DNA of 64,000 nt from Pseudofabraea citricarpa (taxonomy: Eukaryota; Ascomycota; Leotiomycetes; Helotiales; Dermateaceae): positions 248,001 through 312,000 of the forward strand of contig JAPWGK010000018.1 in the NCBI GenBank assembly GCA_029641185.1. Direction: 5' to 3'. The notes beneath the pieces were generated by a model that was not told where the DNA came from, did no database searches, and saw only the letters and a program-made list of their open reading frames with translations. The position numbers were made by a program, and so were the translations under genes. The stretch's first letter is position 1. The number at the start of each line of letters is the position of its first letter. Positions 1 to 64,000 of this stretch are shown here, piece after piece.

Positions 1-797
1 CAAGCTCACCGGCGACAAACGTCTCATGTCACAATCTGAGATTGATCAGAAAAATATGAAGCCATTAACAATCCTTGTCGACGCTATCTGGAAGCCCATC
101 GAGATCACCCTCAAAGACCCCAGTATCGCATTCGTCAATGTATATACTTCTCTAATTTATGGTATGTTGTGAGAGTAAATTTAAATCAACGGAAGAAAAC
201 TAACGCTGCATAGGTATATATTATTCCTTTTTCGAGGTGTTCCCTCTTGTCTACCCTGTTTACTACGGGTTTTCACTCGGCATGATCGGTGTCGTGTTCA
301 CCTGTATCCTCGTAGCTTGTCTTCTGGGCATCGCTGTTTACTGCCTCTACCTCTGGCTATACTTGATCCCCGATATCATGAAGAATGGGCTTCGAGCTCA
401 AGAATCTCGTCTCGTGCCCGCACTCTTCGCTTGTTTTGGCCCTACAATCGGCCTCTTCATCTTCGCCTGGACGGCTCGTCCTGATATCCACTGGATCGCG
501 CCCACCATCGGCATAGTCATCTATGGTGCTACTGTCTTTGTTGTCATGCAGTGTATCTTCGTCTATATCCCATTGTCGTATCCTCAATACGCCGCTTCTC
601 TGTTTGCAGGCAACGATTTCTTGCGCTCGGCTTTCGCTTGTGGCAGTATCCTTTTTGCGAGACCGATGTACTTGAATCTTGGTGTGGCTAAGGGTACCAG
701 CCTTCTGGGTGGCTTGAGTGTTATTGGTATCATTGGAATGTTTGTTCTATGGACTTTCGGTGCTAAGCTCCGAGCTAGATCTAAGTTCGCTATCTAA
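1..797 (+). CDS. MFS multidrug/polyamine transporter (DHA1 type), 3' part
   Basis: This is the C-terminal half of a 12-helix major facilitator, cut by the left window edge. Exons are 1-161 and 214-797. The intron at 162-213 starts GTATGT, has a CTAAC branch site and ends TAG, and splicing is in phase. The visible product is about 247 residues with some six hydrophobic helices. A cytosolic loop precedes helix 7, and the short basic tail ends LRARSKFAI. The layout and the loop after helix 8 resemble fungal drug:H+ antiporters of the FLU1/TPO1/CYHR group in the plasma membrane. The substrate cannot be told from sequence. The N-terminal half, including the signature motifs, lies outside the window. 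Confidence 0.85.
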
Positions 798-1231
798 GCA
801 GGATGGCAAAGGGGTGGGCGAGTCTGGTGAGGGTGTAATATTGAACGATTCTCTTTTTTTCTGTCTTTCTTCACTAGCGGGTGTTGGTATAGATGGATGA
901 TATATGATAATTAATAATAGTCTTGGCTGGTTTTGGGGAAATGGGAAAGTAAAAATAGAAGGATAGACGAAGAATCATTAAGCATGCAGCCATTCTCTCC
1001 CTAGATTTGCCCTGGACGATTTGTTCAATTTTATGCCATTTGCCAGTATCCCAAATCACAGGATCTCTCGTGTGATCATTTTTAAAGGGTTTTGTGCTCT
1101 AAAGCATAAAGCACACGAGTATCATAAGATGCTTGTGGTAATTTTGACACAATGAACACTCAGGACATCAGAAGACTTAGAAGCACTAATGGACTTAAAG
1201 AGTTAAAGGGGTTTAAACTCATATGGTAATT
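798..1231. other. Intergenic, 3' flank of MFS gene
   Basis: This is an AT-rich spacer after the transporter stop codon. I see no reading frame with coding character, no tRNA and no repeat here. Confidence 0.5.
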
Positions 1232-2015
1232 TCATACCCTACTATAGTTCCCGAAACCATAAGAGCTTAAAACTAGCTTTGACACAAGGTTTTCGAGTTC
1301 CTTAATTTTCAAGATTGATCCCCTCCCACGTGAGGTATTCTTGGTAGGTCGCCAACCATATACATCACGCCGTTCTGCTGGGTGCTTCGTATCAAGTTCT
1401 AAAATCACTTTACCAGTATAAGGACGGTTATTATAGCAGCCGCACCTGTAACCAGCCCGACTAGTCTCCCAATGAATGCAATGCTGCCTTGGTATAACAT
1501 CAGGGAGTTTTTCTATGAAGCGAATAGAGCCAGATCCTCCATATAGTGTTGTATCATTATAACACGACGGTACATCATGAACGAGGATCAAATTCTCAAG
1601 GATGGTTAGGGTATGAAAATGACGTTTGAGAATTGCTAAATACCTAGGTAGCCAGTTGCAAATTCTTCTCCGACGTCCCACTTACAGTTGACATCAGAAT
1701 TGACAGCAAGTCGTTAGATTTGAATGTACTCTGTCGGCATCGCTGAAAGCGAAAAAGAGACGTATCAATTGAAAAGTTGTAACGAATTCGAGGTTTGGAT
1801 AGAATTTCCTTGTTGAAACGGGAGTGGTAGTAGACTGCTACAGCATCCCTCAAGTCTTGACAGACGCTCAGTGCGGTGGGAGAGTCTTTGTTAAGATGAA
1901 GAAGCCCTGTTTATTCGAGAATCGGATGTGGATTGCTACGCATTCGGGGCTGCAGTGTGAGCTGCCATACCACGCTCGCAAGCTCTTTGGAAGTTGGGGG
2001 AACAAGGTGAAAGTC
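1232..2015 (-). pseudogene. Decayed 2EXR-domain gene
   Basis: Three pieces in different frames on the minus strand together follow the fungal 2EXR domain. Near 2011-1985 is FTLFPQLPK. One base out of frame it continues as ELASVVWQLTLQPR, which is the family's F-P-x-LP-x-E-L-x-x-x-I/V-W start. Near 1900-1745 is LSVCQDLRDAVAVYYHSRF followed by RIRYNFSIDTSLF, matching the usual C-R-E-S-R and Y-x-N-F-x-x-D-T blocks. At 1681-1232 is a third piece with LENLILVHD and a Cys-rich tail. No intron placement joins these frames: the GTAAGT at about 1685 is in the wrong phase for every downstream AG tried. I read it as a pseudogene with at least two frameshifts. Sequencing error is the alternative. 2EXR proteins have no settled function. 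Confidence 0.5.
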
Positions 2016-2225
2016 TTCTGTCGTGTGGGGAGCTCTAGACCAGGACTCGGGCCAACAGGCGGGATTTTGTCCAAAGGCGATCTCGCTTCAATCTTCAGAG
2101 ATGTCCTCTTTCTAATGCTGCCTCCCCACGGAGTTTGTCGAGCATGTTGGATCCTGCTCTCCCCAGATCCGCAGCTCAACAGCCGATCTGGCAATGTGAA
2201 TAGCTTGTCGAGCGGTGTCCACTGA

Positions 2226-3290
2226 GAGTTTGTCCCCTTTCATCACTCTGGTAGAAGCTCTCTTTGTATAGTATCACACATGGCGCATGCAATGTCGTAA
2301 GCTTTGACAGCCATGCTTGCTTGTCTCTTGTCTCTTCTCAGAGTGATTTCCACAAGCTCGCTCTAGTCACTGCTCAGTACTGTCAGCCAACTGCCTGTCG
2401 CAAAGCTTGGTCCTCCTGAATATCCTCACCTCTTTGACGGGGCGGTCGTGCACGTACAGTACGATAAGTGCAGTGCTCAGGTGTACGTTGTAGTGCGAGT
2501 GGAGTGCAGGAGGCCTCCTTTAATGTCGAGGGCCAATGACGGCGGCCAGGCCCGGGAGATTTTAATTCCTGGATGCTCGCTTCCACTAGCGCGCCTTTCC
2601 CAAATTGGGAAAGGGGGAAGCAATTCATGGGTCCGGCATTTCTCTCGACGTTTGTGTTGTCTCCCTACGATCCAAAGAACAGAGATTCCAGCATCCGATT
2701 CCTTCACCCCGTCGCTCTTTTCTCTGCCCTCAGTATCCAATTGATATCGCCCTCTCCACCCCCCTTGGTACGTTCTGCTCCTGTTGCGTCGGCGACACAA
2801 ATTGTCTGAGCTTTTAAATGACAGCTGCGTGAGCTGGTCACTATCCCTGTCAAACCTGGAGACAGACCCCTTTTGAGCCCGAGAGTCTGCACGACAAACG
2901 GCCATCCAAACTTTTTACATCTTCCTACAAACTTCATCACCAACTGACTCTCTGCGCGCCTCTTCATAGATCGAATCCTCGGTCACCAAAGCAGTATCTC
3001 TACCTGATTGCGATCGCGCAAGAGACGCGAATACGAGCTTGGTTGAGGACAAATATTATTTGGTAGGTGCGAGGTCGTCTTTATGCATTGCGCACCACCC
3101 CATCGCCATCATATGCAGTACTCCTTCTTGACGAGTTTTGTGCCACTCTGCAACTCACTTCATCATTCTCTCGGGTCAGACTCGATCAGTTGAATCACAC
3201 AAGCTAATCTCTCCCTTGTTGCCAGAGTTCCACCCCGTACCTTCCTCTACAACATCGTCGACCGGTCTTTCTACAAACGTACTCGAAACA
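2226..3290. other. Septin upstream region
   Basis: Several short overlapping frames occur on both strands, none with family resemblance or splice support. The last 300 bases are C/T-rich and probably contain the septin promoter and 5' leader. Confidence 0.5.
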
Positions 3291-5301
3291 ATGGGTAAGC
3301 AGAACAATTTTCTTTCAAGGGGAGCCGCGAGGGAGTGACGGCCGTTGGATATTCTCGAGCATCGCCACAAGTTTCCTTGCAGCCAGCATCCTCTGGACAC
3401 CATCGCAGCATCAACTTCCAGCAAGTTCAAAATTACCCCTGAAGAGCATACTTGGCCACAGATACAGCTGTGTCTCGAAACAGCTATCATCTTAATAATT
3501 GGTATCATCTGGATGGCATCCACCCTGGCTGGGTTGTTGAGCCCATCTCGACATACTCGCTCCGAGGTGCCAGCAAAACCGCTCGAAGCAGCCATCAAGG
3601 AACTCAAGGAACCAACCATCCCGAATCCTCCATTCTACCATGGAAGTCTGACTCGCAGTCACCGATCGAGCACTGTCGGAACATTTCGTAGCATGCTTGA
3701 CATCGAAGATCCTCCCTGCATTAGCCCTATTACCGTGGCCAACGAATCCATGGAAGACTGGGCATCTGAGAAACTCAATCAGACAGCGCGGAAACATAGA
3801 ACTGCTGGAAGTAATTGGACTGACATTTTGTGTTTCTATACAGCTACAAATGGCGCAGCTGCGGCACCCACTCGGGCGTCCCCAGCACCAAACGGCTCAG
3901 CATCTCCTACACAGGAAATCCCACAGAGCGTGAGCTCAAGCGATCCCAAGATTGCAGCTCAACAAGCCAGTGATATGAGAAATATTGTCCGAAGAAAGTT
4001 AACTGGTTATGTTGGTTTCGCAAACTTGCCAAACCAGTGGCACCGCAAGAGTGTCCGCAAGGGATTCAACTTTAATGTTATGGTCGTTGGTGAGTTTGCA
4101 AACTGTTCCTCGTCCTCATGGACTCGACCTGATTTGATTTAGGTGAATCTGGACTCGGAAAATCTACATTGGTCAACACCCTTTTCAACACCTCTTTGTA
4201 CCCACCTCGCGAGCGTAAAGGACCAAGCTTGGACATCATCCCAAAAACCGTTTCCATCCAATCTATAAGCGCTGACATTGAGGAGAACGGTGTTCGTTTA
4301 CGCTTGACTGTTGTTGACACACCTGGGTTTGGAGATTTCGTAAACAACGACGAATCATGGCGACCAATTGTTGACAACATCGAGCAAAGATTCGATGCCT
4401 ACTTGGACGCTGAGAACAAGGTGAACCGCATGAACATTGTTGATAACAGAGTTCATGCATGTGTTTACTTCATTCAGCCAACTGGCCACGCTCTGAAGCC
4501 ATTGGACATTGAGGTTATGCGCAGACTTCATACCAAGGTCAACTTGATTCCAGTCATCGCTAAGGCTGATACTATGACTGATGAGGAGATCATGGCTTTC
4601 AAGGCTAGAGTAAGGATTCTACCACCGCGTCAGTCATCTGGTGAAACTAAGCTAATGTGTAACAGATTCTCGCCGACATCAAGCACCACGATATCCAGAT
4701 CTTCGAGGGTCCTAGATACGAACTCGACGACGACGAGACTATCGCCGAGAACAATGAGATCATGTCAAAGGTTCCATTCGCTGTTGTAGGTGCAAACTCC
4801 GAAATCACCAGCGCCGACGGACGAAAGGTCAGAGGACGTCGTTATCCATGGGGTATCATCGAGGTCGACAACGAGGAGCACTGCGACTTCGTCAAGCTTC
4901 GTCAAATGCTTATCAGAACACACATGGAGGAACTCAAGGAGCACACCAACAACGCACTCTACGAGAACTACAGATCAGAGAAGCTCACAGCAATGGGTGT
5001 TGCTCAAGATCCAAGTGTCTTCAAGGAGGTCAACCCCGCCGTCAAGCAAGAGGAGGAGCGCACACTCCACGAGCAGAAGCTTGCAAAGATGGAAGCCGAG
5101 ATGAAGATGGTTTTCCAACAGAAGGTGGCCGAGAAAGAAAGCAAATTGAAACAAAGCGAAGAAGAGTTGTACGCACGCCATCGCGAAATGAAGGAGCAGC
5201 TCGAACGTCAACGAATGGAGTTAGAAGAGAAGAAGTCAAGGGTCGAGAGTGGAAGACCTATAGAAGAGAAGGGAAAGAGGAAGGGATTCTCTCTTCGTTA
5301 A
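3291..5301 (+). CDS. aspB/CDC3: Septin, Cdc3/AspB type
   Basis: This is a GTP-binding septin that polymerises into hetero-oligomeric filaments at septa, branch points and hyphal tips. Exons are 3291-3294 (only ATGG), 3844-4089, 4143-4609 and 4666-5301, giving 450 residues. The G1 P-loop GESGLGKST starts at residue 84, the G3 DTPGFGD at 142 and the G4 AKAD at 223. The septin-unique element with the WG motif (YPWG) follows, and residues about 360-430 form a charged coiled coil. The polybasic stretch before the P-loop ([20 protein letters not shown]) and the coiled coil point to Cdc3/AspB rather than Cdc10/AspD, which lacks the coiled coil. The first intron is long (549 bases) and starts one base after the ATG codon. 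The other two are about 55 bases. Cdc11 or Cdc12 type is less likely. Confidence 0.88.
3295..3843 (+). other. Long first intron of septin gene, open in frame
   Basis: The intron starts GTAAGC and ends TATACAG. From 3339 to its end it has no stop codon in the frame of exon 2, and it holds an in-frame ATG near 3513. A transcript starting inside the intron could therefore add about 110 residues to the septin N-terminus. Whether it is used is unknown. Confidence 0.5.
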
Positions 5302-7229
5302 ACCTCACAACAAAATACCCCTGGGGATGCGCGCTGTATTGGTTCCGACATGACAAATATTCCCTTTACTTTCGATTCTTGTCTCTTTAATCACTTGACC
5401 TTAATATTGCAGGAGGAATGATGAAGCGGTGGAGCAATTGGCATGGAGCGCGCGACACTTGATGCTTCTGAGAGGCTTAGTCGTCAGTGCTTGTTAGCGC
5501 AGGTGGACTTTTTCGGGAGTTGGCATTTGCTGAAGATGCATGAGAAAAGGTTGATTCGAAAATATCACAAAACTTGACTCCTCAAGATGCTTTCCTTTCT
5601 CTTTCGCTCTTCGCAGCCTTTTCTTCGGACCCGGATGGTACATCTGTATTTATTACGATAGCTTTCGAGATTTTTTCTTCCTTCTCCTTTAGCTTTGCTT
5701 CGCTTGGCTGTCCTGTCCTATCCTATTTTTGCTTTGTTACGAATGGAAAAGGGAATTACTTCTCACACAATTACTATGTGATGTTCGTGTCCGTGGTTAA
5801 GTGATTCTTTTTAATCGTTGTACTTCTAGCTGCGTTTCAAGAGATAAATAAATGCCTCGGTCAATCAATCTGTTCCTCGGTTTAACACTTCCTTTCTACT
5901 CTAAACATTCTAACCGCCATGCGCTGTTACATTTAAGCACTTGTCGAAACACTCGCTTGCTGCCTCTGCAAATCATTGCACCTTTCTCAATGGCCAGTAC
6001 TATACTGTAGTTCTCGGACCCTTTGCTATAGTTGAACTACCAAGGAGCATATATCAGCAGTGGAGAAGGAGAACTTAAATTACTGTCTGAATCTCCCGCT
6101 ACCATGCAAGATGTACATCCTACCTACTTGAGTAGATCCCATTGGTAACACTCATAAATATCATACAGCAAGGCGGGTATCTCGAATATGAAAATTGTCA
6201 ACACAGTGCTAAATTTGCTTGAAGGAATGAAAAGAGGATATTAAAGAGACTCTCCAAAGATGTAGTCGTTGCTTTGCTAGGAGGAAATCAGAACCACTTG
6301 TGAAGGAGTCCTAAGACTTGGAAACACAGAATTCTGCCATGAGAACCCTCAATGCTGTTATTGTATGAACCATACGTACGTAGTAACAAGTGGATCATGG
6401 ATTATATGTGTAGTTGGTGACTCCCTATTGCCCGTTGATTGCTCTTACCCCAAGTGCTATTCCGTGGGTTCTTTTCGTAAAGGTGCTTGTTTGAGTACCT
6501 TGTCGGCTCAGATATGTCCCGATGTAAGATAATGTCCTTATATAAGAGAGAGGGAGAGCTGTTAAACTCTAGCTTGAGTGAAAGAGATGGAGAGGCGAAT
6601 ACATGACGAGAATATTTCAGTTAATCTGGTTGGCAATAATCTTTCTTGTTTGCTCAATCACCAAGTGATGTAAAGCCGTGTAATTAAAATAACAGAATGC
6701 CTGTAGGTACTTGATCATTTTAAATCAACGAGATACGCGCAGCACCGCACTGTTCCCTTCTGCTGCTGCTAACTAGTACCTCCCTTACGGTAAGAGGAAA
6801 CACCACACCGTTTCTCCTTGGATTTGTATTAGACATGCTATTGCTAGAAACATCCTTCACCTGGCAGACTTCCATCCTCTGTAGAAACTCAAAACTTCTT
6901 GGGATGGAAAACACAGTCCTAATCCTGGCACGGTTGGAGGTTCAAGAGTCTACAACCAAAACCACTTAATTCATGCAAGGTATTCTAGATTAATATCTCC
7001 TGTGGAACTAGCAATTCTCTGCGTCGTATCTTGCAGCCTAAATAAATGTTATTTATAGAAACCCAGCTGGAATGCTTGAGGTTTAATTTTTAGTCGTTCA
7101 AAACTTAAATGACCCCTTGGTTAGAAAGTGGACACGATTCGTTTGGCATTAGACCTATGTGCACGGCCACTGTATTTAAGAAAAGGTTATTATGTAATTA
7201 GGTACTTATTTATGATTGGTGGTCACTGA
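5302..7229. other. Gene-poor AT-rich spacer
   Basis: The first few hundred bases are the septin 3' flank, with C/T-rich low complexity at 5580-5740. After that I see no gene, RNA or repeat I can support. Confidence 0.5.
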
Positions 7230-7999
7230 TATCCTATATTACACGAATACCAGCATCAGAACCATGTCGCGATATTCCAGTATCGATTTCATAAACCTCT
7301 CTCGATCACCAAGGAGCGTGTTCTCCAACAAATAAAAGAAAAAGATGCTACTGACTTAAATGAGAGTCTGACATGGACGATTATTGAGGGTCGAGATAGG
7401 CTTGATAATACTGATGTTGCTGCTACGGCAAAAAGGTTTACCAAGTGGCTGAAGACTGAGTGGGTGGAGGAGTTGAATGGTATGGATGAGATTGAAGGTG
7501 TTGAGGGGTTGGAGGGCAGTAAGCTGGGGGTCGCATTCCCTACCATTCTCCGGTGAGTGAATGGTTAACCTTTGTGACTGTCGTGCTGAGCTTCGAGAGT
7601 TGGGACCACGGCTAATTACAACAATTTCAAATCATACTTCTCTGTGCCCCGACTTCTTTCTATTTTCTAGGACTCTGTAGCCTGATTCTGAGTTGTATAA
7701 CAGGTATAGATAGTTCATATCTGCTGATCGAGAAATAATCGAGTGTATATCTGGATACGGAGTCTCTGGACGGTGTTGAGGAGGATGATAGGGAAGTTCA
7801 GTGGGGAAATGGTCAGAATTATGTGTCTTTAGTAAATACCATATCTATTCTTACGAATGAAGACGAAGAAGGGAATCCAGGGCTGGGTGAAGAGGAATAT
7901 TGCCATTCCAATAAGAAGGTCAGAGGCACTACTCTACTGGACCTGCATTTGAGACTTCTCACATATGCTGAGGAGGGCTATTGTTGTATTGCTCCTTGA
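7230..7999 (+). CDS. Putative two-exon gene fragment, unknown
   Basis: An open frame runs from 7230 to a strong 5' splice site at 7553 (CG|GTGAGT). A second open frame at 7744-7999 can be joined to it in phase through an AG at 7742-7743. The joined product is acidic and rich in Glu/Leu, with pieces such as KRFTKWLKTEWVEELNG and a second part starting VYLDTESLDGVEEDDRE. It resembles no family I recognise. No ATG is present at the expected start, so a 5' exon would be needed, or it is a relic. The 191-base intron is longer than its neighbours' introns. Confidence 0.3.
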
Positions 8000-8656
8000 C
8001 TTAGAGGTTGAGAGATGACAAACAACGCGCTATTTTACCCGATGAGCTGTAAGAAATGAACCAAATAAACATCGACCGGTTAACCAATAGGCGTGCGAAA
8101 CTGGGCGTATACCCACACAGTATTATACGTTCCCAAGATGTTTAGCTACCGGACCCCCCTCTAATGTTGCTTCACTTAATGACTGGTCACTCTTCATCCA
8201 GCCCCAGCTGAGTATATATCTATTCACGCAGGACACTATAAATCTTTCAAGGGCTCTGCAATGCCTGTAAAACATCCCACGAAAACCATAGAGACAATTA
8301 TATGTAACATAAACAAATGACGATTTATGCGACATATATTTGCAGTTACTGTGTTCAAATCGAGCATAGTAAAATAACGCTTGGAAATTTTCTCAACTCT
8401 ACGTCTTGGGAGTTTTGAGAACAGAAAATACACAATAATATTTCCTGATCAGTGTATGTATGGAACCTTCACAACACTGTCACTTGGTCAGCTCAAGCGC
8501 ATAACTAATTTTCACATGGTGCAAGATTTCATTCAACTTGCTAGAAAAACCTTGCACCCCACTGGGTATCTATCTCGCTTAGCAGGGCAAAGGTTTTAAG
8601 GGCACGGCTAGACTGGTCGATCAAAAGTTAAGCGACCCACCAACGGAAAATTCTGC
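8000..8656. other. Intergenic
   Basis: AT-rich spacer with only short random frames. Nothing supported. Confidence 0.5.
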
Positions 8657-8662
8657 AAAAAA
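8657..8662 (-). terminator. Pol III terminator of tRNA-Ala
   Basis: A run of six T on the minus strand lies 12 bases past the tRNA 3' end. Confidence 0.7.
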
Positions 8663-8674
8663 GAAGTTGCTGAA

Positions 8675-8776
8675 TGGACTTGCAGGGAATCGAACCCTGG
8701 ACCATTCCCAGGAAAGACATTAGATGATTCTAATACACGATGCTAAGGGAATATTATACCACTAAACCACAAGCCC
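8675..8776 (-). tRNA. tRNA-Ala(AGC) with 30-base intron
   Basis: The minus strand folds as a full cloverleaf. The acceptor is GGGCTTG/CAAGTCC with a G3-U70 pair, the AlaRS identity signal, and discriminator A. The D-arm is GTTT-AGTGGTA-TAAT, the anticodon stem TTCCC/GGGAA and the T-arm CAGGG/CCCTG with TTCGATT. The anticodon loop is TTAGCA plus T with anticodon AGC, split after position 37 by an intron at 8711-8740, the usual eukaryotic place. The mature length is 72. Internal A box (TGGTTTAGTGG) and B box are present. The D-arm is unlike common tRNA-Ala and resembles tRNA-Gly, so the isotype is less sure than the fold. Confidence 0.85.
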
Positions 8777-9401
8777 CGAATTGTTGAAGTGATATCGACA
8801 AATAGTATATTTATCCAACACATTCATTGAGGTCCCACAACTCGTTCGACCACATATTTGATTATGCCATTATGAAAATAATATGAACGCACTATTTATT
8901 AGTTGAATTTCAAAATTTCTCTAATCTTATTTTAGGTCTTCAATCAACTTATTAATATACTGGGTATCCTGGTATGGATTTGATGAATCGAGATATGGTT
9001 TCATAAGGAGAGAAGCTTTTGAAGCTTTCTTAATGTGTAGAGATATTAAATTATGATTCTATTGAGTTAATGCCTTGGTTATACTCGCAATCCTCAAAAT
9101 GAGGAATTTCCACCAGAACGAAGTTCGGTTTGAATTTGAGTATATGGGGTTCTGGCTGGCCATATTTGAGTAGTTACGTGGACTTCTGAATAATGCTGTT
9201 TATTTCACCATTTGGAAGAATAATAGGGAGGCCTGTTACTATGGGGAATATGAGCTTGAGATGGTATAAATGATTGAAGAAAAGGAAAAGTACTACATAA
9301 GAACCGCTAACTATTTATCTTCAAAAAATTGTCAGGAGAACGAAAATGATGTCAGAATAATCAATTTCAATTGCCCTTATGACGATAGAGAACAACTCAG
9401 G
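8777..9401. other. Intergenic
   Basis: AT-rich spacer between the tRNA and the 3' end of the DUF3433 gene. No supported feature. Confidence 0.5.
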
Positions 9402-12400
9402 TTATGAATGCTCCACATCGATCCCAAATCTTCCAACTCCACCATAATTACGTTCTTCGGCATCTCCCCACAACCCAAAACCAAAACGCAGTTTCCCAAG
9501 ACGGTTCGTATGCAGAAGTTCCTTGTCCGAAATCGTCTGGTTACTGTCAAGGATACGATCATTATTCCAAAGACTATTGCCTGTCAACCAACTAGCAACA
9601 CTAGCGATAGAGCAAGGGTTTCTCGGCAAAAGCTCTTTTGTATCCATCAATATCCAGTATGCAGCTGCGCAACAAAACATGAGACCTAGACAGATTTGAA
9701 GCGCCACCTTCGAGACTTGATTCTGATGAAGCCTGAGCTGATTATGCTGCAGCAACAGACCTGTGATCATTGTTGGAGGAACAGAATCTACTCGCATGTT
9801 TTGTGAAATAGTTTGAGCCATGTATCGGCCATAGACACGAGCTGATGCATTAATGAGATTCTCGACGTTAGATTCGCCTAGCAGCTGATCTGGCGGATAC
9901 TGATCTCTACCGTGAATGACGGCATCGAAGAAATTTCCAGGTGAGCCTTCATAATCATATTGAGCCAAGGTAGCGGTATGCTGATATTCTCGAACAATAT
10001 TGCCTGCCTCATCATTGACGTAGCGAGCAGTCGATTCATTTGTCTCTGGAGGATTATTGAGATCTAACGAAAAGCTCGGTAATAAGAAGACGACTTCCGT
10101 CATTACCTCCTCAATGAGCTGTGTGCAGGTGAACGTTGAAGCTGTTGCTTGTGTAGCATCTCCATCAAGATACTCCCCTAAACTGAATGCGAGAGATGGA
10201 CAGCCTGGGTCATTATCTGGAGGCTGAAAACCACCAACGTAGCCCATGCCAGGTTCCCCGACCTCCAAAGATGTGTTGTTTCGAAAGTGCATGTAATCCA
10301 TAGTCCCAAATAGAGACTCGCTCAGTGGACGCGAACCAGTGATTGAGTATGTTAGATCTTCACGCCTGCTTCCTACACAAGTATTTCGGACTATGCCAGT
10401 GACATTGACAGCGTCAAATCTTGTACTAACTACAACTGTAGTTTGGTCTGCTGGTGTTACTGTACAGTTGAGTACTCCTCGAAGAGCCAGAATGGTCAGT
10501 CTTATGGAATCCTGGGAGTTTGCCAATTCAATCTCCATAGAAGAAATTTTTGGAAAGACTAAACTCTCATAGGTCCATTGAGGATACGTTATATTCCAAT
10601 ACTCAATCAGGTTCCCTAGCGAACCAGCCTTGTTGTCGAAAGAATAACTATTGTTCCATGCCAGATCAAACCGGTCTGTCCTGCGGAGAGCCATTTCCGT
10701 TGTCCTTTCAATTGGGGCTGTTGTGTAAAGATTCGCTACAAATATAGTCAAGAATGCCGAGACAACGACGGATATTGATGTAGAAAAGACAGCCCAATGA
10801 CGAATTTTGGCAGCACTCCAGATAGTGACAATAGGAAGTGATCCCAGGTGGTTAACTGTAATAGTCCTTGATGTAGAAGCACCAGGTCGTCTCAAAGTTT
10901 GATAAGGAGCGAACACGGCAGCCGTACTATACAACGTACCGTGTAAAAGTGAAACGATGAACATGACGGCGGCGGGAATATATTTTGAACCATATACTGT
11001 CGTATTTGGGCTGCTTCTTATATTGACGAATCCATCCCTCTTGTTGGATAACTGTTGGATTATCTCGAGAGCTATGATTAGAGTAGCCGGCAATGTAAGG
11101 GAGAGCACTTTGAACCAAACCAAAGTCCCCATCGGCTGCCACCACTTGTTTGGTGGTTTTTGGGATTCTGTTTTGTTTTCACGAGGCTTATTCTCCATAG
11201 GGTCAATTTTAACGAGGAATTGCCTTTCCTCGGAATGCGACACTGCTGATTCAGTTCTGTAGCTACTACTTTCCAGGCTATTTTTAAGTGCACTTAAACG
11301 CAAAAATCCAGTGCCGCGGAGCAGTTCTTGTAATCGCTCACTTCTTTGCAGAAGAATAAGTAGACCGCTTATGGTAGCAGGATCTCGAGGCACAACATTG
11401 ACGGGGCGCGTGAGTAGGACTGCAACCGTTGACAGTATTAAAAGGACCAGGAGAACAACTAGTAACAAGGCCGTAACTTGCTGAACATGAAGTCTGACAT
11501 CTTCAAACTTCACCTCTCCGGTGATGTTGGATATCCTAGGAGCCAAGAGGAATTGGTTTGCAAATTGAGAAGCGATTCCCACAAAAACCTTTTCCGCTTG
11601 ATATGCGAGTACTTTTGCATCCAAAAGTGGTTTCAAGGTTGAGTTCCCAATTATAGGACCAATACCGAGTGCCATTAGTGTAAAGAAGGAATCTGTGTTC
11701 TCTGAAATATTGTCGGTGTTTGTGGACTGTATGAAGAATGATTGAGTAGAGCTACGGACAGAGTCGCCTAGATCAGAGGGGGTAAAGTCCGGAAGAGAAA
11801 GTAGCCCTTCGTTAACATCACGCTTGATTTCCAGTCTCTGTTTTCTTGCGACTAATTCCGGAGAAAATGTGACCTTGGAAGTACTGATGGAATAGTCTGG
11901 TCGACAAATTACTGCTTCCATACTTGTGACACTTATCTCCTCGTTTGCCTCTGTTGCATGACTGACCGCAAGGAGGACGTGGTCTAGAACTTCATCATCA
12001 AAACATGATACGGGTATAAATGTGCTTGCATAGTTGTCTACTGGGAAGCCGCTGGACTGAAAAGTAAAAAGCTGTGTGCTATCAACCGCGTATAGACTCT
12101 CAGTCACCACACAGGTGTCTGTGGTAAAAGTAGCATCATACATACTACTTGTATAGCTGACGCTGGAAATATTCCAGGTAGCTGCCTCACACTTGAAAGC
12201 AGGATAAAAGACTAGAACAGATGCAGTGATCGAAGATATATTGAGGACATCGTTTCCGTTAGCTGAGAAAGGCTGAACTGCCGCGTAATCCAGGGTCCAG
12301 GCAGGATAAGGTAGACCGGCATTGTGTATGCCATAATACGATATAGCTGCAGAAGTGCTCGTTGTACCCTGACTTGCGTTCCAGAAGGAAGTTGTTTCCA

Positions 12401-13400
12401 TGGGAGCGTTGCTTTTAGTACGTTCAGTAGATCGAAGAATGAAAAGGCCCGTAGAAAATATTGTCTGAACACTCTAAGCTTTGATACTGATTTCTACATA
12501 AGAAAATCACTACTCACCATCAGACTCAATGTTATTGTACCAATACTTGTGAAGAACAATGACCAGTGCCGATGTTTGAAGGCAGAAACAATTCCTTCGG
12601 GTAATGTCGGCGAAACTGTATCGAGGATTATGCTTCGACTAGCCGTCTGCGGCCCCTTCTTCATATTCTGCCATGGAGTAAGGATTTTACAGAGATAATC
12701 AATTCGTTTCCATGGTGTTGAGAGAAGGACAAATACTTCACATCATTAGTCAATGATTACTTGTTAAACTTAGATAGAGATATATGATGCTACCTGCAAT
12801 AGGTCCATAAGTCCAGCCATAATTGTAGCCTAGACTTGCGGTACTCAGTCCAGAGTTTTTGTTAGATAAATGTAAAAGCACAATTAATGCCACAGCCAGC
12901 ATCGTAAGGCATGTTGTATAGGTAATGAAGCCCCAATGGTGTAGATATACAGGATTCCAGTATTTACTTTCACCCCTATGTCTGAAATCTGAACTGGAAG
13001 TCGATTTATGGGCCAATTCTCCAGAAGTCTCCTGAATCTCATGATCAGATTCTTCGTGCTGGATATTTAGGCTTGGTTGCTCTTCTCTATTGTTTTCCAA
13101 CCCTTGATCTGAATCAAAGTTGTATACATCCTGGTTCGATTCTTCTGACTGCGTGTTATCACTTGTGAGTTCGGAAACTGTTGATGCTGAGGCCGATCTC
13201 CTGTTCAGGCTCCCCGGATGCCGAGTCGTGTTATTTCCAAACTCCTGAGATATTTCCTGTGAAGAAGTGGAAGGTCCAGAACTAGAAGAGTACGGCTGAT
13301 TAGGCGGGGGTTCAGCTCTAGTTCTGATGGGGCTTGTCTGTGGGACTGGCTTCCGAGGAATTCTTGGTTTTGGCTGCATTTTTACCTGGAATAGTCTCAT
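9402..13400 (-). CDS. DUF3433-domain large membrane protein
   Basis: Exons on the minus strand are 13400-12794, 12735-12518 and 12473-9402, giving 1298 residues. Introns of 58 and 44 bases have GTAGCA/GTGAGT donors. Residues 1-160 are polar, Ser/Gln/Glu-rich and probably cytosolic. Then come the features of the fungal DUF3433 family: YWNPVYLHHWG, a helix, a Tyr/Gly-rich loop, GPIAVFVLLSTPWKRIDYL and the VFSTGLF-type element (here IFSTGLFIL). A large lumenal or extracellular segment with many N-glycosylation sequons follows. The block is repeated from about the middle (WWQPMGTLVWFKVLSLTLP). The C-terminus has the RFGxGLWxDxE...RFGIDVE ending common in the family. Function is unknown. At least six membrane segments are visible. 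The start ATG is at 13400, with a second Met seven codons on. Confidence 0.88.
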
Positions 13401-15120
13401 AAAATGAACCTCGAGGAAGATTCAAACTGTAGGCGACGTCTTGTAAGGTTTTGGGGAGGCTATATCAACTATTCGACCAAACTTGGTGCGAAGCATGCAA
13501 TGCAGCTTGTCGGCTGACAAAAACCCCACGATCTGCCTGGTTCAGAATCTGGCCGTGAGAGATACACCAGCGTTACTAATGGGAGTAAAGTTTTACAGGA
13601 TTTGAAAGCTGTTGGTTCTTGGCTTGCATGCTGCGTTATATTTGATCCAATCAACTAAAGTTTTGAATGCCGTCCGTTGTACATGAATTAAAATGCGATC
13701 GCTGCGCCCAACACATGCAGCCTGCAGTACTACACAGGAATTGCGGCTGAGCAGGCAGCAACAGAAAGACTCGGCCGCTATCGTTGTCAAAGTTCAAGAC
13801 AACCTGTGATTCTGTGAAATGGCGAGTTCATATTATGGGCGGTTTTAGCGATTCTGGTCCGATAAATGCAAGCTCAAAGTAAATTTAACCACTGCTGCGA
13901 TGCAAGTGTTACCTGCAGTAACGAATATATTTGGGTGATGAATTAGCGTAATGCCGCATTATTTGATAATATTTGGGTCTGTATTCCCATTCCCGATATT
14001 GAGCATAGACATTAATGGCGAAATAAAGAGGACTTATCGACTCGGGCCTCCTACAGAAGAGTTGCATGCTCGCCTGTCCTGTTCTCCTGCCCTTATGATC
14101 TTATATTTCTCTGATTTTATGATTAAATTTTGGGCTTACTCATACTGGCCAGCTATTTTACAGCCTGCTGAATTACTTTTCTAGGATAACCTAGTCGGAA
14201 GGAAAATATATCTCGAAGGGAAGAAAAACCGAAATAAATTCGTATTTAAGCAAACCAACTCAACAATTCTAATTGCAGTCTTGGCTTCTTAAAGCTGCGA
14301 GAAATTATGTCCACAATAATCTTTTGCTTTTTTGGTCCAATTGCGGTGTGGTTGAGCTGTTTCAAAAACAGAAACTAACCATAGTTCGATAAATATTAAT
14401 GTTAATAGCTAATTACATAATCATGCAAGTAGTTCCTACTGCTATCATCTTGAATTGAGTTTTCAAGCCATCATTTGTGATTCTTTATTGTCGATATTGC
14501 AAGTTCATTCGCTTGATCCTAGGAAACCAGCTGAGGTAGAATCCACTCAGTGGAAGAATTCTATCATAATATATTTGCCCAAAAAGTAGATGTCAGAATT
14601 TTCCGTTCGGAAATAGCAATGCATGCTAGTAAATCCCATCGTTTATGAGTTATATCATATAATAAAACTGGCAGAAGAAATACTACTGGGAAGACGACAT
14701 AGGGAACTAGTAACTTACTTCACGGTATTTGCTAGTTCTGGCGTATCAAAGAACCGACAAAAGAGGCCCTTCGGACGGTAGGACATAATACTTTTTCATA
14801 CACAAATGTAAAATAAATTAAGGAACTTTAGTTGCAAAAGTGCTCCGTCTATCTATAGGTACTAGAAATGAGTTTCTCGGCTGTCCTGAAAAGTGCTGCT
14901 TCAAGCGCCTTTAATTTCTTTTGACAAGTATGACAGAACAAAAGAATCTGAGCGATGAATTTATATGTCTCTTCAAAAACAATCCGTAGAGGTTTCAAAT
15001 TATGGCAATGGACTTCAATAAGGAGGTTCTTTTGGGGTATCATATTCATTCAAGCTATCAAAATCAGCTTAAGTATGAAATAGCAACCATAGTTGACTTG
15101 TAGCATGTCGAATCCACACA
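13401..15120. other. Intergenic, 1.7 kb
   Basis: Promoter of the DUF3433 gene plus AT-rich spacer. Short frames only. No RNA gene or repeat recognised. Confidence 0.5.
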
Positions 15121-15867
15121 CTAAAGTAAGTTGAAAGTTGCTTGAGGAGGCTGAAGACTGCAAGATAATCCATCTACAAATACTGCTCCTTCATATCTTA
15201 GCACCTTCAACTTAAAAAGTGGATGGTACTCCATCTCCAAAGGAAATGACACACTGCCAGTACCCAGCCAGACATCACCACCACTAGAATCCATGCTACA
15301 CGGCACTAATTCCATAACAGACGGTGGGCTTCCTGGCACCGGAGAGGGTATAACGCGAAGGTTGAGCGTTTTAGTTGGTTTGCTCGGCGTCGGATTCACA
15401 GGCAACTTTGTGCTTGGAGAAAATGCAAACTGAACCAATTTCTGGCCAACCGGTTTTTCCACATGCCCAAGAATGAGTGCCGAGCCGGTATCCCTGTTGA
15501 GAACGACCTTGCCAAAAGTTTTCGGATAACCCCATACCTCTCGACCTGCAAAGATTGCCGCTTCATTGTCGAGAATTAGCGAGAGACAGTAGTTGTATTT
15601 CTCGCCTTGGTATTTTACTTCCACTTGGTGGACATATTCGTTATATGCTCCCACCGTGCTCATCCCGTATGTGACAATTACTGCATTGATCAAGGGCTCG
15701 TCCTCTATCTCAAGCATATCTGGTACCAAGCCTCGGACATTCTCATAAGATGTACGATATGACACTGTAAGGATTGAGACGTTCGTGAAGGTGTTCACCT
15801 CGGTAGTATATGGAGGTGCAAAAAGCGGGATTGGACGCGAAGTTACGGCTAGCGATCCCAAAGGCAT
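15121..15867 (-). CDS. Acetoacetate-decarboxylase-like protein
   Basis: This is an intronless 248-residue protein starting at the ATG at 15867; the frame is open further upstream but lacks another ATG. It fits the acetoacetate decarboxylase (ADC) superfamily. An N-terminal PPYTTEVNTFTNVSILTVSY leads to the LVPDMLEIEDEPL core, then E77 in AYNEYVHQVEV and GREVWGYPKTFGKV at residues about 108-121. In bacterial ADC the Schiff-base lysine is followed by a second lysine that lowers its pKa (the K-K pair after P). Here K116 is kept and the next residue is Thr. The reaction may therefore be decarboxylation of acetoacetate or a related beta-keto acid, or an aldol/hydratase side activity known in the wider family. 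It is divergent with an alcohol dehydrogenase 592 bases away. Confidence 0.85.
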   Translation of the reverse strand: MPLGSLAVTSRPIPLFAPPYTTEVNTFTNVSILTVSYRTSYENVRGLVPDMLEIEDEPLINAVIVTYGMSTVGAYNEYVHQVEVKYQGEKYNYCLSLILDNEAAIFAGREVWGYPKTFGKVVLNRDTGSALILGHVEKPVGQKLVQFAFSPSTKLPVNPTPSKPTKTLNLRVIPSPVPGSPPSVMELVPCSMDSSGGDVWLGTGSVSFPLEMEYHPLFKLKVLRYEGAVFVDGLSCSLQPPQATFNLL

Positions 15868-16459
15868 TTCGAAATCTTTGCGTGCCGGAGAAAAATCCAA
15901 AAGAGCCTATTTTTGTCTACTCTTCGAAGAATGGAAGATATCTTGGTTTTTATATCCGGTATTTGAAAGGTTCAGGAATTCGGATATCAAGGGTTCCGTT
16001 CCGAGCCACAACTGGAGAGGCACACGTGCGGGGTCATTTGGACTTGCCGGATTGGCATTTTCAATTGTGCCCAATTTTTGGAGTTAAGAATCTGTGCATT
16101 GCATTTTGTCTTAAGGCCCCGCAAAATTCATATGGGTGGATATTCTTGGCGACACTCGATCCATTACAATTAGGATGGTTGACTCTGCGGGGCTGACATT
16201 GACATTATTATAAGCGAGGACGGCTCTTGGGTTGATTACACTACCGAGAACCGGACCCTATCTTGGAATCATGCATTCCTGCGCGCACTCTATTGCTGGC
16301 ATTGCAAGAGAATAAACTGAGCCGGACGCTCCGGGAAGCATGAATTTAAATGACGAAACGTCCTCCTGAATAGCCCATCACTAGAAAACTATTTGAGACT
16401 GTAGGTCGATCGAATTGAGAAACAGTACCATTACATTTTGAAGTCGACGATCATCCAGG
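15868..16459. promoter_or_regulatory. Shared divergent promoter of ADC-like and ADH genes
   Basis: The 592 bases between the two start codons hold three exact copies of GCGGGG: 16028-16033 (+), 16116-16121 as CCCCGC, and 16187-16192 (+). The last two lie in an 8-base perfect inverted repeat (GCCCCGCA/TGCGGGGC). GCGGGG fits SYGGRG, the target of the carbon-catabolite repressor CreA/Mig1, which acts as paired sites in fungal alcohol-use promoters. About 0.3 copies would be expected by chance in this length. Repression by glucose is an inference. Confidence 0.5.
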
Positions 16460-17437
16460 ATGAAAGCTTATCGATATGAAAGCCCAGAGAAGGGATTAAC
16501 TCTAGAAGACATTCCGGTTCCGGAGGCTGGACCAGGACAGGTTCTTCTCAAGGTGCAAGCAGCAGGCCTTTGCCACTCGGATTGCCATATTATTGATGGC
16601 ACTGGAGACTTTGTGATGAAGAAGCCGATAACTTTGGGACATGAAGTCGCCGGTACAATTGTCAAAACAGGCGATGGAGTTTCCTTGTACCAACCAGGTG
16701 ACAGAGTGGCAGTGGCACAAGTCTCTCATCCTTTGGCACAAGCGAGTTGGTACACGGCCATTGGCCTGGGATATGACGGAGGGTACGCTTCACATGCATT
16801 GGCTGAGGCGGCTCACCTTACTGCAATTCCAGAAAACGTCTCTTTCGCTCAGGCCGCCGTAGCAACAGACTCGATTGCAACTGCCTACCATGCAGTCATG
16901 TCAGAAGCCGGAGTCGACGCCGCAACAAAAATTGCTATTGTTGGATTGGGGGGCTTAGGACTCAATGGTGTAACTGTTGCTGCACTCCAAAAAGCAACAG
17001 TATACGGAGTCGACATAGACAGCACTAAATTTGATGCCGCCAAACAAGCTGGAGCTGCAGCATGCTTTACAAGCCTTGGCGCTATTCAGGATGTTAAACT
17101 CGATGTTATTGTGGACTTTGCTGGTGTGGGTTCAACTACGGCCGAAGCTATCGCAACTGTTAAAACGGGAGGAAAAGTCGTTCTTGTAGGACTTGGTGCT
17201 TCCGAAATAAAGATAGCCCCTGCGAATCTGGTAACTCGAGGAATTACATTGGTCGGTTCTATTGGGGCAAGTATAGAAGAGCTTAAAATCGTGCTGGATT
17301 TGATTTCTAGCAAATCAATCTCGCCTATTCTGGAAGAAATCCCTTTCAGCCATGTCGCGGAAGGTCTTCAACGCCTTTATCGAGGAGAGGTCAAAGGACG
17401 CCTGTTCACGGACCCAAGTAAGGCTAAAGAGACGTAA
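16460..17437 (+). CDS. Zinc-type alcohol dehydrogenase (MDR superfamily)
   Basis: This is an intronless 325-residue NAD(P)-dependent medium-chain dehydrogenase. It has an N-terminal GroES-like domain with catalytic zinc ligands C38 (GLCHSD) and H61-E62 (GHEVAG), and a Rossmann domain with VGLGGLGLNG around residue 163 followed by Asp (VDID), which favours NAD+ over NADP+. The structural-zinc lobe with four cysteines, normal in classical ADHs, is missing: the stretch after GDRVAV is short and Cys-free. This is seen in a subset of microbial ADHs. It probably oxidises or reduces a small secondary or aromatic alcohol in the cytosol. The shared promoter with the ADC-like gene suggests a linked substrate, as in the acetone to 2-propanol step of clostridia; that link is an inference. 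Confidence 0.88.
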   Translation: MKAYRYESPEKGLTLEDIPVPEAGPGQVLLKVQAAGLCHSDCHIIDGTGDFVMKKPITLGHEVAGTIVKTGDGVSLYQPGDRVAVAQVSHPLAQASWYTAIGLGYDGGYASHALAEAAHLTAIPENVSFAQAAVATDSIATAYHAVMSEAGVDAATKIAIVGLGGLGLNGVTVAALQKATVYGVDIDSTKFDAAKQAGAAACFTSLGAIQDVKLDVIVDFAGVGSTTAEAIATVKTGGKVVLVGLGASEIKIAPANLVTRGITLVGSIGASIEELKIVLDLISSKSISPILEEIPFSHVAEGLQRLYRGEVKGRLFTDPSKAKET

Positions 17438-18565
17438 TACTTCATTTGTCTTCGCAGAAGATGTTAAATGGAAATCCGACTTTTGAGAATTTACATGGTC
17501 TACATGCCTGAGTTTGCCCTGTTTGATAGTTCGTTGAGCTATATAAGCTCTCAAAACCTGTACAACTAGCTCTCCCCACTCACACATACACTCACAATTA
17601 CAACCTGTTGCCTTAATGCCTGGTATTCAACATTCCGTGAGACCCCTCAATAGAAGATAGTTTTTGATGAATCGCCGTGAAGGGCATCATACGTTCGTTT
17701 TAAAGTCTACCTATGTAAGTGAGTACACTGTTCAGGGGATTAGTAATTCATTCAATTAAGCAGAGAGATACTTGAGGTTAAATAGTAGATCGTAGTTTTG
17801 CTTTCCACCCACAAGACTAAAGTTTGTCGACAAGTTAAATGAATACATTATCTCACAAAAGTTGAAAGGAATTCTTCGAAAGCTGAGAATGGGTGTGACC
17901 ATGAGCATAAGCCTCATTGACTTGATATCTTCCACATGGTAGGAGATTATGGTAAATAAAACGAGCTTCATATGGAGAGTAGCTATCGTTGGCCTATGGA
18001 TCTGCTGCTCTGAGCTACAATGAGATTTCAAAGTACTGTGGGATTCTAAGCCCTAATAATGGCTCTATAAACTTAAGCAAATTTCACGTTCATAGTAACG
18101 AATAGCTTCACTAGACGGTCCTGATAAAACGGATATACCTATGAGTACAAAGTACTAAGTGAAAGGCAACATATTTATCCTGGAATTATGCGTAATCCTT
18201 TAATAAGAACAAATTTAAATGGTAAATCATATGACTAAACTTTGGATATTGTCTTGTCGCTTGCATAGCTAATTGCTCGCTTAACAACAGCCTTTCGACT
18301 TAGTCCTAACCACACAATGGCAACAACCTCTACAATGATACAAAGCAGTTCCACACAACTGAACAATAGATCCAAGAACAAAAGATTCAGAACAACAGAC
18401 TCAGAACAATAGACCCAAAACAATAGACCCATAGTAAGTCCTATTCTATAAAACCCTCCGACATCAATCTTCTCTCAGTTTCAAATCAAGTTCCAAGCCT
18501 AGTTCCAACAATTCCATTTAAATCAGAACCCATAACCACCACAACCACTATATACCACTGCTACT
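17438..18565. other. Intergenic, 1.1 kb
   Basis: ADH 3' flank and upstream region of the next gene. At 18355-18432 a degenerate repeat built on AACAATAGACCCA occurs in the putative promoter. Nothing else is supported. Confidence 0.5.
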
Positions 18566-19057
18566 ATGGCACCATTGAAGTTTGCGGGGGCCCTGAGTTC
18601 CACCGCCAATGTCAAATCCGTAGGGCCCCTCACAGCTCAAGAGGCTTTAGACTTCATCAGTTCCGCTTGCTCTGCCGCTTCCACTAGAGCTAACAACAAG
18701 ACCGCCACAAAAAAAAGCAAGAAGGCACTAAGGACGTCGTCATTGAGCTCTCAAGCTAACGTAAGACAACCATCTCCACCCCGCGCACCAGTAAGCCGTG
18801 ACTTTGGAGTGTCGACACCCAATACTCAAACTCAGTATGTTACCCCCTCGGCTCAGGCGCCGACTCTTTCGTCGCCCAGCACTTCATCTCCTCCTGTTCC
18901 ATGTCCATGCACTAGATGCAGCGACTGGATGGACTTGGATGATAAGCGGCCAATTATCGCCGCGCTCGATGAGGAGGGACATGACTGGATGGATGTCGAT
19001 CAGGAGTATCAGTGGCAGATTGTAGAGCAGCTAAACCATAAGTACCATCAGGATTGA
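18566..19057 (+). CDS. Hypothetical 163-residue protein
   Basis: This is a single-exon frame with an A at -3 of the ATG and a CCACCACAACC-type leader. I do not recognise a family. Residues 1-45 hold a possible short helix (LTAQEALDFISSACSAAS), then a Lys-rich stretch (KKSKKALR) that could be a nuclear signal, a Ser/Pro/Thr-rich linker with PCPCTRC, and a C-terminal pair of near-identical motifs, DWMDLDD and DWMDVDQ, 20 residues apart. The ending is acidic and polar. No signal peptide or membrane helix is seen. It may be a lineage-specific gene. Chance remains possible given the low-complexity middle. Confidence 0.5.
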   Translation: MAPLKFAGALSSTANVKSVGPLTAQEALDFISSACSAASTRANNKTATKKSKKALRTSSLSSQANVRQPSPPRAPVSRDFGVSTPNTQTQYVTPSAQAPTLSSPSTSSPPVPCPCTRCSDWMDLDDKRPIIAALDEEGHDWMDVDQEYQWQIVEQLNHKYHQD

Positions 19058-19110
19058 GTACCCTTCGGGATCAGTCTTCCTTTCTTCTAACCTGGGTTCT
19101 GTTTTTGTGG

Positions 19111-19205
19111 AGGAGTTTGGCGTTTGGCGTTTGGCGTTAGGAGTTGGCGTTAGGAGTTTTGAGTTTGGCGTTAGGAGTTTGGCGTTAGGAGTTGGAGTTA
19201 GGGCG
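19111..19205 (+). repeat. Minisatellite, GGCGTTAGGAGTT units
   Basis: About six imperfect copies of a 12-14 base unit built from TTTGGCGT and TTAGGAG, directly in the 3' flank of the hypothetical gene. Confidence 0.8.
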
Positions 19206-20698
19206 ATAGCTTTTTCCTATTTTTCTTTTGTTTGATTGAGAGTCTCTTATGCTCCGAGTTGGCGGGAGGAGTAAAGAGTTTAGGGTTAAATGCTTCAATA
19301 GAAGGAGTTTTTACCTCCTATGCAACCACATCTTTCCCACATAACATGATACCTCTTTTTCTTAGTGATATGATATTTCTTGCTGCCATGACCATCCCCG
19401 GTGCTATAACATCCCTCGTTGCTATTGCAATACCCATTGTTGGTGATCACAATACCCATTGTTGGTGATAGCTTTTTTCACCCATGCCGATCTCCTCACC
19501 AGTTGGCTTTAGCAAGTTCTGCGCACTCGTTATCCCCTACAGGATCCTTCACCCAATCATCAAGAATCTTTGTTGCAGCTAAGATTTCTTCTAAATCGTC
19601 TACATCTTTTTCGCCTTCATCAATCCTAACTAAAAATTTGTTGATAAATAGTTGGATTGGCTTTGTGAAACGGCTGGTACTAAGGTCCGGGGGCCAGCGT
19701 CTTGCTTGAAGATTCGAAATAACTCAATTTCTACAACACCTGACACACTATTCAATAAACCCGATTTGGGCTTGGCACCACATACAATTTCTGATTTGAG
19801 CCCAAAAGAGGACATATCGTTAAGTATCAACCGTCAGCTCTTCATAAATTAACAGAGAAAAGCACGATTGACCAAGAATAAAGAAATTTTTCTTTGGATG
19901 TAGGAACAAGGCAGATCAAAGAAGTTGATAGTGGTGAATGCGAGCCAAACTACCTGGAAGTTGAAGCTGCTTCCTAACCTGCTTCATATTCCTGACGTGG
20001 AGTCTTCTTTCCTAGAGGTATAATGCTTTAATTGCTAGAATTTCTGAAATAGAATCTTATGATTCATTCTCCTCGGCAAGTTTTTAGCACCAATACAACA
20101 AGGCCCAAACAACACAATGAGAATTCTAAAGGTTTTCCTTTCAGCAATGATCTATCCAACAAAGGAGCCTAACAAAAGCACACACAGACTCAAAACGCCT
20201 CAAAATGCATCAATTTTCAAGAAGTAATTGCTCAACTAAATGAACATGCGAGGCTTTGTGAACTCTTGTCAAGACCCTGGCTCTCAGATGGTGAGATGGT
20301 GGGACACTTGATATCACAACAAATTATAAATGGATATAATGCACCACCTTAGTCATGAACTGGGGTGGGTAATTGGGAAGGCTTGGGCAGCATTGTTATT
20401 TTTCGAATAAGATAGAGAAGGCTAATAATCATCATCACTAAACGGCAGATGCATTGCTGTAGAAAACTACTCGAAGGCTAAAGAGTACTTGACAATTGGA
20501 AGGTCATTGATAATCATAGAGCAACAGAGCATGTTCAGGCGTGGGAGTATTGCTATTCATGATAAATCTGATGAAGATAGGTACTCTCGACAAGCTAACA
20601 AGAGACCAAGACCTTTATTTTTATATTTTTATTTTTGAATAAGAAACATTCGTTATCAAACTACATAAATTACACTACATGATAGAATGTGCTTATCT
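19206..20698. other. Intergenic, 1.5 kb
   Basis: AT-rich. Apart from a 22-base tandem duplication at 19428-19469 I see no gene. One frame near 19940-20020 faintly recalls a retroelement core (PNLLHIPDVES) but is too short to call. Confidence 0.5.
19428..19469 (+). repeat. Two tandem copies of a 20-base unit
   Basis: CAATACCCATTGTTGGTGAT occurs at 19428-19447 and again at 19450-19469, separated by CA. Confidence 0.8.
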
Positions 20699-22701
20699 TC
20701 AGTGCATTACTGAGTCCAGTTGCTGACTATGTTCCATGTCATGTTCATCCTGGCGAGCAAACAACTCGTATACACGTGACTTCAAGGACGCTCTATACTG
20801 CATCTCTGAAAAGGAATCCCTCTTGTCCCATTCTTCTAATAAATCCAGTATCCTTCTATCCCCCGCAGCATCCAGAAGTTTTAGGAATTTGATTGTAGTC
20901 CCTGGTCTCATCCACCAACCACCAGGATCCTCTGAGGACTCCGTAGCATCAGCTCTAGCAACGTTATCACCTACAGTTATCATTTCATCGAGATATCTAA
21001 ATGCATCCTCATAATCTTTCTCTCCCAAGCAGGTTATGATCAAGCGATCGTATGTCAATTGATTTGGTTTGATGCGCAGAGCTCTCATCTCCGCCGCAAG
21101 GAACATGGCTAAATCTTTATTTTGTCCAGTTCTGGAAATTGGCTGTAGAAGAGTGTTGAATGTGTCTATGTTGGGACCAGCCAAGCATAGCTGATGTAGC
21201 TGCTTGTACAAATCGATGGCTAAGTTGACATCCTTAAAATGAGCAACGGCCTCGATTACAACATTCGCAGCCGCTGTTGGGATAACGTTGTTTTCTTTAT
21301 GCATTGTTTTGAGGATCTCCCATGCTTTTTTGGGTCGTTGAGCATATTTAGCAAGATAATGGTAGATTGGTCGTGTGGTGGCATTAGAAAGAACTTCCCC
21401 AGCTTTTGTCATAATGATCAAAATACGAAACGCCGTCTTCACATCTGATGATTTTACGTATGCCTCAATAAGAGCTTCGTATTGATGCGTTGAGAGAGGT
21501 GATTTTCGGTCTGAGAGAAGACTTAAGACCGATGTCGCCAATTGAGGATTAGAGTATCTGGCTGCGACATTCAGAACATTTGTACATGTCCCATCGCAGG
21601 GATTAAGATGCCGGGTAGCTACTTTAAGCTGCCAGATGAAATTTGTGCCTTCGTACTTATTATCTACAGTTAGCATTCCTCAGAATATTGGGTAGACCAA
21701 TGGACCTACATGAAGGACTGCACTAAAAACATCAAGCAGATAATGCCATATATAAGCATCAGTCGAGATTTCACCTCGTTCGACCCTTATGCTTAGGAGC
21801 CTTAGAGCCTCATCCCACTCATGTCCGTCGCACAGTTGAAATATGAATATATCATAGAGCCAAGGTTGTATGGTGATGTTTTCCTGTTGCATAATCTCTA
21901 GCTCTTCCATGGCCATCTCCAAGTTTCGCTCACGAAGCAGGCAGATGACGAGACTATGACGGCCTTCTGGTGTTAGTGATAGCCACCGCTGTTTCATTTG
22001 TCGAAGTATCTCCTCTCGAAGTACACTATATGGATGGTTGGAGAGAACCTATGTAACAGAATGATTAGTTAGATTACTGGGCCCTTCGTCGATTATAATT
22101 TTGCTCATACCTGGAGAACTCCATGGTATAACCCAGAGTCAGGTCCTATATTTGCCTCCTTCATCTCTTCCAAAAGCTCTATGACATTGGTGACACTTCC
22201 TTGCTCTGGATCTGCATTGGCTCGTATGAGAGCATCATAATGTACCAAGTTAGGTTCTTCGCCCCTTTTTCCAATCAAGTGCTTCACCACCGATCTAATT
22301 CTACTAGAACTGCCTGGTTGGGACCTGAGTTTCCATAATAAATCATGCAAAGTTGTCGTGGGGATTTCATCGAGATTCGAGAATATAGTAGCCTTTGAGG
22401 ATCGTGTTTTCGGAACATAAACATCAGCGACTTGGAGGACATCCGCAGTATCGATAGCGGGTCTGGCCTTTTGGAGGTTGGGGATGTCATTTCCCAGCGC
22501 TGTCGACCATGGTACGCCTGCTTCAAGCTTGACTGAGCTGTGAATTGGTCGCGAGCTTATATGTTTGTTACGAGCGCGAGAACAGGGCCGAACGGGTGTT
22601 GGGGATAGACCTCGGAGGTTTGATGCAGCACGAGATACGGCAATTGTATCGGTGGATGGGCAGAGGCAGCGCCATAAGCTGTCAATCGTGACTCGACTCA
22701 T
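20699..22701 (-). CDS. Pentatricopeptide-repeat protein, probably mitochondrial
   Basis: Exons on the minus strand are 22701-22111, 22048-21710 and 21655-20699, giving 628 residues. The introns (62 and 54 bases) start GTATGA and GTAGGT. The second has CTAAC 14 bases before its AG. The N-terminus is rich in Arg/Ser and low in acids over about 55 residues (ending SSRPIHSSVKLE), a typical mitochondrial presequence. The body is helical with recurring PPR-like units, for example YEALIEAYVKSSDVKTAF, FNTLLQPISRTGQNKDLAMF and YDRLIITCLGEKDYEDAF, each with the helix-turn-helix spacing of about 35. PPR proteins bind organellar RNA. Its target, and which yeast protein it matches if any, cannot be told. 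Confidence 0.75.
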
Positions 22702-23116
22702 TGTTTATTGCTGAAGGCCGATTTGGCAAGGTCGCAAAGCACGGAAACAAAAGTAGTAGCCTCGCCGGGAGAGTCACGTGGCAACACAAGCTATGACAAG
22801 GATTTGATTGATAGGTTAGCCACATGGGAGAAGTTGTATTGATGTTTTGTTAAGCAAATTAAGTCTTGTGGAGAATTTTGATGTTATCATGCTGCTACAC
22901 AAGAAGCATATCCTCAAATGCCACTAAAAGGCCGCTGCTTCTACGTCCTTCAACGGTGTTAAAAGCACCCAGTCGTCACTGGCGTCTGCTCTCCAATGTG
23001 TCCGTTCAGGCAACGAAAGCTTCCACACAGTTGCTATGCTGCATGCCCGAGTCCTATCTGGGCTCTGTCGTCAGTACTTCGTGGTAATGCATCTTCCAGT
23101 TCCTATGCCGCATTGA
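22702..23116. other. Short spacer between PPR gene and LSM4
   Basis: Start region of the PPR gene and 3' flank of LSM4. Both genes are on the minus strand. No separate feature seen. Confidence 0.5.
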
Positions 23117-23707
23117 TCAGTCGCCTCTCCCTCTCCCACGACCTCGTCCCCCGCTCCGGCCTCCACGACCTCTATCTCCTCCTCTTCCGCCACGATCCCC
23201 GCCTCTAGAACCTCCCCTTCCTCTGTAACCACCTTGCTGACCCTGCTGCTGGTCCTTGACCAAATCAATGATCTCGTCCGGCACTCGTAGATATTTGATC
23301 TGTTGAAGCATGAGCCAAGAACGTCCTACAAACTCCTGGCAAGAAGGGCACATACGTTGTTGCCTTTCACGTAGACTTCCGGCAGTCTGAAGAACTTGTC
23401 ACCTTCCTGCACACGGATATCAGCCCAGGCGCACGAGGATGGGAGGCCGAGTGGTGGGGGATGCGCAGATCATACCGGACTGGTTTGCACAACCTCCTTC
23501 AGCGTCAAGTTCATCCATGTGTCGCAAGTGACAAGATGGCCGTTCAAAGTCTCTCCATTCTTCAGCTCCACCAACATAGGATGGCCTTGCGCCGCTGTGA
23601 GAAGACCGAGAGGGAGCTGCAAAGAGTGCGCCCGTTAGCACAACCATGATGCTAAGAGCAGGAGCAAGCGTAGATTAGTATGCGCGGGTCTGGGAAGGAC
23701 GTACCAT
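23117..23707 (-). CDS. LSM4: U6 snRNA-associated Sm-like protein LSm4
   Basis: Four exons on the minus strand: 23707-23705 (the start codon alone), 23616-23476, 23406-23356 and 23299-23117, giving 125 residues. Introns are 88, 69 and 56 bases, all GT-AG. The Sm fold is complete: [20 protein letters not shown], then [13 protein letters not shown] (Sm1) and [14 protein letters not shown] (Sm2). The tail is a long RGG/GRG box, normal for fungal LSm4 and involved in P-body assembly. LSm4 sits in both the cytoplasmic LSm1-7 ring (mRNA decapping) and the nuclear LSm2-8 ring (U6 binding). An exon holding only ATG is unusual but is supported by GTACGT and a TTTGCAG acceptor. Confidence 0.93.
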
Positions 23708-24438
23708 GGTGTTGACTGGGATGCTGTAAAGCGACGCGCTGAATGTCTGGCTGCAGTTTGTCGTTGCGGCGTTGCGGTTGCGGTTGCGGTTGCGTCGCTC
23801 GGCGGTTTCTTGACGTGGACGGGGTGAAGGGGTTACCGTACCGTCGTACGCGAAGTCACGAAGTCACTACACTAGGTAAGGTACGACGGTAGCTAAGCTT
23901 TTGCACTCTTCCACTCTTCCACTCTTCCACTCCTCTCCTAACTTGTCATCTGCACATCAACATCACATCAACATCGCATCATGCCCACAACCCGCGATGG
24001 TGGATTACCTGCGTTGGGATCGACATGGCCGTCGTAACCTGTCAATTTCCTCCCTCATTCATAGCATGGCCTTTCGGTATTGGCTAGCTTGATCCTTTGC
24101 TTCCATTCGCTGGCCCTATGAGTGCAGTGTGCTCTGTGCGCCCTCTTCCTTCAAATCTGCGCCCAGTGACGCGTCCTGGTGGTGATTTCCGGCCTAGTGC
24201 TTTGCCTCCCCACCACACGTACGAGGCCCCTCCAGCGAGGATTGCGCAGCAAGTGGACTGCCGAGTTTCTCTTTTATGCTCCCAGGCTGCCTCTTTCAAT
24301 TCCATCGCTATCTTTCTTGTTTGCATGTTTTTGGCTTGAGTCGTCTTCCAGGCATCATCTCGTTGTGGATTAAGCGACCATCCTCTCCTATTAATTGGTT
24401 GTCGATTAGAGACTTTGGGACCTGGTTCCCTATTCACC
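23708..24438. other. Divergent spacer LSM4 / His-Pro-rich gene
   Basis: Shared upstream region. It holds a GCGGTT/GCGTTG low-complexity patch at 23762-23795 and three copies of CTTCCACT at about 23907-23931. Confidence 0.5.
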
Positions 24439-26724
24439 ATGCGCGGCCTAGTGAAGGCTACACTGCTACTCGCACCAGCGTTGGCATCGACTTTAGCTGT
24501 GCCTGCTCCGAGTCGACAATGGGACGATGAGCAAACCACTGGTGCGTATCTTGTTCTCTTTCTGGGATGAAATTAATAAGGACTAGATGGCTCATTTGCT
24601 TCTTTCTCCGTGGACCCAAAGCATTCTAGATCACCTGACGACTGGAGTGCTCACGCCCTGAACTTTCGTCTGGATGTTCGACCGTCAGTGGATGCGTGCG
24701 GCTATGGCAATGTGACCCTCGACGGCAAGGTTCTACCACAGACGGAGGAGGACGGTGTCTGGAGTGGGAAGGGGTCTGTGGCCATGGAGGGCAAGAGCAT
24801 TGTAGTTGCATCCTGGACTTTCAATTGTATCGAGGTCGACGACGTACCAGACAGGCAACTTTTGAAGTTTAAGGTTGACTTCCTTGATGGAAAGCCACTG
24901 GCCGAAGTTGGCTTTACAGCTCTCTTCAGACAGAATGAAAGAGCTGAGATTATCAAGATCAACGAAGGTCTAGAACATCCTCGCCATGGTGGCTCACCAA
25001 ACAAGCATCAGCCCCATGCTTCTCACGGATCGTTCCAGGACGGCGAGGAGAAGGGCCACCATGGTCGACCACAAAGCTTCGAGGATGATATGATGGAGTT
25101 GCATTGGATGCGGTCTCAGCTTCTGGAGCTTGAGTGGATGATCTTTGAGAAAGAGCAAACAATGTTTGAGAAGTCTTTCGACCACCAAGACGAGGATATC
25201 AGAAAGTGCGACAGCCTCAAGTGTGTTCTCCGGACTGCAATGGACAAGGCAAAGGGAGCTGTGCATCACGCTGTGGGGAGGCTTACCGGGGATGATGAGT
25301 TTATGGAAGGAGATTTCCATGCCCATCGTGGATTCCCTCATCCACCTCCTTCTAAGCACGGAAAGAAACTTTTTGGCAAGCATGGAAACCATACGCACAG
25401 TCCTTCGGGAGGCAATTCTTCACACCCACATCTGCCTCATCGTTTCCTTCCAGTCTGTAGATTCCCACCCCCACCTCCTCACGGTTTTGGTCCACCTCAT
25501 CATCCAGGCAAAGGACCTCACCATGGACCTCCTGGACCCCCTCGCCCACACTGGGGCGAACCAGGTCCACACCACGGTCCACCTGAATATGATTCTCACT
25601 CTGATTGGGAAGATAACGAACATCATCGCGGACCCCCAGGACCCCCTCGCCCACATTGGGAGGATCACGAATCTCACCGAGGACCACCAGGCCCTCCCCC
25701 ACACTCCCACCACGACAGACCGGGATTTGATGGTCACCCTCCGGGCCCTCCCCATCACGGAAACCCGGAAGATCAGCCAGCGAGACACTCACCTCCACAG
25801 CTCAGCCCTGATGAGCGAAGACCTACAGAGCATGATCAGCCACCTCACGGGGAAAGACCACATCAAAACCAACACGAAGGCCCTCCACAAGACGGCGAAG
25901 AGGACGTTCATTCTGACCCAGAAAATGAACAGAAACATCCGGAGTTGTTTGAGGAGGGTCGTAAGCACCACGATGGACCTCCTCCACCAGGACATGGTCC
26001 AGATGATGAATTTGATGGCCCACCACCCCATGATGGACCAGATCACGGCCCACCTCACGGAGGGCCACACGGAGGTCCAGGCGGGCCACCGCCACCACCA
26101 CCTCCTCCCAGGCACCACAGATCAAGGTTGATGACAACACTCCACATTTTCAAATGGACTGTTGTTGGATTCCTCGCCTCGATCCTTTTGGCGGCTCTCC
26201 ACAAACGCACTTGCACACCAAGTAAGCGTGCCGAGCGTCAAGCCCGTCGCGAGAAGCGTGAACTTCGTCGTGCATACCGTAGACATGTTCACAAAACTGC
26301 CATCAACAGATTAATGGCTAGAATCACTGGAAACGATAGCGATTCTGATGAAGGAGAGGAGAAGTATTGTGATGAGAATCAGCGTTTGATGCACGATGCA
26401 GAAGATGGCATGTCGACAACGATGAGCGAAGAGATTACACAATTACAAAATGCAGCCTCGGTTGTGAGTGACATGGTCGCTACTCCGCAACGTCCCCCGT
26501 CTATCATTATCTCCCAACACGACGCAACCCCACCACCAGCACATATGTTCTCCGACAACCTTTATAGCGAAGAGCTTCCCGCCTATGAGGATAATGATGG
26601 ATCTGAAGCAAGTAGCATTGTAGCAGATGGATTCAGATATACACCTGGAAGCAGTGACTATAGCCCTGCGCATTCCAGCAGTGGAAGTGTCAGTGATATT
26701 CTGGGAGCGGACACGAAACAGTGA
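24439..26724 (+). CDS. His/Pro-rich single-pass membrane protein
   Basis: Exons 24439-24541 and 24587-26724 (45-base intron, GTGCGT...CTAG) give 746 residues. Residues 1-20 are a signal peptide (MRGLVKATLLLAPALASTLA). Residues 35-135 form a compact domain with regular beta-like pattern, followed by a charged helix (DDMMELHWMRSQLLELEW). Residues about 280-545 are almost wholly His, Pro, Gly, Asp and Glu in PHHGPPGPP-like units. A single membrane helix follows at about 550-572 (FKWTVVGFLASILLAALH). A basic, then acidic cytosolic tail holds a K/R-rich juxtamembrane stretch (RAERQARREKRELRRAYRR). I know no named family. The His density suggests an extracellular metal-binding or pH-sensing region; that is inference. 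Confidence 0.8.
25321..26115 (+). repeat. His/Pro-coding low-complexity repeat
   Basis: Repeats of CCACCTCACCATGG-like units inside the gene above code for H/P/G runs. The pattern keeps a second forward frame open for about 330 codons, which I regard as a by-product. Confidence 0.7.
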
Positions 26725-27565
26725 TTAGAATACACTTTTTTTCTTTTGTTCTTGCTTTATTTTGTTTTGGGATGGGTTGAGTAGGATTAATTGCCTCCCT
26801 ATAGATATCAAATTTCCTTTTATCGCGGAGTTCACTTATTGTTTATTGCAGGTTGGATCCTGATTTGTGCCGAAAGCCTGTACCAAACATATTTCTATCA
26901 AATATATTTCTTCTATTTTAAAAAGACTCAAGCAGAACTGTGACCAAGCTGCCTTTGCTACGAAAGTGGGCTTTTAAGTGAGCTTTTAGAAACATCTCTG
27001 CTTACTAAACAAACGGGTCTATAATCGATCATCTAAGGAGAGTAACTAGTATATACGCATTCCAAAGCATTTCGAGTCCTGATAGCGTTGCTGAACTTTA
27101 CTCGATTAGTTCAGCGACACTCTCGGCCGGGCCGATCCTTGCACTAACTGAAAGATTGTAGCCGTTCAGTGCCGAGGTAGAATAAATCTCCAGCGATCTG
27201 ACGTGACACCGAGAGCAAACTATTAACTGTCGAACCTCTGGCTTCTGCGCAATCAAAATTCGAAATAAAATAGCAAAATGTTGCGTATAAACTCTTGAAA
27301 TATATACTTATATGGTCATTTGATTCTATAGTTCAATACAACAAGTAACGTATTCTGAAGGCTTTATCGCTACTTCTTCTAAATATCAAGGGTAGATTGA
27401 ATCTAGACGTGAAATGTATTCAGGATGTAAGATAGAAAATGAAATCGATCAAGGAGTAAGTGGCCAGGTGACCTTCCTTCATCCTCCGCCGACAGTCTCT
27501 TTTCTATTCATATCTTAACATAAGCTGATCGGTCCCAACAACATCTCCAACACGAGAGTTCATCA
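26725..27565. other. Intergenic
   Basis: 3' flank of the His/Pro-rich gene and tRNA-Thr upstream region. No further feature. Confidence 0.5.
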
Positions 27566-27692
27566 GCCCTCGTAGCTCAATGGGTACGTTTCCAACATTA
27601 ACCAACTTCAAGTAACGTCCTACTAACACCCAATGCAGTAGAGCGCGTCACTAGTAATGACGAGGTTGCCGGTTCGATTCCGTCCGAGGGCA
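27566..27692 (+). tRNA. tRNA-Thr(AGT) interrupted in the D-loop
   Basis: Removing 27584-27638 leaves a clean 72-base cloverleaf. The acceptor GCCCTCG/CGAGGGC is perfect with discriminator A. The D stem is GCTC/GAGC and the anticodon stem CGTCA/TGACG with loop CTAGTAA (anticodon AGT, Thr). The T-arm is GCCGG/CCGTC with TTCGATT and one C-U mismatch. The A box TAGCTCAATGG is intact and ends exactly where the insert begins. The B box is intact too. There is no intron at the normal 37/38 site. TTTTTT at 27713 follows. The fold leaves little doubt that this is or was a tRNA gene. Whether the insert is removed is unknown. Confidence 0.85.
27584..27638 (+). other. Spliceosomal-type intron-like insert in tRNA-Thr D-loop
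   Basis: The 55-base insert starts GTACGT, has a perfect TACTAAC branch motif at about 27620-27626 and ends GCAG. These are the three signals of a fungal pre-mRNA intron, at normal fungal size and spacing. The junction can slide by one base. Normal tRNA introns lack these signals and sit after position 37. Confidence 0.7.
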
Positions 27693-27712
27693 TTCGATCA
27701 TTCGAAGCCTTC

Positions 27713-27718
27713 TTTTTT
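27713..27718 (+). terminator. Pol III terminator of tRNA-Thr
   Basis: Run of six T, 20 bases after the tRNA 3' end. Confidence 0.7.
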
Positions 27719-28266
27719 GGCCATTTCTTTTCTCATCTGTTGGCTGAGGTCCTTTTTTTTGTTTTGATTTTGTCGGCGATGTGTGGGGCAGCGGCTTTTG
27801 ACACGTGTTAAATCCTCTACTTGATCTAATTGTGGATAATGTAGTATAGAGAGACAAGGGCTAACTAAGGATCCGTTGGATTCAACATGTGATTGGGTGG
27901 CTGGCAACGGTAATTTAAATTTTCAGCATGTTCGCATAGTCGCTTAGCAGACCCGAGGCTTCCTTCCATACCCTTGCTTCTTTAGGGCAAGCTGCTCTGT
28001 GTTATATAGTAGAAATCCACTTTTAGTATAGTCTTTCTAGTGAAATCCACTCTGCTTTATTTTATGCCTCTTAAGTTTGAGGGCACTTTGAAGCAATTAA
28101 TAGCCCTTTTTGGATGGAATGGCGAGACCCCCACAAGTCCATACGAAGTACTCGGTATGTAGAAGAAAGCGAAAAAGAAAGAATAGAAGCGACGAAGTCA
28201 ATTTTGCTGGATCTAAGCGGGAGGTATATGAGAACAAATAAGCAGATCTCGGCATCAAACACCCAG
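27719..28266. other. Spacer between two tRNA genes
   Basis: No gene seen. The two tRNA genes are on the same strand and separately terminated. Confidence 0.5.
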
Positions 28267-28362
28267 GCGGCTTTAGCTCACTTGGGAGAGCGCCAGACTG
28301 AAGTCAACTTCGGATCATTACAGATTATCTGGAGGCACTGTGTTCGATCCACAGAAGCCGCA
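28267..28362 (+). tRNA. tRNA-Phe(GAA) with 23-base intron
   Basis: Acceptor GCGGCTT/AAGCCGC with discriminator A. D stem GCTC/GAGC around ACTTGGGA. Anticodon stem CCAGA/TCTGG with loop CTGAAG...A (anticodon GAA). T-arm CTGTG/CACAG with TTCGATC. The intron at 28304-28326 lies after position 37, the standard place. Mature length is 73. Confidence 0.93.
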
Positions 28363-29334
28363 AACAACTGCGAATCATGGAACACCATGATTAAAGAACA
28401 CTCTTTTTTTTACCTTTTTTTTTAGGCAAAAAATACTTTTTAGGAATTCAAACAAGGTGCTATCTGTCGCTGGTGGAAGCTAAACGAAAATGCGGAGAAG
28501 GGGGAAAAAAATACCCATGATTTCAGATCTGGCTACTACAAGTACGAAACTAAGGATTTTGGAACCTGGAATTTTGAGAATTTGCGGTACGGTATTACTT
28601 GCGTGTTTGATCTAGTGCGATGCTTGATTTTCCATAGCCTATAATGCGCTGTTTATCTGTACGTAGCACCAAAACGAAACGGGTAACCAAACATGATTCC
28701 ACGCCGCCGGCATTTTGTATTTTCCCCACTACGCCGCATACTCTGATTATCCGCATGAAGCCCAAAACTGTCTGTGGAAGAGGATTAGTGCGACGTCAAC
28801 TCCACTCAGCGCTCGTACAAAATCAAGCGAGATCTTAGCATGTTCGTCTGGGCTCAAGAACGCTACAAGAAGCCGGCCGGCTTGGATGTCAGTGCCACCA
28901 TCGACTGTGCATGCGAGATGCAGAATACTCAACACACGGTCCTTGAGCCTCTAAAGTTTGGGCCTGTGTAGAAACATGGCGAAACAGCAGCCAATCGATA
29001 TGAGGGTTAGCAAGATCTTCTTCCGCGAGGCTGTGTATGGTTCTCGAGCCTTTGCCAAAGTCGAGTCGAGTCTTTTGTTCGGATGCGCGGTCCTCTTGAA
29101 GTCAGAAGACCTGACTTACATCGTATACCGCTTGAGAAGAAAGCATGTCTCTTGTTTCGTCTCAGAGTTTTTTCGAACAGAGATGGCACGATCCTCTGCG
29201 CTGAAAGATAAGCTGAGTCGTCCATGGACCTTCAGAAAGTGTCATCCGTAGAAACTATAAATAATCACGGCTGCATCTCAGCAAAATCTCCAGCCACAAG
29301 TCATTTTTCATTCGCTTCTTTTCTTTCGTTCAAT
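28363..29334. other. Intergenic before peroxidase
   Basis: It begins with the tRNA terminator and a T-rich patch and ends with the peroxidase leader. Short frames on both strands have no support. Confidence 0.5.
28404..28411 (+). terminator. Pol III terminator of tRNA-Phe
   Basis: Run of eight T, followed by a second T run a few bases on. Confidence 0.7.
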
Positions 29335-31238
29335 ATGGTCTCCTTCACTTTCTCAAAATCATTCGTTACACTCCTGGTGAGTCTTATTTTTGTTTCTGCG
29401 GCTCCTGATGGCATCGACCCGAGAGATGTATTGGAGGAGATGGAGCATGTACTTGTCGACAATGGAGGCGCCAATTCAAATCCTTTCATTGCTGCCGTCT
29501 CTCCCTGCAGCAACTATGTAGGCATTGCGGAAGGGAGGGATGCAAGAAACATGCAGACGTCTGCTGAATGGGTCCGCTTCGTTTTCCATGATTTCGTAAC
29601 GGCGGATACCAAAGCTGGAACTGGGTAAGGATGAATTCTAAAGTCAATCAGACACCACTAACTTCTTACAGTGGTGTCGACGCTTCTGTGGGATTTGAAG
29701 CCGATCGCCCTGAAAATGCTGGTCTTTTTGTCACGGACACTTTGGAATTTGTAAGTGCTATCAAGAAACCAGATGATCTACATTTTTATACAAACCACTG
29801 ACTCGAAATAGATGTCACCAGTAAGTAGTTATTCGACTGATTTCATGAGAAGTGGTGCACCTAATACAGGTGTCTAGAATGTAAATGCTTATATGAGCAT
29901 GTCTGACAACATTGCGCTGGTAATTCTTCAATGTTATATGCTTGTTGACAATAAATAACACAATTTTAGGGCGTTGTTGCTTCCGTAGCTACCTGCGGTG
30001 GAACAGATACTGATATTCCAATCCGTACCGGTAGAATTGATGCCACAGAAGCAGGACCATCAGGAGTTCCTGTCCCAACTACTCCTCTGGATGAAATGCT
30101 TGCACAATTTGCAAAGGCTGGCTTCAGCCAAACTGACACAATCGCTCTTACGTAAGAAAACGTCAAACTCAATTAGAACTACCTTGAGCTAACTGAAATT
30201 TGTAGAGCATGTGGACACTCTATGGGTCGTGTTCATGGTACTGGTGATGCACCGGATCTCTGTAGGTTTCACTTTCTTCGTCGTATCTCAGATATTTTCA
30301 GTGCAGCTGACAGTGTCAAAAGCTTTCGATACCACACCTGCTGTCTTCGATGCAAACGTAGTCAATGAATAGTAAGACGATACTGATTATATTTTGGGAA
30401 AACTACTAATAATGATGACAGTCTTGATGGCACGGGAGAAAAGGGTGGTCCTTTGGTTACCACTCCTGATGTAGCCGGGCGCACAGATCTACGTCTTTAC
30501 AGTTCTGATAATAACTCTACCGTACAATCCATGAGTAAGGAAGACGCATTCCAAGCGAAGTGCAACTCGGTATTCGAGCGTATGATCAACACAGTACCAA
30601 AAACTGTCACGCTCTCCGATCCTATCGTGCCTCTGACGTGGAAAGGAGTCGATATCGCCATGGATATTGATCAGTCCGGGGCCGTTTCCGTTTCTGGTAC
30701 TATACGAAATCTTTATACCACCCAGGCACCACCCGAAACCATCCCCTTTACAACTTCGAAGGGCGAGCAAAAGTCACCAGAGCAGCAAAGCTCCAAGCCC
30801 TCAGGGATGGGAACTTCTCTCTATGGAAAAACTACTTACTGGCCATTTAGCAGCAAGATCGACTCGCCAGGCACGACTTCGGTGAACTTTGGGGATGAAG
30901 AATACCCGATCAATGACCAGATGTTTATCCTCCCAAAGCAATCTTCGGTTAACAAAGACGATTCGTCCTTCACGATTAAAGCTGCAACCTTGACAAGTCT
31001 CTGCAAGAACGAAGGCATGACTGCTACATTGTTCGTTCCCACTACTGTTGACGGAACTGTCACGAAACAAATCATGCCCATGACTGTTCCTATGAAGAGA
31101 GGTCCTAATGTAGGAAAGTATACCATATATGAAGGGTCTACTAAGACCACGAATGCTGCAAATGTGGTTGTTGGAGTTAAGATGGGAGGTGTGTCTAGTC
31201 GCACAGTGAAGAGCAAGATTTTCCAAGGTGGTTTCTGA
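29335..31238 (+). CDS. Secreted heme peroxidase (plant/fungal class II-like)
   Basis: Eight exons: 29335-29624, 29672-29750, 29812-29820, 29878-29919, 29970-30151, 30206-30261, 30302 (or 30314)-30371 and 30422-31238, giving 514 or 510 residues. A signal peptide covers about residues 1-23 (ends VSAAP). The distal heme pocket is VRFVFHDF, with catalytic R81 and H85. Next come DNIALGVVASVATCGG and the proximal ligand motif ACGHSMGRVHG with H205. The C-terminal half (about 250 residues) is longer than in lignin or Mn peroxidases and ends in a Thr/Val-rich beta domain without the usual tail. It oxidises small substrates with H2O2 outside the cell. The Mn site and the surface Trp used on lignin cannot be assigned by eye. 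Exon 3 encodes only Met-Ser-Pro. Confidence 0.85.
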
Positions 31239-31773
31239 TGTTGAGAGCGTTTCCTTTCTACCCTTCTTCTTCGATCTCTTCTTATTCTTGTGTTTATTTG
31301 ATGGAGTTTGGAGTACTAGTTGCTCCTTGGGACCATATACCACTTTCCTTTAAAGCAGTCATGTTAAGGCTGCTATGTTAAATACCCAGTTTACCTCAGA
31401 ACCGGAGTCTGAATTGATTCTTTTCATTGTATTTTATAAAAGGAAATTTCCATTTCTTCTTGGCCACTTTGCCAGCGTTCTCCGGTTGTATTTCTAGTCC
31501 CAGCATTTAACCGTAGCTCTCTAAGAATTCTGGTCATTTTCGGGATGTAAATTAAATTTGGATTCGAAGGTATTGAATCTCTATAGTTCTCATATTTTCT
31601 CTACTTAAAGGCTAAACACATGCGCTTCCAGTAAAGAAGAAGAATCAACCAATTCTGTGCCGCCCCCTGAAGATCCTCGCTTCTCGTTAAACCCACCACT
31701 GGCCAAGGGCGAAACGAGGCTGCTTAGCGTCATTAGTCAGCTTCTAGGCCTTCAGCACCCTTGTAACTTAAAA
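31239..31773. other. Spacer between peroxidase and regulator gene
   Basis: Peroxidase 3' flank and regulator promoter. No additional feature seen. Confidence 0.5.
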
Positions 31774-34173
31774 ATGACTCCACCCGCATCTCGACAATTT
31801 TACGAGAAGCAGCAATGCAGGAACATGTGTAACGAGAACAACCTATATTTCTCTTCAGTGTGTTAAACCCCTGAAGATTTTGGCGGTACTAGCAGCTATG
31901 CTGACACGATTCATTTTCAAAGTGCGATGCATGCAGGGCACGGAAATTCAAGGTAAGCTGATTCTCAGTCTAGCCGTGCCAAAGCTCTGCCTTTATTGAT
32001 ACGCCTTGTTAGTGCTCAAAAGAGCGACCGTCATGCTCCTTGTGCCTGAAACAAGGCAAAGATTGCAAATACAGCTTGAAAGCACCTCGAACTTCCCTCA
32101 CGAGAGAGTAAGTAGTGCACCGCTGGTTATATGACAAGTCACAAGTACTGTATCCTGGTCTGGCTACTGATACTTTGTAAAATGCAGGAATCTCAATAAA
32201 GCTGAGGACAGGATACGAGATCTTGAGAATGCGTTCCAAGTTCTATTGCCTCATGTTGACCTTGAGGCATTTTTGATTTCTGTCAAGCAGGGCACGCCGA
32301 GTACACCAGCTCCACAGCCCCCAGAAACGAGTATCACGTTCCAGGAAGACTTTGCGACGCCTCGACCAGTCCTAGTTGACACAGGACAGAACAACGAGTC
32401 GGATTCGGAAGCTTTACCTCAGGAGGCGGATGGTTTTGATTGGACTGAAAATGCTATCAGCTTAAACGATTTGTCTGATGGTATGGCAGCGTTATCAATT
32501 AGACCAGAAGGCGCTGGTTATTTAGGTAAGTGACATGGATTTTATGTTCAAATGACACATATTGACTCTGATTATAAAGGGGCTACGTCAAGTGTTGTCC
32601 CACTTCGAGCTCTCCTCAGTCATGGAGGAAACGCCGTTAGGAACACCGGGTCACCTGGCCGGTCAGATCAGCACATATTCTCGAATAGCATATTATCAAC
32701 GATGAACCCAAGCGATATCTCTCAAAACACTTTTATTGATGCATACTTCCAGTTCTATCATACCCAGTATCCATTTGTACACGAAGGCACTTTCCGGGCT
32801 CAATACGATGGAAACAGTCCTCGGCCGAAGGGCCAGTCCTGGCCTATACTCCTGAATACTATCCTTGCAATTGGTGCTTGGAGTATTGGAGATGATGATT
32901 CTACGATCGATGATGTCTTTTACAACGAAGTCAACAGACTCTGCATGGACAGTTCTGTTTTTGAGAGTGGCAATTTAGCTCTGGTCCAAGCTTTACTACT
33001 TCTGAGTAACTATACTCAGAAACGAAATCGGCCCAATACGGGGTGGAATTATCTTGGACTTGCTGTGAGAACAGGCCTGAGTCTGGGGCTTCACAAAGAA
33101 TTTCCAAAATGGGAAATCACTCTATTACAGAGGGAGATCAGACGCAGGGTGTGGTGGGGCATCTACATTTTTGACAGTGGTGCTTCGATAACATTTGGCC
33201 GTCCTATCCTTTTACCCGAACTGGGCATTATGGATGCATGTGAGGTCATGAACATATCTGAAGAAGTAAGTCAACTTTTCCTGATATATGGCACATGGAT
33301 TAACATCCTAAAAGTCTCTCTCTCCTATAACAACCTCTTTGCCAGGCGAGATTGAAGCACCAACAATTTATTCTGGCTTGATTGCACAGTCTAAATTTCA
33401 CTGCACAGTAAAAGGTCTTTACAATCGACTTATCTCTCACCCTGAGCCGACCGCACAAGAACTTCTAGATCTGGAAAAGCCAATAAACATTTGGGAAGAC
33501 TCCATTCCTTCATATTTCCAGACTGATTCTCCTGATGTGCAAAATAACCAGTCTTTTCTTCTCGCACGATACCGACTTCACTGGCGAAGTTGGAATGTGA
33601 GGATTGTTCTTTTCCGACCAGTGATCTTACGATGGGCTGCCAAACCATGGAAATCAAATAGCAATACGTTTTCTGAGACGGCGGAGGAACTTCGATGTCG
33701 ACAACGATGTCTTGAAAATGCTCGCGCGACTATAAATTCTATTTCTGATTATATGCTGAATAACATCTCGTCGAGACTAGGAACATGGTATATGTTGTAA
33801 GTCCTCTCATATCAAGGTTTCTATCCATTCGCTCATCATCTTTAGATACTTCCTGTTTCAAGCAGGTCTAATCCCCATTATATATCTCATGACTGATCCT
33901 ACACACCCCGACGCACCGTCATGGCTGAACGATGTACGAGCCACCAAGAACCTGCTTACCTACACCTCAGCCTACAATCAACTCGCAGCTCGGTGTCTGG
34001 AGATTATTGATCGGCTCTGCTCGCCTGTACTCAACGACCCAGAGCCGGAGGTTATGTTGCAGAGTTCTGAGATATTTGACGAGGCACACGCTATGTATTT
34101 AGGCGAGCAGTTCGGGACGATGGAGTTTTGGGACTGGTCAAATAGCGTTTTGCAGGGCACCACTGGTATGTGA
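31774..34173 (+). CDS. Gal4-like Zn2Cys6 transcription factor
   Basis: Seven exons: 31774-31857, 31923-31952, 32013-32107, 32188-32525, 32580-33265, 33315-33796 and 33846-34173, giving 680 residues. The binuclear zinc cluster starts at residue 29 as C-X2-C-X6-C-X6-C-X2-C-X6-C (CDACRARKFK, CSKERPSC, CLKQGKDCKYS). It is followed by TSLTRENLNKAEDRIRDLE and LLPHVDLEAFL, which match Gal4 (SPLTRAHLTEVESRLERLE and the region after it) position by position. A fungal_trans middle homology domain follows (GLAVRTGLSLGLHKE, RRRVWWGIYIFD). Relatives of this layout include Gal4/Lac9 and the cellulose/mannan regulators CLR-2/ClrB/ManR. A sugar transporter is convergent 167 bases away. The first exon is the least certain: the in-frame ATG at 31774 with a GTGTGT donor. 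Confidence 0.82.
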
Positions 34174-34340
34174 TGGAATATTCTTGATGATTTATGAAAC
34201 TTTCTGCCTTCTCGTTGGCCTAGTGCATGCTTTGTATTATGATTATCAAGCTTGAGAGAACCTATATTCCTCAGATTTTCGGACGTAAAACATAGCTTTT
34301 CGTTACCCAATATTTGAGTCCTACTATGAGCTTTATAATT

Positions 34341-36702
34341 TTAAACCTCAGAATGGACGATTTCTTGATCCTTCTCCGCATCAGTCCCATCAATATGGAC
34401 CCCTCTAAGCTGTGCCTCAATCTGTCGAATCCTCGTCTTCTCCTCATGTGCATCGGTATCACCAAAGACAAGATCCATATCTTCCAGAGTCTAGAACACC
34501 CGTCGGTCAGCCATTCTATCTTCACACCGGGGAGAAGAAGAAGAAGAGGAAGAAAAAGGAAGAAGAAAAGAGAAAGTGTTGAGAAAGTAGAAATGCAGCA
34601 TACCTTTCCTCTAGTCTCCGGAACGAAGAAATACGTGAAGCCAAAAGCCAACAAGCAGAAAACTGCGAAGAAGATATAGGTTCCCCAGGTAATGGTAGCT
34701 AACATGTCAGGCGTCACGAGCCCAATGATGAAGTTGCACATCCACGTCGTCGAGGTCGTGATGGAGATGGCCTTGGAACGGATTGCAAGAGTGAAGATTT
34801 CCGAAGGGAGGACCCATCCGATCGGTGCTATATTTCCATGTCGTCAGCAAGAAATCCTTTCTGAGAGGTCTTTTAGAGGTAAAAGTAACTTACCAAAGGA
34901 GTACGAGAAATTCACGTCGTAGATGTAGATAAATGCGATCCCGACCCAGCCTGCTACTTTGTGCTGCGGAAGCGTGTCGCCGAAGGACCCGATGATGGCG
35001 CCGACAATCACTAGCGAGATACACGTACCGGCTGCTCCGCACATGAGCAGTGGTCGACGACCAAGTCTGTCGATGAACAAAACTGCAGGAATGGTGCTAA
35101 GGCAGTTGACTATTCCGTAGACTCCTGTTGCTAGGAGAGAGGTCTTGGGCGTCCGTTAGCATTTCTGTTTTTAAGTGATTGAAGGTAATGTATAACACAT
35201 ACAGTATTTCCGCTAAGACCAAGAGAGGCGAACATTGTGGGTGCGTAGTAGATCATAGCTATGCCCTTTTAGTTATGTGGGTTTCTTGTAATAGGTGGAA
35301 TGAGATGGCCTTACCGTTACAGCCCATAAATTGTTGAAAGAACATGATGCAACATCCGATTGCGGGACGTCTGAATCTCGACTTGTTGGTGAAAAGAGAC
35401 ATGTACTACAAGATATGATCAATCTCCATCTCACAGCTAATCGAAAGCATACCATACCTGAGCGGTATGCAATTTAATGCCAGATAATCCAGCATAATGA
35501 TCCCGGACATATGCGTTCTCGAGCATTATAGCAGCCTTGATATCCAAGACTTCGGCAACAATCTGGGGGTGATCAGGTGCGAATCTTCGAAGTTTGGAAA
35601 GAACTTTGTAAGCCTCCTCATCTCTTTCTTGGGAGAGTAACCATCTGGGTGAGTCGGGGTAGAAGATCATACCAATACCGAGAATCAGTGCTGGTAGGAT
35701 TTGAAGTGCGAGAGGTATTCTCCACGCGGCATCCGACTGGCCCGTACAACCGTTTGGTCCAACATCATTATAAGGATCGAAAGATGCTGCGTCTGCGGTA
35801 CCCCCTGTGTAGGGAATATCTGGTGCACATCGGATACCGCCGATGTAGTGAGTTCCGTAATCGATCCAAAAACTGGCAAGGATACCGATAGTGATAGATA
35901 CTGAAAAAAATGTAAGTATATTCATAGAGCAAAGACAAAGGAATCAATCACTTACATTGTTGAAGAACAACGAGACCACCGCGAATATCAGGTAGTGAGA
36001 CCTTCAAAATATCAGCCAGTATCGTGGAGGATTAGACATGATTCTTACCTCAGAAATATATAGCGGGATCACCATGGTCAACATTCCCACAGCAAGACCG
36101 GCAATGGCACGTCCTATACATGATTAGCCTGACGTAATTAATACATACAGAGAAACCTTACCGACGAAGAGCATGACCATATTTACAGCACCAGCCTGGA
36201 TCGCAGAGCCAATCACAAATATCACCACAGCCAGCATCATGTCGAACTTCCTGCCAAGCCGATCGGCAATAGGACCGTTAAGAAGCGAACCAAACCATGC
36301 AGCTATTCGAGTCATGTCAGCCAGTTATCTACCATGACCTGCATATCCCATAAATCGAAATAAAAGCATCCCCAACTTACTCAACAAAATTGTCGACACG
36401 AACCAGCCTTTGAACCCGGTATCGGCGAAGACCTTGGGGAAAGCTGCACCGAAAGATTCCATGGTCAAGACTCCCGATACAACTCCTTGGTCGTAGCCGA
36501 ACAGGAATCCTCCCAACGAAGCGAACTGTACATGATTATATCAGCATTAAACATAATATGGGGTTAAAAATAAATAGGAAGGTTAAATTACCAGTGCTAC
36601 ACCGAGAAGGTAGGAGTTTTCGAAAATGAGGACTAAGCCCTGTTTTCTCTGGGGTAATGCCATCGCGGATTCGTCCACGTGCCGAATAGATGCTGCACCC
36701 AT
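34341..36702 (-). CDS. MFS sugar transporter (hexose/monosaccharide type)
   Basis: Eleven exons on the minus strand: 36702-36592, 36525-36381, 36302-36162, 36113-36049, 36001-35956, 35900-35458, 35405-35315, 35258-35203, 35143-34894, 34827-34604 and 34490-34341, giving 573 residues, all phases consistent. Sugar-porter signatures are in order: GGFLFGYDQGVVSGVL in helix 1, DRLGRKFDM after helix 2, PDSPRWLLSQERDEEA in the central loop, QQFMGCNAMIYYAP in helix 7, DRLGRRPLL after helix 8, and VPETRGKTLEDMD after helix 12. It moves sugars with protons across the plasma membrane. The substrate is not readable. The last intron (113 bases) contains a long polypyrimidine tract. The neighbouring Gal4-like regulator and a CGG-N11-CCG site upstream suggest control by that regulator. 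Confidence 0.92.
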
Positions 36703-37258
36703 AGCGAAAAAAAAAGAAGCCAGAAGAAAAGATCAACAAATCGGTAGCTTTGCACTTCTCAAGAGGCAGATGAGGATGGAGAGCAAAAGAGAAACATTTT
36801 CGAACCGAGTGAACAAGGTGACTTTATAGTCGTGAGGTGAAAGGTCGAGCCCCAAAAAATCACATTGCCCCGCTAAAATGGAAATGCTTGCCCCAAACTT
36901 GGTCCCCGCGTCTCTCCATGAATTCGAAAGTGGGAGTCCCTCCACCCATCTCACTCCACCGCCGGCTCGCAGTCATCCGCATTCAGGCCGAAAGAGGAAG
37001 ATTCGAGGGCGTGCTGTGATCACGACGGATTTATCGAGCTGTCTAGTGTCGGAATTCTGTCGTCCGCCCAATGGGAGATGCGTCGCTTGATTCGACCCAC
37101 ACATCAGCATACTATGTGCACCTGTTCTTCTCACGAGCTTCATTTCCCATTGCTTGTCGTCTAAGGGGGTGTGTGTGTTCTTCTTTCACTTTTGAATTGC
37201 CTTTCTTTGTTGTATATTTTGGTGGCCAATCTAACGCTTTGGTTTGAGTAGAAGAGAT
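36703..37258. other. Divergent promoter, transporter / P-loop kinase
   Basis: 556 bases between two start codons, with C-rich patches and the Gal4-type element listed separately. No gene inside. Confidence 0.5.
36963..36979. promoter_or_regulatory. CGG-N11-CCG, Gal4-class binding site
   Basis: A perfect inverted CGG triplet pair with an 11-base spacer (CGG at 36963-36965, CCG at 36977-36979). It lies 261 bases upstream of the transporter ATG and 280 upstream of the kinase ATG. CGG-N11-CCG is the known Gal4 site and is also reported for CLR-2. By chance such a site is expected about once in 4 kb. Confidence 0.5.
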
Positions 37259-38087
37259 ATGGAAAATATTGAGGATGTCTTCTGTGCGAGACTCCAATTG
37301 CTATGCACTCGCCATCCTCGCTCGTCGCGTAAACGCATCCTGGTAGCTCTAGCAGGCTCACCGGGCTCGGGGAAGACAACTATCAGCACAGCATTAGTAA
37401 AATCATTCAACGCGCGGAACCAAAGCCAAAGAATACAAGTCGTCCCCATGGTAAGTGGCAAGAGGAAAGAAAGAAAACGTGATGCTTGTCATACCCATCG
37501 CTAACGGCTATTCTGCAGGACGGCTTTCACTACCCCAAAACCAAGCTTGCAACTATCGCAAGCACTGAATGTCCCTTCCAGCGACGCGGTGCACCATTCA
37601 CCTTCGATGCCGAAGCCTTCTTGGACCTGGTACGACAACTTAGAAATGAACCAGTCACCGAATTCGATGAACCTGAGAATGCTATCTGGGCTCCGAGTTT
37701 CGATCATGCGAAGAAAGACCCAGTCGAGCGAGATATCCGTATACCTTCCTCGCAGCAGATTATTATCCTGGAAGGCAATTACCTCCTGCTGGATGAAGAT
37801 CCTTGGAGTCAGATTCGGGATCTGGTTGACGAGACGTGAGTTACTTTTCGTTCCACTAGGGGAGCACGATGCTAATTCTCAGGTAAAGCTGGTTCGTTTC
37901 AGTTGAAAGACAGACTGCCAAGGATAGATTGATCGCGAGACATATCGCAGCTGGTATCGAGACGGATAGAGTGGCGGCAGAGGCTCGAGTCGAGAGCAAT
38001 GATTTGAGAAATGCAGATCTCATACGCAAGAAGTTAATCACTCCAGATATTATTGTTAATAGTCGTGACAGAGTATTGATGGTTTAA
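37259..38087 (+). CDS. Uridine-kinase-like P-loop kinase (YFH7 type)
   Basis: Exons 37259-37450, 37519-37835 and 37889-38087 give 235 residues. The Walker A motif GSPGSGKTT is at residues 33-41, followed by VVPMDGFHYPKTKL (the D-G-F-H/Y motif that holds the substrate in uridine/pantothenate kinase folds). IIILEGNYLLLDEDPW is the Walker B-like strand, and the lid arginines are in RDRLIARHIAAGIETD. Length and motifs match yeast YFH7 and its fungal relatives, a small-molecule kinase group of unknown substrate within the phosphoribulokinase/uridine kinase family. It shares its promoter with the sugar transporter, so a sugar or nucleoside substrate is possible but unproven. Confidence 0.85.
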
Positions 38088-38751
38088 TCCAACTCCGTAT
38101 AAATTTCTCTGTCCCCTATAGCACATTTCGATTTGGAATGTGCTTGTAGGAATTTATTTTATCTAGCATATTCATATGCGTCCAATATGTTAGAGAGCGC
38201 TAAGATCTTGCCTTTTTAAGCATACCAAAACTCAGAAGGCAAGTAGTAGTAGTTTGAGTCGTATACAACTTATTCCATGCTCCTCAAATATGTACGGAAG
38301 TACGTCCGTACAAGCGATAACCGAGGAGTCTCATCGAAGTCAAATAAGCGAGCATAAGAGAGCTGGTTCGCAATGGAAACTCAATTCCATTCCCTGGGTG
38401 ACAAGGCATCTTAGCGACTAAACTTGAGAACAGGAGACAGAATCGGGTATAAAATTTCATATAGCGAGCAGTGAATGCTAACCATGAAATATATTGTTAG
38501 AAAGGGTGCGAAAAGAACTTAACCTACAGAAATATTAGATCATGTCAAGTAATTATATTCCACGAGATCTGAACGAACGGCACTGAAACCCGCCGGTTCC
38601 AACATCCATTAATAAATGAGTCTACGGAAGTAACGAAACGCCTATTTCTTATGCAGTGGTATCTTCTCACTCCGGCTCTTGAATTCATCGCGTGTACATC
38701 TCCAAAAACCTGTCTCCACAAAGTCTGTCTCTTCAATTCTAACCAAATCTT
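38088..38751. other. Spacer between kinase and PTEN gene (convergent)
   Basis: 3' flanks of two convergent genes. No supported feature. Confidence 0.5.
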
Positions 38752-40685
38752 CTAGGAGTCTTGCGTCTTTTTTAGTGACTTCAGGTGTCCTAACTTGTGG
38801 TCTTTTGCAGTCTTCAGTTCGTTCTCTGGGATGCCATCTGGTAGCTCCGAGGTTGAGATCTGGGACACTCCGCTAATGATCCCCGCAACTTCAGGAGCCT
38901 CATGTGAATTCGAATTTTGAACATTTGATGTTTCGGCATTCAAGGTGTTAATACCGGTTCCTGAATTTGTGCCGGTAGAGGCTGGTTGATCACTAGTAAT
39001 TATAAGCTATATGTTGGCTGAACAGAGTTTTAGGATAGAACTTACACTTCTGGGCCTCTTTGAGGTGTTGTATTTGAAGCCGTGTCCAGGCCTGCGTTTA
39101 CAGCAGCAAGAGTAGGTTCGGATCCATTTCCCTGAGGTTGAGGGAGGTTGTTTGTGTCTACCTCCAGGCTTTCCTCGCCAGAAGGACCACTACTCTTTAC
39201 CCCCTCGACAGAATCATCGTCGGCATCCTTCCCTGTATTGCTTTTTATGCTACTTGCTTTACTTACTTCCGCACTGCATGGGCTTTCAGTCCGGAGGCCT
39301 AGGTCTTTCCCACCATTCGATGGCGACGTCACGTTGTCGCCTTTCCAATCTGCTGGCTTCATTTGTGGTACAGGAGAGGTGAGGCCGGGTTCGCGCACCA
39401 CTTCCTGGCTCTTTCCACGCCCTGCTGGCTCATATGCTTTCCACACAACAGAAAGTCGGTCAAAAGCCCGGGTTCCTTTGCGGCTTGACCCTTTGATCCC
39501 ATCCATTCGATCCCAGTCCATCTCAAAAACGCCACTTTCATCTGCCTGTCCATTTTGTTCAGGTCCATTGCCCTCAAAGTAAGCATTGAACCATACGTGA
39601 GCCACCGCAGTGACCATAGTCCAGCCCATCGATGCCTTGTTTCTTCTTTCGAAGTCTATATTGACGTCGCTCGAAGGTAAAATGACTCGTGTTGAAGGTC
39701 GGAAGATGACAGCTCCACCACCGGATTCATCTTCTGCTGGTTCATCATTTCCCAGATTCTGAGCCGTATTTAGTGATACAAGTGTGGGCTTGCTATCGTT
39801 GGAACCATCGATCTGGGCTTCGCTTGGGGACTTCGGGATCTTATTCTCGTTCTTAAATCCGGCCATATCAGAGATGGTATCTTTGACTCCGCCTCCACTC
39901 GGCGTACCCCCCTCTACAATAACTCTTTCTTTCTTGGTGAAAATGTGAAATAGCTTTATCACCTTTCCTTCCTCTACAAAGCCTTCGACCTGAACTCTGA
40001 CACCATCTCTCAAGCCCCAAACGTGTACTTCCATAATTTCAATTTGTCGTTCCACGTAGACTTTGTTTGAATGGGTCCATCGATCCACATAGCTTATCCA
40101 TCTCAGCTGGCTGGGGATCGAGACGCCCTGTCCAAACCCAGGTCGCATTCTCCTTTCTGTAAATCGAGCAAGAGCTTCGCTTGCATTCCAACCACATTCA
40201 GAAATAAGATATGAACAAGCCATAGTTCCGCTCCTTCCTTTTCCAGCCTTGCAGTGCACAACAACCACTCTGCCTTTTCTCTCCTTTCCGTCCTCGTCTA
40301 TCAGCCAGTTCCGCATACTAGCCATTATCATGGGGACGAGTCGGAAGGGGGGTGGATGATGGTCGGGCCATGGGTAATGGCATACTCGATTGTATACTTC
40401 GGAGTCTGGATATCCAGTGCCTTCTGCTCTGAATTCCCAAATAGTCCAGTCCTTCCCATGCTTGTAGTCGAGGAACTTAACAAGCTGGTCGAGGGGATTA
40501 CGGTATGCGCGTTGGGGATATGTGCCACTAGGTCCAGAGGCTACAAAACATTAACTTGGGTCAGTGGGCGAAGGTTTGGGCGACAAACTTGCTATGATCT
40601 GATCGGTCACGTAGCAGAGATCTAGACCAGCTTCTGGATGGCGGGAGCGTGGGCCGGCGACGAGCTGGCGAAGTAGAGAGGCCAT
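38752..40685 (-). CDS. PTEN-type phosphatidylinositol 3-phosphatase
   Basis: Exons on the minus strand are 40685-40589, 40540-39046 and 38992-38752, giving 610 residues. The N-terminus MASLLRQLVAG...PEAGLDLCYVTD and the RAYRNPLDQLVKFLD block are standard for fungal PTEN. YPWPDHHPP carries the WPD-like Asp. The P-loop HCKAGKGRSG is at residues 128-137 with catalytic C129 and R135; the two Lys in the loop are the PTEN hallmark for 3-phosphoinositides. A C2-like domain follows, interrupted by a Gly/Ser/Asp-rich insert. The last about 200 residues are disordered (Ser, Pro, Glu, Lys). The enzyme removes the 3-phosphate from PtdIns(3,4,5)P3 or PtdIns(3,4)P2 at membranes. The last exon is supported by a GTAAGT donor and CTAG acceptor in phase. 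Confidence 0.9.
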
Positions 40686-41281
40686 TTTGCGATTCTCAAA
40701 TTTCACAAAGAATTGCTGGACATGGTGATGTGAGAGAGGGGAGTCTTGTAGCGGTCGTGAGCACAAAAATATAGGCGTGTTGGATCAAGAGAGTTACGAA
40801 CGCGCGCGCCCAACTATGATCCTTCCTGTCTCAAGGTCAAGCCTGGTGGGTGGACTTTGCTCGCGGCGACGACGTCATGGATCCCTGTTTTGATCTGCCT
40901 TGGCACTTAGGCTGCATTTTCGGGCCGGTGATCACGTGGCTCACGATGGACAATAGGTGCATGCACAGTGCTTGTACTTGAACCGTATTTTAAACAGTCA
41001 CCATGATGCGGAGCCGGCATCCCTGAATGCTTCTATTATTTGCTGCTACGCCGCAGCTAGTTGGAATGCCGCCTGCAAAATACGGGCCCGTGCCTAAACT
41101 AATGTGCTGCTGGACAGAAGATTCGCTCAGAGAAGAGATGCTGCAGATGGTGCCTGGTTGAGTGACGGAGATGAAGCAAGAGAAGAGAGGTATAAGAAGC
41201 CCACAGTTGCTACTTTTTTAACCTCTTCAACCCCAGCCTTCGCCCTCGCATTATTTCATCTTCTTCAGAACGGACCGCACA
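40686..41281. other. Divergent spacer PTEN / small secreted protein
   Basis: Two opposed promoters. A CACGTG-type box (GATCACGTGGC) lies near 40931. No gene. Confidence 0.5.
41191..41197 (+). promoter_or_regulatory. TATA-like box of secreted-protein gene
   Basis: TATAAGA lies 91 bases before the start codon, between a purine-rich stretch and a C/T-rich leader, the usual setting of strong fungal promoters. Confidence 0.4.
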
Positions 41282-41999
41282 ATGTCTTTCAAGAAGTTTC
41301 TCGCTCTTTCAATCATTCTGGGTGCTGCCTCCGCCGTCCCCAACGTCACAGTGGTTCCAGCCACGGGTGGATGCTCCGCGTATCCAGGGTTCGATGCTTC
41401 AAGTGGCATTGCAGGCCCGTGGACCATTCTTGTCAACCAGTGTGACAACAGCAGCATTGAGAACTTTGGCGACAATTCCCAAGTCTATCGTAGAGATGGA
41501 GACACCGGCATTCATCAAGGCGTGGTAGGTCTTCTTCAGAACCGTGTTCATAGTGTTAATTGCTGAGTGCCTTTCAAAGATCACCATTGCTTCTGTCAAC
41601 AACCAAGCAAAGAACGCAATTCGTTGCAACGCAAACACTGCTGCGCTTGAAGCTTACACCTCCACTGGCGTCTCTGGATATGCCTGGAACCAAGTCAATA
41701 TCACAGAGTATCCTTACGATGCTCACTTGATGTGGGGCCTTGGCCAGTACGGCACACCAGTGGAAGCCTATCATCATTATGTTGACGGCGTGAAACAGCC
41801 TGGACTCTTCTTAGGACAGGCCAACGTCACGACTTGGGGGATCAAGCTGTATCCGGCAGACAGTGCAACTACACTTGATAACAAACCATACTGGGCATTC
41901 AGGCTGTTGGGGCCGAACTCAGGGCTACCATGGTTGAATGGCAGCGCAATGTATGCCGATGAGTACAAGACATTCATCAAGGTTCTCGGATCCGATTAA
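41282..41999 (+). CDS. Small secreted protein, unknown family
   Basis: Exons 41282-41524 and 41580-41999 (55-base intron, GTAGGT...CAAAG) give 220 residues. The signal peptide covers residues 1-18 (MSFKKFLALSIILGAASA). The mature part is neutral, rich in Asn, Gly, Tyr and Trp, with four cysteines and several N-x-S/T sequons (NVTV, NSSI, NITE, NVTT). Segments such as GYAWNQVNITEYPYDAHLMW and NSGLPWLNGSAMYADEYK suggest a compact globular fold, not a disordered tail. I do not recognise the family. Size and secretion fit an effector candidate or an extracellular enzyme accessory, but nothing here proves either. Confidence 0.8.
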
Positions 42000-42468
42000 G
42001 TACATGAGCCTGACATGTTATTGATCTGGGAATGGGCGAGGGTTGATGGTCAGATGTAAAAACTCTGCAGTTAGTAAAAGCCAGACGAGTTGCTGAGTCT
42101 GGTTTTCTCTGTCCAGGGGTAAAACTAAACGCTTTTGTGACAAGTGAATGCTCTCCGATTATTATAAGCTTTCAGAGTACAAATACTTTTCAGCAATTAT
42201 ATAGCTTCTATTCATTACAAGCTTTCTTACTATTGTCGAATGTTGATGTTTAAATGACTTTTGGCAATCGAATGATATTTATTTGTCGTGTTTTGTGTAC
42301 CTTTTAGCCATTCGAACTCAAATCACGTACTTCCAAGCACGTGAACTGGGTTTCTCTCGCGACTTCTAACTTTGGACTTGAACATTTGATCTTCCAGTCT
42401 CTCATTGAATCTAACTGTAGTATCTTCAAGTCATAACCATCCACGCATGATTCCTGCAAGCTCTCCAA
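42000..42468. other. Convergent spacer
   Basis: 3' flanks of the secreted-protein and glycosyltransferase genes. Nothing else seen. Confidence 0.5.
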
Positions 42469-43809
42469 CTACTGTAACACTTCACTGATGTTCTCTAGCA
42501 GCACCGATATGGGATTGATCGAATTCATCTCAGCCTGCAACTCCAGACATCTCTGCTTGTACTTCGGATTTGCAAAAATTTCCAAGACCGCCTCTCTGAT
42601 AGCTTCTGGAGTTGGTGAGCCGGTTCTCAGGTTCTTTCCTGATCCACACCATTCAGCTCTTGCGCCAACCTCGGGCTTATCCTCTGTTGCTCCGCCCATC
42701 ACCATCGGTGTAGCATTGTGAATACCATGCTGGAAACCGCCGTAGCCTCCGTTGGTGACATAGACATCTGCGTATTGAAGTATGTCATCAAAGGGAATGA
42801 AATCAGCAACTCGTGCGTTGACTGGAACTGGCACATGTGCCGGTAGAGTGCTACCCTTCTTTCCTAGAGCTACTACTACAAGCACATTCTCACTGTCTTT
42901 GAACGCTGTCATGGTCGGTACAATCAAATCATCGACATTCAAAGCAACAGTGCCTTGACTCACGAAGACAATCTTCCTGTTCTCGGTTTTGTTGGTAACT
43001 TCACTCCACCAAGAAGGAAAGTTCGTCGTGGGAGCACGGTTATCGCGAGGAATTCCACCAGCAAAACGGAAGCTCTTTGGCGCATCACTTCGGGGATATT
43101 CGACAGAAGGAGGACACATTTGAAGAAATCGATCTGGTAGCTGGTACATCGCGTCGAAAAAGTATTTATCGGTCTTAGCCGCTCCGAGTAATTCCAGATT
43201 TTCCTTAAAGTGCTTCATTGGAGACGCCATCAGTTGTTCTTGAAACTGCTTGTTCATTTCGATATTTTTCTGGCGTCCTTCGGGGGTTGTATCTGGAGGA
43301 AGACCAGGGCCAAAAGGAGGGAGATCGATGCTCGACAAAATGACTGGAATAATACCTATTGTGATGGAAGCAGAAGGACGAATCCCAGGTGCCCCAAGAA
43401 AAGTTGGCAAGGAACCTAAAAACGCACCCTCGGTCAAAAGCAAGATCTGTCTTCCAGGATAATTGTTTGTGGCAACATTCAAAGCTTTCTGCTGACTTTT
43501 CCACTGCGATATCATTGAGCCAACGAATACTTCGTCGATATCATAAACAAGCTGATCAGGGCCAGGGGGTATTTTGAATCGGTCAGGCCATCTTGTCTCG
43601 AATTCTGCCTCTGTGAAATCACAATATCCTTCGAGTGGAACAAAAGTTGCCCCGATGTTCTCAATCATCTGACGGTATGCAGAGCCAGTGCAGAAAACCA
43701 AGTCGTATCCACGACTCAAGAGGGCTTTAGCAATGGCACAGATCGGCATTAGATGGCCATATACTGGCGTGGCACATACAAGGATGACTGGCTTGATAGG
43801 AACCGTCAT
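42469..43809 (-). CDS. UDP-glycosyltransferase, GT1 (YjiC/macrolide type)
   Basis: Intronless, 446 residues. The N-terminal acceptor domain begins PVILVCATPVYGHLMPICAI, the GHxxP motif with the usual catalytic-His region (here Y-G-H). The C-terminal donor domain has IVFVSQGTVALN, then ADFIPFDDILQYADVYVTNG, GGYGGFQHGIHNATPMVMGG and DKPEVGARAEWCGSGKNL. These match the nucleotide-sugar binding motif of GT1 enzymes, with H in GGFQHGI binding the diphosphate. No membrane anchor is present, unlike ER UGTs, so it is cytosolic. Substrates of this fungal subgroup are small lipophilic molecules, own metabolites or foreign compounds. The sugar is not predictable. Confidence 0.9.
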   Translation of the reverse strand: MTVPIKPVILVCATPVYGHLMPICAIAKALLSRGYDLVFCTGSAYRQMIENIGATFVPLEGYCDFTEAEFETRWPDRFKIPPGPDQLVYDIDEVFVGSMISQWKSQQKALNVATNNYPGRQILLLTEGAFLGSLPTFLGAPGIRPSASITIGIIPVILSSIDLPPFGPGLPPDTTPEGRQKNIEMNKQFQEQLMASPMKHFKENLELLGAAKTDKYFFDAMYQLPDRFLQMCPPSVEYPRSDAPKSFRFAGGIPRDNRAPTTNFPSWWSEVTNKTENRKIVFVSQGTVALNVDDLIVPTMTAFKDSENVLVVVALGKKGSTLPAHVPVPVNARVADFIPFDDILQYADVYVTNGGYGGFQHGIHNATPMVMGGATEDKPEVGARAEWCGSGKNLRTGSPTPEAIREAVLEIFANPKYKQRCLELQAEMNSINPISVLLENISEVLQ

Positions 43810-45071
43810 TCTCGCGATTAGAAGTATGTATTGCTTGGAAAATTGTGGTTAGGTGAGTGATTTGGTCCATCATTGCTCTGGAGGATACGATCTGTTTTAT
43901 ATCACAAAACTAGAATCGGCTGATGCGGAGACACTCAACGCCATTGCCCCTATCATAAGAAATTGCAGACCAGAGTCCACTTAAAAATCGTATCTTATTC
44001 AATCATCATGTTCCACGAAAACGGTTTCATCATTTTGGGTAGGCTATCTATTCACGTATGTCTAGTTTAGGCTCGCCGATGCTGCCAACCTCGCTTCTAG
44101 TCTACATCAGGCTAGTACCAGAGAGCTTTTAAGCTACCCACCGCAGCTCGCAGATGTATAGCAGCGGTTATAAAGACCCCATATTGGCAGTAGCAGTGGA
44201 TACAGGGAAATCACTGCATAGAGTACTATAATATCAATGGCGCTGTACAAAACGGCATAACCCCTGTCGTCGTGCTTTGCGACTTCGTCGCTAAGCCTTT
44301 GAGCTTGGACACACTCTTCCGGCAATGGCTAGTTGCATGTCTATCGTGTCAGCAAGCATTAAACTAATTATCAGTGGCTTCTATTGCAGAAAAAAAAGTG
44401 GCAATGGAATAACTGCCTGAGACTGCATACCGCTGAGATTTCGTTCTATTATGCATTCTCAATCTTTAGAATGCCTCATTTGGAGTAATATTTTCCAAAT
44501 CAAATCTTCAGTATCTCCAATAGCGAGGTATGCTTTTGCTTTCTTCTCTTTTCTTCTCTTTTCCTCTTATCTTCTAGAGCCCCTCTTTCCCCATTTTTAA
44601 TGGCGTGTTCTTACCCAGTATTCTAGTTCCAAAAAATGGAAGCGCCTATGATAGCTGAAGTAAGCACTTAGCTCAGCCTCAGGTGGAAATTCTTGGCCGA
44701 GCCCGTTTGACAGTGTTGAGATCTTGGAATTTTGAAACTACAATGCTGCGAATGGACTACTGTGGATTCAATTATGGGTCCGTGTCGCTTATGTGAGAAG
44801 GCCTTACTTGCCCAACAATTCCAAGCCGAAGAAGACTGCCTGATAGCGCAAGTTCTTCTTGACTTTGCGACTCAGAGAATATTTGCTATGAGAAGGTCTG
44901 CGTTTTACCTCAATACGATGCACTCACAATGATAGGGTGGTTTGTATGGGGCTCTAAGCGCTTGAATTTAGAAAGTATCAGGATATGTGATAGAAAGCCA
45001 TGCGACCCATTTTATACTCTCCACACTCCAACCACCACGAAGGAATTTTCTGGGCTTCATATTTCCGGAAA
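43810..45071. other. Intergenic, 1.3 kb
   Basis: Glycosyltransferase upstream region and amidase 3' flank. A C/T-only tract (TTCTTCTCTTTT units) lies at about 44531-44577. No gene supported. Confidence 0.5.
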
Positions 45072-46605
45072 TTACAATAGCTTCAACTCAAAACCACCCT
45101 GAGATTCGAACACCTTTCCGATACTCGCGCCGGCATGCAGGACATGCAGGTCCCGATAACGTGGACCAACCAGCGTCAAGCCAATAGGCAAACCATTCTC
45201 ACCTGCAAAACCAGGGATATTAAGACATGGGACCTGCAGAATTGTCCACATTGAGCAGAATGACTAGAGGGTTTCAAATCAGCACAGCATATGGATTTGT
45301 AACACCGAACTTACAGCGTCGCCAGTACTCTCGATACCAATGGGAGCTTCGTCAACAACACTTGGTGTAAATACTGCATCGTATTTAGCAGCAATCTCAT
45401 CCCAAACAGGACGAAGTTTTGCACAGCCATCGTAGGCTTCCAGTTGTGCCTTTCGACTCAACTTTGACGAGTTCTCTACATGACCATGGAGCATCGTATG
45501 CATCTTATCTTTCGCAAGGAGATAATCTATAGTTTCTTTAGTGTTCTGAGGCGATTAATTCATGGCAAATAACTCACTTCCGAGGAAGGAAGTTCGGCCT
45601 TCGCCCGCAAGAACCCAACTATGCCATTCCTTGATCTTGCTAAACTCCTCTGGGAGATTAATTTCTTCTACATTGGCACCTTGCTGAACAAGAAGATCTT
45701 TGGCCTTCTCCCAGGCACCGATCGTCCCAGGCCCGGCTTTTTCCCACACGGGAGATTTACAAAAGGCGATATTTGTGCCCTTTATGGCGAATGGTGCAGT
45801 AGGCACAGGCTCGTCATCTGCCAACTGAAAAACTTTGGAAAGTAGTTCCAAGTCTTCAGCTGATCGAGCATAAAGTCCCAAAGTATCGCAAGTCATCGAG
45901 TACTGAGCGAGACCTTCACGGGATATTGAACCCCATGTTGGCTATTCCTACTGCATCAGCACCGTTTTCGAGAAAATTGGTCTCTAGGAACGAACCTTGA
46001 AAGCATAAACCCCATTGAAGGAGCCAGGTCGAATAGTACTTCCACCAGTCTGGGTTCCAAGGGCAATTGGTACTTGATAGTCGCCAACCGCAGCGCCAGA
46101 GCCAGAAGACGAACCACCAGGGGTACGGTTGGTGTCGTGCGGGTTACAGGAAGGGCCACCAACAACAGTTGAAGCGAACTCTGTGGTAGTCGTCTTGCCA
46201 AATATTAAAGCACCTGCTGCTCGCAAAGTGATGATGGGCGCAGCATCAACAAGCGGTGCTGGTGTCTCTGCATATATTGGAGAATTATGTCGAGTTGGCA
46301 TGTCTGCAGATATTGTCAGCAATTATTTCTCGACCGAGGATCGAGAACTTGCCTTTAGTAAGGATGACATCCTTCACTCCTATTGCAATACCATGCAATG
46401 GACCTCGTTGCTCTGCAGGAACAGCATCTAGCCTCTTCGCCTGCTCAATCACAAAATCAGGATCCAAATACACCCAAGCCTTGACTTGTTCATCTCTAGC
46501 TTTAATGCGCTCGAGCAACGATTTGGCATAATCTTCTACCGTGAGGTCGCCTTTCTTCATCAGAGCCAATGCTTGGCTAGCCGTCAGTCGGTATGGCTCA
46601 GTCAT
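45072..46605 (-). CDS. Amidase (amidase-signature family)
   Basis: Exons on the minus strand are 46605-46353, 46303-45996, 45941-45578, 45526-45315 and 45263-45072, giving 442 residues. The Ser-cisSer-Lys catalytic set is visible: K78 in HGIAIGVKDV, the cis-Ser in PGGSSSGSGAAV (S149/S150) and the nucleophile S173 in GTQTGGSTIRP. The C-terminus has the family's LNIPGFAGENGLPIGLTLVGPRY. It hydrolyses an amide to acid and ammonia; members include aliphatic amidases, indoleacetamide hydrolases and fatty-acid amide hydrolases. The first intron has a GC donor (AAAG|GCAAGT), required for frame. The third intron end is less sure: 45527 fits best, 45536 is also in phase. Confidence 0.88.
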
Positions 46606-47867
46606 TGTGAGCTTCGTTGCTTATGCCTCTCAAAAATGGGTATTAGCATGCACTTCAATACTCAAGTGTCTCAGTCTGTAAAATCTTGTTTGTGGGAGGG
46701 CGACTTTGGAACTGTGAGAAGGACACAGGGAAAAAAAGTCGAGCTGGAGAGTTCAGTATATGGGTCACTTCAGAACAGATCTCACCAAGTATGAGTCAAC
46801 AAAGAAGGCTTCAAACGTCGACGATTAGCTGAAACTATTCCATTTTCGCATCACGTATCAAAGACTCTATCGTGTCCTCTCACCCGAGAGTGGGCGGCGG
46901 AAAAGCTCTATAGCTCTCTATCGGCTTATCGGGAGTCTGTATGTTGTCGGCTCTTGATCCGTTCATCGGAGTTGCGAAAGATTTCTCCAGAAGATTCTCA
47001 CAGGCTAGCAAAAGCACATGACTTTTCTCCTTAGCCCAACCTTTACCCTTGCAACTTGCTCAAAGTACATCTTCCACAAGTGCGGAGAAAGAAAATACCT
47101 GAGGTACTGTATTGAACGAACAGAGTCCGGGATCGCCCTTATCTTCTTTATTTAAACGTCCGCCATAACCTTCTCTGGCTGGGATTATTCGGCCTTGCTA
47201 TACTTGCGAAGCGCCTCGGATCTGATCGTCCCTGCATCTTGCTGATGTTGGAGTTTGAGTTTTATCATGACGTGCGTCTTCCTTTACCCGTCAGCCTTGC
47301 TGCGAGTGATTGGACTTGAAAAATGCTGGAGGGAAAAGAGTTGCCCGGGGGCAAAGTCATGTGAGTTAGCGATGAGATCTCGCAGAAAAGGAGAGAGGAG
47401 AGGAGAGGGCAACGAGTGGACCGAATAGCCGAAGTCTCCCCCCTATTCTGGTGTCATGTGACCATTTATGACATGATCTAAATCACGTACGAGAGAGGAT
47501 AGAAAGGTCTGATATCTGATCTGGAGAGTCTCTATCGCCTTTCAGGCATGATATCATAATTGGCATCGGCACTTCTCATAAAATTGTCGGATTTATGGTG
47601 CAACAATTTTCGATTCAGAGCGCCTTAAGGACAAGGTCCCCAGATCGAAATTCTTGTCGCTTTCGGTCAGCCCAAGGTGGTCGACTCAACGGTGCTGAGA
47701 GAATCGATAGGTAATAAGTGCCTTTTTAACTTGCAAAGCGAATCGCAATCTTTTTCTGGTTTGTTTTAAGAGTGATTCTCAAGGAGATCAAGAGCATATT
47801 CTTGTGAGATTTAAACTTGACACATCCCAAGATATCACTCTCAAGAAGCTAAGCACTCTATCTTTAC
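46606..47867. other. Intergenic, 1.3 kb
   Basis: Amidase upstream region. No frame or RNA I can support. Confidence 0.5.
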
Positions 47868-48515
47868 TCAGCACTTAAGGAGACGTGAACATCCGGGAGA
47901 AACTTCATCCCTGCGTCCCCTCTTCTTTCGAGCGAAGTTGTAGCGCTTGCCGCGAACGAGGTTATACTTGTTTATCTTATTATGGTATCCGTTCATTGTC
48001 ACTCGACATAAGCTCTCTAATGCAATAGCATTCACATCATCCTTTACGGAGTTACGTTGGCCAAGTGGATGAATGCAGTCTTCGACATGCGTGGAAATGT
48101 CTCTCCACTCCTGGATTTGGTCATTTCTGACCGAATCAGAGACGCGACAAAGAGGACAAGACAAGTCTTCTCTGTTGTTCTTTAAGCCAATATGATCAAG
48201 TTGGTTCTGGAAACGGTTTTCCGACATAAAGGGCCCTGACGCAAAGTTGAGAAGTTGCAACTGCCGTTCTGGAGTCCCTTTTCGATGGATTGAATAGTTG
48301 ATGAGCCACTTATGTGATATTGATGCCGTAATTCCGCAGAGTGCTTTGTTGACAAAATGGATCATGTCGGGAAATAAAGTGGAACCAAATCTCACCATTC
48401 GAGCTGATCGTACATGTACAATGTACATGGGATCCTTTTTCTCGTGGCGCATCTGCGGACACTTTGGTGTCGAGTAAGTAAAGTGCATACTCCTTGCAGC
48501 AAGCAGGTATTGCAT
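47868..48515 (-). CDS. Doubtful 215-residue hypothetical protein
   Basis: A single open frame with ATG at 48515. The product is basic at the C-terminus (RGKRYNFARKKRGRRDE). It contains CPLCRVSDS...WRDISTHVEDC, which has the C-x2-C...H-x3-C spacing of a zinc finger; fungal CPLC fingers look similar. No splice sites, no family match by eye and no clear codon bias. It may be a gene, a relic or chance. Confidence 0.3.
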   Translation of the reverse strand: MQYLLAARSMHFTYSTPKCPQMRHEKKDPMYIVHVRSARMVRFGSTLFPDMIHFVNKALCGITASISHKWLINYSIHRKGTPERQLQLLNFASGPFMSENRFQNQLDHIGLKNNREDLSCPLCRVSDSVRNDQIQEWRDISTHVEDCIHPLGQRNSVKDDVNAIALESLCRVTMNGYHNKINKYNLVRGKRYNFARKKRGRRDEVSPGCSRLLKC

Positions 48516-49229
48516 GTTTCAATCCACGAATACAAAATCAATTTCAGCGAATTGGTGCATGAGTGGAGTCGTTCTGAGGTGCAGCTGCACGAAGATACAG
48601 AAAAATACTCCGCATGGTTGTCGTACGCCGATTGCTCTTCCAATATTGCGTCCTCTATCCATCACCCGGAAATGGCAATGATTTCGCTCTTCGCTGATTC
48701 ACGGCCGATAAGATGCATAGCAACCCGGGTGCTTTCTGCCGATCAATGGCATTTCAAACCCGTTTTGGCTCAATTTATCGCCGAGATGGTCGATTAATGT
48801 GCCATTTCCAACCCGCTCTAGCAAGGGCCAATGTCTTACTGCTAGTGAAATGAAGCGGGGAAGAACCTTAATATAGTGGGAATGTCGCCAAGTTGCCATT
48901 TATTATCGTCACAAATTAGCAGCCAACCTTCACGCCACGAAGGAGAAGACACGGCAGAATTGCGAAGTTGAAGCCTTCAAAGTTCCAACACTTGCTTCTA
49001 CTCGGCCGACGTGAAGAATCAGGGTCCGATGCAAGCGCCAATTTCAGATCTCTCGCCCCTGGACACCAGCGAGCAAAACACAGCCGGCAGCGCCGGAAGA
49101 CAGCCGGTTACAACGTGCTCCCAGGGCTTCCAGGGCTTCCAGGGAATCAAAGCTTAACTGTCCTATCGCGGATAGCGATAGAGCTGCACTGAACTGCACT
49201 GCAAAAGTCAATCGCAAGCCTGCCCAGTG
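48516..49229. other. Intergenic
   Basis: No supported feature. Short frames occur on both strands. Confidence 0.5.
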
Positions 49230-49500
49230 CAGTGCCTACAGTAGCAGCAGCAGCAGCAGCACCTCTTCAGCGCTACTCGCGACTACGACTGCGGTACAGT
49301 AGTAACGGGTATTGCCTTTTCCAACACGGGCGCGCGGTACGCTCCGATGCGGAAGCCAAAGACAATCCCCAGCCCAGCGTATCCACGAGGCCCGTGGCGT
49401 GACACCGCAGCATCTTGCATGGCATGGCAAGCATGGCAAGCCCAGCACTGCACTGCACTGCACTGCCAAAGCCCACGCCCACGCCCACGCCCCGGTTCTG
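49230..49500 (+). repeat. Cluster of microsatellites
   Basis: CAG units at 49241-49260, GGCAAGCAT units near 49420-49440, ACTGC x4 at about 49446-49465 and CCCACG x3 at about 49471-49488, in a GC-rich stretch. Confidence 0.75.
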
Positions 49501-50229
49501 CATCAATGGGAGAGAGTGAGCAGATACAGAGGCTGGACTGGGCTGGGCTGGCTACGTCTGAGTCACGCGCCTCGTCAGCAATAGCAATGTCAATGGCAGC
49601 CTATCTAGCACCGGCGTACAAAGCAGCCATGCTACCAGAGGTAAAAAAGTGACAGATCGTTTATACCACCTTCTGCACGTTCTGGCTCTGTTGCTGCTCA
49701 CACGTCTTAGTAGTCTGGATCCTGTTGAGCTATCAAGCAGAAAGTGGAAGACCCGGAGTGGGGTTGGAGCAACGCCAATGACAGCCATCGATTCGGACAA
49801 GCCAGTCTACAGCCTCACTTTTCCCAGTGTCTCTCATCTCAAATGGCGCATTTCGCCGCTCGAATTGGTAGCAGAGCCAGCGCTGTGCCCGTCTTGCCGT
49901 GTGCTGTTGTGTTCTCTGCCATCCGTCAGCAAATGTCAGATCTCTTTGGCTTGCTTGCCGTTTCTGGGAAGATGTGCAGTGTTGCATACCAGCCGTCATT
50001 ATCTTTCTGGGCCTCGAGGTCTCACGTCTGGTGGCTGATATGACCTCGTGAATGGTTACCTAGTATGCAGGTAAGCAGGCACAAGGGCATAAGTATGCTG
50101 TGTTCCCCCCCTTTATGAGTTTCTTTTGGCCACTGATCAAGATTCTCCTCAGCCTTACAAAAGTCCCATCAATATCTGATAGCAAGGAGAGATTCGAGTT
50201 TTTCAATCCTACTATTCAACTTGGCTACG
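49501..50229. other. Intergenic
   Basis: GC-richer than neighbouring spacers. Several open frames overlap on both strands but none shows family or splice support. Confidence 0.45.
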
Positions 50230-50340
50230 AAGTCACAAAGCCAACAGGTCACAAAGTCAACAGGTCACAAAGTCAACAAGTCAACAAGTCACAAAGTCAA
50301 CAAGTCAACAAGTCACAAAGTCAACAAGTCACAAAGTCAC
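50230..50340 (+). repeat. Minisatellite of AAGTCAACAAGTCAC units
   Basis: About a dozen alternating 8- and 9-base units (AAGTCAAC, AAGTCACA, with early CAGGTCAC variants) run for 111 bases. Confidence 0.9.
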
Positions 50341-50608
50341 TTTTGTACACCTGATATTTCTTGCCACACATCCACACAAATATCACGAATCGACAACCTC
50401 AAACTCAGACTTGTCGTCTCACAAAGCTTCGTGTTATCTCTCTTCAGTCATTCCTCTCAAATACACAAGCCTCAAGGCTCAAGCCTTGAAATTCACCGTC
50501 AAGAAAGTGCCATTGCTACCATCGAGGTCCAATAAGCATTAAAGCAATCCACCTATCCATCCAATCTACCACACAGCCAGAAGCACCTCCACTTCCACCT
50601 CCAGCAGA

Positions 50609-50725
50609 ATGGCCATCGCAGAATCACAACCTCTCGTCAACAGCTGCTGCTGCTCATGTTGCAAAGCCGAGACGTTCGGCACGCACGATTACTGTGGTTC
50701 ATGTGAGCCATATGATTGCCCCTGA
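50609..50725 (+). CDS. Possible 38-residue cysteine-rich peptide
   Basis: The ATG at 50609 follows a C/A-rich leader with repeated CTCCACTTCCACC, typical of fungal 5' leaders. The frame codes for 38 residues with eight cysteines (positions 13, 14, 15, 17, 18, 29, 32, 37). The pattern is CCC-x-CC, ten residues, C-x2-C, then CP at the end. The MAIAESQPLV start is not a signal peptide, so a cytosolic metal-binding peptide (metallothionein-like or a minimal zinc site) is more likely than a secreted one. It is too short for family proof. Chance is the main alternative. Confidence 0.35.
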   Translation: MAIAESQPLVNSCCCSCCKAETFGTHDYCGSCEPYDCP

Positions 50726-52711
50726 ACAACAAAGTGCTGCAAAGCCTCACATGCACTCGTCAATTCCCATCCTCTCACACCTCTCTACCTACCAATCCAA
50801 CCCTCACGAAAGTCATGATATCACGTTTACGCTCCTCACGAACACAACCATTTCCTACGACCCAACCTAATTCCAATCACGATCGCTTCTACTCTTCATC
50901 CCTGTCACTCCAGGACTTGTAGCAGGGCGGCACTGTTCCTTTCCGCGAGTTGAGATCTTAGAGGATTCACATCTTCTCTCCTTTTCGATGCACGGTGGCC
51001 AGAAATTGATTGATCTCCATCTGTTTTTTCCCCTCATGACTTGACACGATTTTCTATCTTGTTCTTTCTCTTCTTCTTTGTGTGTACAACAATCTGTTCG
51101 CCGCACCACGTCATGTGATGTCGAGGAGGGTGGCAGCGAAGCAGGGGAGGCAGACGTGAGCATTTTCCGAGGAGCGAGAGGTTTTTCTTTGGTGGAAGGG
51201 GGTGGGCAAGGCACGACCTGTCTTTATCGTTCAGTATAGCAGTGTAACTGGCACACGGAACCATTTCTGCCCAGAGAGCTACTTTAGCTATCTCTAGTAC
51301 GAATCTGACTCTGATTTTCAACCACCTTTCAAAAATATCACGTATTTCTTCCCGAGTTGAGAATGAACTGCAACGCTGTGCCGAAACAGCAGCTTTCTTT
51401 CTCTGGGTGGTTGTGAGGATCATGTAAAAGAAGGATTTGACTATCAATCTAGGTACTGGGTATGCAATTGTAGAACCCAGGAGGTCTTGTCTGTCAGTGG
51501 GGTTGCTTTTGGTCTAGAATCCTTTCTTTCTAGGGATATCACATCACTGAAGAGCTACCTGCCACTGCCGCTGCCGCTGCCATTAAGAGCAAGGAGTCAG
51601 TTCCCTTATCTCTGTCAAGGATAATGCTTCCCCTTCCCTGGGGGCGTGGCGTGATAAGTAAGTGCCTCCCCAGGTGATACTCTAGCATGACGTGAGACAT
51701 GTAGGTATGTATGTATGATAATGCCGCAGATGAGTGATTGAATCTAATTGATCGCCACATGAATGGGTTGATAGATAGGTAAGGTAGGTAGGTATATGTC
51801 GAACCGCTCATCCCATCACGAGAGCACGAACCCGGCAAGTAAAAAAGAGCTCATATAACATATATGCTCGATCAGAGAGATTACAAGAGCGAGAAAGGGC
51901 AGAGGAAGAATGCCTGTACAAAAGTGGCTTTTGAATGTTGTTCCTTTTTACAGACACCCCCCCTGGCAGCATGACTGGATTTTATAGACCAAGTAAGTCA
52001 TTAGAGTATCTTACTCGGATTTTAAGTTATAAGAAAACCAACTTATTACTTCCTCGAAGAAGAAAATATTCCCAAGAATCAATAACCAGCAACCCGTATG
52101 TTTATATAGCTAGAATGCCACAGGAGATGGATTATACACCCCTTTGGCTTCATGTATTCCGGAACCCCTTATACCGAGAGCGGTAAAATCCAATTTGTCT
52201 TTTAAAAAAAGAGTTTGGATTTCAAACAAGAAGATACTCATAAGAGAAATATACCTTGACACTCAGCCCTGCTTTGGGTTTCATAATATAAATGTGATGA
52301 TATATACGGCAAGTAGATGACGACGTTATGGATTTTAACACGAAGTTCTGCGTGGCGTGTGTTAAATCCGATACTAGAACTAGGATGCTAGCCAGGCACA
52401 CTCTAGCGACTTGAGTATACCACTCGATTATCCTCTGCTCCTGTGGTTCTGACAATGCTGCGTAGTTCGTTTCACTGCCCAACTAGATTAACCTGGTGTA
52501 CTTGGCTCACGAATTGAATGCACTTTAGTAATCGAAAACGCGTCAAGATCTACAATGGATGTGCCAAAAAGTGGCCATATACATCGTCTGAATTTCTCTA
52601 ATCTACACCATACATCCCTAAACGCCACCAACCCACCCATGGTATCATATCGCTTTCCGCTTTCCATATCATATCAATCCCGAACAGCCTTTTCATAAAT
52701 CAGACCCTTGC
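50726..52711. other. Intergenic, 2 kb
   Basis: Holds only short frames and low-complexity pieces: GTAGGTATGTATG units near 51700 and 51780, and CTGCCGCTGCC near 51560. The last 200 bases are the Exo70 3' flank. No gene supported. Confidence 0.5.
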
Positions 52712-54719
52712 TCAAGCCAGGCTCAAGAAAACTCCTGAAATTGACGACTTATCATACTTGGCGTACTTCCCCTTGCCCTTATCGACCTCATGATAACGAT
52801 CCCAGAATCTAGCATACAATGGCTCGATCAACTGTTGGATCTCCTTGCCCAACCTCTCCCGGACCTCCTTTTCCATTTTGAGGTTCTTGTGTTTGGCAAC
52901 CAAGTCGTCAAAACTGCTGTTGAAACCAGTAAACTTTTGCTTGATGGCATCCTTTTCTTTGCTGCTTAGACCCTTGAGGATAGCGGCAGAGTCTACAGCA
53001 GAGGTACCACCAGATGGTGGTCGTTGACCTGATCGGTTGGTAACCAGAGTGTCCAACAGGTAATTTGCAGGTTCCTTCCAACCAGCACTGTATGCTTTGC
53101 TTCCTTGGTTGCGCCATTTCTCAACATCTGGCATGCGAGGTCTTAATAGAGGCTCCAGATCGGAAGTCCGAATCATGCGATCCACGATCGTGGCATTGTT
53201 GAGTATGAAGACACCTACATTCAGTTGACTCTTTAGGAATGGCTGTGCTTTTTGCACAAGTGCTTTCATCAACTTGTCTATAGTATCCATGCTGTAGTTG
53301 GCGAAGATTTGCTTCCCATCAGCTCCTACATCAAAGGAGCTGAGAGATGGAATGGCTTCAGCATTGCCGTTCTGTGCAGTATTTTGATTCCAACCGCCAT
53401 CGCCTATTGAAATCATAATACTGGATATGGGTCGTAGAAAGTCGACCATGGTCTGCAAGCGAGTCATCGTTTCGGTTGTAATAGATACCGCTGCGGCGTC
53501 TGATGGTATGATAGGTAGAGCCATAACACGCCGACGTGTATCCTCTTGCAGTTCACCAAGAGAAGATTTGGCAGTTTCTCGGATTGGCTTTAATGCTGCA
53601 GCAAAGGAAGGCTTCAACTCGCCTGTCCTGCTTTCCATATTTGAAGATAGATTTGAGATGATCTCAACAATTTCGTATGCAAGATAACAGTCCGTAGCGA
53701 GATTACTCTTGATGTGACTATTTAACTCGCGCAACGTTCTGGCAAGCTCAGATATGGCTCCTTGACAGGTAAGATTGAATATCTTGCCCCATTCATCTCG
53801 AGAAAATAGTGCACATATGTTATCATACTCTGACAGGAATGCCCCCTCCAGCCCTGCTGCGTATGTGCCCATACCATTTGTACCTTGTCGATATATTGCA
53901 TCTGGAATCTTCTTCTTTGCAGTATTGACCGATGCAGAAGCGAGGTTCTGCAGCGTAGCAACCAGGTAAGGTCCCCTGACGCTAGCATATGATTGTAGGA
54001 TTGGGGAATCGGATGGATACTGCGATGATCTTGCGATAGAGGCTATGTATGAGCTGATCAGACCCAATCTTGTCGTCTTATCCTGAGATAAAGAGGGGAA
54101 CGCCTTCTCTTTCGTGATGAAGTATAATGGTTCGACGGGATTCGAGTCCTCTTGTAGGAGCTTTTGGAAATGGCTCTCCAACTGCGTGTTTCCAGACTTG
54201 AGCAACCTTCCTAGATCTGCGACGGCTTGTTGGTTGGATCGTAGATTTGTCCTTTGCATCTCTCCAAGGGCCTTGCTAACACGCTTCACCGAGCTCAGGA
54301 AGGCAGATAAGCCAGCCTTTTCCGGACTGTGTATAGTCAGTGAAATAGTTCAGACGAACTTGAGGAACGCTACTCACCCAGCACGGATGACATTCTCCTC
54401 ATTACTCTTGATATCGGACGGCTGTCTAACTCTATCGATAGCTCCGATGACCCCATCGATGTCTAGCATCCCGTTAGATAGAATTACACATGTTATAGCT
54501 AGATGACTTACTCGTCCCAAGTACTTGCAGATTCCTAGTGTTTCCGTAGATTGGCCCAATTGCCTCCTGAACGCTCTTTCCACTACTCTCCAGGCGTGCG
54601 AGGGACGCTTGGATCTTCTTGGTCAGTTGGCTTGTCTTCTCAAGACGCGAATTCAAAACTTCCACTTCTGCTCGCGCCTCCTCATCTGCTGCAACCCTCG
54701 AGTTCAAACCGACGGCCAT
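52712..54719 (-). CDS. EXO70: Exocyst subunit Exo70
   Basis: Exons on the minus strand are 54719-54512, 54462-54378 and 54326-52712, giving 635 residues, the normal length. I chose the ATG of [20 protein letters not shown] because fungal Exo70 starts there; an in-frame ATG at 54776 would add 19 residues. The N-terminus is a coiled coil ([20 protein letters not shown]), then [19 protein letters not shown]. The long helical rods end with a Lys-rich C-terminus ([18 protein letters not shown]) that binds PtdIns(4,5)P2 at the plasma membrane, then SGVFLSLA. Exo70 tethers secretory vesicles at hyphal tips and septa with Sec3. Introns are 49 and 51 bases. Confidence 0.93.
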
Positions 54720-54776
54720 CTTGGAAGACTGGAGTTGCAACAACCATGCATGATTGCGGCCTGCCGAAAGTGACAT

Positions 54777-55361
54777 CGTGAAGCTCAATGCGCTAATCTA
54801 GGCGGTGTTGAATGGCAGATTACAGCTATCACGTGGGAATACCCACCAGATTAGAGTAAGCACCGGTGGGTGGGGAGGCGGCACACGGCTTAAGTGGACC
54901 TGTGATGCTTGGAAAGAGGTTTGAAGAAAACAAAGTTAAGGAGTATCTTGTAGTAGTATAGAAAGAACTAGTGGGTGGAAAACTCGGGAACCTGCAGCTG
55001 CTGGTATCTGCCGGCAGTCAGTTTCCTTGTTAATCTCAACCATGGATTTTGTCTTGTCCACCCCTTGTTCAGCTAACCAATGACATAGAGTTATCAACTG
55101 CAGTGAACCGAGCGAGACGGCTTGTAAGACTGAATGGTTTTGGAGATTGCAAACACGTAATTTGATCTTTTCATTTAGTGAATCCTAAAGACTCCCAGTT
55201 CAAAGGGTATAGGTACTGTACCTAGGGAGCCAGAACGCCTATTCGCTATGCATTACCATCAAAACCATTAACCACCAAAACCAACAAACTCGTCAAAACC
55301 GTGACCCAATAACCTTTCCAGTGATCCACAAATTCATGCCATCGTTACTATTTATTGCCAG
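54777..55361. other. Spacer Exo70 / cyclin
   Basis: Exo70 promoter and cyclin 3' flank. No feature recognised. Confidence 0.5.
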
Positions 55362-56430
55362 TTAAGGCTCATCCCACAGTGCCGGGTATTCAAAAGCATC
55401 ACCCTCAACAAGCTTGTCCACATATTCAGGGAAAGGTTCACCATTCATCTTGTTGAGAAGATGCAAAGAGATTGTCTTCCCATAATCTCCATTTTCTCCC
55501 CCAGAAAAAGCCAATTTGGTTTCAGCAGATACACCTCGGTTTCCTTCGATGTTCTCGGCCAGAGGGGTCTCTGCTGGGGTGATCTGACTCGCGATTCCTC
55601 GCACACTCTTCCCGTTATCCCCATCAACCCGTATTGATGCAACAACATCCTCCCAGGTGTCAAGCTGCCTTCCTGCTCTCTCCATGTTCTCCAATGCCTC
55701 GATGATAATATCTTCCTGCCAAAGAGGCATTAACCGATAGCCAAGATTCTCCATCAAGCATCGTTGGGTAAAGTTAATCTGATCGCAAGACCAGAGGCCT
55801 AGTTCCCAGTCTTGTATATACTTTCTTGTGTCTTGTTGCGCATCATGTACAAATTTTGTTGATAGGATCAGAGCAGAAATAGCAATCAGCTCTGGACGGA
55901 TCGTGTCAATGTGTGTCGGGAGATGGCCATCAGGAAAGGTAGTACGGATTGGCGAAGTAGGGGGTGTTTCCAGAGGGCATGAACGCCGCCACGAAAGGGC
56001 AAATTTAGAATTCAGAGAATCCAAAATGCAGACAGCTAAAGCCAAGGTTTCGAGAGGAAGGTTTGCGCGTGTAAGTATTGCGTGGACCAAAGGGATTGAT
56101 GGTGTTATTAGGGACGTAGAGGAGGGTATAAGGTTTGTCATGTATATTGCGGGCCCTAAAATTCTCTTGTTAGCTTCATTGCAGATATATGAGAAGAGGG
56201 TATGTACCAAGAAGCTCAGGATCTAGCTCGTCCAAAGACAAATGTAGGTTTTTGGGACTCTGCATTTTTTTGCTGCTGCTGCTTCCGGAGTGTGACGAGA
56301 GAGGCGGTGTAGGAAGATTGGAGAGAGGGACATATGTCTTCAAAAAGTAATCCTCGTCAAAAGAGTCTACCGAAGAGATGGACATGTTCCGTTCGCTTGT
56401 AAGCATTGGTGGTGTCATTGAGGAATCCAT
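55362..56430 (-). CDS. Cyclin (Pcl-like) with N-terminal cyclin box
   Basis: Exons on the minus strand 56430-56208 and 56155-55362 give 338 residues. The intron has a GTACAT donor and TTTTAG acceptor. The first 75 residues are Ser/Pro-rich. The cyclin fold follows: LVHAILTRANLPLETLALAVCILDSL, then LIAISALILSTKFVHDAQQDTRKYIQDW with the conserved Lys-Phe and Asp, and INFTQRCLMENLGYRLMPL (the E-x-x-x-L of helix 5). It resembles Pcl1/Pcl2/Pcl5-type cyclins that pair with the Pho85/PHOA kinase. A G1 cyclin or other partner is possible. The C-terminal 100 residues are acidic and disordered, perhaps a degradation signal. Confidence 0.8.
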
Positions 56431-58491
56431 GGTATTGAACTGAATGTGCCTGGCGACTCAAATATCGATATCGTAAAGACTCGAGTGAACAGTGACACGG
56501 AAGTTGAGTTCGTGAAAGCAGAACGTGGGGATCGAGGGGTCCTTTATGGACTGCTGTCTGCTGCAGCTCTCGTGGAATTTTCGGCCGTCAACGTCCCATG
56601 ACGGTCCCGGACGTGAAAGAGAACTGGTCGTACGAAATCTGGAACTATCACGGCGTATTGAAAGGCTCGAAGGTTGCGGGGAAGATTGTAGGACAGATCG
56701 TGAAGCTTGCAAAGCCTCTTCTTCTTCTTCCGGTTGACCAGCACCCTGACTATATATCGAATCGGGTGTGGTGGTACAGACGAGGACTCGGGCGGGGATA
56801 GTTGGCGGTGCTTTGTTGTTAGCTTGGCCGTGAAACTATGTCGTACTTGAATAGGATGGAAATAAAATGATTGGTAATAGTGAGGAAGGAGAAGGGAAAG
56901 AACAAAGACGTAAAACAGGATAGTCGGACTTTCCTTGGATCGTGCAGCCTACCTTGGCCTGATTGATCCTGTCTGCTGCTGTGTTAGACAGCGACTATGA
57001 TGAGCCACCATGAGCCAAAGACGAGGTGCACTGGCGGCGTGAGGGGGCTTGCGAAAATGATCAGGCAGGTTATGCAGAAACAGCATGCATGCTATGGATC
57101 GTATCCATGAGGCCCATCTTGCTTCCGAAACGGTACCAGTTCATCCCACCGGGTCTGATAGCATGATTCGTTGCTTTGTGCTGTCCGTACAGAGGGCGAC
57201 ACGATCCATCCATGGGGCGAGGACCCAATTTCGTAGGAAGTATGCGCTGGTAGGGAAGATGGCATCATGGTACGAGCAAACAAGCTCCGCTGAAACAGAA
57301 CGGGTTCGCAGATCCTGTTGCTGGTGAGCAGTGAGCAGTGAGCACTGAGCATTGAGCACTGAGCTTGCGTGTGCACTGAGCCAGTGAGCCAGCCAGCCAA
57401 CCAGCCAGCCGTGCCGTGTGGTGCTGACGGTATGGTTGCTGCTATGGCATCATGGGGAGGGAAGAGGGAGGGTGGAGGTCTGTTTGCTTGCATCGACCTT
57501 GCGTCTCTCAGATTTTAGCCAGGAACAGAAGAGAAGCAGTGGGGAACACAGCCTCTCTGAGCACGTGCGCAGTTCCTTTACTTAGCCCACCTCGCCCTCG
57601 CCTCTCGCCTTCTTTTCAGGTTTCCACAACCAAAGGTCAAATGTCAAAAGGAGCAAGGTCTTCATTTTCAGGAACTCAGAACCCTTCCTCCGGGCGTCTT
57701 GGCTCTTGCTCGTACAGTACTATCCTTAATTTTCTACTTATACCTTAGTAGCAACTAGACGCCGCCACATATCATCGAGCGATCAGCTATAGCATGTCGG
57801 CTATCGGGGGAGAGAGGCTCAAAGCCAAAGAATAGCCTCTTTTCTAAAAGCGGTGCTATGTCTCCGCGGGAGATCGTGATTGTGGAACGACTGGCCGCAC
57901 GGTCTCTTATACTCGTATTTGAGCCCTGGGCGGCGGAGCGGACACTGCGGGTTGAGGGAAACGAGGGTTCATCATACAGTGGCACTTGACCGCCATTCTA
58001 CAATTTCTATCCTACAAACTCTCTACAGATCTATACTATATCACGAAGAAATTCTCTGGTAGCGACAAAGACTAGTTCCAGCCTTCAGGGGGTTGGTTGT
58101 CTGAGGTTGCATCCTTTGTAAATTAAGACGCTTGTATCTTAGGACACGCCCCACGCACCAGTTGCCGACGAAGAAAAGCTTTTCGGACGCATCCGGCTTT
58201 ATCGACATCCAGACTGCTGTGGAAGGCCACTTGGCGTATTGTCGACTCGTCGAGATTTGTATCAGTAATCTGATAACTCCATCTTGCTCTAATGACCGGC
58301 AGTATATAACAAATGACTCGGAATGCCTCCATGTGCATGTTGGCCTCTTGAAAAAACCTTGACTGCTCCCAGTGTGTCTTTTTCTTCTGAAAACAGGCTG
58401 GGAAGCAACTGGAACATTGCAGATATCAAAGATGCATGAGAACAGCCCTTGACACATGCTATTATGATCGAAATTATTTTCCTCCGTAGGC
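56431..58491. other. Intergenic, 2 kb
   Basis: Cyclin upstream region and phospholipase 3' flank, including a GAGCACTGAGC/CAGCCAGC satellite patch. The open frames overlap on both strands and have no support. Confidence 0.5.
57323..57410 (+). repeat. Short tandem repeats GTGAGCA / GCCAGCCA
   Basis: Repeated GTGAGCA, then CACTGAG, then CCAGCCAG units in an 88-base patch. Confidence 0.75.
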
Positions 58492-61086
58492 TTAGGAAAA
58501 GTGATCACCTTCTCCCTTCTTTCCAACGATACCTAGTCGCATCTTCCTTCTAAAGCGTTCGAGTCTCTCGTTCTTTTCGCGCTCCTCTCTCTGTCTCTTC
58601 TTGCGCTCATAAACAGCTCTAACACAGGATCTTGTTCTTTCTTTGCCCTCGTCAAAATTAGCTCTTGCTAATGCGACGACATTATCAACATCTTCAGCAG
58701 TATAAACGAAGTTCCAGGTACTCATATAATCGCTCGTCACTGGATCAACACCTTCGACCTTGGGATTGTTCAGGAAAGGAAAGTAAACAACCGCAATCCC
58801 AGCATCTGGCTCCATGAGTTGCCAGTCTTCTTTTACGGCTTTAGATGGTGGTGTCTGGTCATCATCTACCGTGGCTGAACGTTCTTGTGTGGTACCGACC
58901 CAAATGGTGCAGTAACCCAGGTCTTCATCACCATCTTGAGCTTGGTCTTTGCTTGCTGGTCCGCTTCCTTGCGTTTCCTGCGTGTCTTGACGGTGCTCTT
59001 CTTGATCGAGTTTTGCGGCTTCAACCTTATCATCAGCTTCTTCTGCAGTTTTGGCTTGTGCTTCCTCCAATTGGGTGGCTGTCTTCTCTGCAGAATCACT
59101 ACTCTTAGGCCAACCAGATCCCATTGGCCAGCCTTTAATCCCTCGTTGTTTGGCGTATCCGTCAGCAACAGAGAGCCAGTTCTCCGTTTTAATGTCGGCC
59201 GAGGCATCAAAAGCAATAAGAATATCAACTTCTCGGCCTGGTCGAAGGAGAGGATAAATTGGTAAATTGTTGGACATGCCAGCATCCATCAGTTGAAGAT
59301 GAGTTGCCTTGTAGATACTTTCCGGTGCTGTATCTGGTAACTGGCCCTCCATACCGAAAGTATAGTTCGGAAATGAAGCTGGTACGATCGGGTGGACTTT
59401 ACTCAGGTCATCATTCCGTCCTTCTATCATTTCGTCAATGCTCCCGAATCCAGTAAGACCTCTGACAAGTGGGCGGATCTCCTTATAATAATGGCTGAGG
59501 GTTGCACAAAATGCACTGCCAAACACGCCAAGAAGTAATGGAAGTCGGAGCTCTGGCACATAAAACCCCCCATCTTCTGGAAGCACATCAGTTCCCTTTT
59601 CGAATTTTCTCCCCAAAGCCCAAGTAGGTATTCCAGCCGAAAATTCCTCACAGAACATCTCGTAAGGAGTAATTTCAAACCATTGAAACCAGGCTTCTTT
59701 CCTCGCTTTCTCCTTTGTCTCTTCGGATGGTGTTTCAGTAGCTTTCTCTGCTTCCGAGGACTCTTCAACTATAGGGATTTCGTGACGCACAGCAGTATAG
59801 ATTGGCATTGGATGTTCACCATGCTTGATATGCTCTCGCTGGTTAGATATTTTCAGATCTTTGTCGTCGACACCCAATTCTCCTTTGGGAACCAGTAGCC
59901 TCGCAGCAAGCAAAAGCCCGTAAACGTCAACCAAGCCAAAATCAGAATCCGGATCTCCCTTGAGTTTCTCTACAAAGCCACTAAGAAGGTACTTGTTGGT
60001 GGGTGCTGAATTAAGTGCTGCAAGGGCGACAGGTGGGTAGGCGATATGAATTCCAATCCTGGCTTTCAAATGATCGACCATCTTATCCAGCCTTCGCCCA
60101 CCCAGTGAAGAATTGTAAAGCGTTTGCAACCAACAGCTTCCACTCACACCTGCTGTATATGTGACGCAGTCGAATAATCCATCTTCGCTAGCGGCTAGCA
60201 TAGAGCCTGTGCCTGCCACTAAGGCCCTAAGACCACCTCCACTGCCAACCATAGCGATACATGGCACATCATCAGGATGGATCTCCTCCTCTGGAAGCCC
60301 AAGATATCTGGCCAAAGCAGTAGTTGTATGTTTCTTCCTCCTCTCTCGAAATTCTTTTTCTTCCTGGCAAAGGTCTGCAGACACTCGGACAGAAGCAGAG
60401 TACTCGATCTCAGGGTTGATGGATGGATCATGCGCCTCCTGCCAAATTTCGTCTGCCAATGATCCCGGTGCCATTGACATCTCCCTTTGCAACTTGCTGA
60501 TAAGCCCTGGCAGAACTTTTGCCCATTCAGGCATTATATAATCTGATATGCTCCCGGTAACTTCGGCCCATTGTATATCTGAAAGGGTCGCGAAGGTCGC
60601 AAACTTGCTACTAAAGGCGCCCCATGCCGAATCTTCAGCTGCACCAGAGACTTGTCCATCCTTTCCGAAGGGGAGATTTGACAATCCCTGCGCATTTTCC
60701 TCTGCAATCTGCGCTTTTTTCTCCTCTACTGCCTGGTATTTGAGCCTTTCGGCCCTCAATTGTTTTCGTAATCGGGTCGGGGGAAGCGGTTGCGCGTAGT
60801 CGTTCTGATAGAGTATGTAGAAGAAACCCCCTGTGAGAACAACAGTCGTAACTGCAAGTAAGGTCGGTCGCGCGATTGAAGCCATTTTCGACGTAGGTTT
60901 GGACTTGGTCCTCGTTATCGAAAGAAATTGCCGAACTCTGCAATTATGTGGACAGGTCTGTTTTCGCCATGGCTGTCTCAGAAGCGCAAGTTGAAATCCG
61001 CGTTGGACCTGAAAACCATGGTATGTGACTCTGCTGGGCAACAAGCTCAAAGAACGCGATGCGCTGCCAACTGCTAGAAGAAACAT
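58492..61086 (-). CDS. Cytosolic-PLA2-type phospholipase, probable mitochondrial
   Basis: Intronless, 864 residues from the ATG at 61086. A basic stretch of about 65 residues (QRGFQLALLRQPWRKQT, FLSITRTKSKPTSKM) looks like a mitochondrial presequence. It is followed by a membrane helix (ARPTLLAVTTVVLTGGFFYIL). The catalytic core has IAMVGSGGGLRAL (the oxyanion glycines and the conserved Arg), the nucleophile elbow GVSGSCW at about residue 315, and the Asp region LMDAGMSNNLPIYPLLRPGR with DAG-like context. This is the cPLA2/lysophospholipase catalytic domain, Ser-Asp dyad. There is no C2 domain. A Gln/Glu/Asp/Lys-rich insert lies near the C-terminus. It releases fatty acid from glycerophospholipids. 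A start at the second Met (MASIARP) would remove the presequence. Confidence 0.85.
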   Translation of the reverse strand: MFLLAVGSASRSLSLLPSRVTYHGFQVQRGFQLALLRQPWRKQTCPHNCRVRQFLSITRTKSKPTSKMASIARPTLLAVTTVVLTGGFFYILYQNDYAQPLPPTRLRKQLRAERLKYQAVEEKKAQIAEENAQGLSNLPFGKDGQVSGAAEDSAWGAFSSKFATFATLSDIQWAEVTGSISDYIMPEWAKVLPGLISKLQREMSMAPGSLADEIWQEAHDPSINPEIEYSASVRVSADLCQEEKEFRERRKKHTTTALARYLGLPEEEIHPDDVPCIAMVGSGGGLRALVAGTGSMLAASEDGLFDCVTYTAGVSGSCWLQTLYNSSLGGRRLDKMVDHLKARIGIHIAYPPVALAALNSAPTNKYLLSGFVEKLKGDPDSDFGLVDVYGLLLAARLLVPKGELGVDDKDLKISNQREHIKHGEHPMPIYTAVRHEIPIVEESSEAEKATETPSEETKEKARKEAWFQWFEITPYEMFCEEFSAGIPTWALGRKFEKGTDVLPEDGGFYVPELRLPLLLGVFGSAFCATLSHYYKEIRPLVRGLTGFGSIDEMIEGRNDDLSKVHPIVPASFPNYTFGMEGQLPDTAPESIYKATHLQLMDAGMSNNLPIYPLLRPGREVDILIAFDASADIKTENWLSVADGYAKQRGIKGWPMGSGWPKSSDSAEKTATQLEEAQAKTAEEADDKVEAAKLDQEEHRQDTQETQGSGPASKDQAQDGDEDLGYCTIWVGTTQERSATVDDDQTPPSKAVKEDWQLMEPDAGIAVVYFPFLNNPKVEGVDPVTSDYMSTWNFVYTAEDVDNVVALARANFDEGKERTRSCVRAVYERKKRQREEREKNERLERFRRKMRLGIVGKKGEGDHFS

Positions 61087-62451
61087 TGTGAGGAAAAGTG
61101 GCACATGGGCCAGTTGAGGTCTTTAAGCATGGATGCGATTGTGACAGGGCAAAAAAGCTGTGGGCCCAACAGCTGTAAAGTGTGATAATCAGCAAGGGTA
61201 TGTCATCGCAAAATTTCAAGGAAATCTGTGGAGGTGAAGCCTTTGAGACTTGGCACTGCCACATGTAAATTTCTAGCCTTAGGCGATCATCCGATCTCCC
61301 TGACCTACGAATTGGAAGTACGATGATACTCAACGTAGATTACTGGATTTATGGGAGAAGAAAAGCTCCACAAAATAGGATGGTTTTTCTAACAGATTGG
61401 TTAGAAGAATGTTGATTAAACTTTCTCGAGTTATTAATCGACAAAACACAAGTATCATATGTATAAACACTATCGTGTAACTAAAAATAACCCGGGACAA
61501 CCTACTTGCTCTTGATTCATCTTTCTACGAATCATTGGCGATTGAGATTTAGAAGTAATTGTATATTTCTAATACAAAATAGGGCTAAGGAGAGTGCTAA
61601 AATAAAAAAATACTATGAGATAACTTTGCTACTCGTTGTGGAGGTGGTTTTTATATCTCAAATAAAAGTTATAGTCATTCCGATATCCTGTAAAATGTTG
61701 AAGTAATTGAGGTTTTCACATTATCGAAAGACTCTAAAATAGGTAGCCTTCTTACAGACGTCCTTACAGCGACTCATTTTGTGTCGCTTATCTGTGCCTA
61801 TAATGTCATCGGTATCCAAACAATTACATTCAATTTCCTGCATAGGCCATATTAAACACAGTACGTAAGTAAAACATTAGCACCATGGTTCATTGATATG
61901 TTTATAAGCAGCTTGTTGAATCTCCTTGGATTGACACAAGAGGCTAAGGACTTATTCCCCATAATTGAGAAGAATCAATAAATCAATTCCCTATATTTTG
62001 CTAACAGAGCCACCTTCAAAGCCCGAATCATATTGAGTCTTTCTAAACACTTTTGTACTTGCAACAAAGCCATTATGTCAAAGAAGAGATATCGTTAGTG
62101 ACTGTGCCTGTTAATTTGACCTTCCAACATGAATATTCAAGTTGTTTAATCCATAGGTCTTGATAAACCCCGCTCCCCCCAAAAAAAACCTACAGCAGGG
62201 CAGTTTTAACAGAAATTAAACTGCTCATGCACCTTACAGTTACTTCATTTGGGCATCGAGCCCCTTTTTACGAAGCGAGCATAGGGCGAGTGCCAAAACA
62301 CGCTAATGCAGGCACTTAACGCGCCTCTGGGCTCTCTATTTTTCGCGACGCGTCTCATTTCAAATCTGCCCGCCATCCACCTCGCACCACATCAACAACA
62401 AGAAGTCTCCAAAGCGTCTCCTACAACACTTCAACTTCACAATCAATAATT
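61087..62451. other. Divergent spacer phospholipase / MCM3, 1.4 kb
   Basis: Mostly AT-rich. No gene seen. The last 130 bases hold the MCM3 promoter elements listed separately. Confidence 0.5.
62342..62353 (+). promoter_or_regulatory. SCB/MCB cell-cycle box of MCM3
   Basis: TTTCGCGACGCGT combines ACGCGT (MluI cell-cycle box, bound by MBF) at 62348-62353 with TTTCGCG, the reverse of CGCGAAA (SBF box), just before it. It lies about 100 bases before the MCM3 start. G1/S genes for replication proteins carry these boxes in fungi. Confidence 0.6.

Positions 62452-64000
<1,549 letters not shown>

Follow-up and report, generated by a model that had tools for sequence, protein, structure and literature searches.

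Introduction

Introns in nuclear tRNA genes are taught as the business of the SEN endonuclease and a ligase, acting at position 37/38. In a 2026 review, tRNA splicing is described as spliceosome-independent (PMC13149111). According to another account, ectopic and permuted tRNA introns are found in Cyanidioschyzon merolae, the Guillardia theta nucleomorph and archaea, where they lie outside 37/38 in the D, anticodon and T arms, can number several per gene, and are mostly of the bulge-helix-bulge (BHB) type recognised by the endonuclease (PMC3978253). With regard to non-coding RNA genes of fungi, an mRNA-type intron is present in the U6 of Schizosaccharomyces pombe, for which one source cites Tani and Ohshima 1989, 1991 (PMC10484740), and a further source cites work on spliceosomal introns in Rhodotorula hasegawae U2 snRNA and in ascomycete rDNA (PMC2586383). 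In a literature search of limited coverage, spliceosomal introns of tRNA genes were not among the subjects reported, which makes novelty provisional.

Here, we describe candidate introns of this kind in Pseudofabraea citricarpa, found in and beyond a 64,000-nt stretch of contig JAPWGK010000018.1 (hereafter the window). The best named protein matches of this genome are to Phlyctema vagabunda, at 70% and 85% identity, and in one search numerous further Leotiomycetes came next, which places the genome among the helotialean ascomycetes, though not necessarily in Phlyctema. As in S. pombe U6, GT-AG introns are present in what would be Pol III transcripts, with three in U6 here. The difference is that they also occur in tRNA genes, at about ten sites, including genes for which no uninterrupted copy was found. 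The R. hasegawae U2 and ascomycete rDNA introns are likewise spliceosomal introns in fungal non-coding RNA genes, but U2 snRNA and rDNA are Pol II or Pol I transcripts, unlike tRNAs. The positions outside 37/38 and the presence of several introns in one gene recall C. merolae, the G. theta nucleomorph and archaea, whereas BHB pairing at the junctions is at chance level here. Ordinary SEN 37/38 introns are found in the same genome and, in 9 of the 15 interrupted genes, would share the same precursor, but they differ in position, in length range and in the GT, branch and AG signals.

The tRNA-Thr(AGT) gene of the window and its genomic copies

The interrupted tRNA-Thr(AGT) gene lies at 27566..27692 on the forward strand, as established by sequence reading, genome copies and folding. 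Exon 1 (27566..27583), which reads GCCCTCGTAGCTCAATGG, comprises the 5' strand of the acceptor, the 5' strand of the D stem and the D loop up to G19, and contains the A box (27573-27583, assigned by reading). It is followed by a spliceosomal-type intron of 55 nt (27584..27638), GTACGT...TACTAAC...GCAG, located between tRNA positions 19 and 20. Its branch motif TACTAAC is at 27621..27627, the second A of the AA (27626) being 12 nt before the intron end. Exon 2 (27639..27692) comprises the remainder of the tRNA, with the anticodon AGT at 27653-27655 and the B box at 27671-27681. Downstream, on the same strand, a T6 run at 27713..27718 is the probable Pol III terminator. This anatomy is that given in the earlier note, which had described a 55-nt insert with these ends and this branch motif directly 3' of the A box, both boxes intact, T6 downstream, and a tRNA-Thr(AGT) cloverleaf that forms once the insert is removed. 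The minimum-energy fold of the spliced 72-mer is indeed the cloverleaf, with a z of only -1.7 relative to shuffles, and its T stem exhibits one C-T mismatch pair that is common to all four genomic copies. The features expected of a nuclear tRNA-Thr(AGT) gene, namely cloverleaf, anticodon AGT, A and B boxes and T-run terminator, are all present.

The gene was missed by ARAGORN and by Rfam at the gathering score. When anticodon-loop introns were allowed, ARAGORN assigned this gene to Ile(AAT) and the three sister genes to Val(CAC). A home-made scanner, which excises GT...YTRAY...AG segments and then tests for a resulting tRNA, was positive in one of 728 half-overlapping 350-nt window segments (both strands), and this segment was the Thr(AGT) gene itself. 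Two other tRNA genes of the window, which are not part of the element, provide a contrast: the neighbouring tRNA-Phe(GAA) (28267..28362, forward strand) carries an ordinary 23-nt 37/38 intron (28304-28326) and tRNA-Ala(AGC) (8675..8776, reverse strand) an ordinary 30-nt one.

When the spliced 72-mer was used in a heuristic search of the genome, seven matches were obtained, distributed over four loci: the window gene, two on contig C34 and one on contig C28. At the three further loci, the exon matches are 54-55 bases apart and the inserts, of 55-56 nt, exhibit the pattern GTAAGT...(TTAAC or CTAAC)...ACAG. They follow ...GGTAGA, at a site four bases 3' of the one used in the window gene. These three genes were found by exon match alone, without any splice-site criterion, and still show GT-AG ends and a branch motif. 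All four located Thr(AGT) genes (4/4) are interrupted at one of the two sites; their mature sequence is identical although the introns have diverged, and neither the A box nor the B box is disrupted. This search of the 44-Mb assembly, which has 43 contigs and may be incomplete, revealed no Thr(AGT) copy without an interruption. The Thr exon-2 sequence had no exact match in either viral_contigs or genome_contigs. I34 of Thr(AGT) is required for ACU/ACC decoding.

The earlier note had allowed that the other Thr(AGT) copies might all be intact and that the insert might be lethal to this copy. The four located copies are all interrupted, and the second idea finds no support in four genes with identical mature parts and intact A and B boxes, nor in the run of five or more T that follows all 15 interrupted genes described below. 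The idea of a single dead copy was rejected in view of the three additional interrupted genes with the same mature sequence.

Survey of tRNA genes

A partial survey revealed at least 18 GT-AG introns in at least 15 tRNA genes, none of the 18 at 37/38 (positions were numbered by hand). Inserts of the GT...CTAAC...AG kind, which the earlier note would have sought in other tRNA genes, do recur in this partially checked genome. The survey drew on Rfam matches, B-box patterns and fetched regions, read with the scanner and by eye. The Rfam tRNA search, in which 63 of 1716 candidates were scored, gave 62 places, many of them on contig C36; this contig looks mitochondrial. The five B-box patterns covered only some T stems, and the loci read were those cut out by the search and selected others, in most of which position 60 is a pyrimidine and the stem is plausible. 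One such pattern gave 76 places, all listed, and replaced an earlier pattern for which 100 of 152 were listed. With 20 tRNA sequences used as bait, two matches only were obtained, both Val(AAC). Beside the Thr(AGT) genes, the scanner provided L143, L151, L164, L165, L192, L196 and L197 as well as L084, and reading by eye provided Ala(CGC), elongator Met and Thr(CGT).

Strong cases are provided by genes with paralogues in this genome that lack a GT-AG intron and have the same mature sequence. Lys(TTT) L192 exhibits two introns, one just 5' of the D stem and one in the variable loop, and its counterpart L195 has neither; Pro(TGG) L164 and L165 exhibit an intron at 4/5 that is not found in L186 and L166. 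Isoacceptor copies without a GT-AG intron also exist for Glu(TTC) (L079), Ser(GCT) (L030, L031) and Thr(CGT) (L048). Glu(TTC) L143 is interrupted in the T stem and Glu(TTC) L151 at the same T-stem site and in the D loop, while Ser(GCT) L196 and L197 are interrupted at 27/28. Ala(CGC) L179 has introns in the D loop and in the 3' acceptor strand. G3:U70, an alanine identity element, is regained after splicing, and a T6-T67 mismatch is kept. In Thr(CGT) L184, the intron at 33/34 splits the anticodon itself. Once it is removed, the anticodon arm is like that of Thr(AGT) and an 11-nt 37/38 intron remains, with its TACG complementary to CGTA; the SEN-type intron with this TACG-CGTA pairing exists only after removal of the GT-AG intron.

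Two cases are weaker: Pro(CGG) L084, which is interrupted at 7/8 and was found in one copy only, and elongator Met L204, which is interrupted at 23/24 and exhibits a T31-T39 mismatch. A search with the spliced elongator Met, which may miss a divergent paralogue, gave a single locus, the interrupted L204, whose 5' exon was read from the sequence and was not returned by that search.

The loci L135, L074-L076, L087, L069 and L127 were examined and lie outside the count. The three clustered genes L074-L076 (C7:82183-82682) and their relative L087 have an unusual D arm (CCAG...CTGG) together with a long variable arm, and were misparsed by ARAGORN as Asp or Gly. At L069 (C3:1287763), a 3' half resembling Arg(TCT) is preceded by a diverged, tandem-looking stretch, and no 5' half is present in the 3-kb locus. 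On contig C12, three Arg(TCG) genes are clustered with a single Arg(ACG) gene, and this cluster is present twice, in opposite orientation (L017, C12:2474-4090; L018, C12:113806-115422).

Splice signals and ordinary tRNA introns

The 18 tRNA introns measure 50-66 nt. All of them start with GTANGY, in line with a consensus U2-type donor, and end with AG (18/18, in part a search criterion), and CTAAY is present in 15. For several genes, the search itself had required GT-AG ends and a YTRAY in the 3'-terminal 40 nt, which makes these counts partly circular; the four Thr(AGT) genes, found by exon match, and the second U6 intron, placed by a covariance model, are independent of any splice-site criterion. 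The tight spacing of the branch site was not a search criterion: the branch A of a YTRAY lies 11-13 nt before the intron end in 16 of 18 introns, compared with a mean of 0.67 in shuffled sequences, and 16 was reached in none of 2000 shuffles. AAG, a weaker 3' site, ends five of the 18.

The introns were compared with 15 candidate mRNA introns of the window, a rough set in which some are probably false. The donor GTGAGT is absent from the tRNA introns and present in 5 of the 15 candidates, whereas CTAAY, found in most tRNA introns, occurs in only 3 of the 15. Neither T content (p 0.06) nor TTTT runs (p 0.16) differed significantly between the two sets.

Even apart from the GT-AG introns, the tRNA set is very rich in introns. 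Of the 80 distinct gene bodies that the scanner parsed, among them a few misparses such as L184 and L152 (a Ser gene read as AGT), 66 have a 37/38 intron, the longest being that of Cys(GCA) L051 with 73 nt, and 14 have none. Thr(CGT) L184 was among the 66 until it was re-read, and is the sole GT-AG gene among them. When cut after position 37, none of the 66 37/38 introns is of the GT-AG type and two have a branch site of the above spacing. Nine of the 15 interrupted genes carry an ordinary 37/38 intron as well: L084, L143, L151, L164, L165 and L192 by scanning, and L179, L204 and L184 by reading. The 37/38 introns of three tRNA-His(GTG) genes (L064, L133, L144), of 46-57 nt, share TTTCTTACGAA ... 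AAGGAT, which suggests a constrained intron structure.

RNA polymerase III signals, U6 and 5S

A run of at least five T starts within 24 nt downstream of all 15 interrupted tRNA genes, against a background of 130 in 4570 window 28-mers. CAACAA, a motif linked to Pol III starts in yeast, is found within 75 nt upstream of 11 of the 15 (background, 71 of 1706 75-mers). The introns themselves contain no T5 run (none in the 18 tRNA introns and three U6 introns), and TTTT is present in one tRNA intron. The Pol III reading is weakest for Pro(TGG) and Pro(CGG), where the intron precedes the A box and displaces it 50-66 nt downstream, a difficult arrangement for a Pol III promoter.

The sole U6 snRNA match (L088:1466-1720; C2:955536-955687 and flanks in the genome) is below the gathering score, 47 of 2951 candidates having been scored. 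It is split by three introns of 55, 50 and 52 nt, GTAAG...TACTAAY...AG, one of which directly follows ACAGAGAAGA. One intron was provided by the covariance-model alignment and two more by reading. As these introns have the same look as those of the tRNA genes, the spliceosome of this fungus must already process a classic Pol III RNA. Among the 5S matches listed, by contrast, none of 40 has an intron and all are unbroken at 119-120 nt; 47 of 1980 candidates were scored, and a split 5S could score low and be missed. GT-AG introns as a general property of Pol III genes were rejected on the basis of these 40 matches.

Origin of the introns

In a pairwise comparison of all 21 introns, the best z scores (6.2, 4.9 and 4.7) were all obtained within copies of one tRNA. 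Between introns of different genes, the best z was 4.1, to which the shared branch-site consensus contributes. The introner-like origin proposed in the earlier note gains no support from this comparison but may still apply: multiple recent-looking gains are a point in common with introner-like elements, no shared repeat family is apparent among the 21 introns, and clear likeness is limited to copies of the same tRNA gene. The two Thr(AGT) sites are separated by 4 nt, and the intron of elongator Met occupies the same 23/24 site. It is likely that introns were gained repeatedly, and intron sliding between the two Thr(AGT) sites could also have occurred.

Discussion

The core of the earlier note, an mRNA-type intron within a Pol III tRNA gene, has been strengthened, as every located Thr(AGT) copy is interrupted and the same kind of intron recurs across the surveyed genes. 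Judging from sequence, the insert is very probably a U2-type spliceosomal intron in a functional nuclear tRNA gene. Introns of this putative type number at least 18, spread over at least 15 tRNA genes, beside the three in U6.

Ectopic introns that are removed from outside 37/38 do exist elsewhere (PMC3978253), and SEN introns are abundant in this genome, with 66 of the 80 parsed gene bodies, the later re-read L184 included. SEN might then cut out the inserts, with tRNA ligase joining the ends, in the manner known for tRNAs of red algae, nucleomorphs and archaea. This is very unlikely, given that pairing of the BHB type at the junctions is at chance level: one of 17 junctions, tested in one fixed register and with L184 left out, exhibits at least three central and at least three outer pairs, the mean being 1.5 of 4, and BHB-type introns were rejected on this basis. 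Furthermore, GT...YTAAY...AG and the 11-13 nt spacing play no role in SEN cleavage, and the 37/38 introns of the same genome do not exhibit GT-AG ends. The existence of copies without a GT-AG intron for several isoacceptors would be compatible with the interrupted copies being dead genes. Nevertheless, the four Thr(AGT) genes are all interrupted and have kept an identical mature part while their introns diverged, the only elongator-Met locus found is an interrupted one, and boxes and T runs have been kept, which makes this explanation extremely unlikely.

Splicing is usually coupled to Pol II, and an A box pushed 50-66 nt downstream in Pro(TGG) and Pro(CGG) would be less of a difficulty if the interrupted tRNAs were read by RNA polymerase II, spliced like mRNA and then cut out. 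The earlier note had mentioned reading by Pol II; it is without support in genes with intact A and B boxes and a T5+ run within 24 nt of all 15 ends. Considering also the CAACAA-type leaders before 11 of the 15, the absence of T5 runs from the introns and a U6 with the same kind of introns, we regard this route as exceedingly improbable.

The preferred reading remains that of U2-type introns in working Pol III genes. From the gene anatomy, the splice signals and the identical restored tRNA, we infer that RNA polymerase III would transcribe the interrupted gene and that the spliceosome would excise the GT-AG intron from the precursor in the nucleus. The split arm would fold only after this removal. 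Trimming by RNase P and RNase Z, and SEN removal of any second intron at 37/38, would both come after the spliceosome step, because each such precursor has one of its arms (acceptor, D, T or anticodon) split.

The making of some tRNAs in Pseudofabraea citricarpa would thereby probably depend on the mRNA-splicing machinery. With good probability, as far as can be read from these genes, tRNA genes in this lineage are an open target for spliceosomal introns, which would have been gained repeatedly and at almost any position. Thr and elongator Met decoding would be spliceosome-dependent, U6 would itself be spliced, and some precursors would need the spliceosome first and SEN second.

These genes also point to a blind spot of annotation: all four Thr(AGT) genes were labelled Ile or Val by ARAGORN, and our scanner first read the anticodon of Thr(CGT) L184 as GTA. 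Since tRNA finders can misname such genes, "missing" isoacceptors in annotated fungal genomes deserve re-examination. Paralogues of the same genome that differ in the presence of an intron provide material for the question of the origin of spliceosomal introns. If the proposed reading is true, the spliceosome would act widely on Pol III transcripts that are very short and uncapped, and the translation capacity of this fungus would be tied to its splicing capacity.
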